A stretch of DNA of 50,887 bases. Source: Cyclobacteriaceae bacterium. Lineage in GTDB: Bacteria; Bacteroidota; Bacteroidia; Cytophagales; Cyclobacteriaceae. Shown here one piece after another: positions 1 to 50,887 of this stretch (the stretch's first letter is position 1; each line of letters opens with the position of its first letter). Made by a program: the position numbers and the translations under genes. The stretch is from contig CANGZP010000008.1 of assembly GCA_947458475.1 (NCBI GenBank), positions 1-50,887 on the forward strand, given 5' to 3'. The notes under the pieces are model-generated. The model worked only from the letters and a program-made list of their open reading frames with translations. It ran no database searches and was not told where the DNA came from.

Positions 1-39
1 AGCATGAACGGCTAAGTCTACTCAACTAACCCTATAGTA

Positions 40-72
40 AAAAGGGGCCTTCGTTGGAAGGCCCCTTTTTTT
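40..72. terminator. Bidirectional intrinsic terminator
   Basis: A perfect 9-bp stem (44-52 with 57-65) is flanked by an A-run on the left and a T-run on the right, so it can end transcription on both strands. On the minus strand it follows the stop codon of the AsmA-like gene. A plus-strand gene probably lies just left of the window. Confidence 0.9.
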
Positions 73-94
73 AGTAGTAGGTAAGCGAGAAGCT

Positions 95-3000
95 CTAATT
101 CTCCTCTTCCTTTCGAAGGTTTTTTGGCACCTTGGCCCTGCCGAATCCAATCGAACTTTTTACTCCAACAAAAGTAGCTTTCCACCAGGCATTGACCATA
201 GATCTTTGGGTATCCCGTAAACGGTAAATTTCTCTTTTGCGCAAGGAATTAGACCCTGCACCAGGATTGGATTTTTTAACCCAAAGGTTGGCCAAAAGGG
301 TATAGAACTTCAATTTTCCTTTGCCTTGCCCCAGGGTCAAAGTATCTAGAAACTGTAATTTTAACCCAGCATAGCCTAAGGCCATACTGCCAATTGCCTC
401 CTGTTCATTTAAGCGAAACTGCCAGATTCCTTGTGTCACTCCACCTGCCAAAGGCTTGACAAAAGCTGTTTTGGAAAGCAAGTCCTCCGCCTCTGCAAAG
501 GCAAAGCGATCTAGGCTAACCGAAACATCCATAGGGTAGTCTTTTTCAAAGTAGAGCTGACTAGTTAGGTTCAGCTGACTGCTATCGCTCACTTGCCCGG
601 ATAATCCCAAGTGAAACGAAGATACTGGATAGGCTTCTCCTTGTTTTCGAAGGAAAAATGGACTTGCATCCAATTGAACATTCTGGAAGGCAATGCTTCC
701 TGGTAGGCTTGACTTTTCTCCAAATTCCCAATACTCCAATCGACTATCCCTAAATTGGAAGGAAGAAAGGTCCATGGTAATCGGTGCATGCTCCATCCAG
801 TACTGTGGGAGTGGCTTGTAGCTATTCGGATCCATGGGCTTTCGTTTATCCCTGAAAAGAACAACATTTGCCCTATCCGCCTGCAAGAATTCCCCTTTGA
901 ACAATCCATCTTGAATTAGTTTTTGTGGTTCAATTCCATGAATTTCAAGTATCTCTACTCGCGCAGTGACCGCCTCACGCTGAAAAGGGAAGCTATTCAA
1001 ATACCCATAAATACCCAATCTTGGCCTGTAGTGAAGACCCTGGAGGTATAGGTTTTGATCCAAAAAACGAAGGCTATCTAACTGGAAGTAGTAGGCACTG
1101 TCCTGCACATAAGCCTTGTAATTTGCCAAGCTTAGCGATTTGGTTTTAGTCAATAGCTCTTTCCAGGTTGGGAGTTTCTCTATAGCCAAGAGATCTATAC
1201 CTAATTGCTCCAGGCGAGCATCTACTTTTGGGAAACTGAGATTGGATAAGGCTTGACCTCCTTTCCTGAAAAAATCAAACTTTCCATTTTCCAGTACCAA
1301 GTCCCCAAGCACTAGGGATTGAATTACCCCTTCTTTGGTTTTTTTAATGCTCTCAAAACCTACTTGGCTAGGGGTATTCAAACTATCCAGGTTGATGGAA
1401 AATACAGGGTTTTCAACGCGCACTTCGCGTAAGTCGACCTTTTTAGTAGTCAAAATATCAAGCAGACTATTCTTTTTGAGGACAACGCGCTCAATTTTCC
1501 CATCAAAAATGGGCTTGCCAGGCATTCCCATCTGGTTTTTTGGATGGATGCTCAAGCCTGAAAAAACCAATTCTTCTAAATCCTCGCCAAAGCCAAACAC
1601 CTCAAATTTTAATGTATGGACACTGTCTGGAAGGGCAAATTCAAAATTACTTAGCCCTAAATTAATCCCTTGATAGGTTTTGGTAAGGTCTTGCGTACGG
1701 ACGCGCAGGCTATCCAAATCAAACTGGGTGATGTTAAGCCCAAAACCTGTTTTAATTGCCTTTGTAGATTGATTTTGGTCCAAATAGTTGAGCTGCAAGG
1801 TAGCATTGCTGGTCGTAATCGTGTCAATGTGCACTTGCTCGACTGCTCGCTGTAGCGCAAGATTTCTAGCGCGACGAGTCGTTTTATCCGAAGCGGCAAT
1901 TTGACGATCTAGCCCAACGGCTAGTTCTCCCCCATCAATTTCAAGTTTTTCAAGGTTGAGCACATTGTCAAAAATGAAGGCTTCCATATTGACTCCACGA
2001 AGGGCAACCTTCGGAAAGTTGAACCCAAGAGCAAGTCGTTGATTTCCTACTTTTCCTGGGAGCAGCCTCAAATTTTCAAAATCCAAGGTTCGGGTCCTGG
2101 AGTTGTAGTTGAGGTAATCCGTATCCACCAAGTACTTGCCTCCAGCCAAACTAAACGAATAGGAGTTGAAGGTCAAATTAACCTCATCTGAAAACAGGGT
2201 TCGGTCATCATTTACAAGATCATTTTCTTGTATGGAGAAATTTTTAAGGGTTAGAAAAAGCTTGTCCTCCTCAAACCTGGTGACCGCTTCTTTCACTTTA
2301 TTCTCGTAGCGGATTTTCGCATTAGCGATCCGAGCAGAGTTTACCTGAATCGTTTTAAAATACCCAAGCAGAAGATCCTTTAAATCTGCCGCGGACTGCA
2401 GGGCATTTTGAGAAGCTTTACTTTCCTTGGATCGGTAGGTGGACCAGAAAAAGATTGGCGCATCCAATTGCAGGTGGTTTAAGTGCAAGCGCTGGTCAAA
2501 TAAAGCTTCCTTAAATCCGATACCCTCAGCTCGAAATAGCGGAATATTAAAATCCACTGCAGAAGTTCTCCCGAGCGCCTGCAACTGTTCTCGCACCTGA
2601 GAAGGTTCTGCTGGCTGTATGCTCAGATTTTTAATTTCTAACCGCTCTTTTTTAGAATTGATGGTGAGTTCTTCGGCTAAAAATTCATGGAGGTTGTCCC
2701 GTAGTTTTAGACGGTAATCGAATAGGGTCAACTTGATCTCCTGAAACTGAAATTGTTCTTGAAATGGCAACAAAATGCTAGGTTGAACCTTCAGATTTTC
2801 AAGTTCAACACTGTAAGTTCCAAGTTCCAAATCCTTACTTTTTTGACCAGATTCCTCTTTGAACAGTAATTCACCCTCGGTAATTGTGAGGGTTTGAATG
2901 GCTACTTCATCAATCAAACCTGAGAGTAGGGCTATGAAAGCTGAATTCCTGACTTTGGAATTTTGAGAATTAGTTTCGCGAATCTCTAATTTGGGCTGAA

Positions 3001-4459
3001 GCAGGGATAGCGTCTCAATTTCCAAATCTCCTTGGCGGTACCACTTTTTCAAATCCACATTCTCAAAGGTAAATTCCGCCAGGTCCAATCGATAGGTGGG
3101 CTGAGCGGAGCCCTTAAATGCAGCAGTTGACGGAGGTGATAACTTGAGGTTTGTGCCCGTTAATTCATTTTTAAATGTAGAAGCTTCCAACTTTTCCCCA
3201 GACAGCAGGTGTGTACCTCCAGAAAGAAAGACCTGGGCTTTTCCAATTTTCATGGAAGCGTCCGAACCATAGAAAAATTGGCCCCTTCGCTTTAGGCTAT
3301 CCTCCCCTAAGTAGAAATCGACCATATTCAAATCCAGTTGCTCCAACTGGATCCTGTTGCTCAGTGAATCTTCTTTCGCTCTCTTTAAAAAGCTTGCCCC
3401 TTGGATGGATAATTCTTTAATGGAAAATTCGTTCAATTTCCCACGGATAAATGCGTGTAAATCTGCTTCAGGTCCTGTTGAGGAGTATTTAATGGAAGAT
3501 TGAATCACTTCTATCCGCGGAGCTTTGAGTTTAAGCTCCTCAATGGCCAGCGTAGAAGACCTAAATGCTTGGTTCAAATCGACCTGACCAATATGTAGCT
3601 CGGCTAAATCTAAAGCATAGTAGGTGGTACTTTCTTTGCTTAGATCAGGTACCAAGGTAAATTTCTGAAGGTCTATCGTTTGCTCCAAGGAGGAGAGAAA
3701 GACACGGTCTGAGGTTATTCGATGGACTCCATCTGGCAAACTGAATGTGGCTTCTTCCAATTCAAATTCGAAGCCACGCGCATTGAATGGGGTTTGCCAG
3801 GATTGATTTGGAATCCAATGCAGGTCCAAGGCTTTGAAAGACGCGTCTTTAGCGAGAAGCTCGTTTTGGCTTAAAAAATTAAGAAAGAATACTTGGGCAT
3901 GATCCACTACTAAACTCCCAACAGTTACAGAAGAAAACGGTAGCCGTCGCAGACTTTTCTTCAATTCGCTTTCCAACAGAACAATTGGAGATTTATTCCT
4001 AGAAAGATTGCCTTCTTCTGGCTTGCTGTAGGAGAATTTGGGGCTATCTAATACTTGAAAATTAGGGCCGTCTAACCTGATTTGATGAAAATAAAGCTCC
4101 TGATCCCAAATTCCATACCAAAGACCCGTAAAGGATAGTTCATCCAGTGTAAGTTCAAACAAGACCTGTTCAGCAGTCCCCTTCTCAGGATGAACAGGCC
4201 TCATTACAATGCCGTCTAGGAAAATTCCTCTTCGAATAAGGGAAAGGTGCACCCGATTGAACTCAAGTTCGTACACCCCATTCACCGATTCATTCACCCG
4301 CTTTCGAATCAAGCTTCCTAAAAAAATATTTGCTCCAAAATAAAAGACAAACTCAAGGAAAAGTATTACCAGAAAGGATATCCCTGCTATTCTAAGCCAT
4401 TTTTTTCTGGAGGCAGACCCCCTTTTGGGTTTTTCCTTAGAATTAGACGTTAGAGACAT
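95..4459 (-). CDS. Giant AsmA-like membrane-anchored envelope protein
   Basis: About 1454 residues. A basic N-terminus (roughly residues 10-22) precedes one hydrophobic segment (WLRIAGISFLVILFLEFVF), so the protein is a single-pass inner-membrane protein with nearly all its mass in the periplasm. The rest is rich in alternating beta-strand patterns and recurring short phrases such as LSIQPA, LRLLPG and LSIHPK. This resembles the repetitive beta-groove of the AsmA/TamB/DUF748 class, which bridges the envelope and is implicated in lipid transport or outer-membrane homeostasis. The reading frame continues upstream to 4519, but those 20 codons run through a terminator hairpin, so ATG at 4459 is the sensible start. 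It is followed by the terminator at 40-72 and appears monocistronic. Family assignment is by general architecture, not a specific motif, and the exact function is unknown. Confidence 0.7.
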   Translation of the reverse strand: MSLTSNSKEKPKRGSASRKKWLRIAGISFLVILFLEFVFYFGANIFLGSLIRKRVNESVNGVYELEFNRVHLSLIRRGIFLDGIVMRPVHPEKGTAEQVLFELTLDELSFTGLWYGIWDQELYFHQIRLDGPNFQVLDSPKFSYSKPEEGNLSRNKSPIVLLESELKKSLRRLPFSSVTVGSLVVDHAQVFFLNFLSQNELLAKDASFKALDLHWIPNQSWQTPFNARGFEFELEEATFSLPDGVHRITSDRVFLSSLEQTIDLQKFTLVPDLSKESTTYYALDLAELHIGQVDLNQAFRSSTLAIEELKLKAPRIEVIQSSIKYSSTGPEADLHAFIRGKLNEFSIKELSIQGASFLKRAKEDSLSNRIQLEQLDLNMVDFYLGEDSLKRRGQFFYGSDASMKIGKAQVFLSGGTHLLSGEKLEASTFKNELTGTNLKLSPPSTAAFKGSAQPTYRLDLAEFTFENVDLKKWYRQGDLEIETLSLLQPKLEIRETNSQNSKVRNSAFIALLSGLIDEVAIQTLTITEGELLFKEESGQKSKDLELGTYSVELENLKVQPSILLPFQEQFQFQEIKLTLFDYRLKLRDNLHEFLAEELTINSKKERLEIKNLSIQPAEPSQVREQLQALGRTSAVDFNIPLFRAEGIGFKEALFDQRLHLNHLQLDAPIFFWSTYRSKESKASQNALQSAADLKDLLLGYFKTIQVNSARIANAKIRYENKVKEAVTRFEEDKLFLTLKNFSIQENDLVNDDRTLFSDEVNLTFNSYSFSLAGGKYLVDTDYLNYNSRTRTLDFENLRLLPGKVGNQRLALGFNFPKVALRGVNMEAFIFDNVLNLEKLEIDGGELAVGLDRQIAASDKTTRRARNLALQRAVEQVHIDTITTSNATLQLNYLDQNQSTKAIKTGFGLNITQFDLDSLRVRTQDLTKTYQGINLGLSNFEFALPDSVHTLKFEVFGFGEDLEELVFSGLSIHPKNQMGMPGKPIFDGKIERVVLKKNSLLDILTTKKVDLREVRVENPVFSINLDSLNTPSQVGFESIKKTKEGVIQSLVLGDLVLENGKFDFFRKGGQALSNLSFPKVDARLEQLGIDLLAIEKLPTWKELLTKTKSLSLANYKAYVQDSAYYFQLDSLRFLDQNLYLQGLHYRPRLGIYGYLNSFPFQREAVTARVEILEIHGIEPQKLIQDGLFKGEFLQADRANVVLFRDKRKPMDPNSYKPLPQYWMEHAPITMDLSSFQFRDSRLEYWEFGEKSSLPGSIAFQNVQLDASPFFLRKQGEAYPVSSFHLGLSGQVSDSSQLNLTSQLYFEKDYPMDVSVSLDRFAFAEAEDLLSKTAFVKPLAGGVTQGIWQFRLNEQEAIGSMALGYAGLKLQFLDTLTLGQGKGKLKFYTLLANLWVKKSNPGAGSNSLRKREIYRLRDTQRSMVNAWWKATFVGVKSSIGFGRAKVPKNLRKEEEN

Positions 4460-4505
4460 ACAAAAATAATAGGAGTGAAAGATACCAAACTTATTTCCGT
4501 ATACG

Positions 4506-4533
4506 AAAAAAGCAGCCATCTGGCTGCTTTTTT
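4506..4533 (-). terminator. Intrinsic terminator of tRNA-like RNA A
   Basis: A 7-bp stem (4512-4518 with 4521-4527) closes a 2-nt loop and has six A/T on each side. On the minus strand it lies 3-5 nt beyond the tRNA-like 3' end and before the start of the AsmA-like gene, so it most naturally ends the small RNA. Confidence 0.85.
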
Positions 4534-4535
4534 AA

Positions 4536-4726
4536 TGCTGTAGGGGAAGGATTCGAACCTCCACGCGGCAGTTAGGCATGAACTTTTGAAACATGCTTTA
4601 TCCCATTCCGATCTTTACGACCGGCATCCCCACCCCCGAGACAGGAGGGCTTGTCTGCCAATTTCAACACCCTACAAGATAGATTTAAAGCGGATAGTCG
4701 CTTTTGCGTGAGCCTTAAACTCAACA
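4536..4726 (-). ncRNA. tRNA-like small RNA A
   Basis: Read on the minus strand, 4676-4539 folds as an oversized class II tRNA. It has a perfect 7-bp acceptor (TGTAGGG with CCCTACA). The D-arm is leucine-like, TTG/CAA around AAATTGGCAGA, with the GG pair. The 5-bp anticodon stem CCCTC/GGGGG carries loop CTGTCTC (U33 present, anticodon GTC, but T at position 37). The variable region is about 70 nt (4632-4563) and has two internal hairpins. The T-arm is GGAGG-TTCGAAT-CCTTC. A leader of about 50 nt (4726-4677) starts with TGTTG, which could also pair with CAGCA at the 3' end. A -7-like box lies upstream and an intrinsic terminator immediately downstream. CCA is not encoded. No ordinary tRNA has a 70-nt variable arm, and a GTC (Asp) anticodon on a Leu-like body is contradictory. 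I therefore call it a tRNA-like ncRNA rather than a tRNA. It is homologous to RNA B. Confidence 0.7.
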
Positions 4727-4730
4727 AGAG

Positions 4731-4738
4731 TAAATGTA
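4731..4738 (-). promoter_or_regulatory. -7-like element of RNA A
   Basis: TACATTTA is one mismatch from TAnnTTTG. It lies 4 nt before the TGTTG shared by both RNAs. The matching box of RNA B (TACCTTTG) sits in the same place, which supports function. No clear -33 TTG was found. Confidence 0.5.
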
Positions 4739-4935
4739 TAAAAAAGTGGTTTTACTTAAAAATATTTTAAGTAATAAGTTATTTTTTTACGGTTTATTTA
4801 TTTAAACGGCGAATTTGTTGCTTTTTCGATATTTAAATTGGGGTTAAAAACTAGGGGAAATGCCGTTTTCGAAATTTTGGAGTAGCCGGAAAATTCAAAA
4901 AATAACCTTGAGGCAGTTCGGTTTGGGCAAATAAA
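4739..4935. other. AT-rich spacer between the two RNA genes
   Basis: No coding sequence is visible. A 6-bp inverted repeat, AACGGC (near 4804) with GCCGTT (near 4863), brackets part of it. I see no assignable function. Confidence 0.5.
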
Positions 4936-4964
4936 AAAACCATGAAAAAAATTCATGGTTTTAG
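4933..4964 (-). terminator. Intrinsic terminator of tRNA-like RNA B
   Basis: CCATGAA (4940-4946) pairs with TTCATGG (4952-4958), followed on the minus strand by seven Ts. It lies about 30 nt after the 3' end of RNA B, with no protein gene nearby that it could serve. This argues that RNA B is transcribed on its own. Confidence 0.85.
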
Positions 4965-4991
4965 TCAATTAACAATAAACCCAAAATAACC

Positions 4992-5128
4992 TGTTGTAAG
5001 AGAAGGAGTTGAACCTTCAAAGTAACAAACACAAAAGATTTCTATTTGTTTACTTTTCCTGAATTGACTGCTTTTTTGTCAATTATTTTTTGCCCTACAA
5101 AATCTGTTGACGTCCTAAAACTACAACA
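4992..5128 (-). ncRNA. tRNA-like small RNA B, paralogue of RNA A
   Basis: The 3' part carries a perfect T-arm, GAAGG-TTCAACT-CCTTC (5018-5002), with the acceptor-like strand TCTTACA directly behind it (5001-4995). TCTTACA pairs with TGTAGGG at 5099-5093 (two G-U pairs), giving a 105-nt core. Overlapping it, TACAACA (4998-4992) pairs perfectly with TGTTGTA at the RNA 5' end (5128-5122). The two closures exclude each other. Internally there are a 7-bp hairpin (AATTGAC/GTCAATT) and a long stem of about 11 bp with one bulge (AAAGTAA/TTACTTT plus CAAA/TTTG), placed where a variable arm would be. No D-arm or decodable anticodon loop is visible. Homology to RNA A shows in the promoter-proximal 5' end, in TTGTAGGG, and in the T-arm with its trailer. 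It is a diverged or degenerate tRNA-like RNA; I do not recognise the family. Confidence 0.65.
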
Positions 5129-5131
5129 AGA

Positions 5132-5139
5132 CAAAGGTA
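5132..5139 (-). promoter_or_regulatory. -7 promoter element of RNA B
   Basis: TACCTTTG matches the Bacteroidota TAnnTTTG consensus exactly. It ends 3 nt before the TGTTGTA that begins RNA B. A -33 TTG at the usual distance is not evident. Confidence 0.65.
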
Positions 5140-5140
5140 C

Positions 5141-5347
5141 AAAATGAGGCTGTCTGATTACACATATTTCAACAAATCTTCTAAAAATTTACATTATTTT
5201 TAAGGAAATCGATTGAAATATATCAAGCTGTAAATTTTTTGAGTGTTTGGCCAATTAAAATTGAGGAATTGGCATAAAAAATCAGGCTGTTTGTTTAACC
5301 AGTGGGTTTTTGAATCCTGCCTTTTCTGTTTTTTCAAAAAAATCAAC
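5141..5347. other. Non-coding spacer, RluD 3' side
   Basis: An AT-rich stretch without a plausible gene. A 7-bp inverted repeat GCCAATT/AATTGGC (5250-5256 and 5267-5273) lies downstream of the rluD-like gene but has no T-run, so it is at best a weak transcript end. Confidence 0.4.
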
Positions 5348-6385
5348 TCAGTCTACCTGCACATACTGCTCCCATTTCTGCAAGACCGTTGAAAAATCTG
5401 CTGGCAGCGGCGCCTCAAAGTAGAGGTTTTTCTTCGTGATTGGGTGCACAAATCCCAAACTCATCGCATGCAACGCTTGCCTCGGCATTGCATCAAAACA
5501 ATTGCTGATAAAGCTCTTGTATTTCGCAAATTGAGTCCCCTTTCGAATCTTATCTCCGCCGTACATCGCGTCATTGAATAGCGGATGTCCTAAAAATTTA
5601 AAGTGCGCACGAATCTGGTGCGTTCTCCCTGTTTCCAAGGTACACTGCACCAACGAAACATACCGAAGACGCTTCAACACCTTCCAATGCGTAATGGCAT
5701 GCTTGCCTTGACTGCCATCCGGAAATACTTCCATTACCTTGCGGTCTTTGGCACTGCGTCCCACATGCCCTACGATAGTGCCTTCATCCGCTTCTGGCTC
5801 ACCCCAAACCAAGGCCAAATAGGTGCGCTGAATGGTGTGGTAAAAAAATTGAGCCGCCAATGGCGCCATGGTCTCCTCTGTTTTGGCAATCACCAACAAG
5901 CCCGAAGTATCTTTGTCAATCCGATGAACCAAACCTGGGCGACCTACATTGCCTTTCATTTCCGGAAGGTTCTGAAAATGATACACCAGCCCATTCACCA
6001 AGGTTCCAGACCAATTGCCATGAGCCGGATGCACAACCATTCCTGGAGGTTTATTGACCACCAAAAGATCCGTATCCTCATAAACAATGTCCAAAGCGAT
6101 ATTCTCCGAAATGACCTCGGTATCACGCGGAGGCTTCTCTAGGAGCACTCGAATGTCATCTAAGCCTTTGATCTTGTAATTGGACTTCACCGAATGCCCA
6201 TTGACCTGAACGCCTCCCGAATCAATCGTCTGCTGCACCTTGTTGCGCGTCGCATTCGCAATTCGCTCCGTTAAAAATTTGTCAATCCGAACTGAAGATT
6301 GACCCTTGTCGACCAAAATACGATGGTGCTCATACAAGGCTAACTCATCCTCTTCAAATTCTTCTTCCAGGTGCTGTTCGCTCAT
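5348..6385 (-). CDS. rluD: RluA/RluD-family 23S rRNA pseudouridine synthase
   Basis: 345 residues. It isomerises uridines to pseudouridine in large-subunit rRNA. An S4-like RNA-binding domain (about residues 32-80, RIDKFLTERI...) follows an acidic leader of about 22 residues. The catalytic domain carries the family signature GLVHRIDKDTSGLLV, in which the first Asp (about D157) is the nucleophile. The motif RTHQIRAHF near residue 255 is also typical. Architecture and length fit RluD (helix 69 of 23S rRNA) better than RluA or RluC, though exact site specificity cannot be read from sequence alone. The start is close to a TATTTTTG box, so its mRNA may have almost no leader. It is divergent from the PLP enzyme gene across a 47-bp spacer. 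Confidence 0.9.
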   Translation of the reverse strand: MSEQHLEEEFEEDELALYEHHRILVDKGQSSVRIDKFLTERIANATRNKVQQTIDSGGVQVNGHSVKSNYKIKGLDDIRVLLEKPPRDTEVISENIALDIVYEDTDLLVVNKPPGMVVHPAHGNWSGTLVNGLVYHFQNLPEMKGNVGRPGLVHRIDKDTSGLLVIAKTEETMAPLAAQFFYHTIQRTYLALVWGEPEADEGTIVGHVGRSAKDRKVMEVFPDGSQGKHAITHWKVLKRLRYVSLVQCTLETGRTHQIRAHFKFLGHPLFNDAMYGGDKIRKGTQFAKYKSFISNCFDAMPRQALHAMSLGFVHPITKKNLYFEAPLPADFSTVLQKWEQYVQVD

Positions 6386-6389
6386 GACA

Positions 6390-6397
6390 CAAAAATA
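6390..6397 (-). promoter_or_regulatory. -7 element of the rluD-like gene
   Basis: On the minus strand TATTTTTG fits TAnnTTTG. A TTG lies 22 nt upstream, an acceptable -33 spacing. The box ends 5 nt before the ATG, which implies a near-leaderless transcript if it is used. Confidence 0.45.
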
Positions 6398-6410
6398 GAA
6401 GGATGTCCCG

Positions 6411-6418
6411 TAACTTTG
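6411..6418 (+). promoter_or_regulatory. -7 element of the PLP-enzyme gene
   Basis: TAACTTTG matches the consensus exactly and lies 14 nt upstream of the ATG at 6433. No matching -33 element was seen. Confidence 0.5.
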
Positions 6419-6432
6419 TCAAAATAGTTTGA

Positions 6433-7350
6433 ATGCTTCACCCCCCACACATCCCAAGCACCCTACTCAAGCACCCACTACTCGATCAACTGAAAGTGGA
6501 ACTAGAAGTGCTACGCTTGGATCAAGTTCATCCAACTGTTTCGGGGAATAAATTTTTCAAACTAAAATACAACCTGGAAGAAGCCCTAAAGCAAAATCAT
6601 AGGCAAGTGCTGACTTTTGGAGGCGCCTATTCCAATCATATTTACGCTACTGCCGCAGCAGCCAAACTAGCAGGCCTCCAATCCATAGGCATTATCAGAG
6701 GAGAAGTATCGGATGAGAATAATCCAACCCTGAGATCTGCAAAAGATGCAGGAATGGTCCTGAAAGGCATTTCTCGAGAATTGTATCGCAGCAAAACCCA
6801 TCCTGAGTATTTAGAACAACTCCGCCAAGAGTTGGGTGAATTTTACCTCATCCCGGAGGGAGGTACCAATGCCCTCGCCATCCAAGGCACCACTGAAATC
6901 TTGAGCCATGCAGCTGCACACTTTAGCCACCTCGCCACGCCTATTGGCACCGGGGGCACCTTCGCTGGATTGGCTAATTCAATCCTACCCCAACAGGAAC
7001 TGCTCGGAATCTCAGCCTTGAAAGGTGAGGGCATCCAAGAGGAAATGAAGCTGCTGCTACAAACTCACGGCATTCAGCCACAAGGAAGTGTTTCCATCTG
7101 GACGCAATACCATCATGGGGGCTATGCCAAATGGACCTCCGAATTGATTGAATTTATCCATTGGTTCTGGGAATCTTTCGGCATCCCACTAGATCCGATC
7201 TACACGGGAAAAATGGCTTTTGCCTGTTGGGATTTGCTGCAAAAAAAATACTTCAACCCAGGATCCAGAGTGCTGCTTATCCATACGGGAGGTCTCCAAG
7301 GAAATCTTGGATTCACTCAGCGCACAGGCATCGAGCTTCCTAGTCTTTGA
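6433..7350 (+). CDS. PLP-dependent ACC deaminase / D-cysteine desulfhydrase family enzyme
   Basis: 305 residues, a fold type II PLP enzyme. The cofactor lysine is in SGNKFFKLKYN (about K40). The substrate loop GGAYSNH (about 64-69) and the phosphate-binding GTGGT motif near residue 175 follow in the order expected for 1-aminocyclopropane-1-carboxylate deaminase / D-cysteine desulfhydrase. At 305 residues it is slightly shorter than classical ACC deaminases (about 338), and bacterial homologues of this size more often act as D-cysteine desulfhydrases. The choice between the two reactions is inference. It is divergent from the rluD-like gene, and its last 11 bp overlap the 3' end of the convergent AlbA_2 gene. 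Confidence 0.85.
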   Translation: MLHPPHIPSTLLKHPLLDQLKVELEVLRLDQVHPTVSGNKFFKLKYNLEEALKQNHRQVLTFGGAYSNHIYATAAAAKLAGLQSIGIIRGEVSDENNPTLRSAKDAGMVLKGISRELYRSKTHPEYLEQLRQELGEFYLIPEGGTNALAIQGTTEILSHAAAHFSHLATPIGTGGTFAGLANSILPQQELLGISALKGEGIQEEMKLLLQTHGIQPQGSVSIWTQYHHGGYAKWTSELIEFIHWFWESFGIPLDPIYTGKMAFACWDLLQKKYFNPGSRVLLIHTGGLQGNLGFTQRTGIELPSL

Positions 7351-7975
7351 TCGTGAAAAAATCCTCGGATTCCTGAGGATGCAACTGCAATACATTTGCA
7401 GCAGCAAGGCGAACAAGGGTTTTTGAAGCCATGTAAAAGGGAATGTGCGCCGCTTTGGAGAACTCTTTCAGCGTGATTTTTCCCTTCTCCTCCAAAAATT
7501 TCATCAATACCTCCTCCTTTTTCCCGTAGGTAAAAACGGTGTCCCTAGGAACTCTACTTTTTCGAAGGAGCTCCCAGACCTCTCGGCTAGCCTGAACGGT
7601 TCGATCTTGCACTCGGATGTAGGAAACTTTCTTTTCCTCAGCCCATAAATAATGTGGGCGATCTGGGCTATGTGGAATGCGGAAAACTGCCACTCCTTTT
7701 TTCTCGGATAATTTTACAGTGGCTACCTCCACCTGCAAGGGAGGAAAAATAAGGGTTCGTATGGCTTTATCCATTACAAAAATCTCTTCTTCAATGAAGC
7801 GCTGTCCACTGACCGTGCCGTCATCGTCCACCCCAATCAACAAGGTTCCTCCTTGGGTATTTGCTAAGGCAATGACCTCTCGCACAATTTTTTCGGGGTA
7901 GGCAGCCTTTTTCTTGAACTCAATTTGGAGTCCTTCGCCCTTACCTGCCAATTCTTTTACTTCCTGAAGGGTCAT
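7340..7975 (-). CDS. AlbA_2 (Schlafen-like) nucleic-acid-binding protein
   Basis: 211 residues. The N-terminal half has the AlbA_2 signature: the E-F-K pattern in LQIEFKKKA (about residues 16-24), then IVREVIALANTQGGTLLIG and VDDDGTV (about 30-55). This domain is shared with Schlafen proteins and putative transcriptional regulators. The C-terminal third (about 150-200) looks like a small helical, winged-helix-type segment. It lies 19 bp downstream of uvrB on the same strand and is probably cotranscribed with it, which hints at, but does not prove, a DNA-damage-related role. It is convergent with the PLP gene, with an 11-bp overlap of the two 3' ends. The biochemical activity of this subfamily is not established. 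Confidence 0.8.
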   Translation of the reverse strand: MTLQEVKELAGKGEGLQIEFKKKAAYPEKIVREVIALANTQGGTLLIGVDDDGTVSGQRFIEEEIFVMDKAIRTLIFPPLQVEVATVKLSEKKGVAVFRIPHSPDRPHYLWAEEKKVSYIRVQDRTVQASREVWELLRKSRVPRDTVFTYGKKEEVLMKFLEEKGKITLKEFSKAAHIPFYMASKTLVRLAAANVLQLHPQESEDFFTIKD

Positions 7976-7994
7976 GATGGTGCGTTCGAGTCGT

Positions 7995-10031
7995 TTAGAT
8001 GCCTCGGGTCAGTTCTTCCAATCGTTTCTTTTGAGCCATCCACTCATCTCTTAACCGCGCAGCCTCCATGAAGTTCAATTCTTTGGCAGCTTTTTCCATT
8101 CCCTTTTGCGTTTGCTGGATCAGCTTCTCCAATTTTTCAGTACTGAGGTACTGCACCACGGGATCTGCCACCAAGGAAGCTTCCCCTGGCATGGGCTCTG
8201 CATACATTTTTGGGTTTTTCTTGGAATCTGCCACCTTCGTTTGGCCCATGATCTTTTCCCGAGACTTGATGACGGTAGTCGGGGTGATGTCATGTTCAAG
8301 GTTGTAGGCAATCTGAAGCGCTCGTCTTCGCTTGGTTTCATCTATGGCCGCCTGCATCGAATCCGTAATCCGGTCGGCATACATGATCACCCGACCTTCG
8401 GAATTTCGGGCAGCACGACCAATCGTCTGCACGAGGGACCGTTCATTTCTCAAAAATCCCTCCTTGTCGGCATCCAAAATAGCGACCAAGGCCACTTCTG
8501 GTAAATCGAGTCCCTCCCGAAGCAAATTGACCCCTACCAATACATCAAAAACGCCAAGTCGCAGTTCTCGAAGAATCTCCACGCGATCCAAGGTTTTGAC
8601 TTCCGAGTGGATGTACCGCGACTTTACCCCAGCACGCTCCAAGTACTTTTGAAGCTCTTCTGCCATTCGCTTCGTCAGGGTAGTCACTAGGACGCGAGCT
8701 TCATTTTTGATGGTTTGGTCGATTTCTTCCAACAAGTCATCGAGCTGATTCAAGCTCGGCCGCACCTCTATCGTTGGATCCAAAAGCCCAGTAGGTCGGA
8801 TGATCTGCTCCACCACTACCCCTTCGGTTAAGGTCAGTTCGTAGTCTGCTGGTGTGGCCGACACGTAGACAATCTGGTTGATCAGCTGCTCAAACTCCTC
8901 AAACTTCAGCGGTCGGTTGTCCAAGGCAGAGGGCAATCGAAAGCCGTAGTCCACCAAGTTGACTTTTCGAGAACGGTCACCACCCCACATCGCTCGAACC
9001 TGTGGCACCGTCACGTGACTTTCATCAATCACGAGCAGGTAATCCTCCGGAAAATAGTCCAACAAGCAAAATGGGCGTGTGCCCGGCTTCCTCCGGTCAA
9101 AGTAGCGGGAGTAGTTTTCTACCCCAGAGCAATAGCCCAGTTCCCGGATCATCTCTAGGTCAAATTCGGTACGCTCCTGTAGTCTTTTTGCTTCCAAAAA
9201 TTTGCCTTCCTTTTCAAAAAAGCTGAGCTGCGCCATCAAGTCATCCTGGATTTCATGAATGGCCGTATCAATGGTATCTCTGCCAGTTACGAAAAGATTG
9301 GCGGGAAAAATGGAAATGATCTTTTCATCCGAAAGCTTCTTCCCTGTGCTGGGTTCAATCCGCTGAATGGCTTCGATCTCATCCCCCCAAAAAATGATGC
9401 GGTAAGCGAAATCTGCATAGGCCACGTAGACATCAACCGTGTCTCCCTTGACCCGAAAAGTGCCGCGCGTCAAGTCTTGTTGGGTGCGGCTGTACAAGAT
9501 ATCCACCAACTTAAATAGGAGCTGGTTTCTTGGAATTCGATCTCCTTCCTGGAGGCGCAAGATATTTTTGCCAAATTCTTCCGGATTGCCAATGCCATAG
9601 ATGCAGGAAACAGAAGCCACCACAATCACGTCCCTACGTCCAGAAAGTAGGGCGGAAGTGGCACTCAAACGAAGCTTTTCGATCTCCTCATTGATGCTGA
9701 GGTCTTTCTCGATGTAGGTGCCTGAACTAGGAATAAAGGCTTCGGGCTGGTAGTAGTCGTAGTAGGAAATGAAATATTCGACCGCATTGTCGGGAAAAAA
9801 CTGTTTGAACTCCCCATAAAGCTGGGCAGCTAAGGTCTTGTTGTGACTCAGGACTAGCGTAGGCCGTTGGGTTTGTTGAATGACATTCGCGATCGTAAAG
9901 GTCTTCCCCGATCCGGTCACCCCTAGCAGTACCTGTGCGTTATCGCCCGCTTTCAAACCCGATACAAGCTCTTTTATGGCCTGTGGCTGATCGCCTGTTG
10001 GCTTGTAATCTGAGGTAAGTTTAAATTCCAT
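7995..10031 (-). CDS. uvrB: Excinuclease ABC subunit UvrB
   Basis: 678 residues, full length for UvrB, the damage-verification helicase of nucleotide excision repair. It works between UvrA and UvrC in the cytoplasm. Walker A GVTGSGKT is at residues 37-44. The beta-hairpin region [12 protein letters not shown] (about 90-101), [10 protein letters not shown] and helicase motif VIYVSATP-like [13 protein letters not shown] are present. Motif VI is QTIGRAARN and the C-terminal UVR coiled-coil motif is [13 protein letters not shown] (about 650-662). The start [16 protein letters not shown] is the usual one. It probably heads an operon with the AlbA_2 gene, or follows the DUF4105 gene, whose 3' end lies 66 bp upstream. 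Confidence 0.98.
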
Positions 10032-10038
10032 AGCGTAT

Positions 10039-10092
10039 CTCCAACACCAATTAGGGGTATAAAGGTTTAGGTAACTCCCAAATTAGTTGGAG
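10039..10092. repeat. Inverted repeat between DUF4105 gene and uvrB
   Basis: CTCCAAC (10039-10045) and GTTGGAG (10086-10092) are perfect inverted 7-mers 40 bp apart in the leader region of uvrB. This could be a long-range hairpin or an operator; there is no T-run. Weak evidence. Confidence 0.3.
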
Positions 10093-10097
10093 CGTAC

Positions 10098-11273
10098 TTA
10101 TGCCACCTTTTTTCGATTGTAAAATAGAAAGTTAGCTCGTAGCAATAGGAGCAATAGAATTGGAATCAATGCGGGGGAGAAGGATTGCATGCCAAAGATC
10201 CAGAACAACAGGGTCATCACTGTTGCTCCCATTACAAACAACAGGTAGGAAGAAATCCAGGTAGCATTGGGACGGGCAAGCAATCCCCAAACCAATACCA
10301 GGTGCCCTGGAAATGCCCAGAGGATATTCCAATTCCAAATGGTTGCGGAATGATCCGTAAAAAACCAAAGGAAAGCAACCACCAGCCCTAGGATTCCAAC
10401 TGACCCAAAAAGAGCGACATCTAGCCCTTTCATCAGCTTGCCTTTCTTAAATCCATACAAGGTCAATGCTGCAAATAGGACTACTAAAAACCAGAAGATT
10501 ACGGTCGGATTGAGCAGAGACTGCTGTCCCTCTTCCTTGGGGTACTCCAAAAGCACTCGGCTTTGTTTCACCAAGGGTCGGGAAACTCCATTTTCAACAA
10601 TGGTCGCATTCGCAAATGCCTGTTCCATGTAAGTAGGCAAAAACTGTTTTTCTAGTTCCGTAGCTGGGCGATCTATCACTGCTCCTAGCGCAAGGTCAAT
10701 TCCAAAATCTGCCCAAGGGAGAGGCAGTACAAATTCATCAATCAAATTCCGAAAGGTCTTTTCCTCTTTTACAGAATCAGACCATACCAACTGCTCTCCC
10801 ATCGCGATATCAAAGGCATCTCGGATTTTAGTTGCACAGTTGTTGTAGAAAAAATCATACTTGTAAAACCGTCTTTCGGGAGCGTACTGTGCATCCAAGT
10901 GCTGCAGGAGAAAGTCTTTTTGCTCCTGATTCAAATCCAAAACCTGCTCCCGAAGCCCACGCTTGTAGTAATCGTATTCAATGATAAAACGATCGTAGGG
11001 GACTACACTGAGCATGTAGTTGAGCTTTCCCGTAGCAAACTTTCCATAAAAATTAGGCGTATCAAAGTCAAAGGTGCCGAAGTTAAAGACCAGGTCTCTG
11101 CCGTCCGGCCCGATTTCACGCAGGCGAATGGCACTATGCCCAAAGGAAGAGTACAGCTCCGTACCAGGATCTGCGGTCAGCAAACTTACTTCCCAAAATT
11201 GCGCTTTTGCAGGAGTTAGCCCTACGAAGCTCAAAAGAATTAGGAGGAATCCTAGCTTGTATTTCGCCATCAT
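10098..11273 (-). CDS. DUF4105 membrane protein
   Basis: 391 residues. A signal peptide (about residues 1-24, ending near TPAKAQ) precedes a DUF4105-type domain (about 25-230). That domain carries conserved landmarks such as SFGHSAIRL, a DTPNFYGKFATGKLNYML segment (about 70-90), and NNCATKIRD. The His and Cys in these motifs recall papain-like NlpC/P60-related hydrolases, but catalysis in DUF4105 proteins is not established. About five hydrophobic segments fill the C-terminal part (roughly 258-385), so it is an envelope protein with an external N-domain. Its gene is divergent from the secreted-protein gene with only 35 bp between start codons, and it lies upstream of uvrB on the same strand. 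Confidence 0.8.
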   Translation of the reverse strand: MMAKYKLGFLLILLSFVGLTPAKAQFWEVSLLTADPGTELYSSFGHSAIRLREIGPDGRDLVFNFGTFDFDTPNFYGKFATGKLNYMLSVVPYDRFIIEYDYYKRGLREQVLDLNQEQKDFLLQHLDAQYAPERRFYKYDFFYNNCATKIRDAFDIAMGEQLVWSDSVKEEKTFRNLIDEFVLPLPWADFGIDLALGAVIDRPATELEKQFLPTYMEQAFANATIVENGVSRPLVKQSRVLLEYPKEEGQQSLLNPTVIFWFLVVLFAALTLYGFKKGKLMKGLDVALFGSVGILGLVVAFLWFFTDHSATIWNWNILWAFPGHLVLVWGLLARPNATWISSYLLFVMGATVMTLLFWIFGMQSFSPALIPILLLLLLRANFLFYNRKKVA

Positions 11274-11308
11274 TTTTTAACTTGATTTACTTTTTAAACT
11301 ACTTTCCA

Positions 11309-13219
11309 ATGGATATTTTTTACAATCACCTGTCCCCATCTGGGTTCCATTTTCAGCGTACAATATACAGCATATTCCTAGCAGTTGTATCCCTACTTCT
11401 CTTTCTAAACCCTTGCTATGGTCAAGAAATTGGCGCCTACAAAACCCGTGCTTCCGGAGATTTTAATCAAATATCAATCTGGGAAGTTTGGAATGGAACA
11501 GCATGGCTACCTGCTGCGCAAAAACCCGGAAAAGAACAGGACATCTACATCGATCAAACCCATAGCATCAGGCTCCTAGGCAATGAGGCTGTCAAAAGTG
11601 TTTTTATTTATCTTGAGAATAGGCAAAAACTAAACCTAAACGGCAACAACCTCGACGTGTATGGGAGCTTGGCAGCCTTTACAGACGCTGCCCCAGGAAA
11701 CCCAAAACCTGCCGGGAGCAGCCAAAACTGGATAGGTAACTCCCCAAGCAGCAGCTTGACTTTCAAAGGAACAAGCCGGGTGATTGTGGAGAAAAATAGC
11801 TGGAGTGCGGAAACCACCCGAAGCCGCTTCGCGGTAATTTTTGACCCGGGACCTGGACAAGTACTCACATTGATGGCACCCATGAAAGCACTTTCCTTTC
11901 GCCTGCGCTCCGGCATCCTAGATCAAAAAAGAGACCGAACCTCCTCCTCTGCTGCCTGCTTCACCCTCTCCTTCAACACCGAAAATGGTGTCTTTGGTGC
12001 TGGCCCTTTTGGGGACTTCACCATAGAATCAGGCGCCACCTTTCGCTCAGAATGCAATGCCAATCTGATCAATCGCTCAGCAAGTGGATTGAGCTCAGCC
12101 CTCCTTTTTGAGCTACAGCGCGAAGGCCACCTCGTTCTCCAGGGGACTAGACCCACCATCGAAGCAAAACAGTTTCTACTGAATGGTACCGTCATCTTCG
12201 AAGGTGCCCAAGGAGCCATCAGCTTTCTATCCAGTACCTATCCCAACTCAAGTCGCCCTAGCGAGCTACGAAATCTGGAATTACAGGGGGCACATCTACT
12301 GCTACTTCCAGAGGCACTTTCCCTGAAAGGCAACCTGCTGCAGCAAGGTTCAGGAACTTTTAACGGTACCGATACCCACCTTAGCCTGTCTGGAGAAGAA
12401 GATCAACTCCTCATCGGAAACAACTTGAATCTAAACTCCCTGACGGTAGACAAATCTGGTGGTACTGTGCACATCCAGCAGAACCTGGTCGTAGGGCGGC
12501 AATTTACGCTAACGAAAGGAGCCCTCGACTTTCATGGAAACACCCTACAGCTCAATAAATCTGGACTGGGAGGCTACCGATACAGCAATGGATCTTGGAG
12601 AAATCTTGCCCTTCTCAGCTACGACGGGCTTCCTCCACTACTCGACGAACACAACGCCACCTTCCCCTTTGAGGACCTTAAAAATGGAGGAAAGCGTTGG
12701 CTTCAACTTCTGGGCTCTCCCCCTCCTACAGGCAAATTGCGAATCGAATTTGTGGAAGAGGTAGGGGCCAACCACGATGCCAATTTCCAGGATGTGGATG
12801 GAACGACCATTTTATACCAGCTCAACAGTTACTTTAAAGTTTCAGTGGAGCCGGTACTTGGCGAAGGAGATCTTGAGTTTCGCATAGCTGCTGACAGCCT
12901 TCTGATCGACCAGGTGGAAGACCTCAGGCTAGTGAAACAAGATCAAGCTGGACCTGGAATTCCACTTCAAGGAGTTGCAGTAAATTTGCCCTGGGCTAGG
13001 AGAAGGGTCAATTGGGCAGACCTCTCGGGGCATGAATGGACCATCGGAAGCTTTAGAGAAGCCACGGTCCTTCCCCTCAGAACTAACGTAAAGCCAAATG
13101 AAGACGGAACTTTTTCATACCAAAACGCTGCCTTAACTCCGTGCCTATCCGATAGATTTAGAGCAGGCCGACCTCCTATTTTGAATTGGAGGCCAAGGGA
13201 TTTTCGAAGATTTCCCTAA
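11309..13219 (+). CDS. Secreted beta-rich (G8-like) surface protein, no sorting tail
   Basis: 636 residues from ATG 11309. The frame is open from 11207, but that part overlaps the divergent gene and would bury the signal peptide. The signal peptide is FLAVVSLLLFLNPCYGQ (about residues 22-38). Next comes a G8-like opening, typified by SGDFNQISIWEVWNG and QDIYIDQTHSI. Then comes a long run of short beta repeats (about 100-480), typical of parallel beta-helix surface proteins. Bacteroidota relatives usually end in a T9SS sorting domain of about 80 residues. Here the chain stops with a short, basic, low-complexity tail (RPRDFRRFP) and only 30 bp remain before the next gene. The C-terminus may have been lost, so export beyond the periplasm is uncertain. 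No enzyme motif is recognised. Confidence 0.75.
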   Translation: MDIFYNHLSPSGFHFQRTIYSIFLAVVSLLLFLNPCYGQEIGAYKTRASGDFNQISIWEVWNGTAWLPAAQKPGKEQDIYIDQTHSIRLLGNEAVKSVFIYLENRQKLNLNGNNLDVYGSLAAFTDAAPGNPKPAGSSQNWIGNSPSSSLTFKGTSRVIVEKNSWSAETTRSRFAVIFDPGPGQVLTLMAPMKALSFRLRSGILDQKRDRTSSSAACFTLSFNTENGVFGAGPFGDFTIESGATFRSECNANLINRSASGLSSALLFELQREGHLVLQGTRPTIEAKQFLLNGTVIFEGAQGAISFLSSTYPNSSRPSELRNLELQGAHLLLLPEALSLKGNLLQQGSGTFNGTDTHLSLSGEEDQLLIGNNLNLNSLTVDKSGGTVHIQQNLVVGRQFTLTKGALDFHGNTLQLNKSGLGGYRYSNGSWRNLALLSYDGLPPLLDEHNATFPFEDLKNGGKRWLQLLGSPPPTGKLRIEFVEEVGANHDANFQDVDGTTILYQLNSYFKVSVEPVLGEGDLEFRIAADSLLIDQVEDLRLVKQDQAGPGIPLQGVAVNLPWARRRVNWADLSGHEWTIGSFREATVLPLRTNVKPNEDGTFSYQNAALTPCLSDRFRAGRPPILNWRPRDFRRFP

Positions 13220-13249
13220 CTTTCTAGAACTACGAGCCCATTTAACCCC

Positions 13250-14563
13250 ATGACCTTACTCTTTGTCTTTCTTTCCATTGCCTTATTGGTCCTGCTGATC
13301 GTCTGGGCCAAGTTGAATCCCTTCCTTTCCTTTTTAATTTCTGCAATTGCTGCTGGATTCTTGTTGGGTTTGCCCGCAGACCAGGTAGCGAGCTCCATTC
13401 AAAAAGGGATGGGAACACTGTTGGGAGACTTGGTCATTGTCATTGTCACTGGAGCGATGCTGGGCAAACTAGTTGCTGAAAGTGGTGCCGCCCAGCGAAT
13501 TGCGAGTTTCTTGATGGGGGTCTTTGGTGAAAAATACATCACCTGGGCCATGGCCTTAACTGGCCTTGTCGTAGGCATCCCCTTATTTTACAATGTAGGA
13601 TTTGTTCTGCTCGTACCGTTGGCCTTCACCCTTTCCTACCAATACAAATTACCTGCGGTGTATGTGGGCCTGCCCCTACTAGCTGCCTTGTCGGTCACCC
13701 ATGGATTTCTCCCTCCGCACCCTTCGCCAGCAGCTTTGGTGGGTCAATTTGGAGCCAATATGGGCCTCACACTTCTTTATGGAGGTATTATTGCAATTCC
13801 GACCATCATCCTTGCGGGACCCTTACTTGCCCCCTTTCTCAAAAATATCCAGTCAACTCCCTTAAAAACATTTCAAGCAGATCCCAAGCCCGAAGCCGAA
13901 CTTCCAGGCATCGGTAACAGTGTACTGACCGCCTTACTTCCAGTAGTACTCCTTGTGATTACCACCCTACTCTCCATGTCGGTAGCTGCAGAGGACCCCT
14001 TACGGCCCCTTCTCAACTTTCTAGCCAATCCGAGTGTCGTGATGCTGGTTTCGGTAGCCTATGCTACTTATTCCCTTGGTCTGCGTAGAAAGCAATCCAT
14101 GACGCAATTGATGGACATCTATACCCTTGCCACAAAGGACATTTCAATGATCTTATTGATTGTGGCAGGTGCGGGTGCTTTGAAACAGATTTTTACAGAT
14201 TCTGGGGTGAGCATGGAGCTGGCTGAGGGCATACAATCCTGGGACATGCACCCACTCATTTTGGCCTGGTTGATTACCGCTGTGATCCGTGTAGCAGTGG
14301 GCTCTGCTACTGTGGCAGGCCTGACTACAGCAGGGATTATCGCTCCACTAGTACCGACACTAAACGTAGATCCCAATTTATTGGTGCTCTCCATTGGGGC
14401 AGGGAGCTTGGTGTTTTCGCACTTCAATGATGGAGGCTTTTGGATGTTTAAAGAATACTTCAACCTCAGCGTCAAAGATACGCTGCGCTCCTGGACGCTG
14501 ATGGAAACGGTGGTAGCTGTCGCAGGATTGGGCGGAGTACTCCTGCTCGATCTGATTCTCTAA
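13250..14563 (+). CDS. gntP: GntP-family gluconate/organic-acid:H+ symporter
   Basis: 437 residues with about 12-14 hydrophobic segments, the length of the Gnt permease family (about 440). Diagnostic stretches are GIPLFYNVGFVLLVPLAF (about 108-125), THGFLPPHPSPAALV (about 150-164) and the C-terminal IGAGSLVFSHFNDGGFWMF (about 380-398), all characteristic of GntP proteins. The family imports gluconate, idonate, fructuronate or similar hydroxy acids with protons. The specific substrate cannot be told. It starts 30 bp after the secreted-protein gene and is followed 98 bp later by a ridA-like gene on the same strand, a pairing that may reflect shared metabolism. Confidence 0.92.
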   Translation: MTLLFVFLSIALLVLLIVWAKLNPFLSFLISAIAAGFLLGLPADQVASSIQKGMGTLLGDLVIVIVTGAMLGKLVAESGAAQRIASFLMGVFGEKYITWAMALTGLVVGIPLFYNVGFVLLVPLAFTLSYQYKLPAVYVGLPLLAALSVTHGFLPPHPSPAALVGQFGANMGLTLLYGGIIAIPTIILAGPLLAPFLKNIQSTPLKTFQADPKPEAELPGIGNSVLTALLPVVLLVITTLLSMSVAAEDPLRPLLNFLANPSVVMLVSVAYATYSLGLRRKQSMTQLMDIYTLATKDISMILLIVAGAGALKQIFTDSGVSMELAEGIQSWDMHPLILAWLITAVIRVAVGSATVAGLTTAGIIAPLVPTLNVDPNLLVLSIGAGSLVFSHFNDGGFWMFKEYFNLSVKDTLRSWTLMETVVAVAGLGGVLLLDLIL

Positions 14564-14661
14564 GCCCAAAAAGGACATTGACTCCTCTAAAAATTCATAC
14601 TTTAGCAGACCCAGAACCATTTATACCATTAATTGAATCACAATTCCAACAGCAATACTAT

Positions 14662-15126
14662 ATGACTAGTCCTGAACAAAATTTCGCACAACTTGGCTTG
14701 ATCCTCCCTCCAGCACCAAAGCCTCTAGGCGTGTACATGCCCAGCTTGGTGGTGGGTAATTTTCTTTACCTCTCTGGCCATGGAACCGTGACTCAAGACG
14801 GAAGCTTGATTATTGGTAGAATCGGTGAAGATCTGGATATCGAGCAGGGCAAACTTGCAGCAAGACAAGTAGGGCTAGCCATGTTGGCTACGATTAAGGA
14901 ATCCATTGGCTCTTTGGACAAAGTAAAACGAGTGATCAAGGTGCTGGGCATGGTCAACTGTGTATCCTCTTTTGAAAGACACCCTTATGTCATGAATGGC
15001 TGCAGCGAACTCTTTGCAGCAGTTTGGGGAAAAGAAATGGGCATCGGGGTACGCTCCGCTGTAGGAATGGGCTCCTTACCAGACAATATCCCTGTAGAAA
15101 TAGAGGGGCTATTTGAACTGCATTAA
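14662..15126 (+). CDS. RidA/YjgF-family enamine/imine deaminase
   Basis: 154 residues from ATG 14662. The frame extends to a TTG at 14578, but family members start at a sequence equivalent to MTSPEQNFAQLGLILPP, so the shorter start is preferred. The RidA core is clear in VVGNFLYLSGHGT and in the C-terminal GMGSLPDNIPVEIEGLF. The Arg of GIGVRSAVG corresponds to the family's active-site Arg. RidA-type proteins hydrolyse reactive 2-aminoacrylate and related imines released by PLP enzymes. This belongs to the longer subgroup (about 150 residues) rather than classical RidA (about 130), whose function is less certain. It stops 2 bp short of the convergent mltF-like gene. Confidence 0.88.
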   Translation: MTSPEQNFAQLGLILPPAPKPLGVYMPSLVVGNFLYLSGHGTVTQDGSLIIGRIGEDLDIEQGKLAARQVGLAMLATIKESIGSLDKVKRVIKVLGMVNCVSSFERHPYVMNGCSELFAAVWGKEMGIGVRSAVGMGSLPDNIPVEIEGLFELH

Positions 15127-15128
15127 GA

Positions 15129-16511
15129 TCAAGGATCCACCAAGGCCTTGTAGGACTGAAATAAAGCCAGCACATCGCGGACATACTTGACTGCGATGTG
15201 CCCTTTGGCATAGCCACTTTTGACCACCGGATCCCGGTAGTATTTGGGGTCGCTTTTTAGGTTCAAAAAGTTGGAAACCTCCTGCCAGCTTTGCGTATTT
15301 TTTCGATACTTCAAAGTCAACCTCCAGGCATCATCCACATGCCCTTGTCCGATGGTATAGGAGGCCAAAATAAACTTAATTCGCTCATTGGTCTCAGGAA
15401 CTCGTTCCAACCAAAATTTATCCAAGTACTGCAGGTACTTCACGCCTCCTTTCAGAGACTCTACCGGATCATTGGGATTGGTCACCCCAAATCGCTCCAG
15501 CGTCACCGGCATCAACTGCAACAATCCCTGAGCGCCAGCATAGGAAAGGGCTGTAGTATCAAATCTAGATTCCTTGTACACCAAGGCTGCCAGAAGGCGC
15601 CAATCCCATCCGAGGGATTGTGCATGATCTTGGATAAGTTCATCGTAAACGGAAATTTGATTTCCTCCAAGTGAGGAATAGGTACTCGTGGCACGAGCAT
15701 ATTGATTTTTGGAATTCAAAAAGTACCTCGCATAGGTACGCGGAATGAACACCTTCTTTTTGGCTACTAGCCAACTATTCACTGCTTGGAGCAAATTGGT
15801 CGAGGTACTCCGCAGAGCCCAAGTTACAGGCTCTTCTTTAGATACCTCCAGCCCGAGCTGCAGTTCATCGTAGTAGGTGGCGTTAGTTTGCGCCACATTC
15901 TTTTCAGCAACGGTCCAGCGCAGTTCTTGCTCATAGACGCGGTCAAGCAAGGTTTCTTCGTGGTCAGGAGCCTCAAGGATCGTAAACCCAAGGCGGAGCG
16001 AATCTTTTAGCTGCTCAAGTTGGCTCTTGTACAAAGCTCCTTTTCGTACAACTACGGTATCTTGTCCAAGGCTATCCCAGGATGTCAACTTTTCTCTCCC
16101 AACAAGTACCGTGCTGATCGTGCCTAGCGATTCGGTAAAGGACACAAAGGTTTCCCGCTCAGCATTCTGCGTCACGTTCATGGCAATCAAATCCACCTTG
16201 CCTTCCTCTAAATTGGTGAAGGCTTCATCAATGTCGGAAGCCACCACAAATTCGATTTGGACCCCCAATTCCTTGCCAAGATCTAAGAGAAGCTCGTATT
16301 CATAGCCCATCCTTCTTCCTCGGTAGATGTAAAAGCTGCTGGAATTGTTGTCCACGGCAACGCGCAAGGTACCACGGGAAATAATCCCTTCCTTATCTAG
16401 AATAAATTCTTGTTTTGAGGGCTGGATAAACCAGTTATTCAGGTAACCAATGGTCCCTGCAGCCAAAATTGCTACTGCGACTACAACGAATATTGCTTTA
16501 GTTTTTCCCAT
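15129..16511 (-). CDS. mltF: MltF-type membrane-bound lytic murein transglycosylase
   Basis: 460 residues. An N-terminal anchor or signal (about residues 5-23) is followed by a periplasmic solute-binding-protein type 3 module (about 45-275), typified by TLRVAVDNNSSSFYIYRGR and GKVDLIAMNVTQ. A lysozyme-like SLT domain (about 288-445) follows, with catalytic Glu at about E314 in LVYKESRFD. AGAQGLLQLMP and ASYTIGQGHVDDA are the usual downstream motifs. This two-module order is that of MltF, which cleaves peptidoglycan glycan strands to 1,6-anhydro products; the N-terminal module regulates the enzyme in response to cell-wall ligands. It is convergent with the ridA-like gene. About 110 bp separate it from the efflux operon terminator upstream. 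Confidence 0.92.
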   Translation of the reverse strand: MGKTKAIFVVVAVAILAAGTIGYLNNWFIQPSKQEFILDKEGIISRGTLRVAVDNNSSSFYIYRGRRMGYEYELLLDLGKELGVQIEFVVASDIDEAFTNLEEGKVDLIAMNVTQNAERETFVSFTESLGTISTVLVGREKLTSWDSLGQDTVVVRKGALYKSQLEQLKDSLRLGFTILEAPDHEETLLDRVYEQELRWTVAEKNVAQTNATYYDELQLGLEVSKEEPVTWALRSTSTNLLQAVNSWLVAKKKVFIPRTYARYFLNSKNQYARATSTYSSLGGNQISVYDELIQDHAQSLGWDWRLLAALVYKESRFDTTALSYAGAQGLLQLMPVTLERFGVTNPNDPVESLKGGVKYLQYLDKFWLERVPETNERIKFILASYTIGQGHVDDAWRLTLKYRKNTQSWQEVSNFLNLKSDPKYYRDPVVKSGYAKGHIAVKYVRDVLALFQSYKALVDP

Positions 16512-16590
16512 TTCTGAACAGCAATGCTGCTAGTTTGGGTATACTTGGCAAAGCCTATGCCAAATTTTATTCTGCGATTTTCCTTTAACC

Positions 16591-16615
16591 AAAAAAAAGA
16601 GGCCGAAGCCTCTTT
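16591..16615 (-). terminator. Intrinsic terminator of the efflux operon
   Basis: AAAGAGGC (16596-16603) and GCCTCTTT (16608-16615) enclose a CGAA loop. On the minus strand eight Ts follow. It lies directly after the tolC-like stop codon. Confidence 0.9.
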
Positions 16616-16621
16616 ATATTT

Positions 16622-17971
16622 TTAATTCACAGGGACCTCAAAGGGGTCCAAGCTGCTGGTGAAAAAGATCTTTCCTGACAAGCGCAGCAGCTCAATCTCT
16701 TGTTGTTTGATCTGAAAAATAGAGGTAATTAGTCTATTTTCTGCAGAAAGAAGATTGACTTGCGCATCTCGAAACTCAAGGTAGGAGGCAATACCTAATC
16801 TGAATCGTTCCAAAGCAATTTCTGAGTTTTCTTTGGCCACTTGGTAATTCGTCTGTTCGATGGAAAGTAGACCTAGGTTATTCTCATAGGTGTTGTAAGC
16901 TCGTTGAATATCAGACTTCAGTTGGATTTCGTACTGCTCCAAGGAATAATCCTGAATACGCTGATTCACCTTTGCGCTTTGAATTCGTCGATTGAGGGTC
17001 AATCCACTAAACAAATTGAAGGTGATGGTGCCTCCATAGTTGAGGCCTTGCCGTTCATTTTGAATTAAGAAGCCGGCGTCTGAGTTAAACACAGAATTGT
17101 TGAAACTTGAATTCAGGTTGATGCCAGGAAGCCTTGAGGCTTGGAGTTCTTTGATGCGAAGGAAAGCTTCGTTGTTATTTCGTTGGTTGACAAGTAAAAG
17201 CTTGTTCTCTAAAAATGCACTTTCATAAAGCGTCTCAAGAGCCAATCGATCTCCAATGGTAATGGTGCTGTCCTGAATCAGGAAGTTGGTATCAGGATCC
17301 GCTGCGAGCAATTCATTCAAGTTGACCCGTGCATTCTGGATGACTTGGTACTGAGTCATCAATAAGCTGGAATCCCCATTGTAGTCCACTTGGGCTGCGA
17401 GAAAATCTCTTTTTCCTGCTCCACCCAATTCATACTGTGCTTGGGAGATATCCAATCTCGCCTTACTCAAGAACAAAGTTTGCTGCAGCACTTTTAGGCG
17501 CTGCAACTCCAATATCAATCGGTAATAGGCGGTGGAAATCCCTGCCACTGTATTTTCTACGATGATTTTTGCATCCAAGTCACTGATTTCTTCCAACATC
17601 CCAAGTCTACGCATGGTCAGCAAGGATTCTGGTCTAAATCCATAAATCCCAACAAAGCTGTAGGCTTTGTTTCTTGATTTTGCTGCGTCGATTTCCCGTG
17701 GATTATCGGGAGATGTCGCAAACGTCTGCGTCACATCTTCTGTGGAAAAATTACGTAGGTAGTTGGCATTTAGGGAAGGCATGAATAAACTTCCTGCAGC
17801 TATTTTTGTATCTAGCTCTCGCAGGTTCCGGTTTTCAACTCCAATTTTTACTTGGAGGTTATTCTCCAATCCCAATTGCAGCGCTTTTTCAAGATCTAGC
17901 GGTTCCTGAACTTGCGCCCATACCGATAGGGCTGGTAGCAGGAATGCAAGCAAAAGTGTTCCTATTTTCAT
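16622..17971 (-). CDS. TolC-family outer-membrane efflux channel
   Basis: 449 residues. A signal peptide (about 1-19, ending SVWAQ) is followed by two related coiled-coil halves typical of outer-membrane efflux proteins. The landmark leader is LDLEKALQLGLENNLQVKI (about 24-42). The second half contains FNLFSGLTLNRRIQSAKVNQ (about 315-334) and FRDAQVNLLSAENRLI near the end. Trimers form the outer-membrane exit duct for the RND pump encoded just upstream. Its ATG overlaps the pump's stop by 4 bp, so translation is probably coupled. It is the last gene of a four-gene minus-strand operon. Confidence 0.95.
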   Translation of the reverse strand: MKIGTLLLAFLLPALSVWAQVQEPLDLEKALQLGLENNLQVKIGVENRNLRELDTKIAAGSLFMPSLNANYLRNFSTEDVTQTFATSPDNPREIDAAKSRNKAYSFVGIYGFRPESLLTMRRLGMLEEISDLDAKIIVENTVAGISTAYYRLILELQRLKVLQQTLFLSKARLDISQAQYELGGAGKRDFLAAQVDYNGDSSLLMTQYQVIQNARVNLNELLAADPDTNFLIQDSTITIGDRLALETLYESAFLENKLLLVNQRNNNEAFLRIKELQASRLPGINLNSSFNNSVFNSDAGFLIQNERQGLNYGGTITFNLFSGLTLNRRIQSAKVNQRIQDYSLEQYEIQLKSDIQRAYNTYENNLGLLSIEQTNYQVAKENSEIALERFRLGIASYLEFRDAQVNLLSAENRLITSIFQIKQQEIELLRLSGKIFFTSSLDPFEVPVN

Positions 17972-20900
17972 ACTGTTTTTGCTAAAACGCCTTTTTTGGA
18001 AGTTAAATAGGTGTACACCCCAGGAATTACGAAGAGTGTCAATACCGTAGCAAAGGCAAGACCTCCAATAACTGCAGCTCCCATAGGCACCCTACTTTCT
18101 GCTCCAGCACCCAAGGCCAAAGCAATGGGTAAAATTCCTAGAATCGTAGACATACTTGTCATTAAAATCGGTCGAAGTCGTGCTACTGCCGCCCCAAAAA
18201 TAGCTTCCTCAACATCCATTCCTTCTTCTTTACGCTGGTTGGCAAACTCAACAATCAAAATTCCGTTTTTGGTCACCAAACCAATCAGCATGATGATACC
18301 AATCTGACTGAAAATGTTGAGTGTAAAATCAAATGCCCAGAGCGTAGCCAAAGCACCAAAAATGGCCAAAGGTACCGTGAACATGATTGTCAAAGGATCG
18401 GTAAAACTTTCAAACTGTGCTGAAAGGACTAAGTAAATCAATACCAAAGCAAAAATAAAGGCAAACAACAAGCTGTTGGAGCTCTCTCTAAATTCCTTGG
18501 AAGGTCCAGAAACATCCGTAGCATAGGAATCGTCCAATACTTCAGCAGCTATTTTATCCATCTCATCCAAGCCTGCGCCGATGGTCACCCCATCTGCTAA
18601 GTTGGCGGAAACGGTCGCACTCACAAATCGATTGAATCGATAGAGCTGAGGTGGCGTACTTTTCTCTACCACACGCACCAAGTTATCCAATTGAACCAGC
18701 TGTCCATTATCTCCTCGAACATATAGCATGCGCAAGTTCACCGGTTCATTTCGGTCCTGAAGCTGCATCTCGCCCACTACCTGGTACTGCTTGCCCCCTT
18801 TGATAAAGTAGGCAAATCGCTGTCCCGAATAGGATAGCTGAAGGGTACGCGCGATCTCTTGAACAGAAACGCCCATATTTCGTGCTCGCTCCCGGTCAAT
18901 CTCAATTTCCAATTCAGGCTTGGTAAACTTCAGGTTGATGTCGGTGAAAATGAAGGCAGGATTTTGGGCAGCCTTCTCCATAAACTTCGGGATGACTGCT
19001 TTTAATTTTTCCAAAGTAGGGGCCTGTATCACGTACTGAACGGGTAGACCTCCACGACGATCGCCAATGGAAGCGGGCTGCTGCGCAAAAGCACGAACTG
19101 CAGTTACTCCTTTGAGCGAACCATTGATTTGGGTAAATATTTCCTGCTGGGTACGGGAACGCTGGGAAGCATCCGTCAACATGAGACGAATAAATCCAGA
19201 GTTGGTATTAGCCGTGCCCCATCCTGGTGAAGTCATACTTGTCATACTGGCAACTTCCGATTTCGGAAGTTCCTTCTGAAGCTGTGTATTCAAGTTGGTG
19301 ATGACCTGATCCATAAAGGAGAAGGTGGCTCCCTCGGGACCGGTCATGTTGATTCGCAATTCCGAGCGATCCTCCATCGGCACAAGCTCAGTTTGGAGGT
19401 TGGTGAAAAACCAATAAATCCCCAATCCCATGGCAAGAATGATGGGAAAAGAAATCCATTTAATCTTCATGAATTTTGTCAACGCTGCATCATATGCTTC
19501 ATTTAGCCAAACAAAGAAAGGTTCGGTAAACCGATAAAACGCATTTTGCTTGCTGCGATGCTTAAGCATTTTCGCGCTCAGCATGGGGGTCATCGTCAAG
19601 GCCACAAAAGCAGAAATGATTACCGAGCCGGCAACTACAATTCCGAATTCACGAAATAATCTTCCCGTGGTACCCGTCAAGAAAATTACGGGAAGGAAAA
19701 CTGCCGCTAGGGCAACTGTGGTCGCAATTACTGCAAAAAATATTTCCTCCGAACCTTTGGCAGCAGCCTCCATGGGCTTTTCTCCCTTTTCAATTCTGGC
19801 ATAAATGTTTTCCAATACCACGATGGCATCATCTACCACCAAACCAATTGATAGTACGATCCCCAACAGGGTAAGCACATTGATGGAAAAGTCCATCAAA
19901 TACATGATAAAAAATACCCCAATCAAGGAAATGGGAATAGTAACAACTGGAATAAAAGTAGTTCTCCAGTCACGGAGAAAAAGAAAAATAATTGCCACCA
20001 CAAGAATGAAAGCAGTGATGATGGTTTCTTCCACCTCGGAAATCGACTGTCGGATGTAGGAAGTGCCGTCAAATCCAAGTTCCACGCCAATATCGGCAGG
20101 CAAGTCCTTTTTGATAAACTCCAATCGCTTGTAGAACTCATCCGCAATTTCAATGTTGTTGGATCCAGGAAGCGGAACCAATACTACTGCTACCATCGGC
20201 ACACCATCGCGTCGTAGTAAGGTTTTTTCATTCAAGGCAGAAAGCTCTGCTGTACCGATATCTTGGAAGCGAACTAGGTTGGATTCACTTTCTTTAATGA
20301 TCAACTCATTGAATTCTTGAGGGGAGCTCAAACGACTTTTTGTTCGAACTGAAAGTTCGATGCTTTGCCCTTCAATTCTTCCAGAAGGAAGCTCCACATT
20401 TTCAGTTTGGATTTTGCTCAAGACATCCATAGGAGTAATTCCATAGGAAGCCATTTTGAGGGGGTCCATTCGCAAGCGGATGGCATATTCTTTTTCGCCC
20501 CAGATCTGAACCCTACTTACTCCAGGGATGGTCTGTAAGCGTTCTTTGAACACATTATCCGCAATTTCGGTAAGCTCTAGCAAGCTTCTGCTATCACTTT
20601 TTACGTTCACGCCCACAATGGGCTGAGAATCTCCGTCAGCTTTAGAAACTACTGGAGGGTCAGCATCAGGTGGTAGACTGCGTTGCGCACCAGAAACCTT
20701 ATCCCGTACGTCATTCGCTGCAGCTTCAAGGTCAGCGCCTACCTCAAACTCTACCGTAATATTGCTTCTTCCATCTGCACTCGTGGAGGTTAGGGATTTG
20801 ATCCCCTGGATACCATTGATCTGCTCTTCAAGTGGCTCTGTAATTTGCGCCAAGATGACGTCTGAATTAGCTCCCACATAGGAAGTACTCACATTGATGA

Positions 20901-21033
20901 CCGGAGGATCCACAGAAGGATATTCCCGTACCCCCAATAGCGATATGCCTATCCCGCCGAAGATTAGAATCACCAGTGACATCACAATGGCCAATACAGG
21001 CCTTTTGATACTTATGCTTGAAAGACTAGCCAT
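17968..21033 (-). CDS. RND (HAE1/AcrB-type) multidrug efflux pump
   Basis: 1021 residues, full length for an inner-membrane proton/drug antiporter. The N-terminus SIKRPVLAIVMSLVILIFGG begins the first of 12 membrane segments. The two large periplasmic loops follow TM1 and TM7. The proton-relay Asp pair is present in TM4 (SIGLVVDDAIVVLENIYARI). FRSTLITA-like pseudo-symmetry is seen in TM10-11 (LIGLVTKNGILIVEFANQ). It is in the group that includes MexF/AcrB relatives of Bacteroidota. Substrate is unknown. It overlaps the tolC-like gene by 4 bp and begins 8 bp after the adaptor gene, a standard tripartite arrangement. Confidence 0.97.
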   Translation of the reverse strand: MASLSSISIKRPVLAIVMSLVILIFGGIGISLLGVREYPSVDPPVINVSTSYVGANSDVILAQITEPLEEQINGIQGIKSLTSTSADGRSNITVEFEVGADLEAAANDVRDKVSGAQRSLPPDADPPVVSKADGDSQPIVGVNVKSDSRSLLELTEIADNVFKERLQTIPGVSRVQIWGEKEYAIRLRMDPLKMASYGITPMDVLSKIQTENVELPSGRIEGQSIELSVRTKSRLSSPQEFNELIIKESESNLVRFQDIGTAELSALNEKTLLRRDGVPMVAVVLVPLPGSNNIEIADEFYKRLEFIKKDLPADIGVELGFDGTSYIRQSISEVEETIITAFILVVAIIFLFLRDWRTTFIPVVTIPISLIGVFFIMYLMDFSINVLTLLGIVLSIGLVVDDAIVVLENIYARIEKGEKPMEAAAKGSEEIFFAVIATTVALAAVFLPVIFLTGTTGRLFREFGIVVAGSVIISAFVALTMTPMLSAKMLKHRSKQNAFYRFTEPFFVWLNEAYDAALTKFMKIKWISFPIILAMGLGIYWFFTNLQTELVPMEDRSELRINMTGPEGATFSFMDQVITNLNTQLQKELPKSEVASMTSMTSPGWGTANTNSGFIRLMLTDASQRSRTQQEIFTQINGSLKGVTAVRAFAQQPASIGDRRGGLPVQYVIQAPTLEKLKAVIPKFMEKAAQNPAFIFTDINLKFTKPELEIEIDRERARNMGVSVQEIARTLQLSYSGQRFAYFIKGGKQYQVVGEMQLQDRNEPVNLRMLYVRGDNGQLVQLDNLVRVVEKSTPPQLYRFNRFVSATVSANLADGVTIGAGLDEMDKIAAEVLDDSYATDVSGPSKEFRESSNSLLFAFIFALVLIYLVLSAQFESFTDPLTIMFTVPLAIFGALATLWAFDFTLNIFSQIGIIMLIGLVTKNGILIVEFANQRKEEGMDVEEAIFGAAVARLRPILMTSMSTILGILPIALALGAGAESRVPMGAAVIGGLAFATVLTLFVIPGVYTYLTSKKGVLAKTV

Positions 21034-21041
21034 GAGATTGC

Positions 21042-22124
21042 TTAGTTAATGGTTGTAGGCTTGACAGGCATGCCCTGTCTGACTTGCATCACACCGGTAG
21101 TAAGCACCAAGTCCCCCTCTTTCAATCCAGAGATTACTTGAACTTGCGTATCTGTTCGCGTACCGATTTCAATCATCCGCTGTTCTGCATTTCCATCCGC
21201 CCCTACTACAAACACCTTGTAGCCAGACAATTCAGGAATTACAGATTCAGCTGGAACCAATAAGGCATCTTCTTTAACATCCAGCACAAACCGAATCTTT
21301 ACAAACATTCCCGGCAAGTATTTACCGCTTTTGTTGGGGCTTTGTGCTCTTAATTTGAGGGTTCGGGTAGCCGCGTCGATCTGAGGCTCAAAGGCATATA
21401 CTTTTCCTTCCACCTCTTCGGTTGAGGATTCACTACTGAAGTAGATCGAAGAGCCTTCTGCTACTAGGCCTGCATAGCGCTCAGGAATAGAGAACTCCAA
21501 TTTGATTGGGTCAATGTTGACAATGCTTACAATGACATTGGAAGCATTGATTACCGCTCCTTCGGAAACTTGACGAAGACCCAATCGCCCATTAAAGGGT
21601 GCACGGATCACAGTCTTCTCCAATTGTGCTTGCACCAACTTGATATCGGAAAGGGCGGTATTGTATTGATTCAGTACAATATCGTATTCCTCTTGGCTGA
21701 TGGCCTCGCGTGCTAGGAGCTGCTTCTGTCTTGACTCCTGGGTTTGAACCAATTTTTGGGTGTATTGAAGGCGCTGGTACTGGGCTTGAAGTTCATTGTC
21801 ATTGAGGTACAACAATGGGGTCCCCTTAGCTACGTATTGCCCTTCTTTAAAATTCACTTTGGTCACCAAACCACTAATCTCGGGCTTGATATCTACCGAT
21901 TCATTCGGTAAGATAGTGCCTGATACTTGCAACTGGTTATTAAGGGTCTCCTTTTTTAGCTGAATTACATTCACCACTAAAGGCTCTGCGTTGCCTCCTC
22001 CTTTTTGGCCAGCAGGTGCAGCGCCTTCACCATTTGGTTGCGTACCGAGTCTTGGATAAAAATAAGCTACCGCCAGTAGCAAGATGATGCCAAGAACTAG
22101 AAAGATTTTGGTTTGTTTTTTCAT
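21042..22124 (-). CDS. RND efflux periplasmic adaptor (MFP/HlyD family)
   Basis: 360 residues. An N-terminal membrane anchor (FLVLGIILLLAVAYF, about 8-22) precedes a low-complexity Gly/Ala linker. The lipoyl half-motif VSGTILPNESVDIKPEISG (about 67-85) comes next, followed by a coiled-coil hairpin (about 110-165) and the second lipoyl half VIRAPFNGRLGLRQVSEGA (about 172-190). The beta-barrel and membrane-proximal domains complete it. It links the RND pump to TolC across the periplasm. It lies 15 bp after the hydrolase gene and 8 bp before the pump gene. Confidence 0.95.
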   Translation of the reverse strand: MKKQTKIFLVLGIILLLAVAYFYPRLGTQPNGEGAAPAGQKGGGNAEPLVVNVIQLKKETLNNQLQVSGTILPNESVDIKPEISGLVTKVNFKEGQYVAKGTPLLYLNDNELQAQYQRLQYTQKLVQTQESRQKQLLAREAISQEEYDIVLNQYNTALSDIKLVQAQLEKTVIRAPFNGRLGLRQVSEGAVINASNVIVSIVNIDPIKLEFSIPERYAGLVAEGSSIYFSSESSTEEVEGKVYAFEPQIDAATRTLKLRAQSPNKSGKYLPGMFVKIRFVLDVKEDALLVPAESVIPELSGYKVFVVGADGNAEQRMIEIGTRTDTQVQVISGLKEGDLVLTTGVMQVRQGMPVKPTTIN

Positions 22125-22139
22125 TGGTAGAATAGGCAG

Positions 22140-22922
22140 TTACTGTTGGTTTTTTATAAAAGCAATAGAGAGCTGGTTGAACTCATCTGGTTTTTCCACG
22201 TTGACAACATGCCCACAGGTATCCAAAACACGGAGAATTGAATTTTTGTGGTAACGAATTAAATTTTTGACTGGCTCCAAAAACATCACATCCTGATCTC
22301 CCATTACGTAAAGTGTGGGGATTCCTAGATCTTTTTCCTTGAAATATCGGAGCAATGGATTGATGTCTCTGGTCAATTTAAACCAGCGAATAAACTCTTT
22401 TTGGCAGAGCTTTTGGGCCTCATGAATGAAGAGGTTGCGCGACTCTGCATGCTGCTTTCGAGGCATAATTACAAAAGCAAAAAGTCGGTACAACCACATG
22501 TACGGAATGATGCGCTTGAAGGTGTTGCCAAGAAAGACCAAAAGTCTACTTTGAACAGTCAATCGAGTAACTGCTCCAGCCATGACTAGGGATTTGACAC
22601 GTGACGGAGCCATCTCTGCAAGCTGTCTAGCCAAGATGGTGCCCAAAGAAACGCCCATAAAATGAGCTGGAGGAAGCTTGAGGTGATCTAATACCTCTAA
22701 AATATCTTTGGTGACTGCCTCAAAGGTATACTGCTGCTTCCAGATGGCTTCAGGCATTTCTGCTGATTTGCCATGACCGCGAAGGTCGATCAAGAGCAGG
22801 TTAAAATCTTTCTGAAAATCACGCAGCTGCTTATGCCATACCGCAGAGCTTCCTCCTGCGCCGTGGATAAATACGACCCACTCGCTACTTTGAGAATGCA
22901 AAAATTGCTTGAAGTATAACAT
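22140..22922 (-). CDS. Alpha/beta hydrolase heading the efflux operon
   Basis: 260 residues from ATG 22922. The frame is open to a TTG at 22955, but that would sit in the likely 5' leader. It has an alpha/beta hydrolase fold: the oxyanion-region motif FIHGAGGSS near the start, the strand motif LIDLRGHGKS, and nucleophile elbow MGVSLGTILA (G-x-S-x-G). The acid is likely in YVMGDQDVMF and the His in DTCGHVVNVEKPDEF. The complete catalytic triad suggests an active esterase, lactonase or similar enzyme. It lies 15 bp upstream of the adaptor gene and appears to be the first gene of the operon. Whether it modifies a pump substrate is unknown. The substrate cannot be predicted. Confidence 0.85.
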   Translation of the reverse strand: MLYFKQFLHSQSSEWVVFIHGAGGSSAVWHKQLRDFQKDFNLLLIDLRGHGKSAEMPEAIWKQQYTFEAVTKDILEVLDHLKLPPAHFMGVSLGTILARQLAEMAPSRVKSLVMAGAVTRLTVQSRLLVFLGNTFKRIIPYMWLYRLFAFVIMPRKQHAESRNLFIHEAQKLCQKEFIRWFKLTRDINPLLRYFKEKDLGIPTLYVMGDQDVMFLEPVKNLIRYHKNSILRVLDTCGHVVNVEKPDEFNQLSIAFIKNQQ

Positions 22923-22962
22923 ATTAGGATAAAAACTTGGAGAATAATCCTCCAAGGAAATA

Positions 22963-22970
22963 CAAATATA
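22963..22970 (-). promoter_or_regulatory. -7 element of the hydrolase-efflux operon
   Basis: TATATTTG on the minus strand matches TAnnTTTG exactly, 40 nt before the preferred ATG. The predicted transcription start falls between this box and the ATG, which supports the shorter start of the hydrolase. Confidence 0.55.
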
Positions 22971-23097
22971 CCCTAGTTTCCGTAGAGTTCTTTAGAAAAC
23001 ATAAGGATGGCAAATCCTTACCATCAATGGAAAATAGGAGGGATATCCCCATAAAATCCAATAATCAAGGAGTAGAAGTGTTCGTTAGCTATAACAC

Positions 23098-23127
23098 AAA
23101 AAAGCGCCCCGAGGTTCGGGGCGCTTT
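23098..23127 (-). terminator. Strong intrinsic terminator of the Oar-like receptor gene
   Basis: A perfect 12-bp GC-rich stem (23101-23112 with 23116-23127) with a 3-nt loop and a six-base T-run on the minus strand, 23 bp after the receptor stop codon. Confidence 0.93.
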
Positions 23128-23149
23128 CATATAGAATCGAAAGTGAAGC

Positions 23150-26100
23150 TTAGTTGAAGATGTATCTCAAACCAAACTGCATTCTCCAAACGTCAGCTAC
23201 ACCAGCAGTAGCTCTGTAAGTTTCAGATACCAAGCTGGTACCGAAGTTTCTCATTCTGTACTGAGGTCTGCCGTCTGCACTTGCAACACCACCTTGAGCA
23301 GCAGAAGGTACAACGATAGGCTGAGTAGAGTTGAAGGTTTTACCAACACCGTAATCAGAATCAATCCAGTTACCAAAGTTCAAGATATCCACACGGAACT
23401 CTAAAGCATTCTTCTTGCCTTTGATATTGGTAAACAATTGCTGTGCAAAAGAAACGTCAGCACGGTAAACCATTGGCATAATCACGGCACCTCTTTGTGC
23501 GTATGATCCTCTGTTTGCACTCAAGTACTTGTCCTGTTGGATGTAAGCTTCCCATGCGTCAGCTTGCTCTGCAGCAGTAAAGGTCTTGCCGCTAGCAGTG
23601 AATTGCTGGAAGTTCATTTCTGCCTTCGTAGCTGGGATGTAGATCAAGTCATTGGAAGTACCACCGTCATTGTTCAAGTCACCACCAACCACGTAACTCG
23701 CGTTACCGATTGTTCTACCTTCCCAGAAGATGGATACTGAAGTGTTTCCAAACTTGAAGAAGTCTTTAGAGTAAGACGCTGTAGCAAATACTCTGTGGCC
23801 CATGAAGTTGGAAGAGAAGCCAAGACCTGGATTGTTTGGATCATTAGTAATAGGGTTACCAAACCATGTACCTGCAGCAATAGATCCTGGATCTACAGTA
23901 TTCATCGCTTCACCGTAGCTATAAGCTGCTTTCAAGAATAGTCCATTGGTAAACGGTCTCTCCAAAGAGAAGGAAGCAACCCATGAGTAACCTACTGCTT
24001 GGTTAGACAAAGTCACTGCATTTGGGATCTTAGCATTGATACGGTTAGGGTTGGAAGGCGCATTCCATCTTGCACGGTTGTCTTTCCCGTTGAATTGGGA
24101 GAATGGAACTGGCAAGTTGGCATTGTAATAGGCCACTCCATTTACATCTTGGTTGTAGATGAATTCACCAGTAGCGATGATTCCTGCAGGCAACTGCTGA
24201 TCTATTGCGATGTTGGTTCTCCAAACCTGAGGAAACTTGAAGTTGGTCTCAGTCAAAGCAAGCTCGTAAGAAGATGCAGGTGTACCTGTCACTTCAGTAG
24301 GCTTGTACTTGTTTGGATCTGGGTTGAATGGACGAGCAGTGGTGTTGTCAAACTGAGCAAAACCAGTCAACATGCCGTTATTACCTACTTGGTTTGAAAT
24401 CCAAACATAAGCTGGGCGACCGGTGAACACACCTGAACCACCTCTAACCTGAGTCTTTTGGTCATTGAACACATCCCAGTTGAAACCTACTCGTGGAGAC
24501 CACAATAGGTTCGCTTCAGGAAGGGCATCCGTTCTAAAGTTTACAAAAGCGCCAGCTGGGTTTCTGAAATTGAAACTTTCCATTTCTGTGTTTCTAAGGG
24601 CAGTCTGCTCAAAGAAGGGAACATCTACTCTCAAACCTGCAGTCAATTTCAAGTTAGTTCTAGCCTGCCATTCGTCCTGAATGAAGACACCGCCATAGTT
24701 TACTTCCAAAGGCTGGATTGGCTTCTCAGATCCTGGGATGTTGTTCCAACGAACCTGGAATCTTCTCAAGTTTACGCCTGAAGCAACACTATTGCCATTT
24801 GCTAGGAAGTTATCAGCATCCTTATAGAAGTCTGCCAAAGAGTTGTACACATACACAGACTGTGAGCCTGGAAAGAATACGTTTTCAGACTGGTAGTTTT
24901 CGTAGCTGAAACCAGTAGTAATCGTGTGGTTTCCTTTGAAGATTTGCAAGTTTTCCTGGATTTGGAAAGTCTTGTAACGCAATTCATTATTTGGAGTGAA
25001 AGGCTCAAATCCAAAAGAAGTGTAGGTAGCACCGTTGTTCAAAATATCCACCATCGGGAAAAATTCTCCCTTATAGCCACGGCTTTCGTCCTGATAAGTA
25101 TATCCAATGATGAAGTTATTGGACATGTTGGCATTGATACGCGTGTTCAATTCTGCTACAACAGATCGGATATTCTCCATGATGCTGTAGTTAGAGTTTT
25201 GGAAGTTCAAAGCCTCAGGTCTGAAGTTACGGTTACCGAAACCAAGAGAAGAAGATCCGGACATCAACACATCAGTAGAAGAATCCAAGTGATTGTATCT
25301 CAAGCTCAACTTGTTCTTGTCATTGATGTTGTAATCAAACTTCACCAAGAACTTAGTTCCTAAGGTTTCGTTGTCATATCCTTGGTAAGGACCTGTTTCG
25401 TAGTTGAACTTGCTTTTCAAGTACGAGCTCAAACCGTCAAGGTCAGAAGCCAATACGCGAGTTACGTTACCTGTGATTGGCTGAGATCCTGTATTTGCAG
25501 TCCAAGTAGTACCTGGTCTTGCCTCTGCCTCATCTTCAAAAGACGCGAAGAAGAACAATTTGTCTTTGATGATTGGACCGCCTACACGGAAGCCCATCTG
25601 CTTGTAGCTGAAATCACCAGGGTTGAAAGGATTTTCACCTGCTTCTTTACCTACATTGTTGTTATTTCTAGTGAAGTAGTATGCTGAACCAGAAAATTCG
25701 TTGGTACCTGAACGGGTTACGGTGTTTACACCAGCACCTGTAAAGTTACCTTGTCTTACGTCATAAGGAGCAACGTTAACAGAGATTTGCTCGATCGCAT
25801 CCAAAGAGATTGGAGATACGCCTGTTCTACCACCTGGGTTAGAGCCTGAACCCAAACCGAAGGAGTTGTTGAAGTAAGAACCATCGACTGTAATGTTGTT
25901 CAATCGAGAATCTTGACCTGCGAAAGACTGTCCATTGGACTGTGGAGACAATCTGGTGAAGTCGTTGATACTTCTAGAGATCGTAGGAAGCTTATTTAGC
26001 GCTCTGTTGTCGATAGCCGTGTTGGCACCGGTACGCTCGCTAGAGAAGAGGCCATTTGAGTTTGCGGTGATCAAGACTTCAGAAAGTTCCTGACCATCTT

Positions 26101-26440
26101 CCTTCAAGGTTACGTTTACATTGGAGAACGTACCCAAAGAAAGAATCAAACCGTCTACATCTTGTGTAGAAAATCCAATGAATGATACGGAAAGTTTGTA
26201 AGGACCTCCAATACGCATACCTGGAATAGAATATTTACCTTCTACGTTAGATACAGCGCCATAGCGAGTACCTGAAGGAAGGTGAGTTGCTACCACGTTC
26301 GCTCCTGGAAGGGGCTGTCCGTTGGCCTCAGTTACTGTTCCGGTAATACCGGAGGTCGTAACTCCCTGTGACATCGCTAGACCTGTGCTCATCACTAGGA
26401 CAAACAGGGCAAGCAAATTCTTCAGTAAATTTTGCCTCAT
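23150..26440 (-). CDS. Oar-like TonB-dependent outer-membrane receptor
   Basis: 1096 residues. The signal peptide is residues 1-24 (ending LAMSQ). A carboxypeptidase-regulatory-like beta-sandwich follows (about 30-112, GITGTVTEANGQPLPGANVV). The plug domain (about 130-240) contains RLNNITVDGSYFNNSFG and GVNTVTRSGTNEFSGSAYYF, the signature of Oar-like receptors. A long beta-barrel ends in an aromatic C-terminus (LRYIFN). Oar-type proteins are abundant in Bacteroidota and Myxococcota outer membranes and are proposed to take up or secrete proteins or peptides. No SusD partner is adjacent, so glycan uptake of the SusCD type is unlikely. It is monocistronic, with its own -7 box and strong terminator, suggesting high expression. 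Confidence 0.93.
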   Translation of the reverse strand: MRQNLLKNLLALFVLVMSTGLAMSQGVTTSGITGTVTEANGQPLPGANVVATHLPSGTRYGAVSNVEGKYSIPGMRIGGPYKLSVSFIGFSTQDVDGLILSLGTFSNVNVTLKEDGQELSEVLITANSNGLFSSERTGANTAIDNRALNKLPTISRSINDFTRLSPQSNGQSFAGQDSRLNNITVDGSYFNNSFGLGSGSNPGGRTGVSPISLDAIEQISVNVAPYDVRQGNFTGAGVNTVTRSGTNEFSGSAYYFTRNNNNVGKEAGENPFNPGDFSYKQMGFRVGGPIIKDKLFFFASFEDEAEARPGTTWTANTGSQPITGNVTRVLASDLDGLSSYLKSKFNYETGPYQGYDNETLGTKFLVKFDYNINDKNKLSLRYNHLDSSTDVLMSGSSSLGFGNRNFRPEALNFQNSNYSIMENIRSVVAELNTRINANMSNNFIIGYTYQDESRGYKGEFFPMVDILNNGATYTSFGFEPFTPNNELRYKTFQIQENLQIFKGNHTITTGFSYENYQSENVFFPGSQSVYVYNSLADFYKDADNFLANGNSVASGVNLRRFQVRWNNIPGSEKPIQPLEVNYGGVFIQDEWQARTNLKLTAGLRVDVPFFEQTALRNTEMESFNFRNPAGAFVNFRTDALPEANLLWSPRVGFNWDVFNDQKTQVRGGSGVFTGRPAYVWISNQVGNNGMLTGFAQFDNTTARPFNPDPNKYKPTEVTGTPASSYELALTETNFKFPQVWRTNIAIDQQLPAGIIATGEFIYNQDVNGVAYYNANLPVPFSQFNGKDNRARWNAPSNPNRINAKIPNAVTLSNQAVGYSWVASFSLERPFTNGLFLKAAYSYGEAMNTVDPGSIAAGTWFGNPITNDPNNPGLGFSSNFMGHRVFATASYSKDFFKFGNTSVSIFWEGRTIGNASYVVGGDLNNDGGTSNDLIYIPATKAEMNFQQFTASGKTFTAAEQADAWEAYIQQDKYLSANRGSYAQRGAVIMPMVYRADVSFAQQLFTNIKGKKNALEFRVDILNFGNWIDSDYGVGKTFNSTQPIVVPSAAQGGVASADGRPQYRMRNFGTSLVSETYRATAGVADVWRMQFGLRYIFN

Positions 26441-26484
26441 AAGATTTTTTTTTGGTAAAGTTGGTTTTTGATTTTAAATCCCCG

Positions 26485-26492
26485 CAAAGTTA
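26485..26492 (-). promoter_or_regulatory. -7 element of the receptor gene
   Basis: TAACTTTG on the minus strand is an exact TAnnTTTG match 45 nt before the ATG, leaving an AT-rich leader of about 40 nt. No obvious -33 TTG. Confidence 0.6.
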
Positions 26493-26805
26493 AACTCACC
26501 TAAGTCGAGGTACTAGAAATGTAGGTTAATTTTTGCTTGCCAAATTTCACATTTTTTAACGAAAGCTTAACATTGAAACCAAATTATTTTTAGGTTTTTG
26601 ACTAAAAATCTTCTTTTTCCAAGGTTTTGGCTCGCTTGAACTTGTCATTTCGGAACAAAACCAAAAACGAAAGTCAATTGTTTGGGCCAACTACTCTTTT
26701 CTCTAAGACTCTATTTTTTCTTCGCATTTCAGCTAATCTCATTTTATGATTATCCGCCTTTTCACCACAACCCAAAGAAAATAAGGCTTGAGAATCAATT
26801 AAGTG

Positions 26806-26832
26806 AGCTGTGGACCGTTGACTGTGGTCTGT
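26806..26832 (-). repeat. Dispersed intergenic repeat, copy 1 (inverted)
   Basis: On the minus strand this reads CAGACCACAGTCAACGGTCC plus CACAG, resembling the plus-strand copies near 27.6 kb and 36.2 kb, which are built from the words CAGACGACGGTCCAC and GTTGAC. Confidence 0.5.
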
Positions 26833-26874
26833 TAATCCGCATTTTAAATTAGCTATGTTGAGCTACTGGCATGA

Positions 26875-26906
26875 TTGCGGATAATCTCATTTTATTTTTA
26901 GCTTTC
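26875..26906 (+). promoter_or_regulatory. Probable promoter of the yhhN-like gene
   Basis: TTG at about 26875 is followed after about 21 bp by TAGCTTTC, one mismatch from TAnnTTTG. The initiation codon lies about 20 bp downstream. Confidence 0.4.
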
Positions 26907-26926
26907 GTAAAAATCCTACTGAACTC

Positions 26927-27616
26927 TTGAGAGATAAAAAAATCATCTGGCTTTACCTGTTTTTGCTTGCCACCTTAGTAGACTTAAGCTTTGTACTGGA
27001 GCAAAACGACGAAATGCGGTTTTATTCCAAACCTCTAATCCTAGCGGGGTTGATCCTGTATTTCTTTTTTATCAGTAAGCCCATTCGATCCACACTCCTC
27101 GCCAAGACCATCTTGGCAGCTTTGCTATTTTCTTGGCTTGGAGATGTCTTGCTCCTTTGGCCTCAGCTATTTATCTATGGATTAGGTGCTTTTTTGATGG
27201 CACACGTCTGTTACATTTTTGGGTTTCAACTTGCGCAGCAGCCTGAAGGCCGCTTAGACTCTTGGCACTTTATCCGTTCTTTTATCTACAACCTACCTAT
27301 TTTCCTCCTTGCTGGGTTCACATTTTATTTGATCTATCCCAATTTGGGAGGCTTAAAAATTCCTGTAATTGCCTACATCTTGGTGATTATTGGGATGGTC
27401 TCCACCGCCAGAGCAAGATTTAAAAAGACGAATGCCGCCTCTTTTTGGCAGGTATTTATTGGCGCGCTACTATTTTTAATTTCAGATGGAATCCTAGCCA
27501 TAGCACGGTTTTTCAATGACTTTCAAGATGCCGGAATTCTGATCATGGGTACTTATGCCACCGCACAGCTATTAATCGTAATGGGAATTCGTTCCTATCT
27601 CGTAGGGACTAAATAA
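26927..27616 (+). CDS. YhhN-family membrane protein (lysoplasmalogenase-like)
   Basis: 229 residues with about eight hydrophobic segments. Characteristic YhhN/TMEM86 landmarks are the KPLILAGLILYFF segment (about 35-47), FSWLGDVLLLWPQLFIYGLGAFLMAHVCYI (split here as SWLGDVLLLW at about 69-78, and FLMAHVCYIFGF), and LFLISDGILAI (about 182-192). Eukaryotic and some bacterial members hydrolyse the vinyl-ether bond of lysoplasmalogens; whether this one does is inference. The start is a TTG at 26927. No in-frame ATG or GTG exists between it and the stop codon at 26882, and the first internal ATG would remove the first membrane segment. It is convergent with aspS across a repeat-bearing spacer. Confidence 0.85.
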   Translation: MRDKKIIWLYLFLLATLVDLSFVLEQNDEMRFYSKPLILAGLILYFFFISKPIRSTLLAKTILAALLFSWLGDVLLLWPQLFIYGLGAFLMAHVCYIFGFQLAQQPEGRLDSWHFIRSFIYNLPIFLLAGFTFYLIYPNLGGLKIPVIAYILVIIGMVSTARARFKKTNAASFWQVFIGALLFLISDGILAIARFFNDFQDAGILIMGTYATAQLLIVMGIRSYLVGTK

Positions 27617-27619
27617 GGA

Positions 27620-27650
27620 CAACAGTCCACAGACGACGGACCACAGCCGA
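27620..27650 (+). repeat. Dispersed intergenic repeat, copy 2
   Basis: Contains CAGTCCACAGACGACGGACC followed by ACAGCCGA, sharing the CAGACGACGG core with the copy at 36171. It lies in the convergent spacer between yhhN and aspS. Confidence 0.55.
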
Positions 27651-27684
27651 GTCATTGTGTTACTTGGTTTAGAATCCATACTTC

Positions 27685-27709
27685 GTACCTGGTACTTGGT
27701 ACATTGTAC
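27685..27709 (+). repeat. Short tandem heptad repeat
   Basis: Three tandem heptads, GTACCTG, GTACTTG and GTACATT, end in a further GTAC (27685-27709). It is in the 3' spacer of aspS and has no evident function. Confidence 0.6.
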
Positions 27710-27726
27710 TAAAGTCTATTGACAAA

Positions 27727-29481
27727 TTATTTTTTCAAAGCTACCCGAATGGATAATTCCTCCAACTGTTCATCAGCCAAGGTGCTCGGTGAATCAATCA
27801 TTACGTCTCTACCCGAATTGTTTTTAGGGAAGGCAATGTAATCTCGAATGGAGTCTGAACCTCCAAAAATGGCACAAAGTCGATCGAATCCAAAGGCAAT
27901 CCCTCCGTGTGGAGGAGCACCAAATTCAAAGGCCTCCAACAAAAATCCAAATTGCTTTTGCGCTTCCTCCTCGGTAAATCCAAGGTGCGTGAACATCAGC
28001 TGCTGCGTAGCGCGATCGTGGATACGGATGGATCCTCCACCTACTTCTACCCCATTGATCACTAAATCATAGGCATTGGCACGCACTGCTCCCGGATCAG
28101 ACTCCAGCAAGGGGATATCTTCTCGCTTGGGAGAGGTGAAGGGATGGTGCATGGCATGGAAACGCTGAGATTCCTCATCCCATTCCAAAAGCGGGAAGTC
28201 CACTACCCAAAGCGGCACAAATACAGATCGGTCTCTCAATCCTAGCTCTTCACCCATTTTTAGGCGTAACTCGGAGAGTTGCTTGCGCGTGGATTTTTCA
28301 TCGCCGCTGAGGACCAAGAGCAAATCTCCAGGCGCAGCGCCGCAGGCATCTGCCCAAGACTTCAATTGTTCTTGCGAATAAAATTTATCTACACTGGACT
28401 TGAGTACACCATCTTGTTGGTAGCGTACATAGATCAATCCTTTAGCACCAATTTGTGGTCGCTTTACCCATTCAGTCAACTCATCCAGCTGCTTACGAGT
28501 ATATTCTCCAGCACCTTTGGCGCAGATCCCTAGCGCAATTTCCGCTTGATCAATGACCGCAAAGCCAGCCCCTTTGGCAAGGGCAGTCAGGTCCACAAAT
28601 TTCATGTCAAACCGCAAATCAGGTTTGTCATTGCCATAGAATTTCATGGCATCGGCATAGGTCAGGTGAGGAACATGGCCTAGATCCACTCCTTTTACGG
28701 ATTGAAATAGGTGTTTGACGAGTCCTTCAAAGGTATGGAGGATGTCTTCCTGATTGACGAAGGCCATTTCACAGTCTATCTGCGTAAATTCCGGCTGACG
28801 GTCTGCACGCAAATCCTCATCACGGAAGCATTTGACAATTTGAAAATAGCGGTCAAAACCACTCACCATCAAGAGCTGCTTGAAGGTCTGTGGAGATTGT
28901 GGCAAAGCATAAAATTCGCCTGGATTCACACGGCTAGGTACCACAAAATCACGGGCACCCTCAGGAGTAGATTTAATCAAGACGGGAGTTTCTACTTCGA
29001 TAAACTGTTGCTTATCCATGTAAATCCGTGTTTCCTGCATCATGCGGTGACGGAGCTGTAGCTTTTCACGGATCACATTTCTACGAAGGTCTAGGTAACG
29101 GTAGCGCATGCGCAGCTCATCCCCACCATCCGTATCGTCTTCAATAATAAAGGGGGGCACCTTGGCGGCATTCAATACCGTAAGTTCCTCCACCTTGATT
29201 TCAATATCCCCAGTTGGCATTTTATCATTCTTGGCAGTTCGCTCCACCACCGTACCTGTAGCTTGCACCACAAATTCTCTTCCGAGCTGGGCTGCTTTTT
29301 CGAGTAGGCTTTTGTCAGTAGAACCTTCTTCAAAAATCAACTGGGTGAGCCCATAGCGGTCCCTCAAGTCTACCCAAATCAAGCCTCCTTTATTTCTAAC
29401 GCGCTGTACCCAGCCGGCCAAAGTGATTTGTTGATTGACATGATGAAGGCGTAGTTCGCCACAGGTATGCGTTCTTAACAT
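27727..29481 (-). CDS. aspS: Aspartyl-tRNA synthetase
   Basis: 584 residues, the bacterial-type length. The OB-fold anticodon-binding domain is at about 1-105 ([20 protein letters not shown]). The class II catalytic core includes motif 2 ([20 protein letters not shown]) and motif 3 ([16 protein letters not shown]). The GAD insertion domain characteristic of bacterial AspRS lies between them (about 290-410). It charges tRNA-Asp, with the downstream possibility of Asp-tRNA-Asn if the organism uses the indirect Asn pathway. The end LSIRVALKK is complete. It is monocistronic, with a TATCTTTG box 26 nt before the ATG. Confidence 0.98.
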
Positions 29482-29506
29482 GACTTATTCCTAATTTTTG
29501 GGAGTT

Positions 29507-29514
29507 CAAAGATA
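29507..29514 (-). promoter_or_regulatory. -7 element of aspS
   Basis: TATCTTTG on the minus strand matches TAnnTTTG exactly and lies 26 nt before the ATG. No convincing -33. Confidence 0.6.
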
Positions 29515-29781
29515 AATAAATGCGACAGAGAACGATAGCTATATCCCAAGATTCCCCTGTTGAAGTTTATTTTTCTTCTCTTTTTTTACCTAACCCATCA
29601 AAACTGCTGGTCTCCACAACCATCAATTGGATCGATTCCTAATTTCAAAAAATGTAAATAATCGTTAAAAAAAGGCCTTTACTGGCTAATTTGTTTCTGC
29701 TTTTTAGGAAAAAAGACATCTTTTGGCTTGTTTGGTGGTCCAAAAAAATAGGGGTCAGCTGCTGCCCTCGATTCGCTTCGA

Positions 29782-31071
29782 ATGAAAAAAAATTGGATTG
29801 GTTCCATTGCCCTACTCCTTTCGATTGTCCTCATCCTGGTGTACCAAAAGGATCTGGGGCTCTTTCCTGCCTTATTTTCCCCTCAAGATCAATCCAGCAG
29901 GGATAGCGTAGCTTCCAACCCGGACAAATTTCTCTATGGCATCAATGTCAGCGGGCTAAAGATTGTGGAAGGCACGGTTGCGAAGAATCAAACCCTTGCC
30001 ACCCTACTCACCCCCTTCAATGTTCCCTACCAAATCATCGATGAACTGGCAAATAAATCAGAGGAGGTTTTTGATGTGCGCAGGATCGCTGCCGACAAAA
30101 AATTTACGGTAATCACTCCACCCAACTCATCCAAGGCCCAATTTTTCATTTACGAGCCCAATCCCGCTGAGTTTGTCGTCTTCAACTTGGACTCCGCCAC
30201 GCTCTATCGGGCAGAAAAGCCTGCCATCACGCGTAAGCGAGAAGTGGGAGGCATCATCAGCAGCTCCTTGTACAATGCCATGGTGGACAAGGGCATCTCT
30301 CCCGAATTGATTGATGAGTTTGCAGATCTTTACGGATGGTCAGTGGATTTTCAGTCTTTGCAAAAAGGGGATGTATACAAAGTCGTTTTTGAAGAAAAAG
30401 TGATTGAAGACAAGGTCGTCTCCATCTCTGGAATTCATTTCGCTTATTTTAACCACAAAGGAGAGGAGATGCATGCCATCCCTTTTGCCCAAAATGGTCA
30501 ACTTACCTTTTTTAACCAAGCCGGTAAAAGTTTCAAAAAAGCCTTTCTTCGGGACCCCTTAAAATACACCCGAATCAGTTCTCGCTACAATTTAAATCGC
30601 TTTCATCCTGTACAAAAGCGATACAAAGCACATTTGGGCACCGACTATGCCGCACCTACAGGAACCGAAATACGAACGGTAGGAGATGGAACCGTGCTAG
30701 AGGCCAGCTATTCCTCGGCCAACGGGAACTATGTCAAGATCAAGCACAACGAAACCTACACCACCCAGTACCTACACCTCTCAAAGATTAGTAGAAATCT
30801 AAGGAGAGGAGACCGCGTGAAGCAGGGACAAGTCATTGGCTATGTGGGAAGCACCGGATTGGCAACAGGGCCTCACCTCTGCTTTCGTTTTTGGAAAAAT
30901 GGAAAGCAAGAAGATTGGTTGAAGGAAACTATTCCACCAACTGAGCCAATTTCTCAAGCCAACTTGACCGCATTTAACCAAAAAAAGGTCGAAATCATGA
31001 AGTTGTTGGCAGCAATCGATCCCACAGTGGATGATCGTTTGTTAGCCAGTGCAAACAAGAGCCGTCAGTGA
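29782..31071 (+). CDS. M23-family peptidoglycan endopeptidase
   Basis: 429 residues. One N-terminal membrane segment (about 5-21) anchors a periplasmic chain with an OapA/LysM-like region (about 55-270). The lysostaphin-type M23 domain (about 285-385) contains HLGTDYAAPTGTEI (zinc ligands H and D) and YLHLSKI. The third motif reads TGPHLCFRFW, so the usual H-x-H is H-x-C. The Cys could replace the third zinc ligand. I believe the same form occurs in related Bacteroidota proteins, but I cannot verify this here. Its likely role is cleaving peptide cross-links during growth. It lies 48 bp upstream of the rluF-like gene. Confidence 0.88.
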   Translation: MKKNWIGSIALLLSIVLILVYQKDLGLFPALFSPQDQSSRDSVASNPDKFLYGINVSGLKIVEGTVAKNQTLATLLTPFNVPYQIIDELANKSEEVFDVRRIAADKKFTVITPPNSSKAQFFIYEPNPAEFVVFNLDSATLYRAEKPAITRKREVGGIISSSLYNAMVDKGISPELIDEFADLYGWSVDFQSLQKGDVYKVVFEEKVIEDKVVSISGIHFAYFNHKGEEMHAIPFAQNGQLTFFNQAGKSFKKAFLRDPLKYTRISSRYNLNRFHPVQKRYKAHLGTDYAAPTGTEIRTVGDGTVLEASYSSANGNYVKIKHNETYTTQYLHLSKISRNLRRGDRVKQGQVIGYVGSTGLATGPHLCFRFWKNGKQEDWLKETIPPTEPISQANLTAFNQKKVEIMKLLAAIDPTVDDRLLASANKSRQ

Positions 31072-31119
31072 GACTTTTTTAATTTAACTTGCTAGTCCAA
31101 TTGTGTACTGCCTAGTTTT

Positions 31120-31848
31120 ATGAGTCAAGAACCCTCCATTCGGATCAATAAATACCTTAGCGAAGTAGGTTTTTGCTCTCGTAGAGCTGCAGATGGGCTA
31201 TTGGAACAAGGCCGGATCACCATCAATGGCAAGATTCCCGAAATGGGCACCCAAGTCTTCCCTCAGGACGAGGTGCGCGTAGATGGGCAACTGGTCGGGA
31301 AGCCCAAGCAACAGCACGTTTACATTGCTTTCAACAAGCCCGTGGGAATTGTTTCTACCACAGATACGCTAGGGGAAAAAGACAACATCATTGATTTTAT
31401 AGGCCATCCCGAACGGATTTTCCCAATTGGAAGGCTGGATAAAGACAGCGAAGGGCTGATCCTGCTAACCAGTGAGGGGGATTTGGTCAATAAAATCCTA
31501 CGGTCAAAGAATAACCACGAAAAGGAATATGTGGTGACCGTGGACAAGCCGCTCCATCCTAGTTTCACACAACGGATGAGTGCAGGCATTCCCATCTTGG
31601 ATACCGTAACTGCTCCCTGTACGGTAGAGATCATCAACAAGTTTAAGTTTCGGATTATCCTCAAGCAAGGGTTGAATCGGCAGATTCGCCGAATGTGTAG
31701 CTACCTTGGGTACCAAGTCACCCAGCTCAAGCGGATCCGCATCATGCACATTCAACTCGATCTCGCCGTTGGAAAATGGAGAGACCTGAGTGACAAGGAG
31801 CTGGCCCAACTCAATCTCCTCATTCAGGATAGTTCCAAAACGATTTAA
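31120..31848 (+). CDS. rluF: RluF/RsuA-family rRNA pseudouridine synthase
   Basis: 242 residues. An N-terminal S4 domain (IRINKYLSEVGFCSRRAADG, about 6-25) and a catalytic domain with the RsuA/RluB/RluF signature PIGRLDKDSEGLILLTSEG (about 104-122, catalytic Asp in GRLD) are clear, as is the C-terminal GLNRQIRRMCSYLGYQV. Length and the CSRRAAD-type S4 sequence favour RluF (23S rRNA U2604 in E. coli), but RluB or RluE-like specificity is possible. It follows the M23 gene by 48 bp and may be cotranscribed. Confidence 0.9.
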   Translation: MSQEPSIRINKYLSEVGFCSRRAADGLLEQGRITINGKIPEMGTQVFPQDEVRVDGQLVGKPKQQHVYIAFNKPVGIVSTTDTLGEKDNIIDFIGHPERIFPIGRLDKDSEGLILLTSEGDLVNKILRSKNNHEKEYVVTVDKPLHPSFTQRMSAGIPILDTVTAPCTVEIINKFKFRIILKQGLNRQIRRMCSYLGYQVTQLKRIRIMHIQLDLAVGKWRDLSDKELAQLNLLIQDSSKTI

Positions 31849-31944
31849 ATTGGGTTTATAACTAATTACTAGAGCCTCCTATAATTTATTTTTAGTCAAC
31901 TCATTATTTTTCAATATTTACCTAGGCAATTATAGTCCCCACTA

Positions 31945-34617
31945 ATGAGCACAAACAGAAAAAAAGTACCCCTAATTTTTTTTGCATTTCTTTTAACTTT
32001 TAGTCTTAATGCCCAGAATAAGGCTATTGTAGAATCACTGAAGGCAAATCAAATTTCCATACTGGAAATAAATACGATTGGCAGTTTGCCAATCACTTCA
32101 AAACTCGATTACCAGAAAGCAGAATATTTATTTTATGATTCAAAGAAGAATTTTTCTGTTTTGAAAGATTCCACAGAAATAAAGGGACGAGGCAATTCAA
32201 CCTGGGAATATCCTAAAAAACCGTTCCGGTTAAAACTGTATAAATCCAAAACTATAGGTGATCTGCCAGCCAGCAGACATTGGGCACTACTTGCCAATTT
32301 TGAAGATAAGTCTGGTTCTAGGACCAAATTAGCTTCAGATTTAGGCCTATACATTGGTATTGGCTATACACCAAGAAGCATTCCTGTGGAGGTAGTTTTA
32401 AATGGTGAACATTTAGGCAGCTATCAATTGATTGAGGTTCCAAAAATTGCTTCAAACCGAATTGATATCACTGAAGTAAATACCAAAAACAATATTACAA
32501 GTGGAGGGGTAATTTTTGAACTTGACCTGAGATTAGGGGAGCAATATAATTTTTTTACAAATGCAGGTGTTCCAATTACGATTAAGGATCCCGATGACCT
32601 AAACGCCAAGACACCACAGGCTGCTCAGGTTCATTTTAATTACCTAAAAAACATATTAATGACCGCTGAAGACGCACTATTTAACGAAAAATTTAGAGAT
32701 CCAAACATAGGGTATGCTAAACATTTTAATGTTGAATCAGTGATTGACTTTTACCTGGTCCAAGAGATTCTTAAAAATTTTGACATTGGCGAGTATTCAG
32801 TTTTTAAATACATCGACACCAAGAATAAGAATAAAATTACCTACGGTCCTATTTGGGATTTCGATCTCAGCGCAGGAAATCGGGAGGGCCCCTTAGGATT
32901 TAAAGCTTCAGTAGAGAATGCCTGGTTTAGACGTTTTTTTGAAGATGAGAATTTTGAAACCAAAGTGAAGGAAAAATGGGGTAAAATTCGGGAGAACCTT
33001 TTGTCCACAATGATGTATTCAATTAATCAGAACGCTAGATCAATAAATGCTTCACAAGAATTGAATACCGCACTTTGGGGATATTGGCAATGGGGAAATA
33101 ATAGAACATTTACAGAAGATGTTTCCTTCCTTAAAATATGGTTATATGAAAGAGTCCAATGGCTAGACAATCAATGGTCTGATACACCAATCAAATTCAA
33201 TCCTATTGTTTTTGATCAAGAGGTTCAAACAGGAGAAGATGTTCCATTGACCATCGAATTAACCGATTCAGAAAGTAATTCAGTCAATACAAATTTTTTC
33301 ATTGCAGTACCACCCACAAAAGGGGTCATTGAACAACAAGGCAACACTAATAAATTCACGTATACGCCCTTTGAAAATGAGAATGGGGAAGACAAATTTT
33401 ACTTTAGCAGTGGAATAATCGGATCTGTAGGTTTGGATACAGGTAGGGTAGTAATCAACATATCCCCAATTAATGACAAACCACAAACAAAGGATGTATT
33501 GGATAGCCTCTACGAAGATACCATCCTTGAAAGGCTAGGATTGGAAGGATTAAAGAAACATACAAAGGATCCAGAAGGAGATCCTTTAAGCTTTGTGTTA
33601 ATCAGCCCGACAAAAAATGGGGAAATTAAATTAAATGGTGATGGTTCTATAGTATACACGCCAGAAAAGGATTTTTTTGGAAAAGATTCCTTTTCCTTCG
33701 TAGCAAAAGACAATGAATATTCCAGTGATACGTCTACCTATAGTTTTGAGGTAATTCCTGTAAACGATCGACCCTTAACCAGGGATGCAATGGATAGCCT
33801 TGATGAAGACACGAAAATTGAGAGGCTAGGTTTGGAAGGATTAAAAAAACACGCTACAGATCCAGATGGTGATGTACTTAGCTTTAAATTAATTCAATCG
33901 ACTAGAAATGGAAGCCTTAAATTAAATCAAGATGGATCATTCGTATACCTGCCAGATACGGATTATTTTGGAAGTGATTTTTTCTCTTTCGTGGCACAAG
34001 ACAAAGAATATGCTAGTGATACGGCAATTTATAGTTTGCAAGTAATGCCAATTAATGATCGACCAGTCATAAGAAAGGATAGCCTTGTTTATCAAATATT
34101 TACAACCGGAAAAATAGTATTAGAGGACAAAGAGAATTGGAAGACCAATTTCTCAGACATCGATAATGATAGTCAAGATCTTATCCCTGTATTTGATGAG
34201 GGGCTCAGTGGCGGAAAAATCTTAACTGAAGACAATAAGCTTGTCTATTACCCCAATAAAAATTTCGTGGGGGTCGATAAAATAAGTTATAGAATTAAGG
34301 ACTCAGAAGCTTTTTCGCTTCCTGCGATTATTTATATCCGCATACTTTCTGAGGATATTCAATCTTTTGAAAGTTTGAACTTATACCCTAATCCAAATTC
34401 AGGGGACTTTTATATTGATAACTTGTATGCAGATCAAGCTTTAATTTTTGATTTGAATGGGAGAAAATTAGATAACTATAAATTTGAACAGGTAGGACCA
34501 AGAATTCATATCAAGGTATATAATTACCAACATGGAATTCATTTCCTTTACCTTCTTTATGAGAATCGGGTTATTGGATTTAAAAAAGTTTTATTTAATG
34601 GAATGGAACTGAACTAA
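31945..34617 (+). CDS. CotH-like kinase surface protein with tandem cadherin-like modules and T9SS tail
   Basis: 890 residues. A signal peptide (about 1-23, ending SLNAQ) is followed by a CotH-type domain (about 25-400), a secreted protein-kinase-like fold. Its landmarks are IKGRGNSTWEYPKKPFRL (about 79-96), HWALLANFEDKSGSRTK, and the acidic metal-site pattern GPIWDFDLSAGNREG (about 306-320). Two adjacent cadherin/tandem-95-like modules, 97 residues each, follow (about 511-704), then a related third segment. The end is a T9SS sorting domain with LNLYPNPNSGDFYI, so it is exported to the cell surface. The gene is visibly more AT-rich than its neighbours. That, with the near-identical tandem modules, suggests recent acquisition or expansion. 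CotH kinase activity is known for some family members; for this one it is inferred. Confidence 0.9.
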   Translation: MSTNRKKVPLIFFAFLLTFSLNAQNKAIVESLKANQISILEINTIGSLPITSKLDYQKAEYLFYDSKKNFSVLKDSTEIKGRGNSTWEYPKKPFRLKLYKSKTIGDLPASRHWALLANFEDKSGSRTKLASDLGLYIGIGYTPRSIPVEVVLNGEHLGSYQLIEVPKIASNRIDITEVNTKNNITSGGVIFELDLRLGEQYNFFTNAGVPITIKDPDDLNAKTPQAAQVHFNYLKNILMTAEDALFNEKFRDPNIGYAKHFNVESVIDFYLVQEILKNFDIGEYSVFKYIDTKNKNKITYGPIWDFDLSAGNREGPLGFKASVENAWFRRFFEDENFETKVKEKWGKIRENLLSTMMYSINQNARSINASQELNTALWGYWQWGNNRTFTEDVSFLKIWLYERVQWLDNQWSDTPIKFNPIVFDQEVQTGEDVPLTIELTDSESNSVNTNFFIAVPPTKGVIEQQGNTNKFTYTPFENENGEDKFYFSSGIIGSVGLDTGRVVINISPINDKPQTKDVLDSLYEDTILERLGLEGLKKHTKDPEGDPLSFVLISPTKNGEIKLNGDGSIVYTPEKDFFGKDSFSFVAKDNEYSSDTSTYSFEVIPVNDRPLTRDAMDSLDEDTKIERLGLEGLKKHATDPDGDVLSFKLIQSTRNGSLKLNQDGSFVYLPDTDYFGSDFFSFVAQDKEYASDTAIYSLQVMPINDRPVIRKDSLVYQIFTTGKIVLEDKENWKTNFSDIDNDSQDLIPVFDEGLSGGKILTEDNKLVYYPNKNFVGVDKISYRIKDSEAFSLPAIIYIRILSEDIQSFESLNLYPNPNSGDFYIDNLYADQALIFDLNGRKLDNYKFEQVGPRIHIKVYNYQHGIHFLYLLYENRVIGFKKVLFNGMELN
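33501..34082 (+). repeat. Tandem 291-bp coding duplication in the CotH gene
   Basis: Two copies start at 33501 and 33792 with an exact 291-bp (97-codon) offset. They share the words GGATAGCCT, GAAGGATTAAA and similar blocks at the DNA level. A third, more diverged copy may begin near 34080. This is an internal module expansion rather than a mobile element. Confidence 0.85.
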
Positions 34618-34736
34618 AGTTCAATTGAATCTTCCAAAAATAAAAGGATCTAACATTACACTTATTGAAGATGTTAAGGTAAAAACCTTCAAATTTGAAA
34701 AGGTAATTTTCCATAGCTTCTCTATGATTTCCAGAT

Positions 34737-36164
34737 ATGACCCAGCTTTCTGACTTTCGCCCTTCACCCGCTGAACTTTTTGCTAGCCAGCTCCCCACGT
34801 CCATCGCATGGAGAACCTCCACACTTGCAGAGCGGAAGGAACGCTTGCTCAAGCTTTTGAATTGGATCAATTCCCACCAGGAAGCCATCCGCGAGGCACT
34901 TTGGAAGGATTTCAGTAAACCAGCACCCGAGGTAGACCTCAATGAGATCTTTCCCGTGACCTCGGAAATCAAGCATTGCCTCAAAAACCTTAGCGCTTGG
35001 ATGCGGCCTCAACCGCAACCGACTCCGCTTCCCATGCTCGGCACTTCGGCGTTTATTGTCGCTGAACCTAAAGGAAGGGCACTGCTAATTTCCCCTTGGA
35101 ATTTTCCCTTCAACCTTGCCATTGGACCCTTGGTGTCTGCACTTGCTGCTGGATGTCCTGCGATTCTGAAGCCTTCAGAATACGCCCCACATACCGCTCA
35201 GCTTGTTCAAGACCTCGTGAGCGAACTCTTTGCTCCGCATGAGGTGGCGGTTTGTCTGGGAGAAAAAGAAGTGGCCTCGGAGCTTTTGGGGCTACCTTTC
35301 GACCATGTTTTCTTCACTGGAAGCCCACAAGTAGGTAAAATTGTGATGCAAGCAGCAGCACAAAACTTAAGTTCTGTTACGCTAGAACTAGGAGGAAAAT
35401 CTCCAGTTATTATTGACGCTTCTGCAGACTTAACCGATGCTGCGGAAAAATTGATTTGGGGCAAGTTTGTCAACTGTGGCCAAACCTGTATTGCTCCTGA
35501 TTACATCTTGGTGCCTGAGGATAAAAAGGAGGCTTTGATCAATGAGGCGCAAATTGCTTTGACGCGCTACTACAATCCAGAAGGAAAAGGAGTCATGCAA
35601 AGTCCAGACTATGCCCGACTGATCAATCGCAAGCACTTTGATCGAATTCGGCAGATGCTGGAGGATGCAGTTCAAAAAGGCGCTAAGATAGAAGCTGGAG
35701 GAGAGGTAGACGAGGAGACGAGGTACATTGCACCAACTATTCTTTCCGGGATTGGAAAGGACATGCTGGTCTTTCAAGAGGAAATTTTCGGCCCGATCCT
35801 CCCGATACTTACCTACACCCAAATCAACGATGCTTTAGCCTTGATCCATTCACAGCCCAAGCCCTTGGCTTTGTACTTTTTTGGAAAAGACGATTCGCGT
35901 GCCAAACGGGTGTTAACAGAGACGAGTTCCGGCAACCTAGTAATCAACGATTGTGTACTCCATTTTTTACACAGCGAGCTTCCTTTTGGAGGAGTCAATA
36001 ATAGTGGTATTGGAAAAGCCCACGGCAAGTTTGGGTTTTTGGCCTTTAGCAATGAAAAAGGAGTGCTGAAGCAGCGGATCGGATTCAACAACGTCAGTTT
36101 GCTACGCCCTCCGTATGGGATTCGTGTGAAGAAGTTGATCGCTACGATGATGAAGTGGTTTTAA
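34737..36164 (+). CDS. Aldehyde dehydrogenase (ALDH3-like)
   Basis: 475 residues. It oxidises aldehydes to acids with NAD(P)+. The nucleotide-binding part has SPWNFPFNLAIGPLVSALAA (about 119-138) and KPSEYAP. The general base is E217 in VTLELGGKSP and the nucleophile C251 in FVNCGQTCIAPDY. Length (475) and C-terminal sequence (PPYGIRVKKLIATMMKWF) match the class 3 / YwdH-AldH-type group, often acting on medium-chain or aromatic aldehydes and sometimes membrane-associated through the hydrophobic tail. It starts about 120 bp after the CotH gene and is followed by two dispersed repeats and the terminator of the convergent sigma-factor operon. Confidence 0.95.
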   Translation: MTQLSDFRPSPAELFASQLPTSIAWRTSTLAERKERLLKLLNWINSHQEAIREALWKDFSKPAPEVDLNEIFPVTSEIKHCLKNLSAWMRPQPQPTPLPMLGTSAFIVAEPKGRALLISPWNFPFNLAIGPLVSALAAGCPAILKPSEYAPHTAQLVQDLVSELFAPHEVAVCLGEKEVASELLGLPFDHVFFTGSPQVGKIVMQAAAQNLSSVTLELGGKSPVIIDASADLTDAAEKLIWGKFVNCGQTCIAPDYILVPEDKKEALINEAQIALTRYYNPEGKGVMQSPDYARLINRKHFDRIRQMLEDAVQKGAKIEAGGEVDEETRYIAPTILSGIGKDMLVFQEEIFGPILPILTYTQINDALALIHSQPKPLALYFFGKDDSRAKRVLTETSSGNLVINDCVLHFLHSELPFGGVNNSGIGKAHGKFGFLAFSNEKGVLKQRIGFNNVSLLRPPYGIRVKKLIATMMKWF

Positions 36165-36170
36165 AAGTAG

Positions 36171-36220
36171 TCAACAGACGACGGTCCACGGTTGACAGCA
36201 GATTCTTCTAAACTTCAAAC
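36171..36220 (+). repeat. Dispersed intergenic repeat, copy 3
   Basis: Reads CAACAGACGACGGTCCACGG then TTGACAGCAG, then a CTAAACTTC word about 10 bp later. The copy at 36262 repeats the same order, so the two form a diverged tandem pair downstream of the aldehyde dehydrogenase gene. Confidence 0.6.
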
Positions 36221-36261
36221 CTCGTTTCCACTAGGGATGGATGAAAAGGCTAAAACTTAAT

Positions 36262-36325
36262 CACAGACGATAGGCCACGGCCTACAGGCGGTTCACGGTT
36301 GACATCAGACTCTACTAAACTTCAA
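36262..36325 (+). repeat. Dispersed intergenic repeat, copy 4
   Basis: Contains CACAGACGATAGGCCACGG, then GTTCACGGTTGACATCAGAC and CTACTAAACTTC. It shares its order of words with copy 3, but has an extra segment of about 15 bp between the first two words. Confidence 0.6.
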
Positions 36326-36380
36326 TGATGGATTACCAACTAATTCAATTTTAAAAAAGAGTGGGGTTGAGCCTAAGGAA

Positions 36381-36406
36381 AAAGAAAACCCCGCCGAAGC
36401 AGGGTT
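36381..36406 (-). terminator. Intrinsic terminator of the sigma-factor operon
   Basis: On the minus strand AACCCTGC and GCGGGGTT enclose a TTCG tetraloop (36406-36387), followed by a T-rich tract. It sits 8 bp after the stop of the small partner gene. Confidence 0.92.
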
Positions 36407-36414
36407 ACCTTAGG

Positions 36415-36648
36415 TCAGACTTGTGGAAGTCCCGTAGACTGGGCCATTTTTTTAATGGCTTTCACTACTTTTTCGGAAGGTTGCAATTTTACTTGCTCCA
36501 AAAACTCCACGGTGCTCAGCAGTTCAATGTATTCTTGCATCAAAGCTTCGTCGCTGTGCAAGGCTTGCATTAAGAGTTCTTGTTCTACCTCCGACATTTC
36601 CTGATAGATATATCTAATCAGGTCATTTGGGGTAAATGATTTTATCAT
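36415..36648 (-). CDS. Small partner protein of the ECF sigma factor (possible anti-sigma-like)
   Basis: 77 residues from ATG 36648; a GTG two codons earlier is possible. The protein is mostly helical and acidic, with no membrane segment. Recognisable stretches include DLIRYIYQEMS and LSTVEFLEQV. Its 5' end overlaps the sigma gene by 26 bp in another frame, so its translation is likely coupled to that of sigma. I do not recognise a named family. Context suggests a regulator of, or companion to, the sigma factor. A classical anti-sigma factor would usually be larger and membrane-spanning, so this is only a context-based guess. Confidence 0.7.
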   Translation of the reverse strand: MIKSFTPNDLIRYIYQEMSEVEQELLMQALHSDEALMQEYIELLSTVEFLEQVKLQPSEKVVKAIKKMAQSTGLPQV

Positions 36649-37225
36649 AGGCACTGTTTACTTGTTTCATTTTTTTTCGAATATGGTTGAGCGCATAGCG
36701 CATTCTACCCAAGGCTGTATTGATACTGACGCCAGTTTGTTCGGCGATTTCTTGGAAACTTAGGTCTAAGTAATGCCGCATGATGACCACTTCCTTTTGA
36801 GCCTCTGGAAGTTCATCGATCAAGTTGCGCACCCAAGCAAGAGTTTCCTCTTTGATTCGTTGCTCTTCAGAGGAATCTTCCGCAAAGGATAGTGAATTGA
36901 GCAGATTGCTCCCATCTTCCAAAAGGATGGTGGGGTATCTTTTTGCCTTTCTAAAGTAATCGATCGCCAGGTTGTGCGCAATGCGCATCACCCAAGGCTG
37001 AAATTTACCTTCTTCGTTGTACTTATCTGAATTCAAGGTGTGAAGCACCTTGACAAATACATCTTGTAACAGATCTTCTGCTACTTCCTGATCTTTTACG
37101 ATCAGAAAAATTGTGGTAAACACTTTACTTTGATACCGATCCACTAAGAGATTAAAGGCAGCTTCATTACCATTACGATACAGGGTGATCAACACGCTGT
37201 CATCAGGACCTAATTGCTTACTCAT
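36623..37225 (-). CDS. ECF-type RNA polymerase sigma factor
   Basis: 200 residues, two-domain sigma-70 of the extracytoplasmic-function group. Region 2 spans about 22-90, with DQEVAEDLLQDVFVKVL and FQPWVMRIAHNLAIDYFRK. Region 4 (about 130-185) has LPEAQKEVVIMRHYLDLSFQ and the recognition helix around EIAEQTGVSINTALGRMRYA. It binds core RNA polymerase and directs it to a small regulon. The regulon cannot be read from here. It overlaps the small downstream gene by 26 bp. No TonB-linked FecR-type anti-sigma lies nearby, so iron-uptake control is unlikely. Confidence 0.93.
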   Translation of the reverse strand: MSKQLGPDDSVLITLYRNGNEAAFNLLVDRYQSKVFTTIFLIVKDQEVAEDLLQDVFVKVLHTLNSDKYNEEGKFQPWVMRIAHNLAIDYFRKAKRYPTILLEDGSNLLNSLSFAEDSSEEQRIKEETLAWVRNLIDELPEAQKEVVIMRHYLDLSFQEIAEQTGVSINTALGRMRYALNHIRKKMKQVNSAYDKIIYPK

Positions 37226-37593
37226 TTTTAAGTTGGTTTATAAACAACGTAAAAGTCTAGGCCATAGTATCGGGTTAGGTGAAAAGATTTTTTTGAGGGG
37301 GTTGAAACTGCGTTAAAAAGGATTCGAAACTACAGCGAAATTTTCAAACTATGCAACATTAGTGTTAAAATCAATACTTTATTTTTTCATTTTTATTATT
37401 TACTATTTTTTATTCTGAATAAATCTCATTGGATATATTTTTATTTTTCGCTCCCCACTAGAACTGCTGAGGTTAGTCAAGATGGAGGAGTAAAAATCGG
37501 GACATCTAAAGTCAAAAAATCCAAGTGCAGAAGTCATTTAAAAAGTAAAAGGCAATGCTTACCTTCGTAGTCTTACACAGAAAAAAACGAATC
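37226..37593. other. Divergent promoter region between sigma factor and DUF3127 gene
   Basis: About 370 bp, AT-rich, without a coding sequence I can support. It must hold the promoters of both divergent genes. TACCTTCG (37559-37566) upstream of the DUF3127 start is one mismatch from TAnnTTTG. No repeats stand out. Confidence 0.5.
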
Positions 37594-37938
37594 ATGGATT
37601 TAAGCGGAAAAATTATCTCCCAGCTACCCGAAGTGAGTGGAAGCTCTAAAAGTGGCAATGCTTGGCGCAAGCAGGAATATATTATAGAAACAGGAGGGCA
37701 GTATCCTAAAAAAGTATGTGTCTCCATCTGGGGAGATAAGATTGACCAGTTTGGATTAAAGGTAGGCGAGCAAGTCAACCTTGGGATAGAGGTAGAAAGC
37801 CGCGAGTACAACGGCCGTTGGTATACGGAAGTGAAAGCATACAAGGTAGACCGCAGCCAAGGAGGAGGAATGCCAGTGGGTCCTCCAGATGTAGATACTT
37901 TTTACGAAGCTGCTGACGAGGACAAGCTTCCATTTTAA
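37594..37938 (+). CDS. DUF3127 protein
   Basis: 114 residues from ATG 37594. The frame extends to 37555, but those codons cover the likely promoter and family members begin near MDLSGKIISQLPEVSG. The core has SGNAWRKQEYIIETGGQYPKK (split here as AWRKQEYIIETGG) and EVKAYKVDR, both typical of DUF3127, a Bacteroidota-specific small OB-fold-like domain. A Gly-rich linker and an acidic tip (ADEDKLPF) resemble the C-terminal tip of single-stranded DNA-binding proteins, which recruits partner proteins. That parallel is my observation and not an established function. It is convergent with the YdeI islet and followed by direct repeat copy 1. Confidence 0.85.
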   Translation: MDLSGKIISQLPEVSGSSKSGNAWRKQEYIIETGGQYPKKVCVSIWGDKIDQFGLKVGEQVNLGIEVESREYNGRWYTEVKAYKVDRSQGGGMPVGPPDVDTFYEAADEDKLPF

Positions 37939-37982
37939 GATTGGGCCTAAGGGAAGTCCCTTCCCAATTCACAAACACGACG

Positions 37983-38032
37983 CAAAAAAAAGCGAGACTT
38001 ACTCAGTCTCGCTTTTTACTTTTAGTTCGATT
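37983..38032 (+). repeat. 50-bp direct repeat, copy 1 (displaced rng 3' end plus terminator)
   Basis: Identical over 50 bp to 39383-39432, with an exact 1400-bp offset. It contains the hairpin GCGAGACT/AGTCTCGC with flanking A and T runs, and the last ten codons plus stop of rng as a fragment. Beyond 38032 no further similarity to rng is seen. Confidence 0.95.
37984..38017. terminator. Bidirectional intrinsic terminator in repeat copy 1
   Basis: AGCGAGACT (37991-37999) pairs with AGTCTCGCT (38005-38013) across a 5-nt loop, with A and T runs on both sides. It probably now ends the DUF3127 transcript. Confidence 0.88.
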
Positions 38033-38211
38033 CCATTTTGTCTCACACAAAATTGGTCACCTTTTTATTTCAAAATACCTACCCATTTACAAGGTAAAAA
38101 AGAGGGAGGTTATAGGGTTTTTTCAACAGCAGGCGGCATTTTGCAAAAAATAGAGCGTAAATGAGCCGATTTACAAGGGCCTTTTAGGCCTAGGTAATGT
38201 ACTTTCGTGGA
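38033..38211. other. Left spacer of the YdeI islet
   Basis: Non-coding. It includes a perfect short hairpin GGCCT-TTT-AGGCC near 38180, close to the end of the YdeI-domain gene but without a T-run. No sequence matching the right end of the islet was found apart from the direct repeat. Confidence 0.4.
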
Positions 38212-38664
38212 TCATTTAATTGCTTTTTGAATTTGCTTATCCACGTCCTTGATTTTATTGATGGAATAAATAACGTTTCTCCTTTTACCTAGTGTCAGGC
38301 AATCAAAAATGGCTTTTAAGGAGAGATCTTGCTCAAGTACAGCATCAAGCACTTCCGGCATGTCAACACCCAAAGGGTTGGGTTCTTCTGTTAATTCAAA
38401 GAAAAGGTTGTCACCCAAGTTCTTGTTTATTTCTTGTAAATTCTTGCTACTTAAAATGATAAAAAAATTACCATCTCCAAGGTGGTTTAACCCACATTGG
38501 AAGGTTACCTTTTTGTCAATCCTACATAAAAACCGCGTGTGCCTTTTGTTTTTGAATTGACCCACCAGCTCGCTAGGAATAGTGAGGTAAAAATACCCTC
38601 CCTTTCTTTTTTCCAACTGACCAATAGACTGCTCAGCTTGATAGCTAGTGATTAGTTCATTCAT
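38212..38664 (-). CDS. DUF1905/YdeI-like protein, islet gene 2
   Basis: 150 residues. The N-terminal half resembles DUF1905 (a small beta-barrel: GYFYLTIPSELVGQF, VTFQCGLNHLGDGNFFIIL). The C-terminal part resembles the YdeI/OmpD-associated tail: DMPEVLDAVLEQD, then LTLGKRRNVIYSINKIKDVD, about residues 123-142. Such fusions are common and are labelled bacteriocin-protection proteins in databases, but their function is poorly defined. It lies 12 bp after the full YdeI gene and is probably cotranscribed. Both islet genes are more AT-rich than the flanking genes. Confidence 0.75.
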   Translation of the reverse strand: MNELITSYQAEQSIGQLEKRKGGYFYLTIPSELVGQFKNKRHTRFLCRIDKKVTFQCGLNHLGDGNFFIILSSKNLQEINKNLGDNLFFELTEEPNPLGVDMPEVLDAVLEQDLSLKAIFDCLTLGKRRNVIYSINKIKDVDKQIQKAIK

Positions 38665-38676
38665 TTAATATCAATT

Positions 38677-39255
38677 TCAACTGCCTTTCAATTTTTCTCC
38701 TTTGGCCGATAGTTGTGCAAGTTGACTTATTCTTGCTACCCTAGTTTTTTCTGATTTAGCCAACTTGATCCACCTCAGCACAAAACGCTTACTGGAATCA
38801 TTGATGTCCTGAAAAAATTCGAACGCTCCAGCGTATTTTCGTAATTCTTCCTCTAAATCATGAGGGACTTTAAGTTGGTCTACATCCTCCATGAAACCCC
38901 ACAGACCATGCTGCTTGGACAGTTGAATAGATAAAAAACCAGGCGCTCGCATTTTCCCTTCATTAATCAACCTCTCAGCGCGGTCTTTATACGTCTTCGC
39001 CCAGTGCTCTACCCTCCTAGGGGATATTAACTGCATAGTGCGGGTTTCATCCAATTTTCTTCGTATCCCATCAATCCACCCAAAAGCAACTAAGGCGTCT
39101 AGTACCTGCGAGGTAGAAAGGTATTTTTCAGGAACAATCTTTTTGAAGGTGACTAGCCAAACACTTTTCTTGTGGCTGTGGTTTTTGTCCAACCAATTGT
39201 CCAGCTCTTGAACTGAACTAACTTCTATCTTTTCAAAATTCGCGCTGTCGATCAT
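38677..39255 (-). CDS. YdeI/YdhG-family protein, islet gene 1
   Basis: 192 residues. It has the YdeI landmarks in order: LDNWLDKNHSHKKSVWLVTF (about 17-36), ALVAFGWIDGIRRKLDETR (about 53-71), SPRRVEHWAKTYKDRAERLI, a GLWGF-type motif, VPHDLEEELRKYAG, and a basic C-terminus. Members have been linked to resistance to cationic peptides or bacteriocins in enterobacteria. That role here is inference from family membership. It is the first gene of a two-gene unit inside the 50-bp direct repeats. Confidence 0.85.
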   Translation of the reverse strand: MIDSANFEKIEVSSVQELDNWLDKNHSHKKSVWLVTFKKIVPEKYLSTSQVLDALVAFGWIDGIRRKLDETRTMQLISPRRVEHWAKTYKDRAERLINEGKMRAPGFLSIQLSKQHGLWGFMEDVDQLKVPHDLEEELRKYAGAFEFFQDINDSSKRFVLRWIKLAKSEKTRVARISQLAQLSAKGEKLKGS

Positions 39256-39382
39256 GGGCTAATGAGTTTCGAAATACCTAAAGGTCAAAAAACGTATCCT
39301 AGGGGAATTCGAGTAAGGTAAGCATCCAAACAAGGACAAGGGTTGTATAGAACACCCTCATTGGTAAAGGAAGACAAAAAGA

Positions 39383-39432
39383 CAAAAAAAAGCGAGACTT
39401 ACTCAGTCTCGCTTTTTACTTTTAGTTCGATT
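39383..39432 (-). repeat. 50-bp direct repeat, copy 2 (native rng 3' end)
   Basis: Identical to 37983-38032. This is the copy in its native context: it spans the last ten codons of rng, its stop codon (39399-39401) and the terminator. The stop codon falls in the hairpin loop, so one terminator arm is coding sequence. Confidence 0.95.
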
Positions 39433-40970
39433 TCTTCTCCAGATTCATCTTGAAATCTGTATTCCGTCACAGGTAGTGAAGAATCTTTGATCAGTTTTAT
39501 CCATTTGTAATATTTAAAAAACCACTTTACTCGTCGGCTAATCAGGCCAGTGGTAAAGTAGGCATGCAGATACGGGTGCAAGCCGATGTGGATTTTGTCC
39601 ACGTTTTGAATGGTTGCCATGTGCTCCAAATCTTTTTCCAACTTATCGGCGACCAGAATGGACGCTTGGATTTTGCCGGTACCGTTGCAAGCAGGGCAGG
39701 TTTCCTTGGTCACAATGTTGACCTCAGGACGCACACGCTGTCGGGTAATTTGCATCAGCCCAAATTTGCTTAAGGGCAATACGGTATGTTTGGATCTGTC
39801 AAACTTCATCTCCAACATCATGGCATCGAAAATCGCCTTTTTATTCTCGGCTTTTTTCATGTCGATAAAATCGACTACGATGATTCCTCCCATATCTCGG
39901 AGGCGGAGTTGTCTAGCAATTTCTTTAGCAGCCACCAGGTTGGTTTTAAGCGCTGTAGATTCCTGGTCACTTTCTTGGTTGGACTTATTGCCACTGTTGA
40001 CGTCGATGACGTGCAGGGCTTCGGTGTGCTCTATAATCACATAGCCTCCTTGAGGTAGGCTTACGGACTGTCCAAACAAGCTTTTGATTTGCTTTTCGAT
40101 TCCAAAACTTTCAAATAGCTTAACCTTACCGTTGTAAAGTTTGACAATTTTTTCTTTTTCAGGCGCTATAGACCTGATGTAGGAACGGATCTGATCGTAA
40201 GTAGACTCTTCTTCTACGGTGATTGCATCGAATGATTCATTGAGCAGATCTCTCACAAGTGAGGAGGCCATGCTCATCTCTCCAATAATTTTATCCCGGC
40301 TTTTGGCTTTCAGCAATTTGCTCATACCCTCTTCCCAATTGGTGAGAAGATTTCGAAGGTCTTTATCAAGTTCCGTCACGGACTGACCTTCAGCCACTGT
40401 TCGGATGATTACCCCGAAATTGGCAGGTTTGATTGAATTGATAAGTCTGAGCAGCCTTTTACGCTCTTCATTGCTTCGTATTTTCTTCGATACATTGACT
40501 GTGTCGGAGAAGGGTACAAGCACGAGGTAACGTCCAGGTAGAGAGAGCTCACAGGAAAGTCTAGGGCCTTTTGTTGAGATGGGTTCTTTGACAACTTGCA
40601 CCAAAACCTGATTGGTCTTGGCTAGAATCTTGTCGATTTTGCCGACTTTTTCTATTTCTGCTTCGTTTTCAAAGCCCTTCAAGAGGTGGTTGCTGTAGTT
40701 GTTGTTGCGTACCATTTTGGTAAACTTCAACAAGCTATTGATATTTGATCCCAGGTCTTGGTAATGAAGAAAGGCATCTTTCTCGTAGCCCACATCAATA
40801 AATGCGGCGTTGAGTCCATTGACAATCTTGCGGACCGTTCCCAAATAAATGTCTCCCACCTTAAACTGGTTGTCCATCCCTTCGGAATGAAGTTCAACCA
40901 GCTGCTTGTCTTGCAATAAGGCTATTCGACTTCCATTTTGAGCAGAATCGATTAACAATTCCGTACTCAA
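39399..40970 (-). CDS. rng: Ribonuclease E/G family endoribonuclease
   Basis: 523 residues, close to RNase G length (489 in E. coli) and without the long RNase E scaffold tail. The S1 domain is at about 38-125 (GDIYLGTVRKIVNGLNAAFI and VGYEKDAFLHYQDLG). The DNase I-like catalytic part includes HVIDVNSGNK and the magnesium-binding Asp residues in DMGGIIVVDFIDMKK. The zinc-link CPACNGTGK (about 428-436) supports dimerisation. It cleaves single-stranded AU-rich RNA in rRNA maturation and mRNA decay. Its last codons form one arm of its own terminator. It is last in the run HU-TPR-COX24-rng. Confidence 0.95.
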   Translation of the reverse strand: MSTELLIDSAQNGSRIALLQDKQLVELHSEGMDNQFKVGDIYLGTVRKIVNGLNAAFIDVGYEKDAFLHYQDLGSNINSLLKFTKMVRNNNYSNHLLKGFENEAEIEKVGKIDKILAKTNQVLVQVVKEPISTKGPRLSCELSLPGRYLVLVPFSDTVNVSKKIRSNEERKRLLRLINSIKPANFGVIIRTVAEGQSVTELDKDLRNLLTNWEEGMSKLLKAKSRDKIIGEMSMASSLVRDLLNESFDAITVEEESTYDQIRSYIRSIAPEKEKIVKLYNGKVKLFESFGIEKQIKSLFGQSVSLPQGGYVIIEHTEALHVIDVNSGNKSNQESDQESTALKTNLVAAKEIARQLRLRDMGGIIVVDFIDMKKAENKKAIFDAMMLEMKFDRSKHTVLPLSKFGLMQITRQRVRPEVNIVTKETCPACNGTGKIQASILVADKLEKDLEHMATIQNVDKIHIGLHPYLHAYFTTGLISRRVKWFFKYYKWIKLIKDSSLPVTEYRFQDESGEEIELKVKSETE

Positions 40971-41030
40971 ATTTTCTTTTTACTAGTGTAAATGAACGTA
41001 CTTTACTTCCATTGGCACGCAAAGAAGGGA

Positions 41031-41120
41031 TTACTTCTTCTTGTGTCTGTTTTTTCTAAGTCTCTTCTTACGCTTGTGCGTAGCGATCTTATGTCTTTTT
41101 CTTTTCTTACCGCAAGGCAT
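41031..41120 (-). CDS. 29-residue AURKAIP1/COX24-domain protein (mS38/bS22-like)
   Basis: A 29-codon gene reading MPCGKKRKRHKIATHKRKKR followed by LRKNRHKKK. It is extremely basic. The pattern KRxKxHKxxxxKRKKRxRKxR is that of the COX24/AURKAIP1 domain, found in mitochondrial ribosomal protein mS38, and resembles the small actinobacterial ribosomal protein bS22. Annotated Bacteroidota genomes carry a near-identical mini-protein upstream of rng. I infer a ribosome-associated role. It lies 60 bp upstream of rng and 30 bp downstream of the TPR gene. Confidence 0.85.
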   Translation of the reverse strand: MPCGKKRKRHKIATHKRKKRLRKNRHKKK

Positions 41121-41150
41121 AGTTGTACAATTTAAAGTGTTTGTAATTTG

Positions 41151-41969
41151 TTATAGCTGGTCCAAGTAGCCTTGAATACTCTCCAAAATCATCGGATCTT
41201 GGGTCATTTTCTTGACTAGCTCAAACTGGGCTTTTGCTTTGTTTTTTTCTTTTGACTCAAAATAACTCACCCCTAGGTAAAACTGCCCCTGAATGTTTTG
41301 AGGATGCGCTTTAACCAATTCTTCAAATCGACCAATTGCTCGATCGTATTGCCCGGATTGCATGGAGAGCACACCCATGTTGAATAGGCCGTCTTCATTT
41401 TTGGGATCCGCTTCGAGAATCTCTCTCAAAAGCGTAATTCCCTGCATGGGATTGGCGGAAGACACATAGGTCATCGCTATTTTGGATTTCAAGTCGAGAC
41501 GGGTTGGGTCTTTTTCCAACACCTTGTTTAGGAAACCTCTGGTCTTTTCTGCCAGCACTTCTACTTTATTCTTGTCTAGGGCAAAAGAAAAGGCATCGTA
41601 ATTTGCCTTTCCAGCCTCCTCGATAAGAAATAAATTATCTGGCCAAAGCGAACTTGCCTCTGACCAATAGTAGGCTGCACTGTCAAATATTCCTTCTTCC
41701 TTGTAAATCCCCGCCAGTACCTGCGCAGCTGCTACCTTCTCCTCCACCGAGGGTGCAGTTCGAAACTTGCTGATTAGCTGCGCAGCTTGGGCTTTATTCT
41801 CGGAAGACAGGGTATTCTCATGCGATTCAGTAACGGCTGTGGTAGCTTCCGCTCCCTCTTCCATTTTTGCTCCTGTAGCTTCATTATCGACCACCACCTT
41901 GGGGAGAAGATAAAGGCCTGCTACTGAAGCGATACCGATGCCGATGAGAACAACCTGTAGTTTCTTCAT
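41151..41969 (-). CDS. TPR-repeat protein with membrane anchor
   Basis: 272 residues. An N-terminal hydrophobic segment (about 5-20, VVLIGIGIASVAGLYLL) precedes an acidic linker and several tetratricopeptide-like repeats, clearest near the C-terminus: NEDGLFNMGVLSMQSGQYDR and NIQGQFYLGVSYFESKEKNK (about 190-245). It is a scaffold-type protein, probably in the periplasm or at the inner membrane. It lies 15 bp after the HU gene and upstream of the COX24-like and rng genes. I cannot assign a partner. Confidence 0.85.
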   Translation of the reverse strand: MKKLQVVLIGIGIASVAGLYLLPKVVVDNEATGAKMEEGAEATTAVTESHENTLSSENKAQAAQLISKFRTAPSVEEKVAAAQVLAGIYKEEGIFDSAAYYWSEASSLWPDNLFLIEEAGKANYDAFSFALDKNKVEVLAEKTRGFLNKVLEKDPTRLDLKSKIAMTYVSSANPMQGITLLREILEADPKNEDGLFNMGVLSMQSGQYDRAIGRFEELVKAHPQNIQGQFYLGVSYFESKEKNKAKAQFELVKKMTQDPMILESIQGYLDQL

Positions 41970-41984
41970 GCCTTTAACTCAGGC

Positions 41985-42293
41985 TTAGGCCTGAGTAGCC
42001 ATTTGTTTGATCTTTTTGCTGTTTTTAATTTTTTCCACAAAAACCTTCGAAGGCTTGAATGCAGGAATGTAATGCTCGTCTATCACGATTGCGGTGTTCT
42101 TGGAAATGTTACGCGCAATCTTCTTTGCTCTTTTCTTGTTGATGAAACTTCCAAATCCTCTGACATAGATGTTATCTCCCTCTGCCATGGAATCTTTTAC
42201 TACTTTGAAAAACGCCTCAACTGCTTGAGTTACATCGTCTTTTTGAATTCCGGTCTTCTCGGAAATTTTAGTAATTACTTCTGCTTTAGTCAC
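41985..42293 (-). CDS. HU/IHF-family DNA-binding protein
   Basis: 102 residues. It begins MTKAEVITKISEKTGIQKDD and contains the signature GFGSFINKKRAKKIARN (about 46-62), corresponding to the DNA-binding arm, which here reads VIDEHYIPAFKPSKVF. A basic C-terminal extension of about 12 residues goes beyond typical HU (about 90). HU proteins bend and compact DNA. It is the first gene of the HU-TPR-COX24-rng run and divergent from mutY. Confidence 0.95.
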   Translation of the reverse strand: MTKAEVITKISEKTGIQKDDVTQAVEAFFKVVKDSMAEGDNIYVRGFGSFINKKRAKKIARNISKNTAIVIDEHYIPAFKPSKVFVEKIKNSKKIKQMATQA

Positions 42294-42438
42294 TGTGATT
42301 AAAATTTAGAAATTTCGAAATGCCCTTAACAACCTATTAACCAAGTATTTTTGGGACTGCAAATGTACAAGAAACGACGCAATTAAAAAAGATATTCAAA
42401 AAAAATACCTTGGTTTGTAGTCTCGTAATGAATCCCAA

Positions 42439-43494
42439 ATGAAGCGCAAAGTCACTGAAAATCAATTCTTTTCAAATTCAATACTTTCTTGGTATCAGCA
42501 AAATCCACGGCATTTACCTTGGCGTGAAACCCAAGATCCCTATAAAATCTGGCTCTCGGAAATCATTCTTCAGCAAACCCGCGTGGCGCAGGGATTGCCC
42601 TACTACGAAGCATTTTCAAAAAACTATCCCAGGGTTCAGGATTTGGCGGAAGCCCCTGAAGAAGAAGTGCTCCGACTCTGGCAGGGATTAGGCTACTACA
42701 GCAGAGCCCGCAACCTTCACGCTTGTGCGAAATACATATGGAATGAACTAGGGGGGGATTTTCCCAACAGCTATGCTAGCCTAATTCAACTCAAAGGGGT
42801 GGGCAGCTATACCGCAGCAGCGATCTCCAGCTTTGCCTTTGGGGAGGTTCAGGCCGTGGTAGATGGCAATGTGTTTCGCGTGCTTGCCCGCTACTTTGGA
42901 ATCGCCACAGACATTGCGAGTGGCAAAGGAAAAAAAGAATTTGAAGCACTCGCCAATCAGCTGATCCCCAAAAATTCCCCTGGGGAATTCAACCAGGCCA
43001 TGATGGATTTCGGTTCGCGTTGCTGTGTGCCCAAAAACCCATCCTGTGGTGAATGCCCACTTTCCATCACCTGCTTTGCCTTTCAAAAAGGTCTCGTAGG
43101 CTCTCTTCCCGTAAAAATCAATAAAACTAAGGTTAAGGAACGAACCCTCAACTACCTGGTGATTCGCTGTGCAGGAGAGGTCGTTTGGAACAAAAGAGGG
43201 GAAGGAGATATTTGGACGGGCTTGTATGATTTTCCCCTATTGGAGCAGGAATCCTTCCCGTGGCAGGAAAATCTGAGTCAAGAAGCCATCCTATTTCCTA
43301 AAAAATACCGACATCTACTGTCGCATCAACGGATACTTGGAAGCTTCTGGGAAATCGAACTTTCACCCAACAAACACGCTGAATTGATTCATTGGTGCCA
43401 AAAAGAGGGATTTGATTTGGTAGATCACCAGCAAATTGACGCTTTACCCAAGCCCAAATTGATCCTTCGCTATTTGACTGATCGAGAGATTTGA
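42439..43494 (+). CDS. mutY: A/G-specific adenine glycosylase MutY
   Basis: 351 residues. It removes adenine mispaired with 8-oxoguanine. The catalytic Glu is E41 in SEIILQQTRV. The helix-hairpin-helix is LKGVGSYTAAAI (about 118-129), with catalytic Asp D142 in VVDGNVFRVLAR. The [4Fe-4S] cluster motif C-x6-C-x2-C-x5-C lies in CVPKNPSCGECPLSITC. A NUDIX-like C-terminal domain (about 225-345) recognises 8-oxoG. It begins the mutY-ssb-gldE run typical of Bacteroidota. Confidence 0.97.
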   Translation: MKRKVTENQFFSNSILSWYQQNPRHLPWRETQDPYKIWLSEIILQQTRVAQGLPYYEAFSKNYPRVQDLAEAPEEEVLRLWQGLGYYSRARNLHACAKYIWNELGGDFPNSYASLIQLKGVGSYTAAAISSFAFGEVQAVVDGNVFRVLARYFGIATDIASGKGKKEFEALANQLIPKNSPGEFNQAMMDFGSRCCVPKNPSCGECPLSITCFAFQKGLVGSLPVKINKTKVKERTLNYLVIRCAGEVVWNKRGEGDIWTGLYDFPLLEQESFPWQENLSQEAILFPKKYRHLLSHQRILGSFWEIELSPNKHAELIHWCQKEGFDLVDHQQIDALPKPKLILRYLTDREI

Positions 43495-43539
43495 TTACTT
43501 TCAATCTTCTAAACTTTTTAACTACTAAAACAAAATGTT

Positions 43540-43992
43540 ATGGCAGGAGTAAACAAGGTCATTTTATTGGGACATCTAGGTGCTGACCCAGAAGTGAAAT
43601 ATTTGGAGGGAGACAAGGTAGTGGCTAACCTAAGCCTAGCTACCTCAGAGGCTTACCAAGATCGAAATGGTAACCGCGTGGAGCAGACGGAGTGGCACGA
43701 CTTGGAGCTTTGGGATCAGCAAGCAAAAATTGCGGAGAAATACTTGAAAAAGGGCTCTCAAATCTATGTGGAAGGTAAAATCAAATCTGACAAATGGACG
43801 GATGAGCAAGGCCAAAACCGAAAAAAGATGAAGATCAGAGTTTTGAGCTTTACCATGGTAGGCGGCAAGCCAGAAGGTATGGCCGCTGCACCTGCTCCAA
43901 CTGCAGGAATGTCCGCAATGCCAAGTTCATCTCCAGCACCAAGCGCGCCCATGGTATCGCTTGACGAAGGTGATGATGATTTGCCCTTTTAA
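43540..43992 (+). CDS. ssb: Single-stranded DNA-binding protein
   Basis: 150 residues. The OB-fold domain is at about 1-110 (NKVILLGHLGADPEVKYLEG, TEWHDLELW). A Pro/Ala/Ser-rich linker (about 111-138) ends in the acidic tip GDDDLPF, which recruits replication and repair partners. It lies between mutY and gldE, 45 bp after mutY. A hairpin follows 8 bp after the stop. Confidence 0.97.
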   Translation: MAGVNKVILLGHLGADPEVKYLEGDKVVANLSLATSEAYQDRNGNRVEQTEWHDLELWDQQAKIAEKYLKKGSQIYVEGKIKSDKWTDEQGQNRKKMKIRVLSFTMVGGKPEGMAAAPAPTAGMSAMPSSSPAPSAPMVSLDEGDDDLPF

Positions 43993-44000
43993 TTAAACTA

Positions 44001-44034
44001 CAAATCCCCTGTTTCCTTTAATTCAGGGGATTTG
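44001..44034 (+). terminator. Hairpin after ssb, weak terminator
   Basis: A perfect 11-bp stem, CAAATCCCCTG (44001-44011) with CAGGGGATTTG (44024-44034). It lacks a proper T-run (TATAACTTT follows), so it may only attenuate or stabilise the ssb mRNA 3' end. Confidence 0.5.
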
Positions 44035-44036
44035 TA

Positions 44037-44044
44037 TAACTTTG
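44037..44044 (+). promoter_or_regulatory. -7 element of gldE
   Basis: TAACTTTG matches the consensus exactly, 22 bp upstream of the gldE ATG and directly behind the ssb hairpin. This suggests gldE has its own promoter. Confidence 0.5.
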
Positions 44045-44066
44045 ACCACTTTATTGAATTAAACAC

Positions 44067-45416
44067 ATGGATGACCCCTACCCGAGTTACTTACTGATAG
44101 CCCAGGTTTCTTCATTTTCATTCTCTTATTTTTTGTTTAATGGGCTCGCGCTCCTTATCCTCCTGGTAGGATCTGCATTGGTATCTGGTTCTGAAGTTGC
44201 CTTTTTTTCGTTGAGTAAAGACGAGCTAACCGATCTCAACCAAAAACATCCAGAAAAAGGGCGTGTGATCACCAGCTTATTGGCCACCCCAAAAATCTTG
44301 CTCAGTACTGTTCTAATCCTAAATAACCTAATCAATATTGGTATCGTCACCTTGACGACCTTTGTTACCTGGACACTTTTTGGAACCAACGCTACTGGCC
44401 TAGTCGTCATCTTAATTCAAACGGTAGGCGTCACCTTCGCCATCGTATTTTTTGGAGAGATCGTACCAAAAGTGTATGCCAACCAAGCCAACACCCGTTT
44501 TGCATTGGCACTTGCAAGGCCAATTACTTTCTTCACGCACCTTCTAAAACCTTTTTCAGCATTCCTAATCGCTTTTAGCAACATCATTGAAAAGCGCGTT
44601 CAACAAAAAGGGTACGCACTTTCCGTAGATGAACTGAATCAAGCTTTGGAATTGACCACAGAAGACACCCCGGAAGAAGAAAAAGAAATCCTTCGCGGCA
44701 TCGTGAACTTTGGAACGCTAAGCGTCCGTCAGGTCATGAAAAGCCGCATGGAAATCTCTGCCATAGATGTTGAAATTGATTTCCATGAGCTCATGGATAA
44801 AGTCAATAAAAGTGGCTACTCTAGAATCCCAGTGTATGAAGAGACGATTGACCGTATTGTAGGAATTCTCTACATCAAGGACCTGCTTCCACACATCGAA
44901 AAAGATGAAACCTTCGAGTGGAAATCCTTGATTCGAAAGAGTTTCTTCGTGCCTGAAAACAAAAAAGCAGACTCGCTCCTCAAAGATTTTCAAAAAATGC
45001 GCGTGCACATGGCTATTGTCGTAGATGAATATGGCGGCACCTCTGGCTTAATCACGCTAGAAGACTTAATTGAGGAGATTATTGGAGAAATCAACGATGA
45101 GTTTGACGACACAGACACCCTATTCTTTCAGGAGATCGATGTGGATACCTTTATCTTTGAAGGGAAGGTTTCCCTTAATGATTTTTGCAAAAAACTAGAT
45201 TTAGATACCCAAGTCTTTGATGAGGTCAAGGGTGAAAGCGAATCTCTTGGCGGCTTGCTCCTTGAGCTAAACTCCAAGCTGCCAAAAAACGGCACTAAAA
45301 TCGGCTTCAAAGATTTTGAATTCACCATCTTGGCGGTAGATACACGCAAAATTAAAAAAGTAAAAGTCCACTTAAACGGAGGTGAAAAAGACAGTACTTC
45401 CCCATTCACAGACTAA
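44067..45416 (+). CDS. gldE: GldE-like gliding-associated CNNM/CBS/CorC protein
   Basis: 449 residues. A CNNM-type transmembrane domain (about 20-190) contains GSALVSGSEVAFFSLSKDEL (about 35-54). A CBS-domain pair follows (about 205-330: MKSRMEISAIDVEIDF; HMAIVVDEYGGTSGLITLED). A C-terminal CorC/HlyC transporter-associated domain (about 345-430) closes the protein. This is the HlyC/CorC architecture, and the position after mutY and ssb matches gldE of gliding Bacteroidota, which supports GldD/GldE function in motility or T9SS. A gldD gene usually follows but none is visible here. Without it, a general magnesium/cobalt-efflux role cannot be excluded. Confidence 0.9.
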   Translation: MDDPYPSYLLIAQVSSFSFSYFLFNGLALLILLVGSALVSGSEVAFFSLSKDELTDLNQKHPEKGRVITSLLATPKILLSTVLILNNLINIGIVTLTTFVTWTLFGTNATGLVVILIQTVGVTFAIVFFGEIVPKVYANQANTRFALALARPITFFTHLLKPFSAFLIAFSNIIEKRVQQKGYALSVDELNQALELTTEDTPEEEKEILRGIVNFGTLSVRQVMKSRMEISAIDVEIDFHELMDKVNKSGYSRIPVYEETIDRIVGILYIKDLLPHIEKDETFEWKSLIRKSFFVPENKKADSLLKDFQKMRVHMAIVVDEYGGTSGLITLEDLIEEIIGEINDEFDDTDTLFFQEIDVDTFIFEGKVSLNDFCKKLDLDTQVFDEVKGESESLGGLLLELNSKLPKNGTKIGFKDFEFTILAVDTRKIKKVKVHLNGGEKDSTSPFTD

Positions 45417-45461
45417 TTTTTTATTTGGCACTTTGCCAATTCTACTACTCGTTTATTGGGG

Positions 45462-45498
45462 ATAGTGCAATTCAATAATAGAAATTGCACTATTTTTT
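45462..45498 (+). terminator. Intrinsic terminator of gldE
   Basis: ATAGTGCAATT (45462-45472) pairs perfectly with AATTGCACTAT (45483-45493), followed by six Ts. Confidence 0.92.
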
Positions 45499-45742
45499 CC
45501 AGTTGTACAAAATATTTTCCTTCCGATTTCAAAAAACTAGCTTTCGAGTTTTAAATCTGCCTTGTTTTTAAAATTAGGCAGATTATTTTTTTTTAATCTT
45601 CAAAAAAACTTCGGAAATATTTATCTTATTTTTAATAAAAAAGATTTTTTCAAATCATTTTATCATGATTATGGGTTTTAAATTATGCTTATTTTAAAAA
45701 AATCAGTAATTTTTGAATTTCAAACCTATTAAACTTATTAAA
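45499..45742. other. AT-rich leader region of gltB with a second terminator
   Basis: No coding sequence. It contains the second terminator described separately and the presumed gltB promoter. TAATTTTTG about 33 bp before the ATG is close to, but not, an exact TAnnTTTG. Confidence 0.5.
45554..45594 (+). terminator. Second intrinsic terminator upstream of gltB
   Basis: AATCTGCC (45554-45561) pairs with GGCAGATT (45577-45584) and is followed by a run of nine Ts. It lies 60 bp beyond the gldE terminator, so it may end a small RNA or a gltB leader, or simply back up the first. Confidence 0.8.
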
Positions 45743-48700
45743 ATGGAGCAAGGGTTATATCGGCAGGAGTTTGAGCACGACTCCTGCGGTATTGGAGCAG
45801 TAGTAGACCTCAGCAATGAACCTACTCACGAAACCATCAGCGGGGCTTTGTATATGCTCAGTAACATGGAACACCGTGGAGGCAGAGGAGCTGATCCCAA
45901 AACAGGCGATGGAGCTGGTATTTCCATCCAAATCCCCCACCAGTTTCTTCAAGATGTAACCGCACGTACAGAGATTCAGCTGCCCGAACCTGGAGAGTTT
46001 GGTTTAGGCATGACTTTTTTTCCTACCAACAAGCAGCTTTACGCCAAAGCCAAGGCTTTACTTAACCAACTCATCGAAGAGTTGGGCTTTGTGCTGATTG
46101 GCTACCGAAAGGTTCCTATTGATGAAACTATCCCCGGTTCAAGTGCGCTAGAAGTGATGCCGATTATCGAACAGGTATTTGTTCGCCACAAGGATGGGAT
46201 TCAAGGTCTTGACCTTGAGCGTAAACTCTATGTACTGCGAAATTACGCAAGCTCAAAAATCAATTCAGAAATCCCCGGCGTCAATCAAGCCTTCTATTTT
46301 GCAAGCTTCAGTTCCTTAACCGTAGTGTACAAAGGACAGCTGCGAACGGATCAGGTACTCCCTTTCTTCAAGGACCTTCAAAATCCCCGCATTGCTTCAG
46401 CCTTTGCCATCGTTCACTCTAGATTTAGCACCAATACCTTTCCAAACTGGAGACTGGCACAACCCTTTCGCTACCTTTCTCACAACGGAGAAATCAATAC
46501 CATTCGCGGCAATTTGAACAAAATGAAGTCCAAAGAGGCCTTGATGAAATCTGCCTTTTTTAGCCCAGAAGAGTTGGCAATGCTCATGCCCATCACCAAC
46601 AAATTGAACTCCGATTCTGCCAATTTGGATGCCATGGTGGAACTACTCACCCTTAGTGGGCGGAGCCTTCCGCATGCGATGATGATGCTCGTGCCGGAAG
46701 CTTGGCAGGACAACGAGGTCATGGACAAGGAGCGAGCAGCATTCTATAAGTTTCATGCTTCCCTAGTAGAACCCTGGGATGGACCTGCCGCACTTTTATT
46801 TACAGACGGCAAATCGGTGGGCGCCACACTCGATCGAAATGGACTTCGACCGCTTCGCTATTTCATCACCAAAGACCAGCGCCTCATCCTCTCCTCCGAG
46901 GCTGGAGCGCTCCCAATCCGGGAAGCAACCATCACCCAAAAAGGAAGAATCAGCCCTGGGCGTATGCTATGGGCAGACTTGGAAAAAGGAAAGGTCCTCC
47001 TCGACGATGAAGTCAAAGGGGAGATTTGCAGACGACAGCCCTACGAACAATGGGTCAATGAAAAGCGAACCAAACTCAGGCTTGTGCCAGAGCCCGAAGA
47101 ACTTAGCTATACCTACCAAACAGCCGAAATTCATGAACGCCAAACTATTTTTGGCTACACCTCTGAGGAGCTTAAAGTGATTTTAGCCCCGCTTGGAAAT
47201 GAGGGTCAGGAAGCAGTTGGATCGATGGGAGCAGACACGCCATTGGCCGTGCTCTCAAAGCAAAGCCAGCACATTTCAAATTACTTCAAGCAGCTTTTTG
47301 CCCAGGTGAGCAACCCACCCATCGACCCCATTCGAGAACGGTTGGTGATGTCCCTTTTCACCAGAATTGGTGAGGGCCATAATATTTTGGAAGAAAGCCC
47401 ACTTCACACCAAGCAAATCCATATTTCGCAGCCAGTCCTACTCAATGCCGACTTGGAAAAAATTACACGTCTTGAGCATTTGGGCTACCGAACCAAGCGC
47501 CTATTTGGACATTTTGTGGCAGACCACCAGCCCGGAAGACTATTGGCTGCATTGGATCAGCTGTGCAAAGAAGCGGAAGATGCAATTTTGATCGAAGGAA
47601 AAAATGTACTCATACTATCGGACAGAAATAGCTCTGATACACTCGCGCCTATTCCCTCCCTACTCGCCATCGGGGCAGTACACCAACATTTGGTCAAGAA
47701 AAAAATTCGTACGCGTGCAGGATTGGTTCTTGAATCTGCTGACATCCGAGAAGTGCACCACTTCGCCACCGCAATTGGCTATGGAGTGTCTGCCATCAAC
47801 CCGTACTTGGCGCTAGAATCCCTATTGGATCTTCATCGAAAAGGAGAACTCCCTGGAGCCAGGGATGAGAAAACAGTCCTAAGCAACTATCAAAAAGGAA
47901 TTGGAAAAGGATTGCTCAAGGTGCTCTCCAAAATGGGCATTTCAACCCTGCAATCGTATCAGGGCGCACAGATTTTTGAAGCCATAGGCCTAGGTCCAGA
48001 GGTGATGGATCGCTGTTTCAAAGGCACCACCTCCCGAATTAGTGGCATTTCCTTCGATGAACTAGCAGAGGAAGTATTGATCCGCCACCGTGCAGCTTAC
48101 CTTCCACATACAGGCGTGTTGGAAACAGGGGGGCTATACCAGTGGAAAAGAAGGGGAGAAAAACACCTGTTTAATCCAGAAACGATTCACCTACTCCAAA
48201 AATCTACCCGAATGGGTGATTATGGACTGTATCAAAAATTTGCTTCAAAAATTAACGAGCAAAGTCAAGATGCGATGACTTTGAGGGGCTTGTTTGAATT
48301 CAAAAAGCAAATCTCCGTTCCCCTAGAGGAGGTTGAGCCTGAAGAACAAATCATGAAGCGATTCGCTACAGGCGCAATGTCCTTCGGCTCCATCTCCCAT
48401 GAAGCCCATGCCACCTTAGCGATCGCCATGAACCGAATCGGCGCAAAAAGTAATACGGGTGAAGGAGGAGAGGATGAGCAGCGTTACGAAAAAAAGGCAA
48501 ACGGAGACTGGGAAAGATCTGCGATTAAACAAGTGGCATCGGGACGCTTTGGAGTCACTTCCCACTACTTGACCCATGCGGAAGAGCTTCAGATAAAAAT
48601 GGCTCAAGGTGCAAAGCCTGGAGAAGGAGGGCAACTTCCGGGACACAAAGTGGACGACTGGATCGGTCGAGTAAGACATTCCACGCCTGGGGTAGGTTTA

Positions 48701-50236
48701 ATTTCCCCTCCTCCACACCACGACATTTACTCCATTGAGGACCTGGCACAGTTGATTTACGATCTAAAAAACGCAAATCGAACTGCTCGCATCAATGTAA
48801 AATTAGTGTCCCAAGCAGGAGTAGGCACCGTCGCTGCCGGCGTAGCCAAAGCCATGGCAGATGTGATCTTGATTTCTGGCGCAGATGGAGGTACCGGAGC
48901 ATCTCCCCTGAGCTCAATTCGCCATGCTGGACTGCCTTGGGAACTAGGGCTCTCTGAAGCACACCAAACCCTGGTCAAAAACAACCTCAGAAGTCGGGTG
49001 GTGCTTCAAACAGATGGACAACTGCGCACAGGTCGTGACCTTGCCATTGCCACGCTTTTGGGCGCGGAAGAATGGGGGATTGCTACCGGAGCTCTGATAG
49101 CCGAAGGATGCATCATGATGCGCAAGTGCCACCTCAATACCTGCCCTGTAGGCATCGCCACACAAGACCCCGAGCTGAGAAAATTATTTACGGGTGACCC
49201 CGACCATGTGGTCAACTACTTCAAATTTATCGTGCAAGACCTTCGGGAGATCATGGCCTCCCTTGGCTTCCGCACCATCGATGAGATGGTAGGCCAAAGC
49301 CAAGTCTTACAGGCCAGCACCCATCTCAAACACTGGAAATGGGATAAGTTGGACCTTTCTCCCATTTTCCACAAGGTAGAAGTGCCCAGCCATGTGGGGA
49401 TTTACAAGCAAATCGACCAAGAGGTATCCTTAGACGAAGTGCTAGACCGAAAGTTGATCGCCAAAGCAACTCCTGCTTTGGAACAAGCGATCCCTGTTCA
49501 GGGGCACTTTGATATCAAAAATACCGACCGCTCAGTGGGAGCCATGCTCTCGAATGAGATCTCCAAAATCTACGGAAGCGTAGGCCTTCCCGAAGACAGC
49601 ATCCACATCACTTTCAGTGGTTCGGCTGGACAGACCTTTGGCGGATTTCTCGCCCGAGGGGTCAACTTTGAGCTGGAAGGAGAAGCGAATGATTACTTTG
49701 GAAAGGGCCTTTCCGGGGGCAGACTGATAGTTTACCCAAGTAGAAATGCACGTTTCCTCGCAGAGGAAAATATCCTGATCGGCAACGTAGCCTTCTATGG
49801 TGCCACCTCCGGGGAAGCCTTTATCAATGGAAAAGGAGGCGAGCGCTTCTGCGTGCGTAACTCTGGCGTCAAAGCCGTCATTGAAGGGATTGGCGACCAT
49901 GGATGCGAATACATGACGGGTGGACTGCTTGTCAACCTTGGTGAAATCGGGAGAAATTTTGGTGCGGGAATGAGCGGTGGAATAGCCTACATCCTTGAAG
50001 AATACCAAGCCGAAGTCAACCGGGAAATGGTGGATTTGGATCCCTTGGATGAACAGGATTTTGAAACGCTCTACAGTTACCTGAAGCGACATGTGGCCTT
50101 TACTCGAAGTGCCTTGGCTCAAGGGTATTTGGAAAATTGGGAACAGACCAAAACCAGATTTATCAAAGTTATGCCAAGAGACTACAAAGCAGTATTGGCA
50201 AAAAAATCAGCTCAACAAGAACGAACCTTCGCATAA
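45743..50236 (+). CDS. gltB: Glutamate synthase, large (alpha) subunit
   Basis: 1497 residues from ATG 45743. An upstream TTG at 45713 adds ten unlikely codons. The N-terminal glutamine amidotransferase domain has the nucleophile Cys at about residue 15, in FEHDSCGIGAV, so the propeptide removed to expose Cys is very short. The FMN-binding synthase domain (about 800-1200) contains GEGGEDEQRYEKK, KLVSQAGVGTVAAGVAKAMA and GTGASPLSS. The 3Fe-4S cluster motif C-x5-C-x4-C lies in GCIMMRKCHLNTCPVG. The C-terminal beta-helix (about 1240-1480) has FLARGVNFELEGEANDYFGK and similar glycine-rich turns. It converts 2-oxoglutarate and glutamine to two glutamates. gltD starts 1 bp after its stop. Confidence 0.97.
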   Translation: MEQGLYRQEFEHDSCGIGAVVDLSNEPTHETISGALYMLSNMEHRGGRGADPKTGDGAGISIQIPHQFLQDVTARTEIQLPEPGEFGLGMTFFPTNKQLYAKAKALLNQLIEELGFVLIGYRKVPIDETIPGSSALEVMPIIEQVFVRHKDGIQGLDLERKLYVLRNYASSKINSEIPGVNQAFYFASFSSLTVVYKGQLRTDQVLPFFKDLQNPRIASAFAIVHSRFSTNTFPNWRLAQPFRYLSHNGEINTIRGNLNKMKSKEALMKSAFFSPEELAMLMPITNKLNSDSANLDAMVELLTLSGRSLPHAMMMLVPEAWQDNEVMDKERAAFYKFHASLVEPWDGPAALLFTDGKSVGATLDRNGLRPLRYFITKDQRLILSSEAGALPIREATITQKGRISPGRMLWADLEKGKVLLDDEVKGEICRRQPYEQWVNEKRTKLRLVPEPEELSYTYQTAEIHERQTIFGYTSEELKVILAPLGNEGQEAVGSMGADTPLAVLSKQSQHISNYFKQLFAQVSNPPIDPIRERLVMSLFTRIGEGHNILEESPLHTKQIHISQPVLLNADLEKITRLEHLGYRTKRLFGHFVADHQPGRLLAALDQLCKEAEDAILIEGKNVLILSDRNSSDTLAPIPSLLAIGAVHQHLVKKKIRTRAGLVLESADIREVHHFATAIGYGVSAINPYLALESLLDLHRKGELPGARDEKTVLSNYQKGIGKGLLKVLSKMGISTLQSYQGAQIFEAIGLGPEVMDRCFKGTTSRISGISFDELAEEVLIRHRAAYLPHTGVLETGGLYQWKRRGEKHLFNPETIHLLQKSTRMGDYGLYQKFASKINEQSQDAMTLRGLFEFKKQISVPLEEVEPEEQIMKRFATGAMSFGSISHEAHATLAIAMNRIGAKSNTGEGGEDEQRYEKKANGDWERSAIKQVASGRFGVTSHYLTHAEELQIKMAQGAKPGEGGQLPGHKVDDWIGRVRHSTPGVGLISPPPHHDIYSIEDLAQLIYDLKNANRTARINVKLVSQAGVGTVAAGVAKAMADVILISGADGGTGASPLSSIRHAGLPWELGLSEAHQTLVKNNLRSRVVLQTDGQLRTGRDLAIATLLGAEEWGIATGALIAEGCIMMRKCHLNTCPVGIATQDPELRKLFTGDPDHVVNYFKFIVQDLREIMASLGFRTIDEMVGQSQVLQASTHLKHWKWDKLDLSPIFHKVEVPSHVGIYKQIDQEVSLDEVLDRKLIAKATPALEQAIPVQGHFDIKNTDRSVGAMLSNEISKIYGSVGLPEDSIHITFSGSAGQTFGGFLARGVNFELEGEANDYFGKGLSGGRLIVYPSRNARFLAEENILIGNVAFYGATSGEAFINGKGGERFCVRNSGVKAVIEGIGDHGCEYMTGGLLVNLGEIGRNFGAGMSGGIAYILEEYQAEVNREMVDLDPLDEQDFETLYSYLKRHVAFTRSALAQGYLENWEQTKTRFIKVMPRDYKAVLAKKSAQQERTFA

Positions 50237-50237
50237 T

Positions 50238-50887
50238 ATGGGTGCCAAAGACGGATTTTTACACTACAATCGAGAGACCCCTTCAAGCCGGGATCCTCAA
50301 GTTCGGCTGGGGGATTATCAGGAAATTTATACCCCGTTTTCTGAGAAACAGCTACACAACCAGGCCGCGCGTTGCATGGACTGCGGGGTGCCATTTTGCC
50401 ACAACGGCTGCCCACTTGGAAATGTGATCCCAGAATTTAACGAGGCGGTTTACCAGGAAAACTGGTTGCAGGCCATCCGCATCCTGAAGAGCACCAATAA
50501 CTTCCCGGAGTTTACCGGTAGAATATGTCCCGCCCCTTGTGAAGCGAGCTGCGTGCTAGGAATCAGCAAGGATCCGGTAGCCATCGAGTTGATTGAAAAG
50601 AACATTGTCGAAAATGCCTACGAACTTGGACTAATTGCCCCTTCCCCTCCAAAAGTGCGAACAGGAAAGCGAGTGGCAGTAATTGGCTCCGGACCTGCGG
50701 GTCTTGCTGCTGCAGACCAACTCAATCAGGCAGGACATGCCGTCAGCCTTTTTGAAAAAAATGCCAAAATTGGTGGGCTGCTGCGCTATGGGATACCCGA
50801 CTTTAAGTTGGAAAAATGGGTGATCGATCGAAGAATTGCGGTGATGGAGGCAGAGGGAGTTCAGTTTATCACCCAAACGGAAATCGG
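50238..50887 (+). CDS. gltD: Glutamate synthase, small (beta) subunit, truncated by the window end
   Basis: 216 complete codons are present and the frame runs out of the window. It starts MGAKDGFLHYNRETPSSRDP. The two 4Fe-4S motifs are CMDCGVPFCHNGCPLGN (about 46-62) and ICPAPCEASC (about 96-105). The FAD-binding dinucleotide fold begins at VAVIGSGPAGLAAADQL (about 145-161) and continues GGLLRYGIPDFKLEKWVIDR. It transfers electrons from NAD(P)H to GltB. The stop of gltB and this ATG are separated by 1 bp, so translation is probably coupled. Confidence 0.96.
   Translation, partial: MGAKDGFLHYNRETPSSRDPQVRLGDYQEIYTPFSEKQLHNQAARCMDCGVPFCHNGCPLGNVIPEFNEAVYQENWLQAIRILKSTNNFPEFTGRICPAPCEASCVLGISKDPVAIELIEKNIVENAYELGLIAPSPPKVRTGKRVAVIGSGPAGLAAADQLNQAGHAVSLFEKNAKIGGLLRYGIPDFKLEKWVIDRRIAVMEAEGVQFITQTEI

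Follow-up and report, generated by a model that had tools for sequence, protein, structure and literature searches.

The window analysed in this study, a stretch of 50,887 nucleotides from a bacterium of the family Cyclobacteriaceae, contains the gene of a small RNA that is built like a tRNA, and the question raised by this locus is what such an RNA could do for the cell when a single molecule unites an Asn-like acceptor, an Asp-like anticodon loop and a Leu-like D-arm. A sequence-only reading had proposed either a tRNA-mimicking, non-coding RNA of mixed identity or an unusual functional tRNA, and conservation in related genomes was set beforehand as one of the tests. The results described below agree with the former proposal, both in the mixture of identities and in the depth of conservation.

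Structure of the RNA element

The RNA proper lies on the minus strand at 4676..4537 and comprises 140 nt, from U1 (4676) through C74 (4537). The element had been announced at 4536-4726 with no strand given; it is present there, but that span is incorrect. The acceptor UGUAGGG/CCCUACA is a perfect helix of 7 bp (4676-4670 paired with 4545-4539, minus strand), in which U1-A72 corresponds to 4676/4539, and it is followed directly on its 3' side by G73 (4538) and C74 (4537). U8 separates the 5' strand of the acceptor from the D-stem. The D-arm, UUG-AAAUUGGCAGA-CAA (4667-4651, minus strand), has a 3-bp stem and a loop with GG, and it was assigned to the Leu type by alignment, covariation and comparison with native tRNA-Leu. 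The anticodon-like arm (4649-4633, minus strand) consists of the 5-bp stem CCCUC/GGGGG and the 7-nt loop CUGUCUC, with GUC at positions 34-36 and C38. It is followed by a variable region of exactly 70 nt (4632-4563, minus strand), whose base stem covaries in the family, although one of its pairs is mismatched in the window copy, and whose interior holds the motif GGAUAAA...CUAAC. The T-arm GGAGG-UUCGAAU-CCUUC (4562-4546, minus strand) was recognised from the sequence and the family alignment, and a hairpin with a T-run resembling an intrinsic terminator (4506..4529, minus strand), read by eye from the sequence, starts 7 nt beyond C74. Thus the parts named in the sequence-only reading, namely the perfect 7-bp acceptor, the Leu-like D-arm with GG, the 5-bp stem with U33 and GTC, the consensus T-arm, the 70-nt insertion at the position of the variable arm and the terminator near the 3' end, were all recovered, on the minus strand. 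The neighbours of the RNA in the window are a gene for an RluA-family pseudouridine synthase (5348-6385) and an open frame of 1474 aa (95-4519) with no Pfam or NCBIfam match.

Both a tRNA finder and Rfam miss this widespread tRNA-like family. ARAGORN found no tRNA gene and no tmRNA in the window, and none in 13 of 14 other loci; the only call, tRNA-Asp(atc), was made for a short form of the RNA in one genome (G070, locus L246). A search of the whole window against Rfam 15 gave no match at the gathering score, in agreement with the earlier reading, in which no named family was recognised, and at E values up to 10 it gave only sub-threshold matches. These included an 18-nt match of the T-arm to the tRNA model RF00005 (12 bits, with a cut-off of 29) and, for the tmRNA model, 5.8 bits over 11 nt. 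Although the acceptor and T-arm of tmRNA are tRNA-like as well, the RNA described here has complete D- and anticodon-like arms and no tag frame was recognised in it; the free variation of the arm's interior in length and sequence led to the rejection of a tmRNA or a hidden reading frame. The sequence GCCTAAC in the arm resembles integron core sites, and this reading was likewise rejected because it is mainly CTAA(C) that is conserved and the RNA covaries. No description of the RNA was found among the listed results of searches of open-licence papers.

Conservation, covariation and distribution

The single-sequence folding energy of the window RNA is unremarkable (z -0.65, with 52 of 200 shuffles as good), and the proof that this is a covarying RNA family and not a chance resemblance lies in comparative data rather than in folding energy. 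In a DNA search of 97 genomes, comprising its own and those of relatives, matches with E <= 1e-20 were obtained in 56 of the 58 other genomes of the genus, the two exceptions (G012 and G050) both being incomplete; within the genus, two copies of the RNA separated by about 500 bp are frequent, and matches, some of them weak, extended to many genomes from other families. From 42 non-redundant elements, thinned for near-redundancy, 33 representatives were aligned (alignment A1); L079, whose T-arm is missing at a contig end, was among the rows left out. Among 24 pairs of the cloverleaf, 99.1% of 792 cells were paired and 14 pairs showed two-sided changes, and neither value was reached in any of 500 shuffles. 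All five helices are backed by covariation or invariance, which corresponds to a cloverleaf with conserved D/T contacts, and the insertion forms a variable arm of the class II kind, in which a 4-bp stem at the base is conserved. The total length of the aligned elements is 109-170 nt. Inside the otherwise freely varying arm the motif GGAUAAA...CUAAC is near-constant.

With a covariance model (R1), 296 genomes of the phylum were searched, 11 candidates being scored per genome under strict filters, so that misses are possible. R1 matched the window element with 115.4 bits (E 4.3e-31) and gave matches of at least 87 bits in 30 of the 296 genomes. Two further genomes gave intermediate matches, G070 with 70.2 bits and G185 with 67.3 bits; with the filters off, the G185 element reached 107.8 bits, that is, it had been under-scored in the filtered run. 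The listed matches below these two, at most 62.7 bits and of 77-88 nt or similar, are presumably tRNA-Leu, as five native tRNA-Leu genes of one genome of the same genus scored 44.9-54.5 bits with R1. Counting the 30 strong matches, G185 and G070, the RNA was found in 32 of the 296 genomes, hereafter the carriers. The form in G070 (L246:738-814, minus strand) is only 77 nt long, with the loop CUAUCUC, and lacks the long variable arm, which can therefore be dispensed with; this genome has AsnA and no GlnRS over the cut-off. A pattern scan of named genomes, from which the 80 listed of at least 119 stretches were used, placed the RNA in, among others, Algoriphagus, Cyclobacterium, Echinicola, Belliella, Dyadobacter, Spirosoma, Emticicia, Fulvivirga, Chitinophaga, Pedobacter, Saprospiraceae and Ignavibacteria. 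The family, carried by many environmental Bacteroidota, spans the Bacteroidia and occurs also in Ignavibacteria, and the conservation looked for in related genomes was borne out by the DNA search, the R1 survey and the pattern scan. Tandem copies were observed in some genomes, for instance six in G091 (L072 831-1946) and five in Phaeodactylibacter xiamenensis (L177 312-1053).

The window also contains a degenerate tRNA-like element at 4993..5099 on the minus strand (R1 27.7 bits, E 3.1e-6; fold z -2.53), with eight orthologues and 91-92% identity in five near relatives. It keeps the acceptor and the T-arm and lacks both G73 and the Asp-type loop. In the pairing test 88.5% of its cells were paired, a value as high being found in 2 of 500 shuffles; its covariation score was reached by none of 500 shuffles, and two further measures by 33 and 129 of 500. 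This element is probably the decayed upstream copy of the RNA pair of the genus, and possibly it has another function. Just 3' of it, a stretch of about 33 nt (AGGTTATTTTGGGTTTATTGTTAATTGACTAAA, 4960-4992, minus strand) is near-identical to a stretch that follows one RNA copy in Algoriphagus, Cyclobacterium, Echinicola and Belliella; it is more conserved than expected of a spacer and survives in the window despite the decay of the RNA copy. Elsewhere in the genus, two weak tRNA-like matches (25.1 and 17.4 bits) lie beside the tRNA-Asp gene pair of G008 (G008:C1:1758846-1759185, L294).

Identity positions

In all 33 elements of A1, U1-A72, G2-C71, G73, C74, C32, U35, C36 and C38 are invariant. 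G34 is found in 28 of them, with A or C in the other 5, and U33 in 27, being replaced in 6 and kept in the window copy. A second set (A2) of 117 rows was reduced to 113 by dropping two that were cut off (L185:1-78 and L183:3239-3332) and two that were weak (L153:304-415 and L194:5760-5817), leaving 109 distinct elements. Here U1-A72 was found in 108 of 109, and G2-C71, G73 and C74 in every one; U33 was present in 91 and replaced in 18, and the loop of this set says little in itself since the search pattern fixed GTCTC.

For comparison, native tRNA genes were read with ARAGORN in a genome of the same genus that consists of one contig (G008). Its tRNA-Asp, present in two gene copies, has the loop CUGUCAC, G1 and G73; its Leu tRNAs have G1 and A73; its tRNA-Asn has U1-A72 and G73, and its tRNA-Gln has U1-A72 but A73. 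Of the native tRNAs read there, tRNA-Asn alone shares with the RNA the combination of U1-A72 and G73. The leucine discriminator A73 is thus absent from the family, every A1 element having G73.

In a review, G73, G34, U35, C36 and C38 are given as the strong aspartate determinants, G1-C72 as strictly conserved in bacterial tRNA-Asp and crucial for its identity, and G2-C71 as crucial too, and it is stated there that U1-A72 confers amidation while G1-C72 and U20a prevent it (PMC9976931). Recognition of U1-A72 by GatCAB is likewise described in PMC4206432. The window copy carries all five strong determinants, and the G1-C72 pair of tRNA-Asp is absent from the family, being replaced by U1-A72 throughout A1. 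By its sequence, the RNA unites the strong aspartate determinants with the amidation signal for GatCAB, and aspartate charging could be weak as a consequence of U1-A72 standing in place of G1-C72.

The AsnC-type neighbour

A gene of about 155-165 codons adjoins the RNA in many other families. Of the 80 listed of at least 119 named loci, 46 have an AsnC-type gene adjacent to the RNA; 45 of these were scored as divergent (head-to-head), one as convergent and none as tandem. The single convergent score (L170) was given because the stop-to-stop frame on the other strand overlaps the RNA, and in the 45 divergent loci the gap between the RNA and the stop-to-stop frame is 78-238 nt. This neighbour is shared by loci of Bacteroidia and Ignavibacteria. 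In the remaining 34 of the 80 loci, some of which have little upstream sequence and which include the genus of the window, the gene is not adjacent; in the genome of the window, an AsnC-type gene is found on another contig (G000:C5). Four neighbour proteins scored 161.2-173.1 bits with the NCBIfam AsnC model and 67.7-78.8 with the next families; they carry Pfam AsnC domains, and the best PDB match of one of them is AsnC (2cg4). Their scores lie below the equivalog cut-off of 227, so they are called AsnC-type here rather than proven AsnC. In E. coli, the asparagine synthetase gene asnA lies next to asnC and is under the control of AsnC. The flank opposite the AsnC-type gene varies between loci, and no recurrent transferase gene was seen beside the RNA among the flanks listed.

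The box TANNTTTG, which matches the Bacteroidetes promoter element, was found 38-55 nt upstream of 27 of 111 elements, compared with a mean of 1.35 and a maximum of 6 in shuffled sequences, where the position was chosen after the counts had been seen and the shuffles were of mononucleotides only. Its distance from the RNA suggests that there is a short leader, which could be cleaved off by RNase P. Within the final 30 nt before the RNA no such box stands out (2 of 113 elements, shuffled mean 1.3). By a crude test for a hairpin followed by T residues, 27 of 113 elements have a terminator no more than 60 nt away.

Co-occurrence with GatCAB and the synthetases

The 296 genomes were also searched for the AsnC-type protein (model A3), AsnA, AsnB and GatB, and the counts that follow ignore kinship. 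With A3, all 32 carriers scored at least 223 bits, a line drawn after the gap had been seen, and because A3 was built from AsnC proteins beside the RNA, the high scores of carriers arise partly by construction. Among the 264 RNA-negative genomes only G098 and G215 reached this value, the next best scoring 194.3 bits. GatB was found in all 32 carriers and in 215 of the 264 RNA-negative genomes. Within the class of the window (73 genomes), the RNA was present in 30 of 33 genomes with GatB and in none of 40 without it (Fisher 2e-17, ignoring kinship). The three genomes of the class with GatB in which the RNA was not detected are G137, G247 and G293; in the latter two, which belong to one family (f26), AsnRS and GlnRS are present and the GatB scores are below those of carriers. 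In G098 and G215 the AsnC-type gene is kept and both the RNA and GatB are missing; their family (f23) includes two further genera in which the RNA and GatB are both present. In another family (f24), neither the RNA nor GatB nor an A3 match was found in two genera (g39 and g53). From this pattern we infer that the RNA and GatB were lost jointly in at least two families.

For the synthetases, a selection of 41 genomes was surveyed, made up of all 32 carriers and 9 further genomes. AsnRS was over the cut-off in all 41 and GlnRS in 35, the exceptions being five carriers (G363, G070, G087, G365 and G373) and G137; one carrier also has an extra AsnRS-related frame of 346 aa (G087:C2:595933-596853; 167.9 bits, under the cut-off). 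AsnRS, GlnRS and GatB occur together in 27 of the 32 carriers, so that without the RNA GatCAB would lack an obvious substrate there. A survey described in PMC4206432 also lists bacteria, including Bacteroidetes, in which GatCAB is retained although AsnRS and GlnRS are both present; in that survey its role is left open, and tRNA-Asn as a substrate or a vestigial GatCAB are considered as explanations.

An archaeal-type nondiscriminating AspRS was found in none of the 41 genomes tested. The window itself contains aspS (27727..29481, minus strand), encoding a bacterial-type aspartyl-tRNA synthetase of 584 aa (best E 4.4e-275 to aspartyl-tRNA synthetases in PDB); its product is proposed as the charging enzyme, and it shares the window by coincidence of position. 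In 21 AspRS sequences, the residue aligned with E. coli L30, numbered as in the PDB chains, is K in 7, L in 10 and F in 4, and never His, with K, L or F found in carriers and GatB-less genomes alike. A His at the equivalent of this residue marks nondiscriminating AspRS; a paper on this marker was not found in the literature searched. Since genomes that lack GatB should need a discriminating AspRS, the AspRS of carriers is probably discriminating too.

Neither asparagine synthetase accounts for the distribution of the RNA. AsnA was rejected as an explanation, being present in only 13 of 296 genomes and in 4 of 32 carriers (G363, G070, G087 and G255), and the AsnB family was rejected as too widespread, with a match in 295 of 296 genomes, 176 of them over the cut-off and most carriers included. 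AsnA is absent, and no AsnB-family match is stronger than 1.9e-64, in five genomes: that of the window (G000, 79% complete) and the near-complete carriers G068, G086, G243 and G359; by the same measure only G113 lacks both among the 40 genomes of the class without GatB.

Proposed role and alternatives

The aspartate marks, the mark for conversion to asparagine and the AsnC-type neighbour together suggest a tRNA that makes an amino acid rather than reading the code. The balance of these data tips somewhat towards a tRNA mimic that is dedicated to the tRNA-dependent synthesis of asparagine and probably does not decode; it would be charged by AspRS, amidated by GatCAB and controlled by AsnC. RNase P would first remove the 5' leader, and CCA would be completed. 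The bacterial-type AspRS, seemingly unable to use tRNA-Asn, would then attach aspartate, because the loop reads GUC with C38 and the discriminator is G73, and GatCAB would turn Asp-RNA into Asn-RNA because of U1-A72, sparing the true tRNA-Asp with its G1-C72. Asn-RNA may be kept off Asp codons by its enlarged arm and, in some species, by the loss of U33, and the asparagine, released or used from the RNA, would serve metabolism, with the AsnC-type regulator sensing asparagine and controlling the RNA as AsnC does asnA in E. coli. The stronger proposal, that the RNA gene does the job of an asparagine synthetase as a reusable platform off the ribosome, combined with a discriminating AspRS, GatCAB and an asparagine-sensing AsnC switch, we consider evenly poised. 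Transcription of the RNA, its charging and amidation, the fate of the asparagine and the exclusion from the ribosome are what we infer from sequence. Several findings count against the proposed role, namely the absence of G1-C72, the replacement of G34 in 5 of 33 elements, the 215 of 264 genomes that have GatB and no detected RNA, the presence of AsnA in 4 of 32 carriers and of AsnB matches in most, and the 34 of 80 listed loci in which AsnC is not adjacent.

A regulatory RNA, which would be bound or charged by AspRS and GatCAB and whose task would be to sense or titrate these enzymes, for example by informing the AsnC circuit of the balance between Asp and Asn, without making useful asparagine, would also fit the identity and co-occurrence data, and most carriers do have other possible asparagine synthetases. 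We consider this explanation rather unlikely, as a biosynthetic role is wanted in the four near-complete carriers that have neither AsnA nor a strong AsnB match, and a pure sensor need not be a substrate of GatCAB. Less probable still is that the charged Asp or Asn is passed to a non-ribosomal acceptor in the cell wall, a lipid or a peptide, as is the case for the non-translating tRNA-Gly of staphylococci. The non-decoding appearance of the RNA, with U33 replaced in 6 of 33 elements, and its being a dedicated RNA with its own regulator would suit such a donor, but a transferase gene does not recur among the flanks listed and the other flank varies.

A decoding tRNA for Asp codons, perhaps one inserting Asn under stress, has a small chance of being correct. 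Its acceptor, D/T contacts and GUC are all canonical and the short form in G070 was called tRNA-Asp(atc), but normal tRNA-Asp genes exist (two copies in G008) and the arm is long and variable. The replacement of U33, seen in 6 of 33 elements and in 18 of 109, makes the unusual functional tRNA of the sequence-only reading, taken in the decoding sense, the less likely of its two proposals. It is very improbable that GatCAB acts on native tRNA-Asn through a nondiscriminating bacterial-type AspRS, as in Bdellovibrio, with the RNA near AsnC serving an unrelated role. The tRNA-Asn of G008 does have U1-A72, and bacterial-type AspRS can be nondiscriminating according to PMC4206432, but the L30-aligned residue is K, L or F in carriers and GatB-less genomes alike (21 of 21 AspRS), and within the class gain or loss of the RNA goes with gain or loss of GatB. 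That the locus is a pseudogene, a mobile element or an attachment site without RNA function is hardly credible, for despite the tandem copies (such as the six in G091) and the decay of some copies (4993-5099 in the window), it is contradicted by the two-sided covariation in 14 of 24 pairs, reached in none of 500 shuffles, by the invariant identity positions and by the AsnC neighbour common to Bacteroidia and Ignavibacteria.

Comparison with known systems and significance

The dedicated mimic for asparagine synthesis, our preferred reading, combines features of several known systems. Its loop, CUGUCUC, is close to the CUGUCAC of tRNA-Asp, with which it also has G73 and G2-C71 in common, but it differs from tRNA-Asp in U1-A72, the Leu-type D-arm, an arm of tens of nucleotides and an inconstant U33. 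With class II tRNA-Leu it shares the D-arm sequence and the general layout, as reflected in the R1 scores of 44.9-54.5 bits for the native genes, whereas G73 instead of A73, an Asp-type loop, a far longer arm and scores of at least 87 bits set its members apart. The head-to-head arrangement of an AsnC-type gene with a gene proposed to make asparagine recalls the divergent asnC-asnA pair of E. coli, except that the partner here is an RNA gene and not a synthetase gene. Non-translating tRNAs are already known, and so is amidation on tRNA; a separate RNA built for amidation was not found in the literature searched. The indirect pathway to Asn-tRNA-Asn of Bdellovibrio bacteriovorus, as described in PMC4206432, likewise relies on AspRS, GatCAB and a U1-A72 acceptor, and also concerns organisms with AsnRS and GlnRS; its substrate, however, is the decoding tRNA-Asn, whereas a separate RNA with an Asp-type loop and a discriminating AspRS is proposed here.

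If this proposal is true, it would explain why many Bacteroidota retain GatCAB alongside AsnRS and GlnRS, and a dedicated RNA substrate would settle, for a large part of the phylum, the GatCAB question as it is put in PMC4206432. It would also add an RNA whose task is the synthesis of an amino acid and not decoding.
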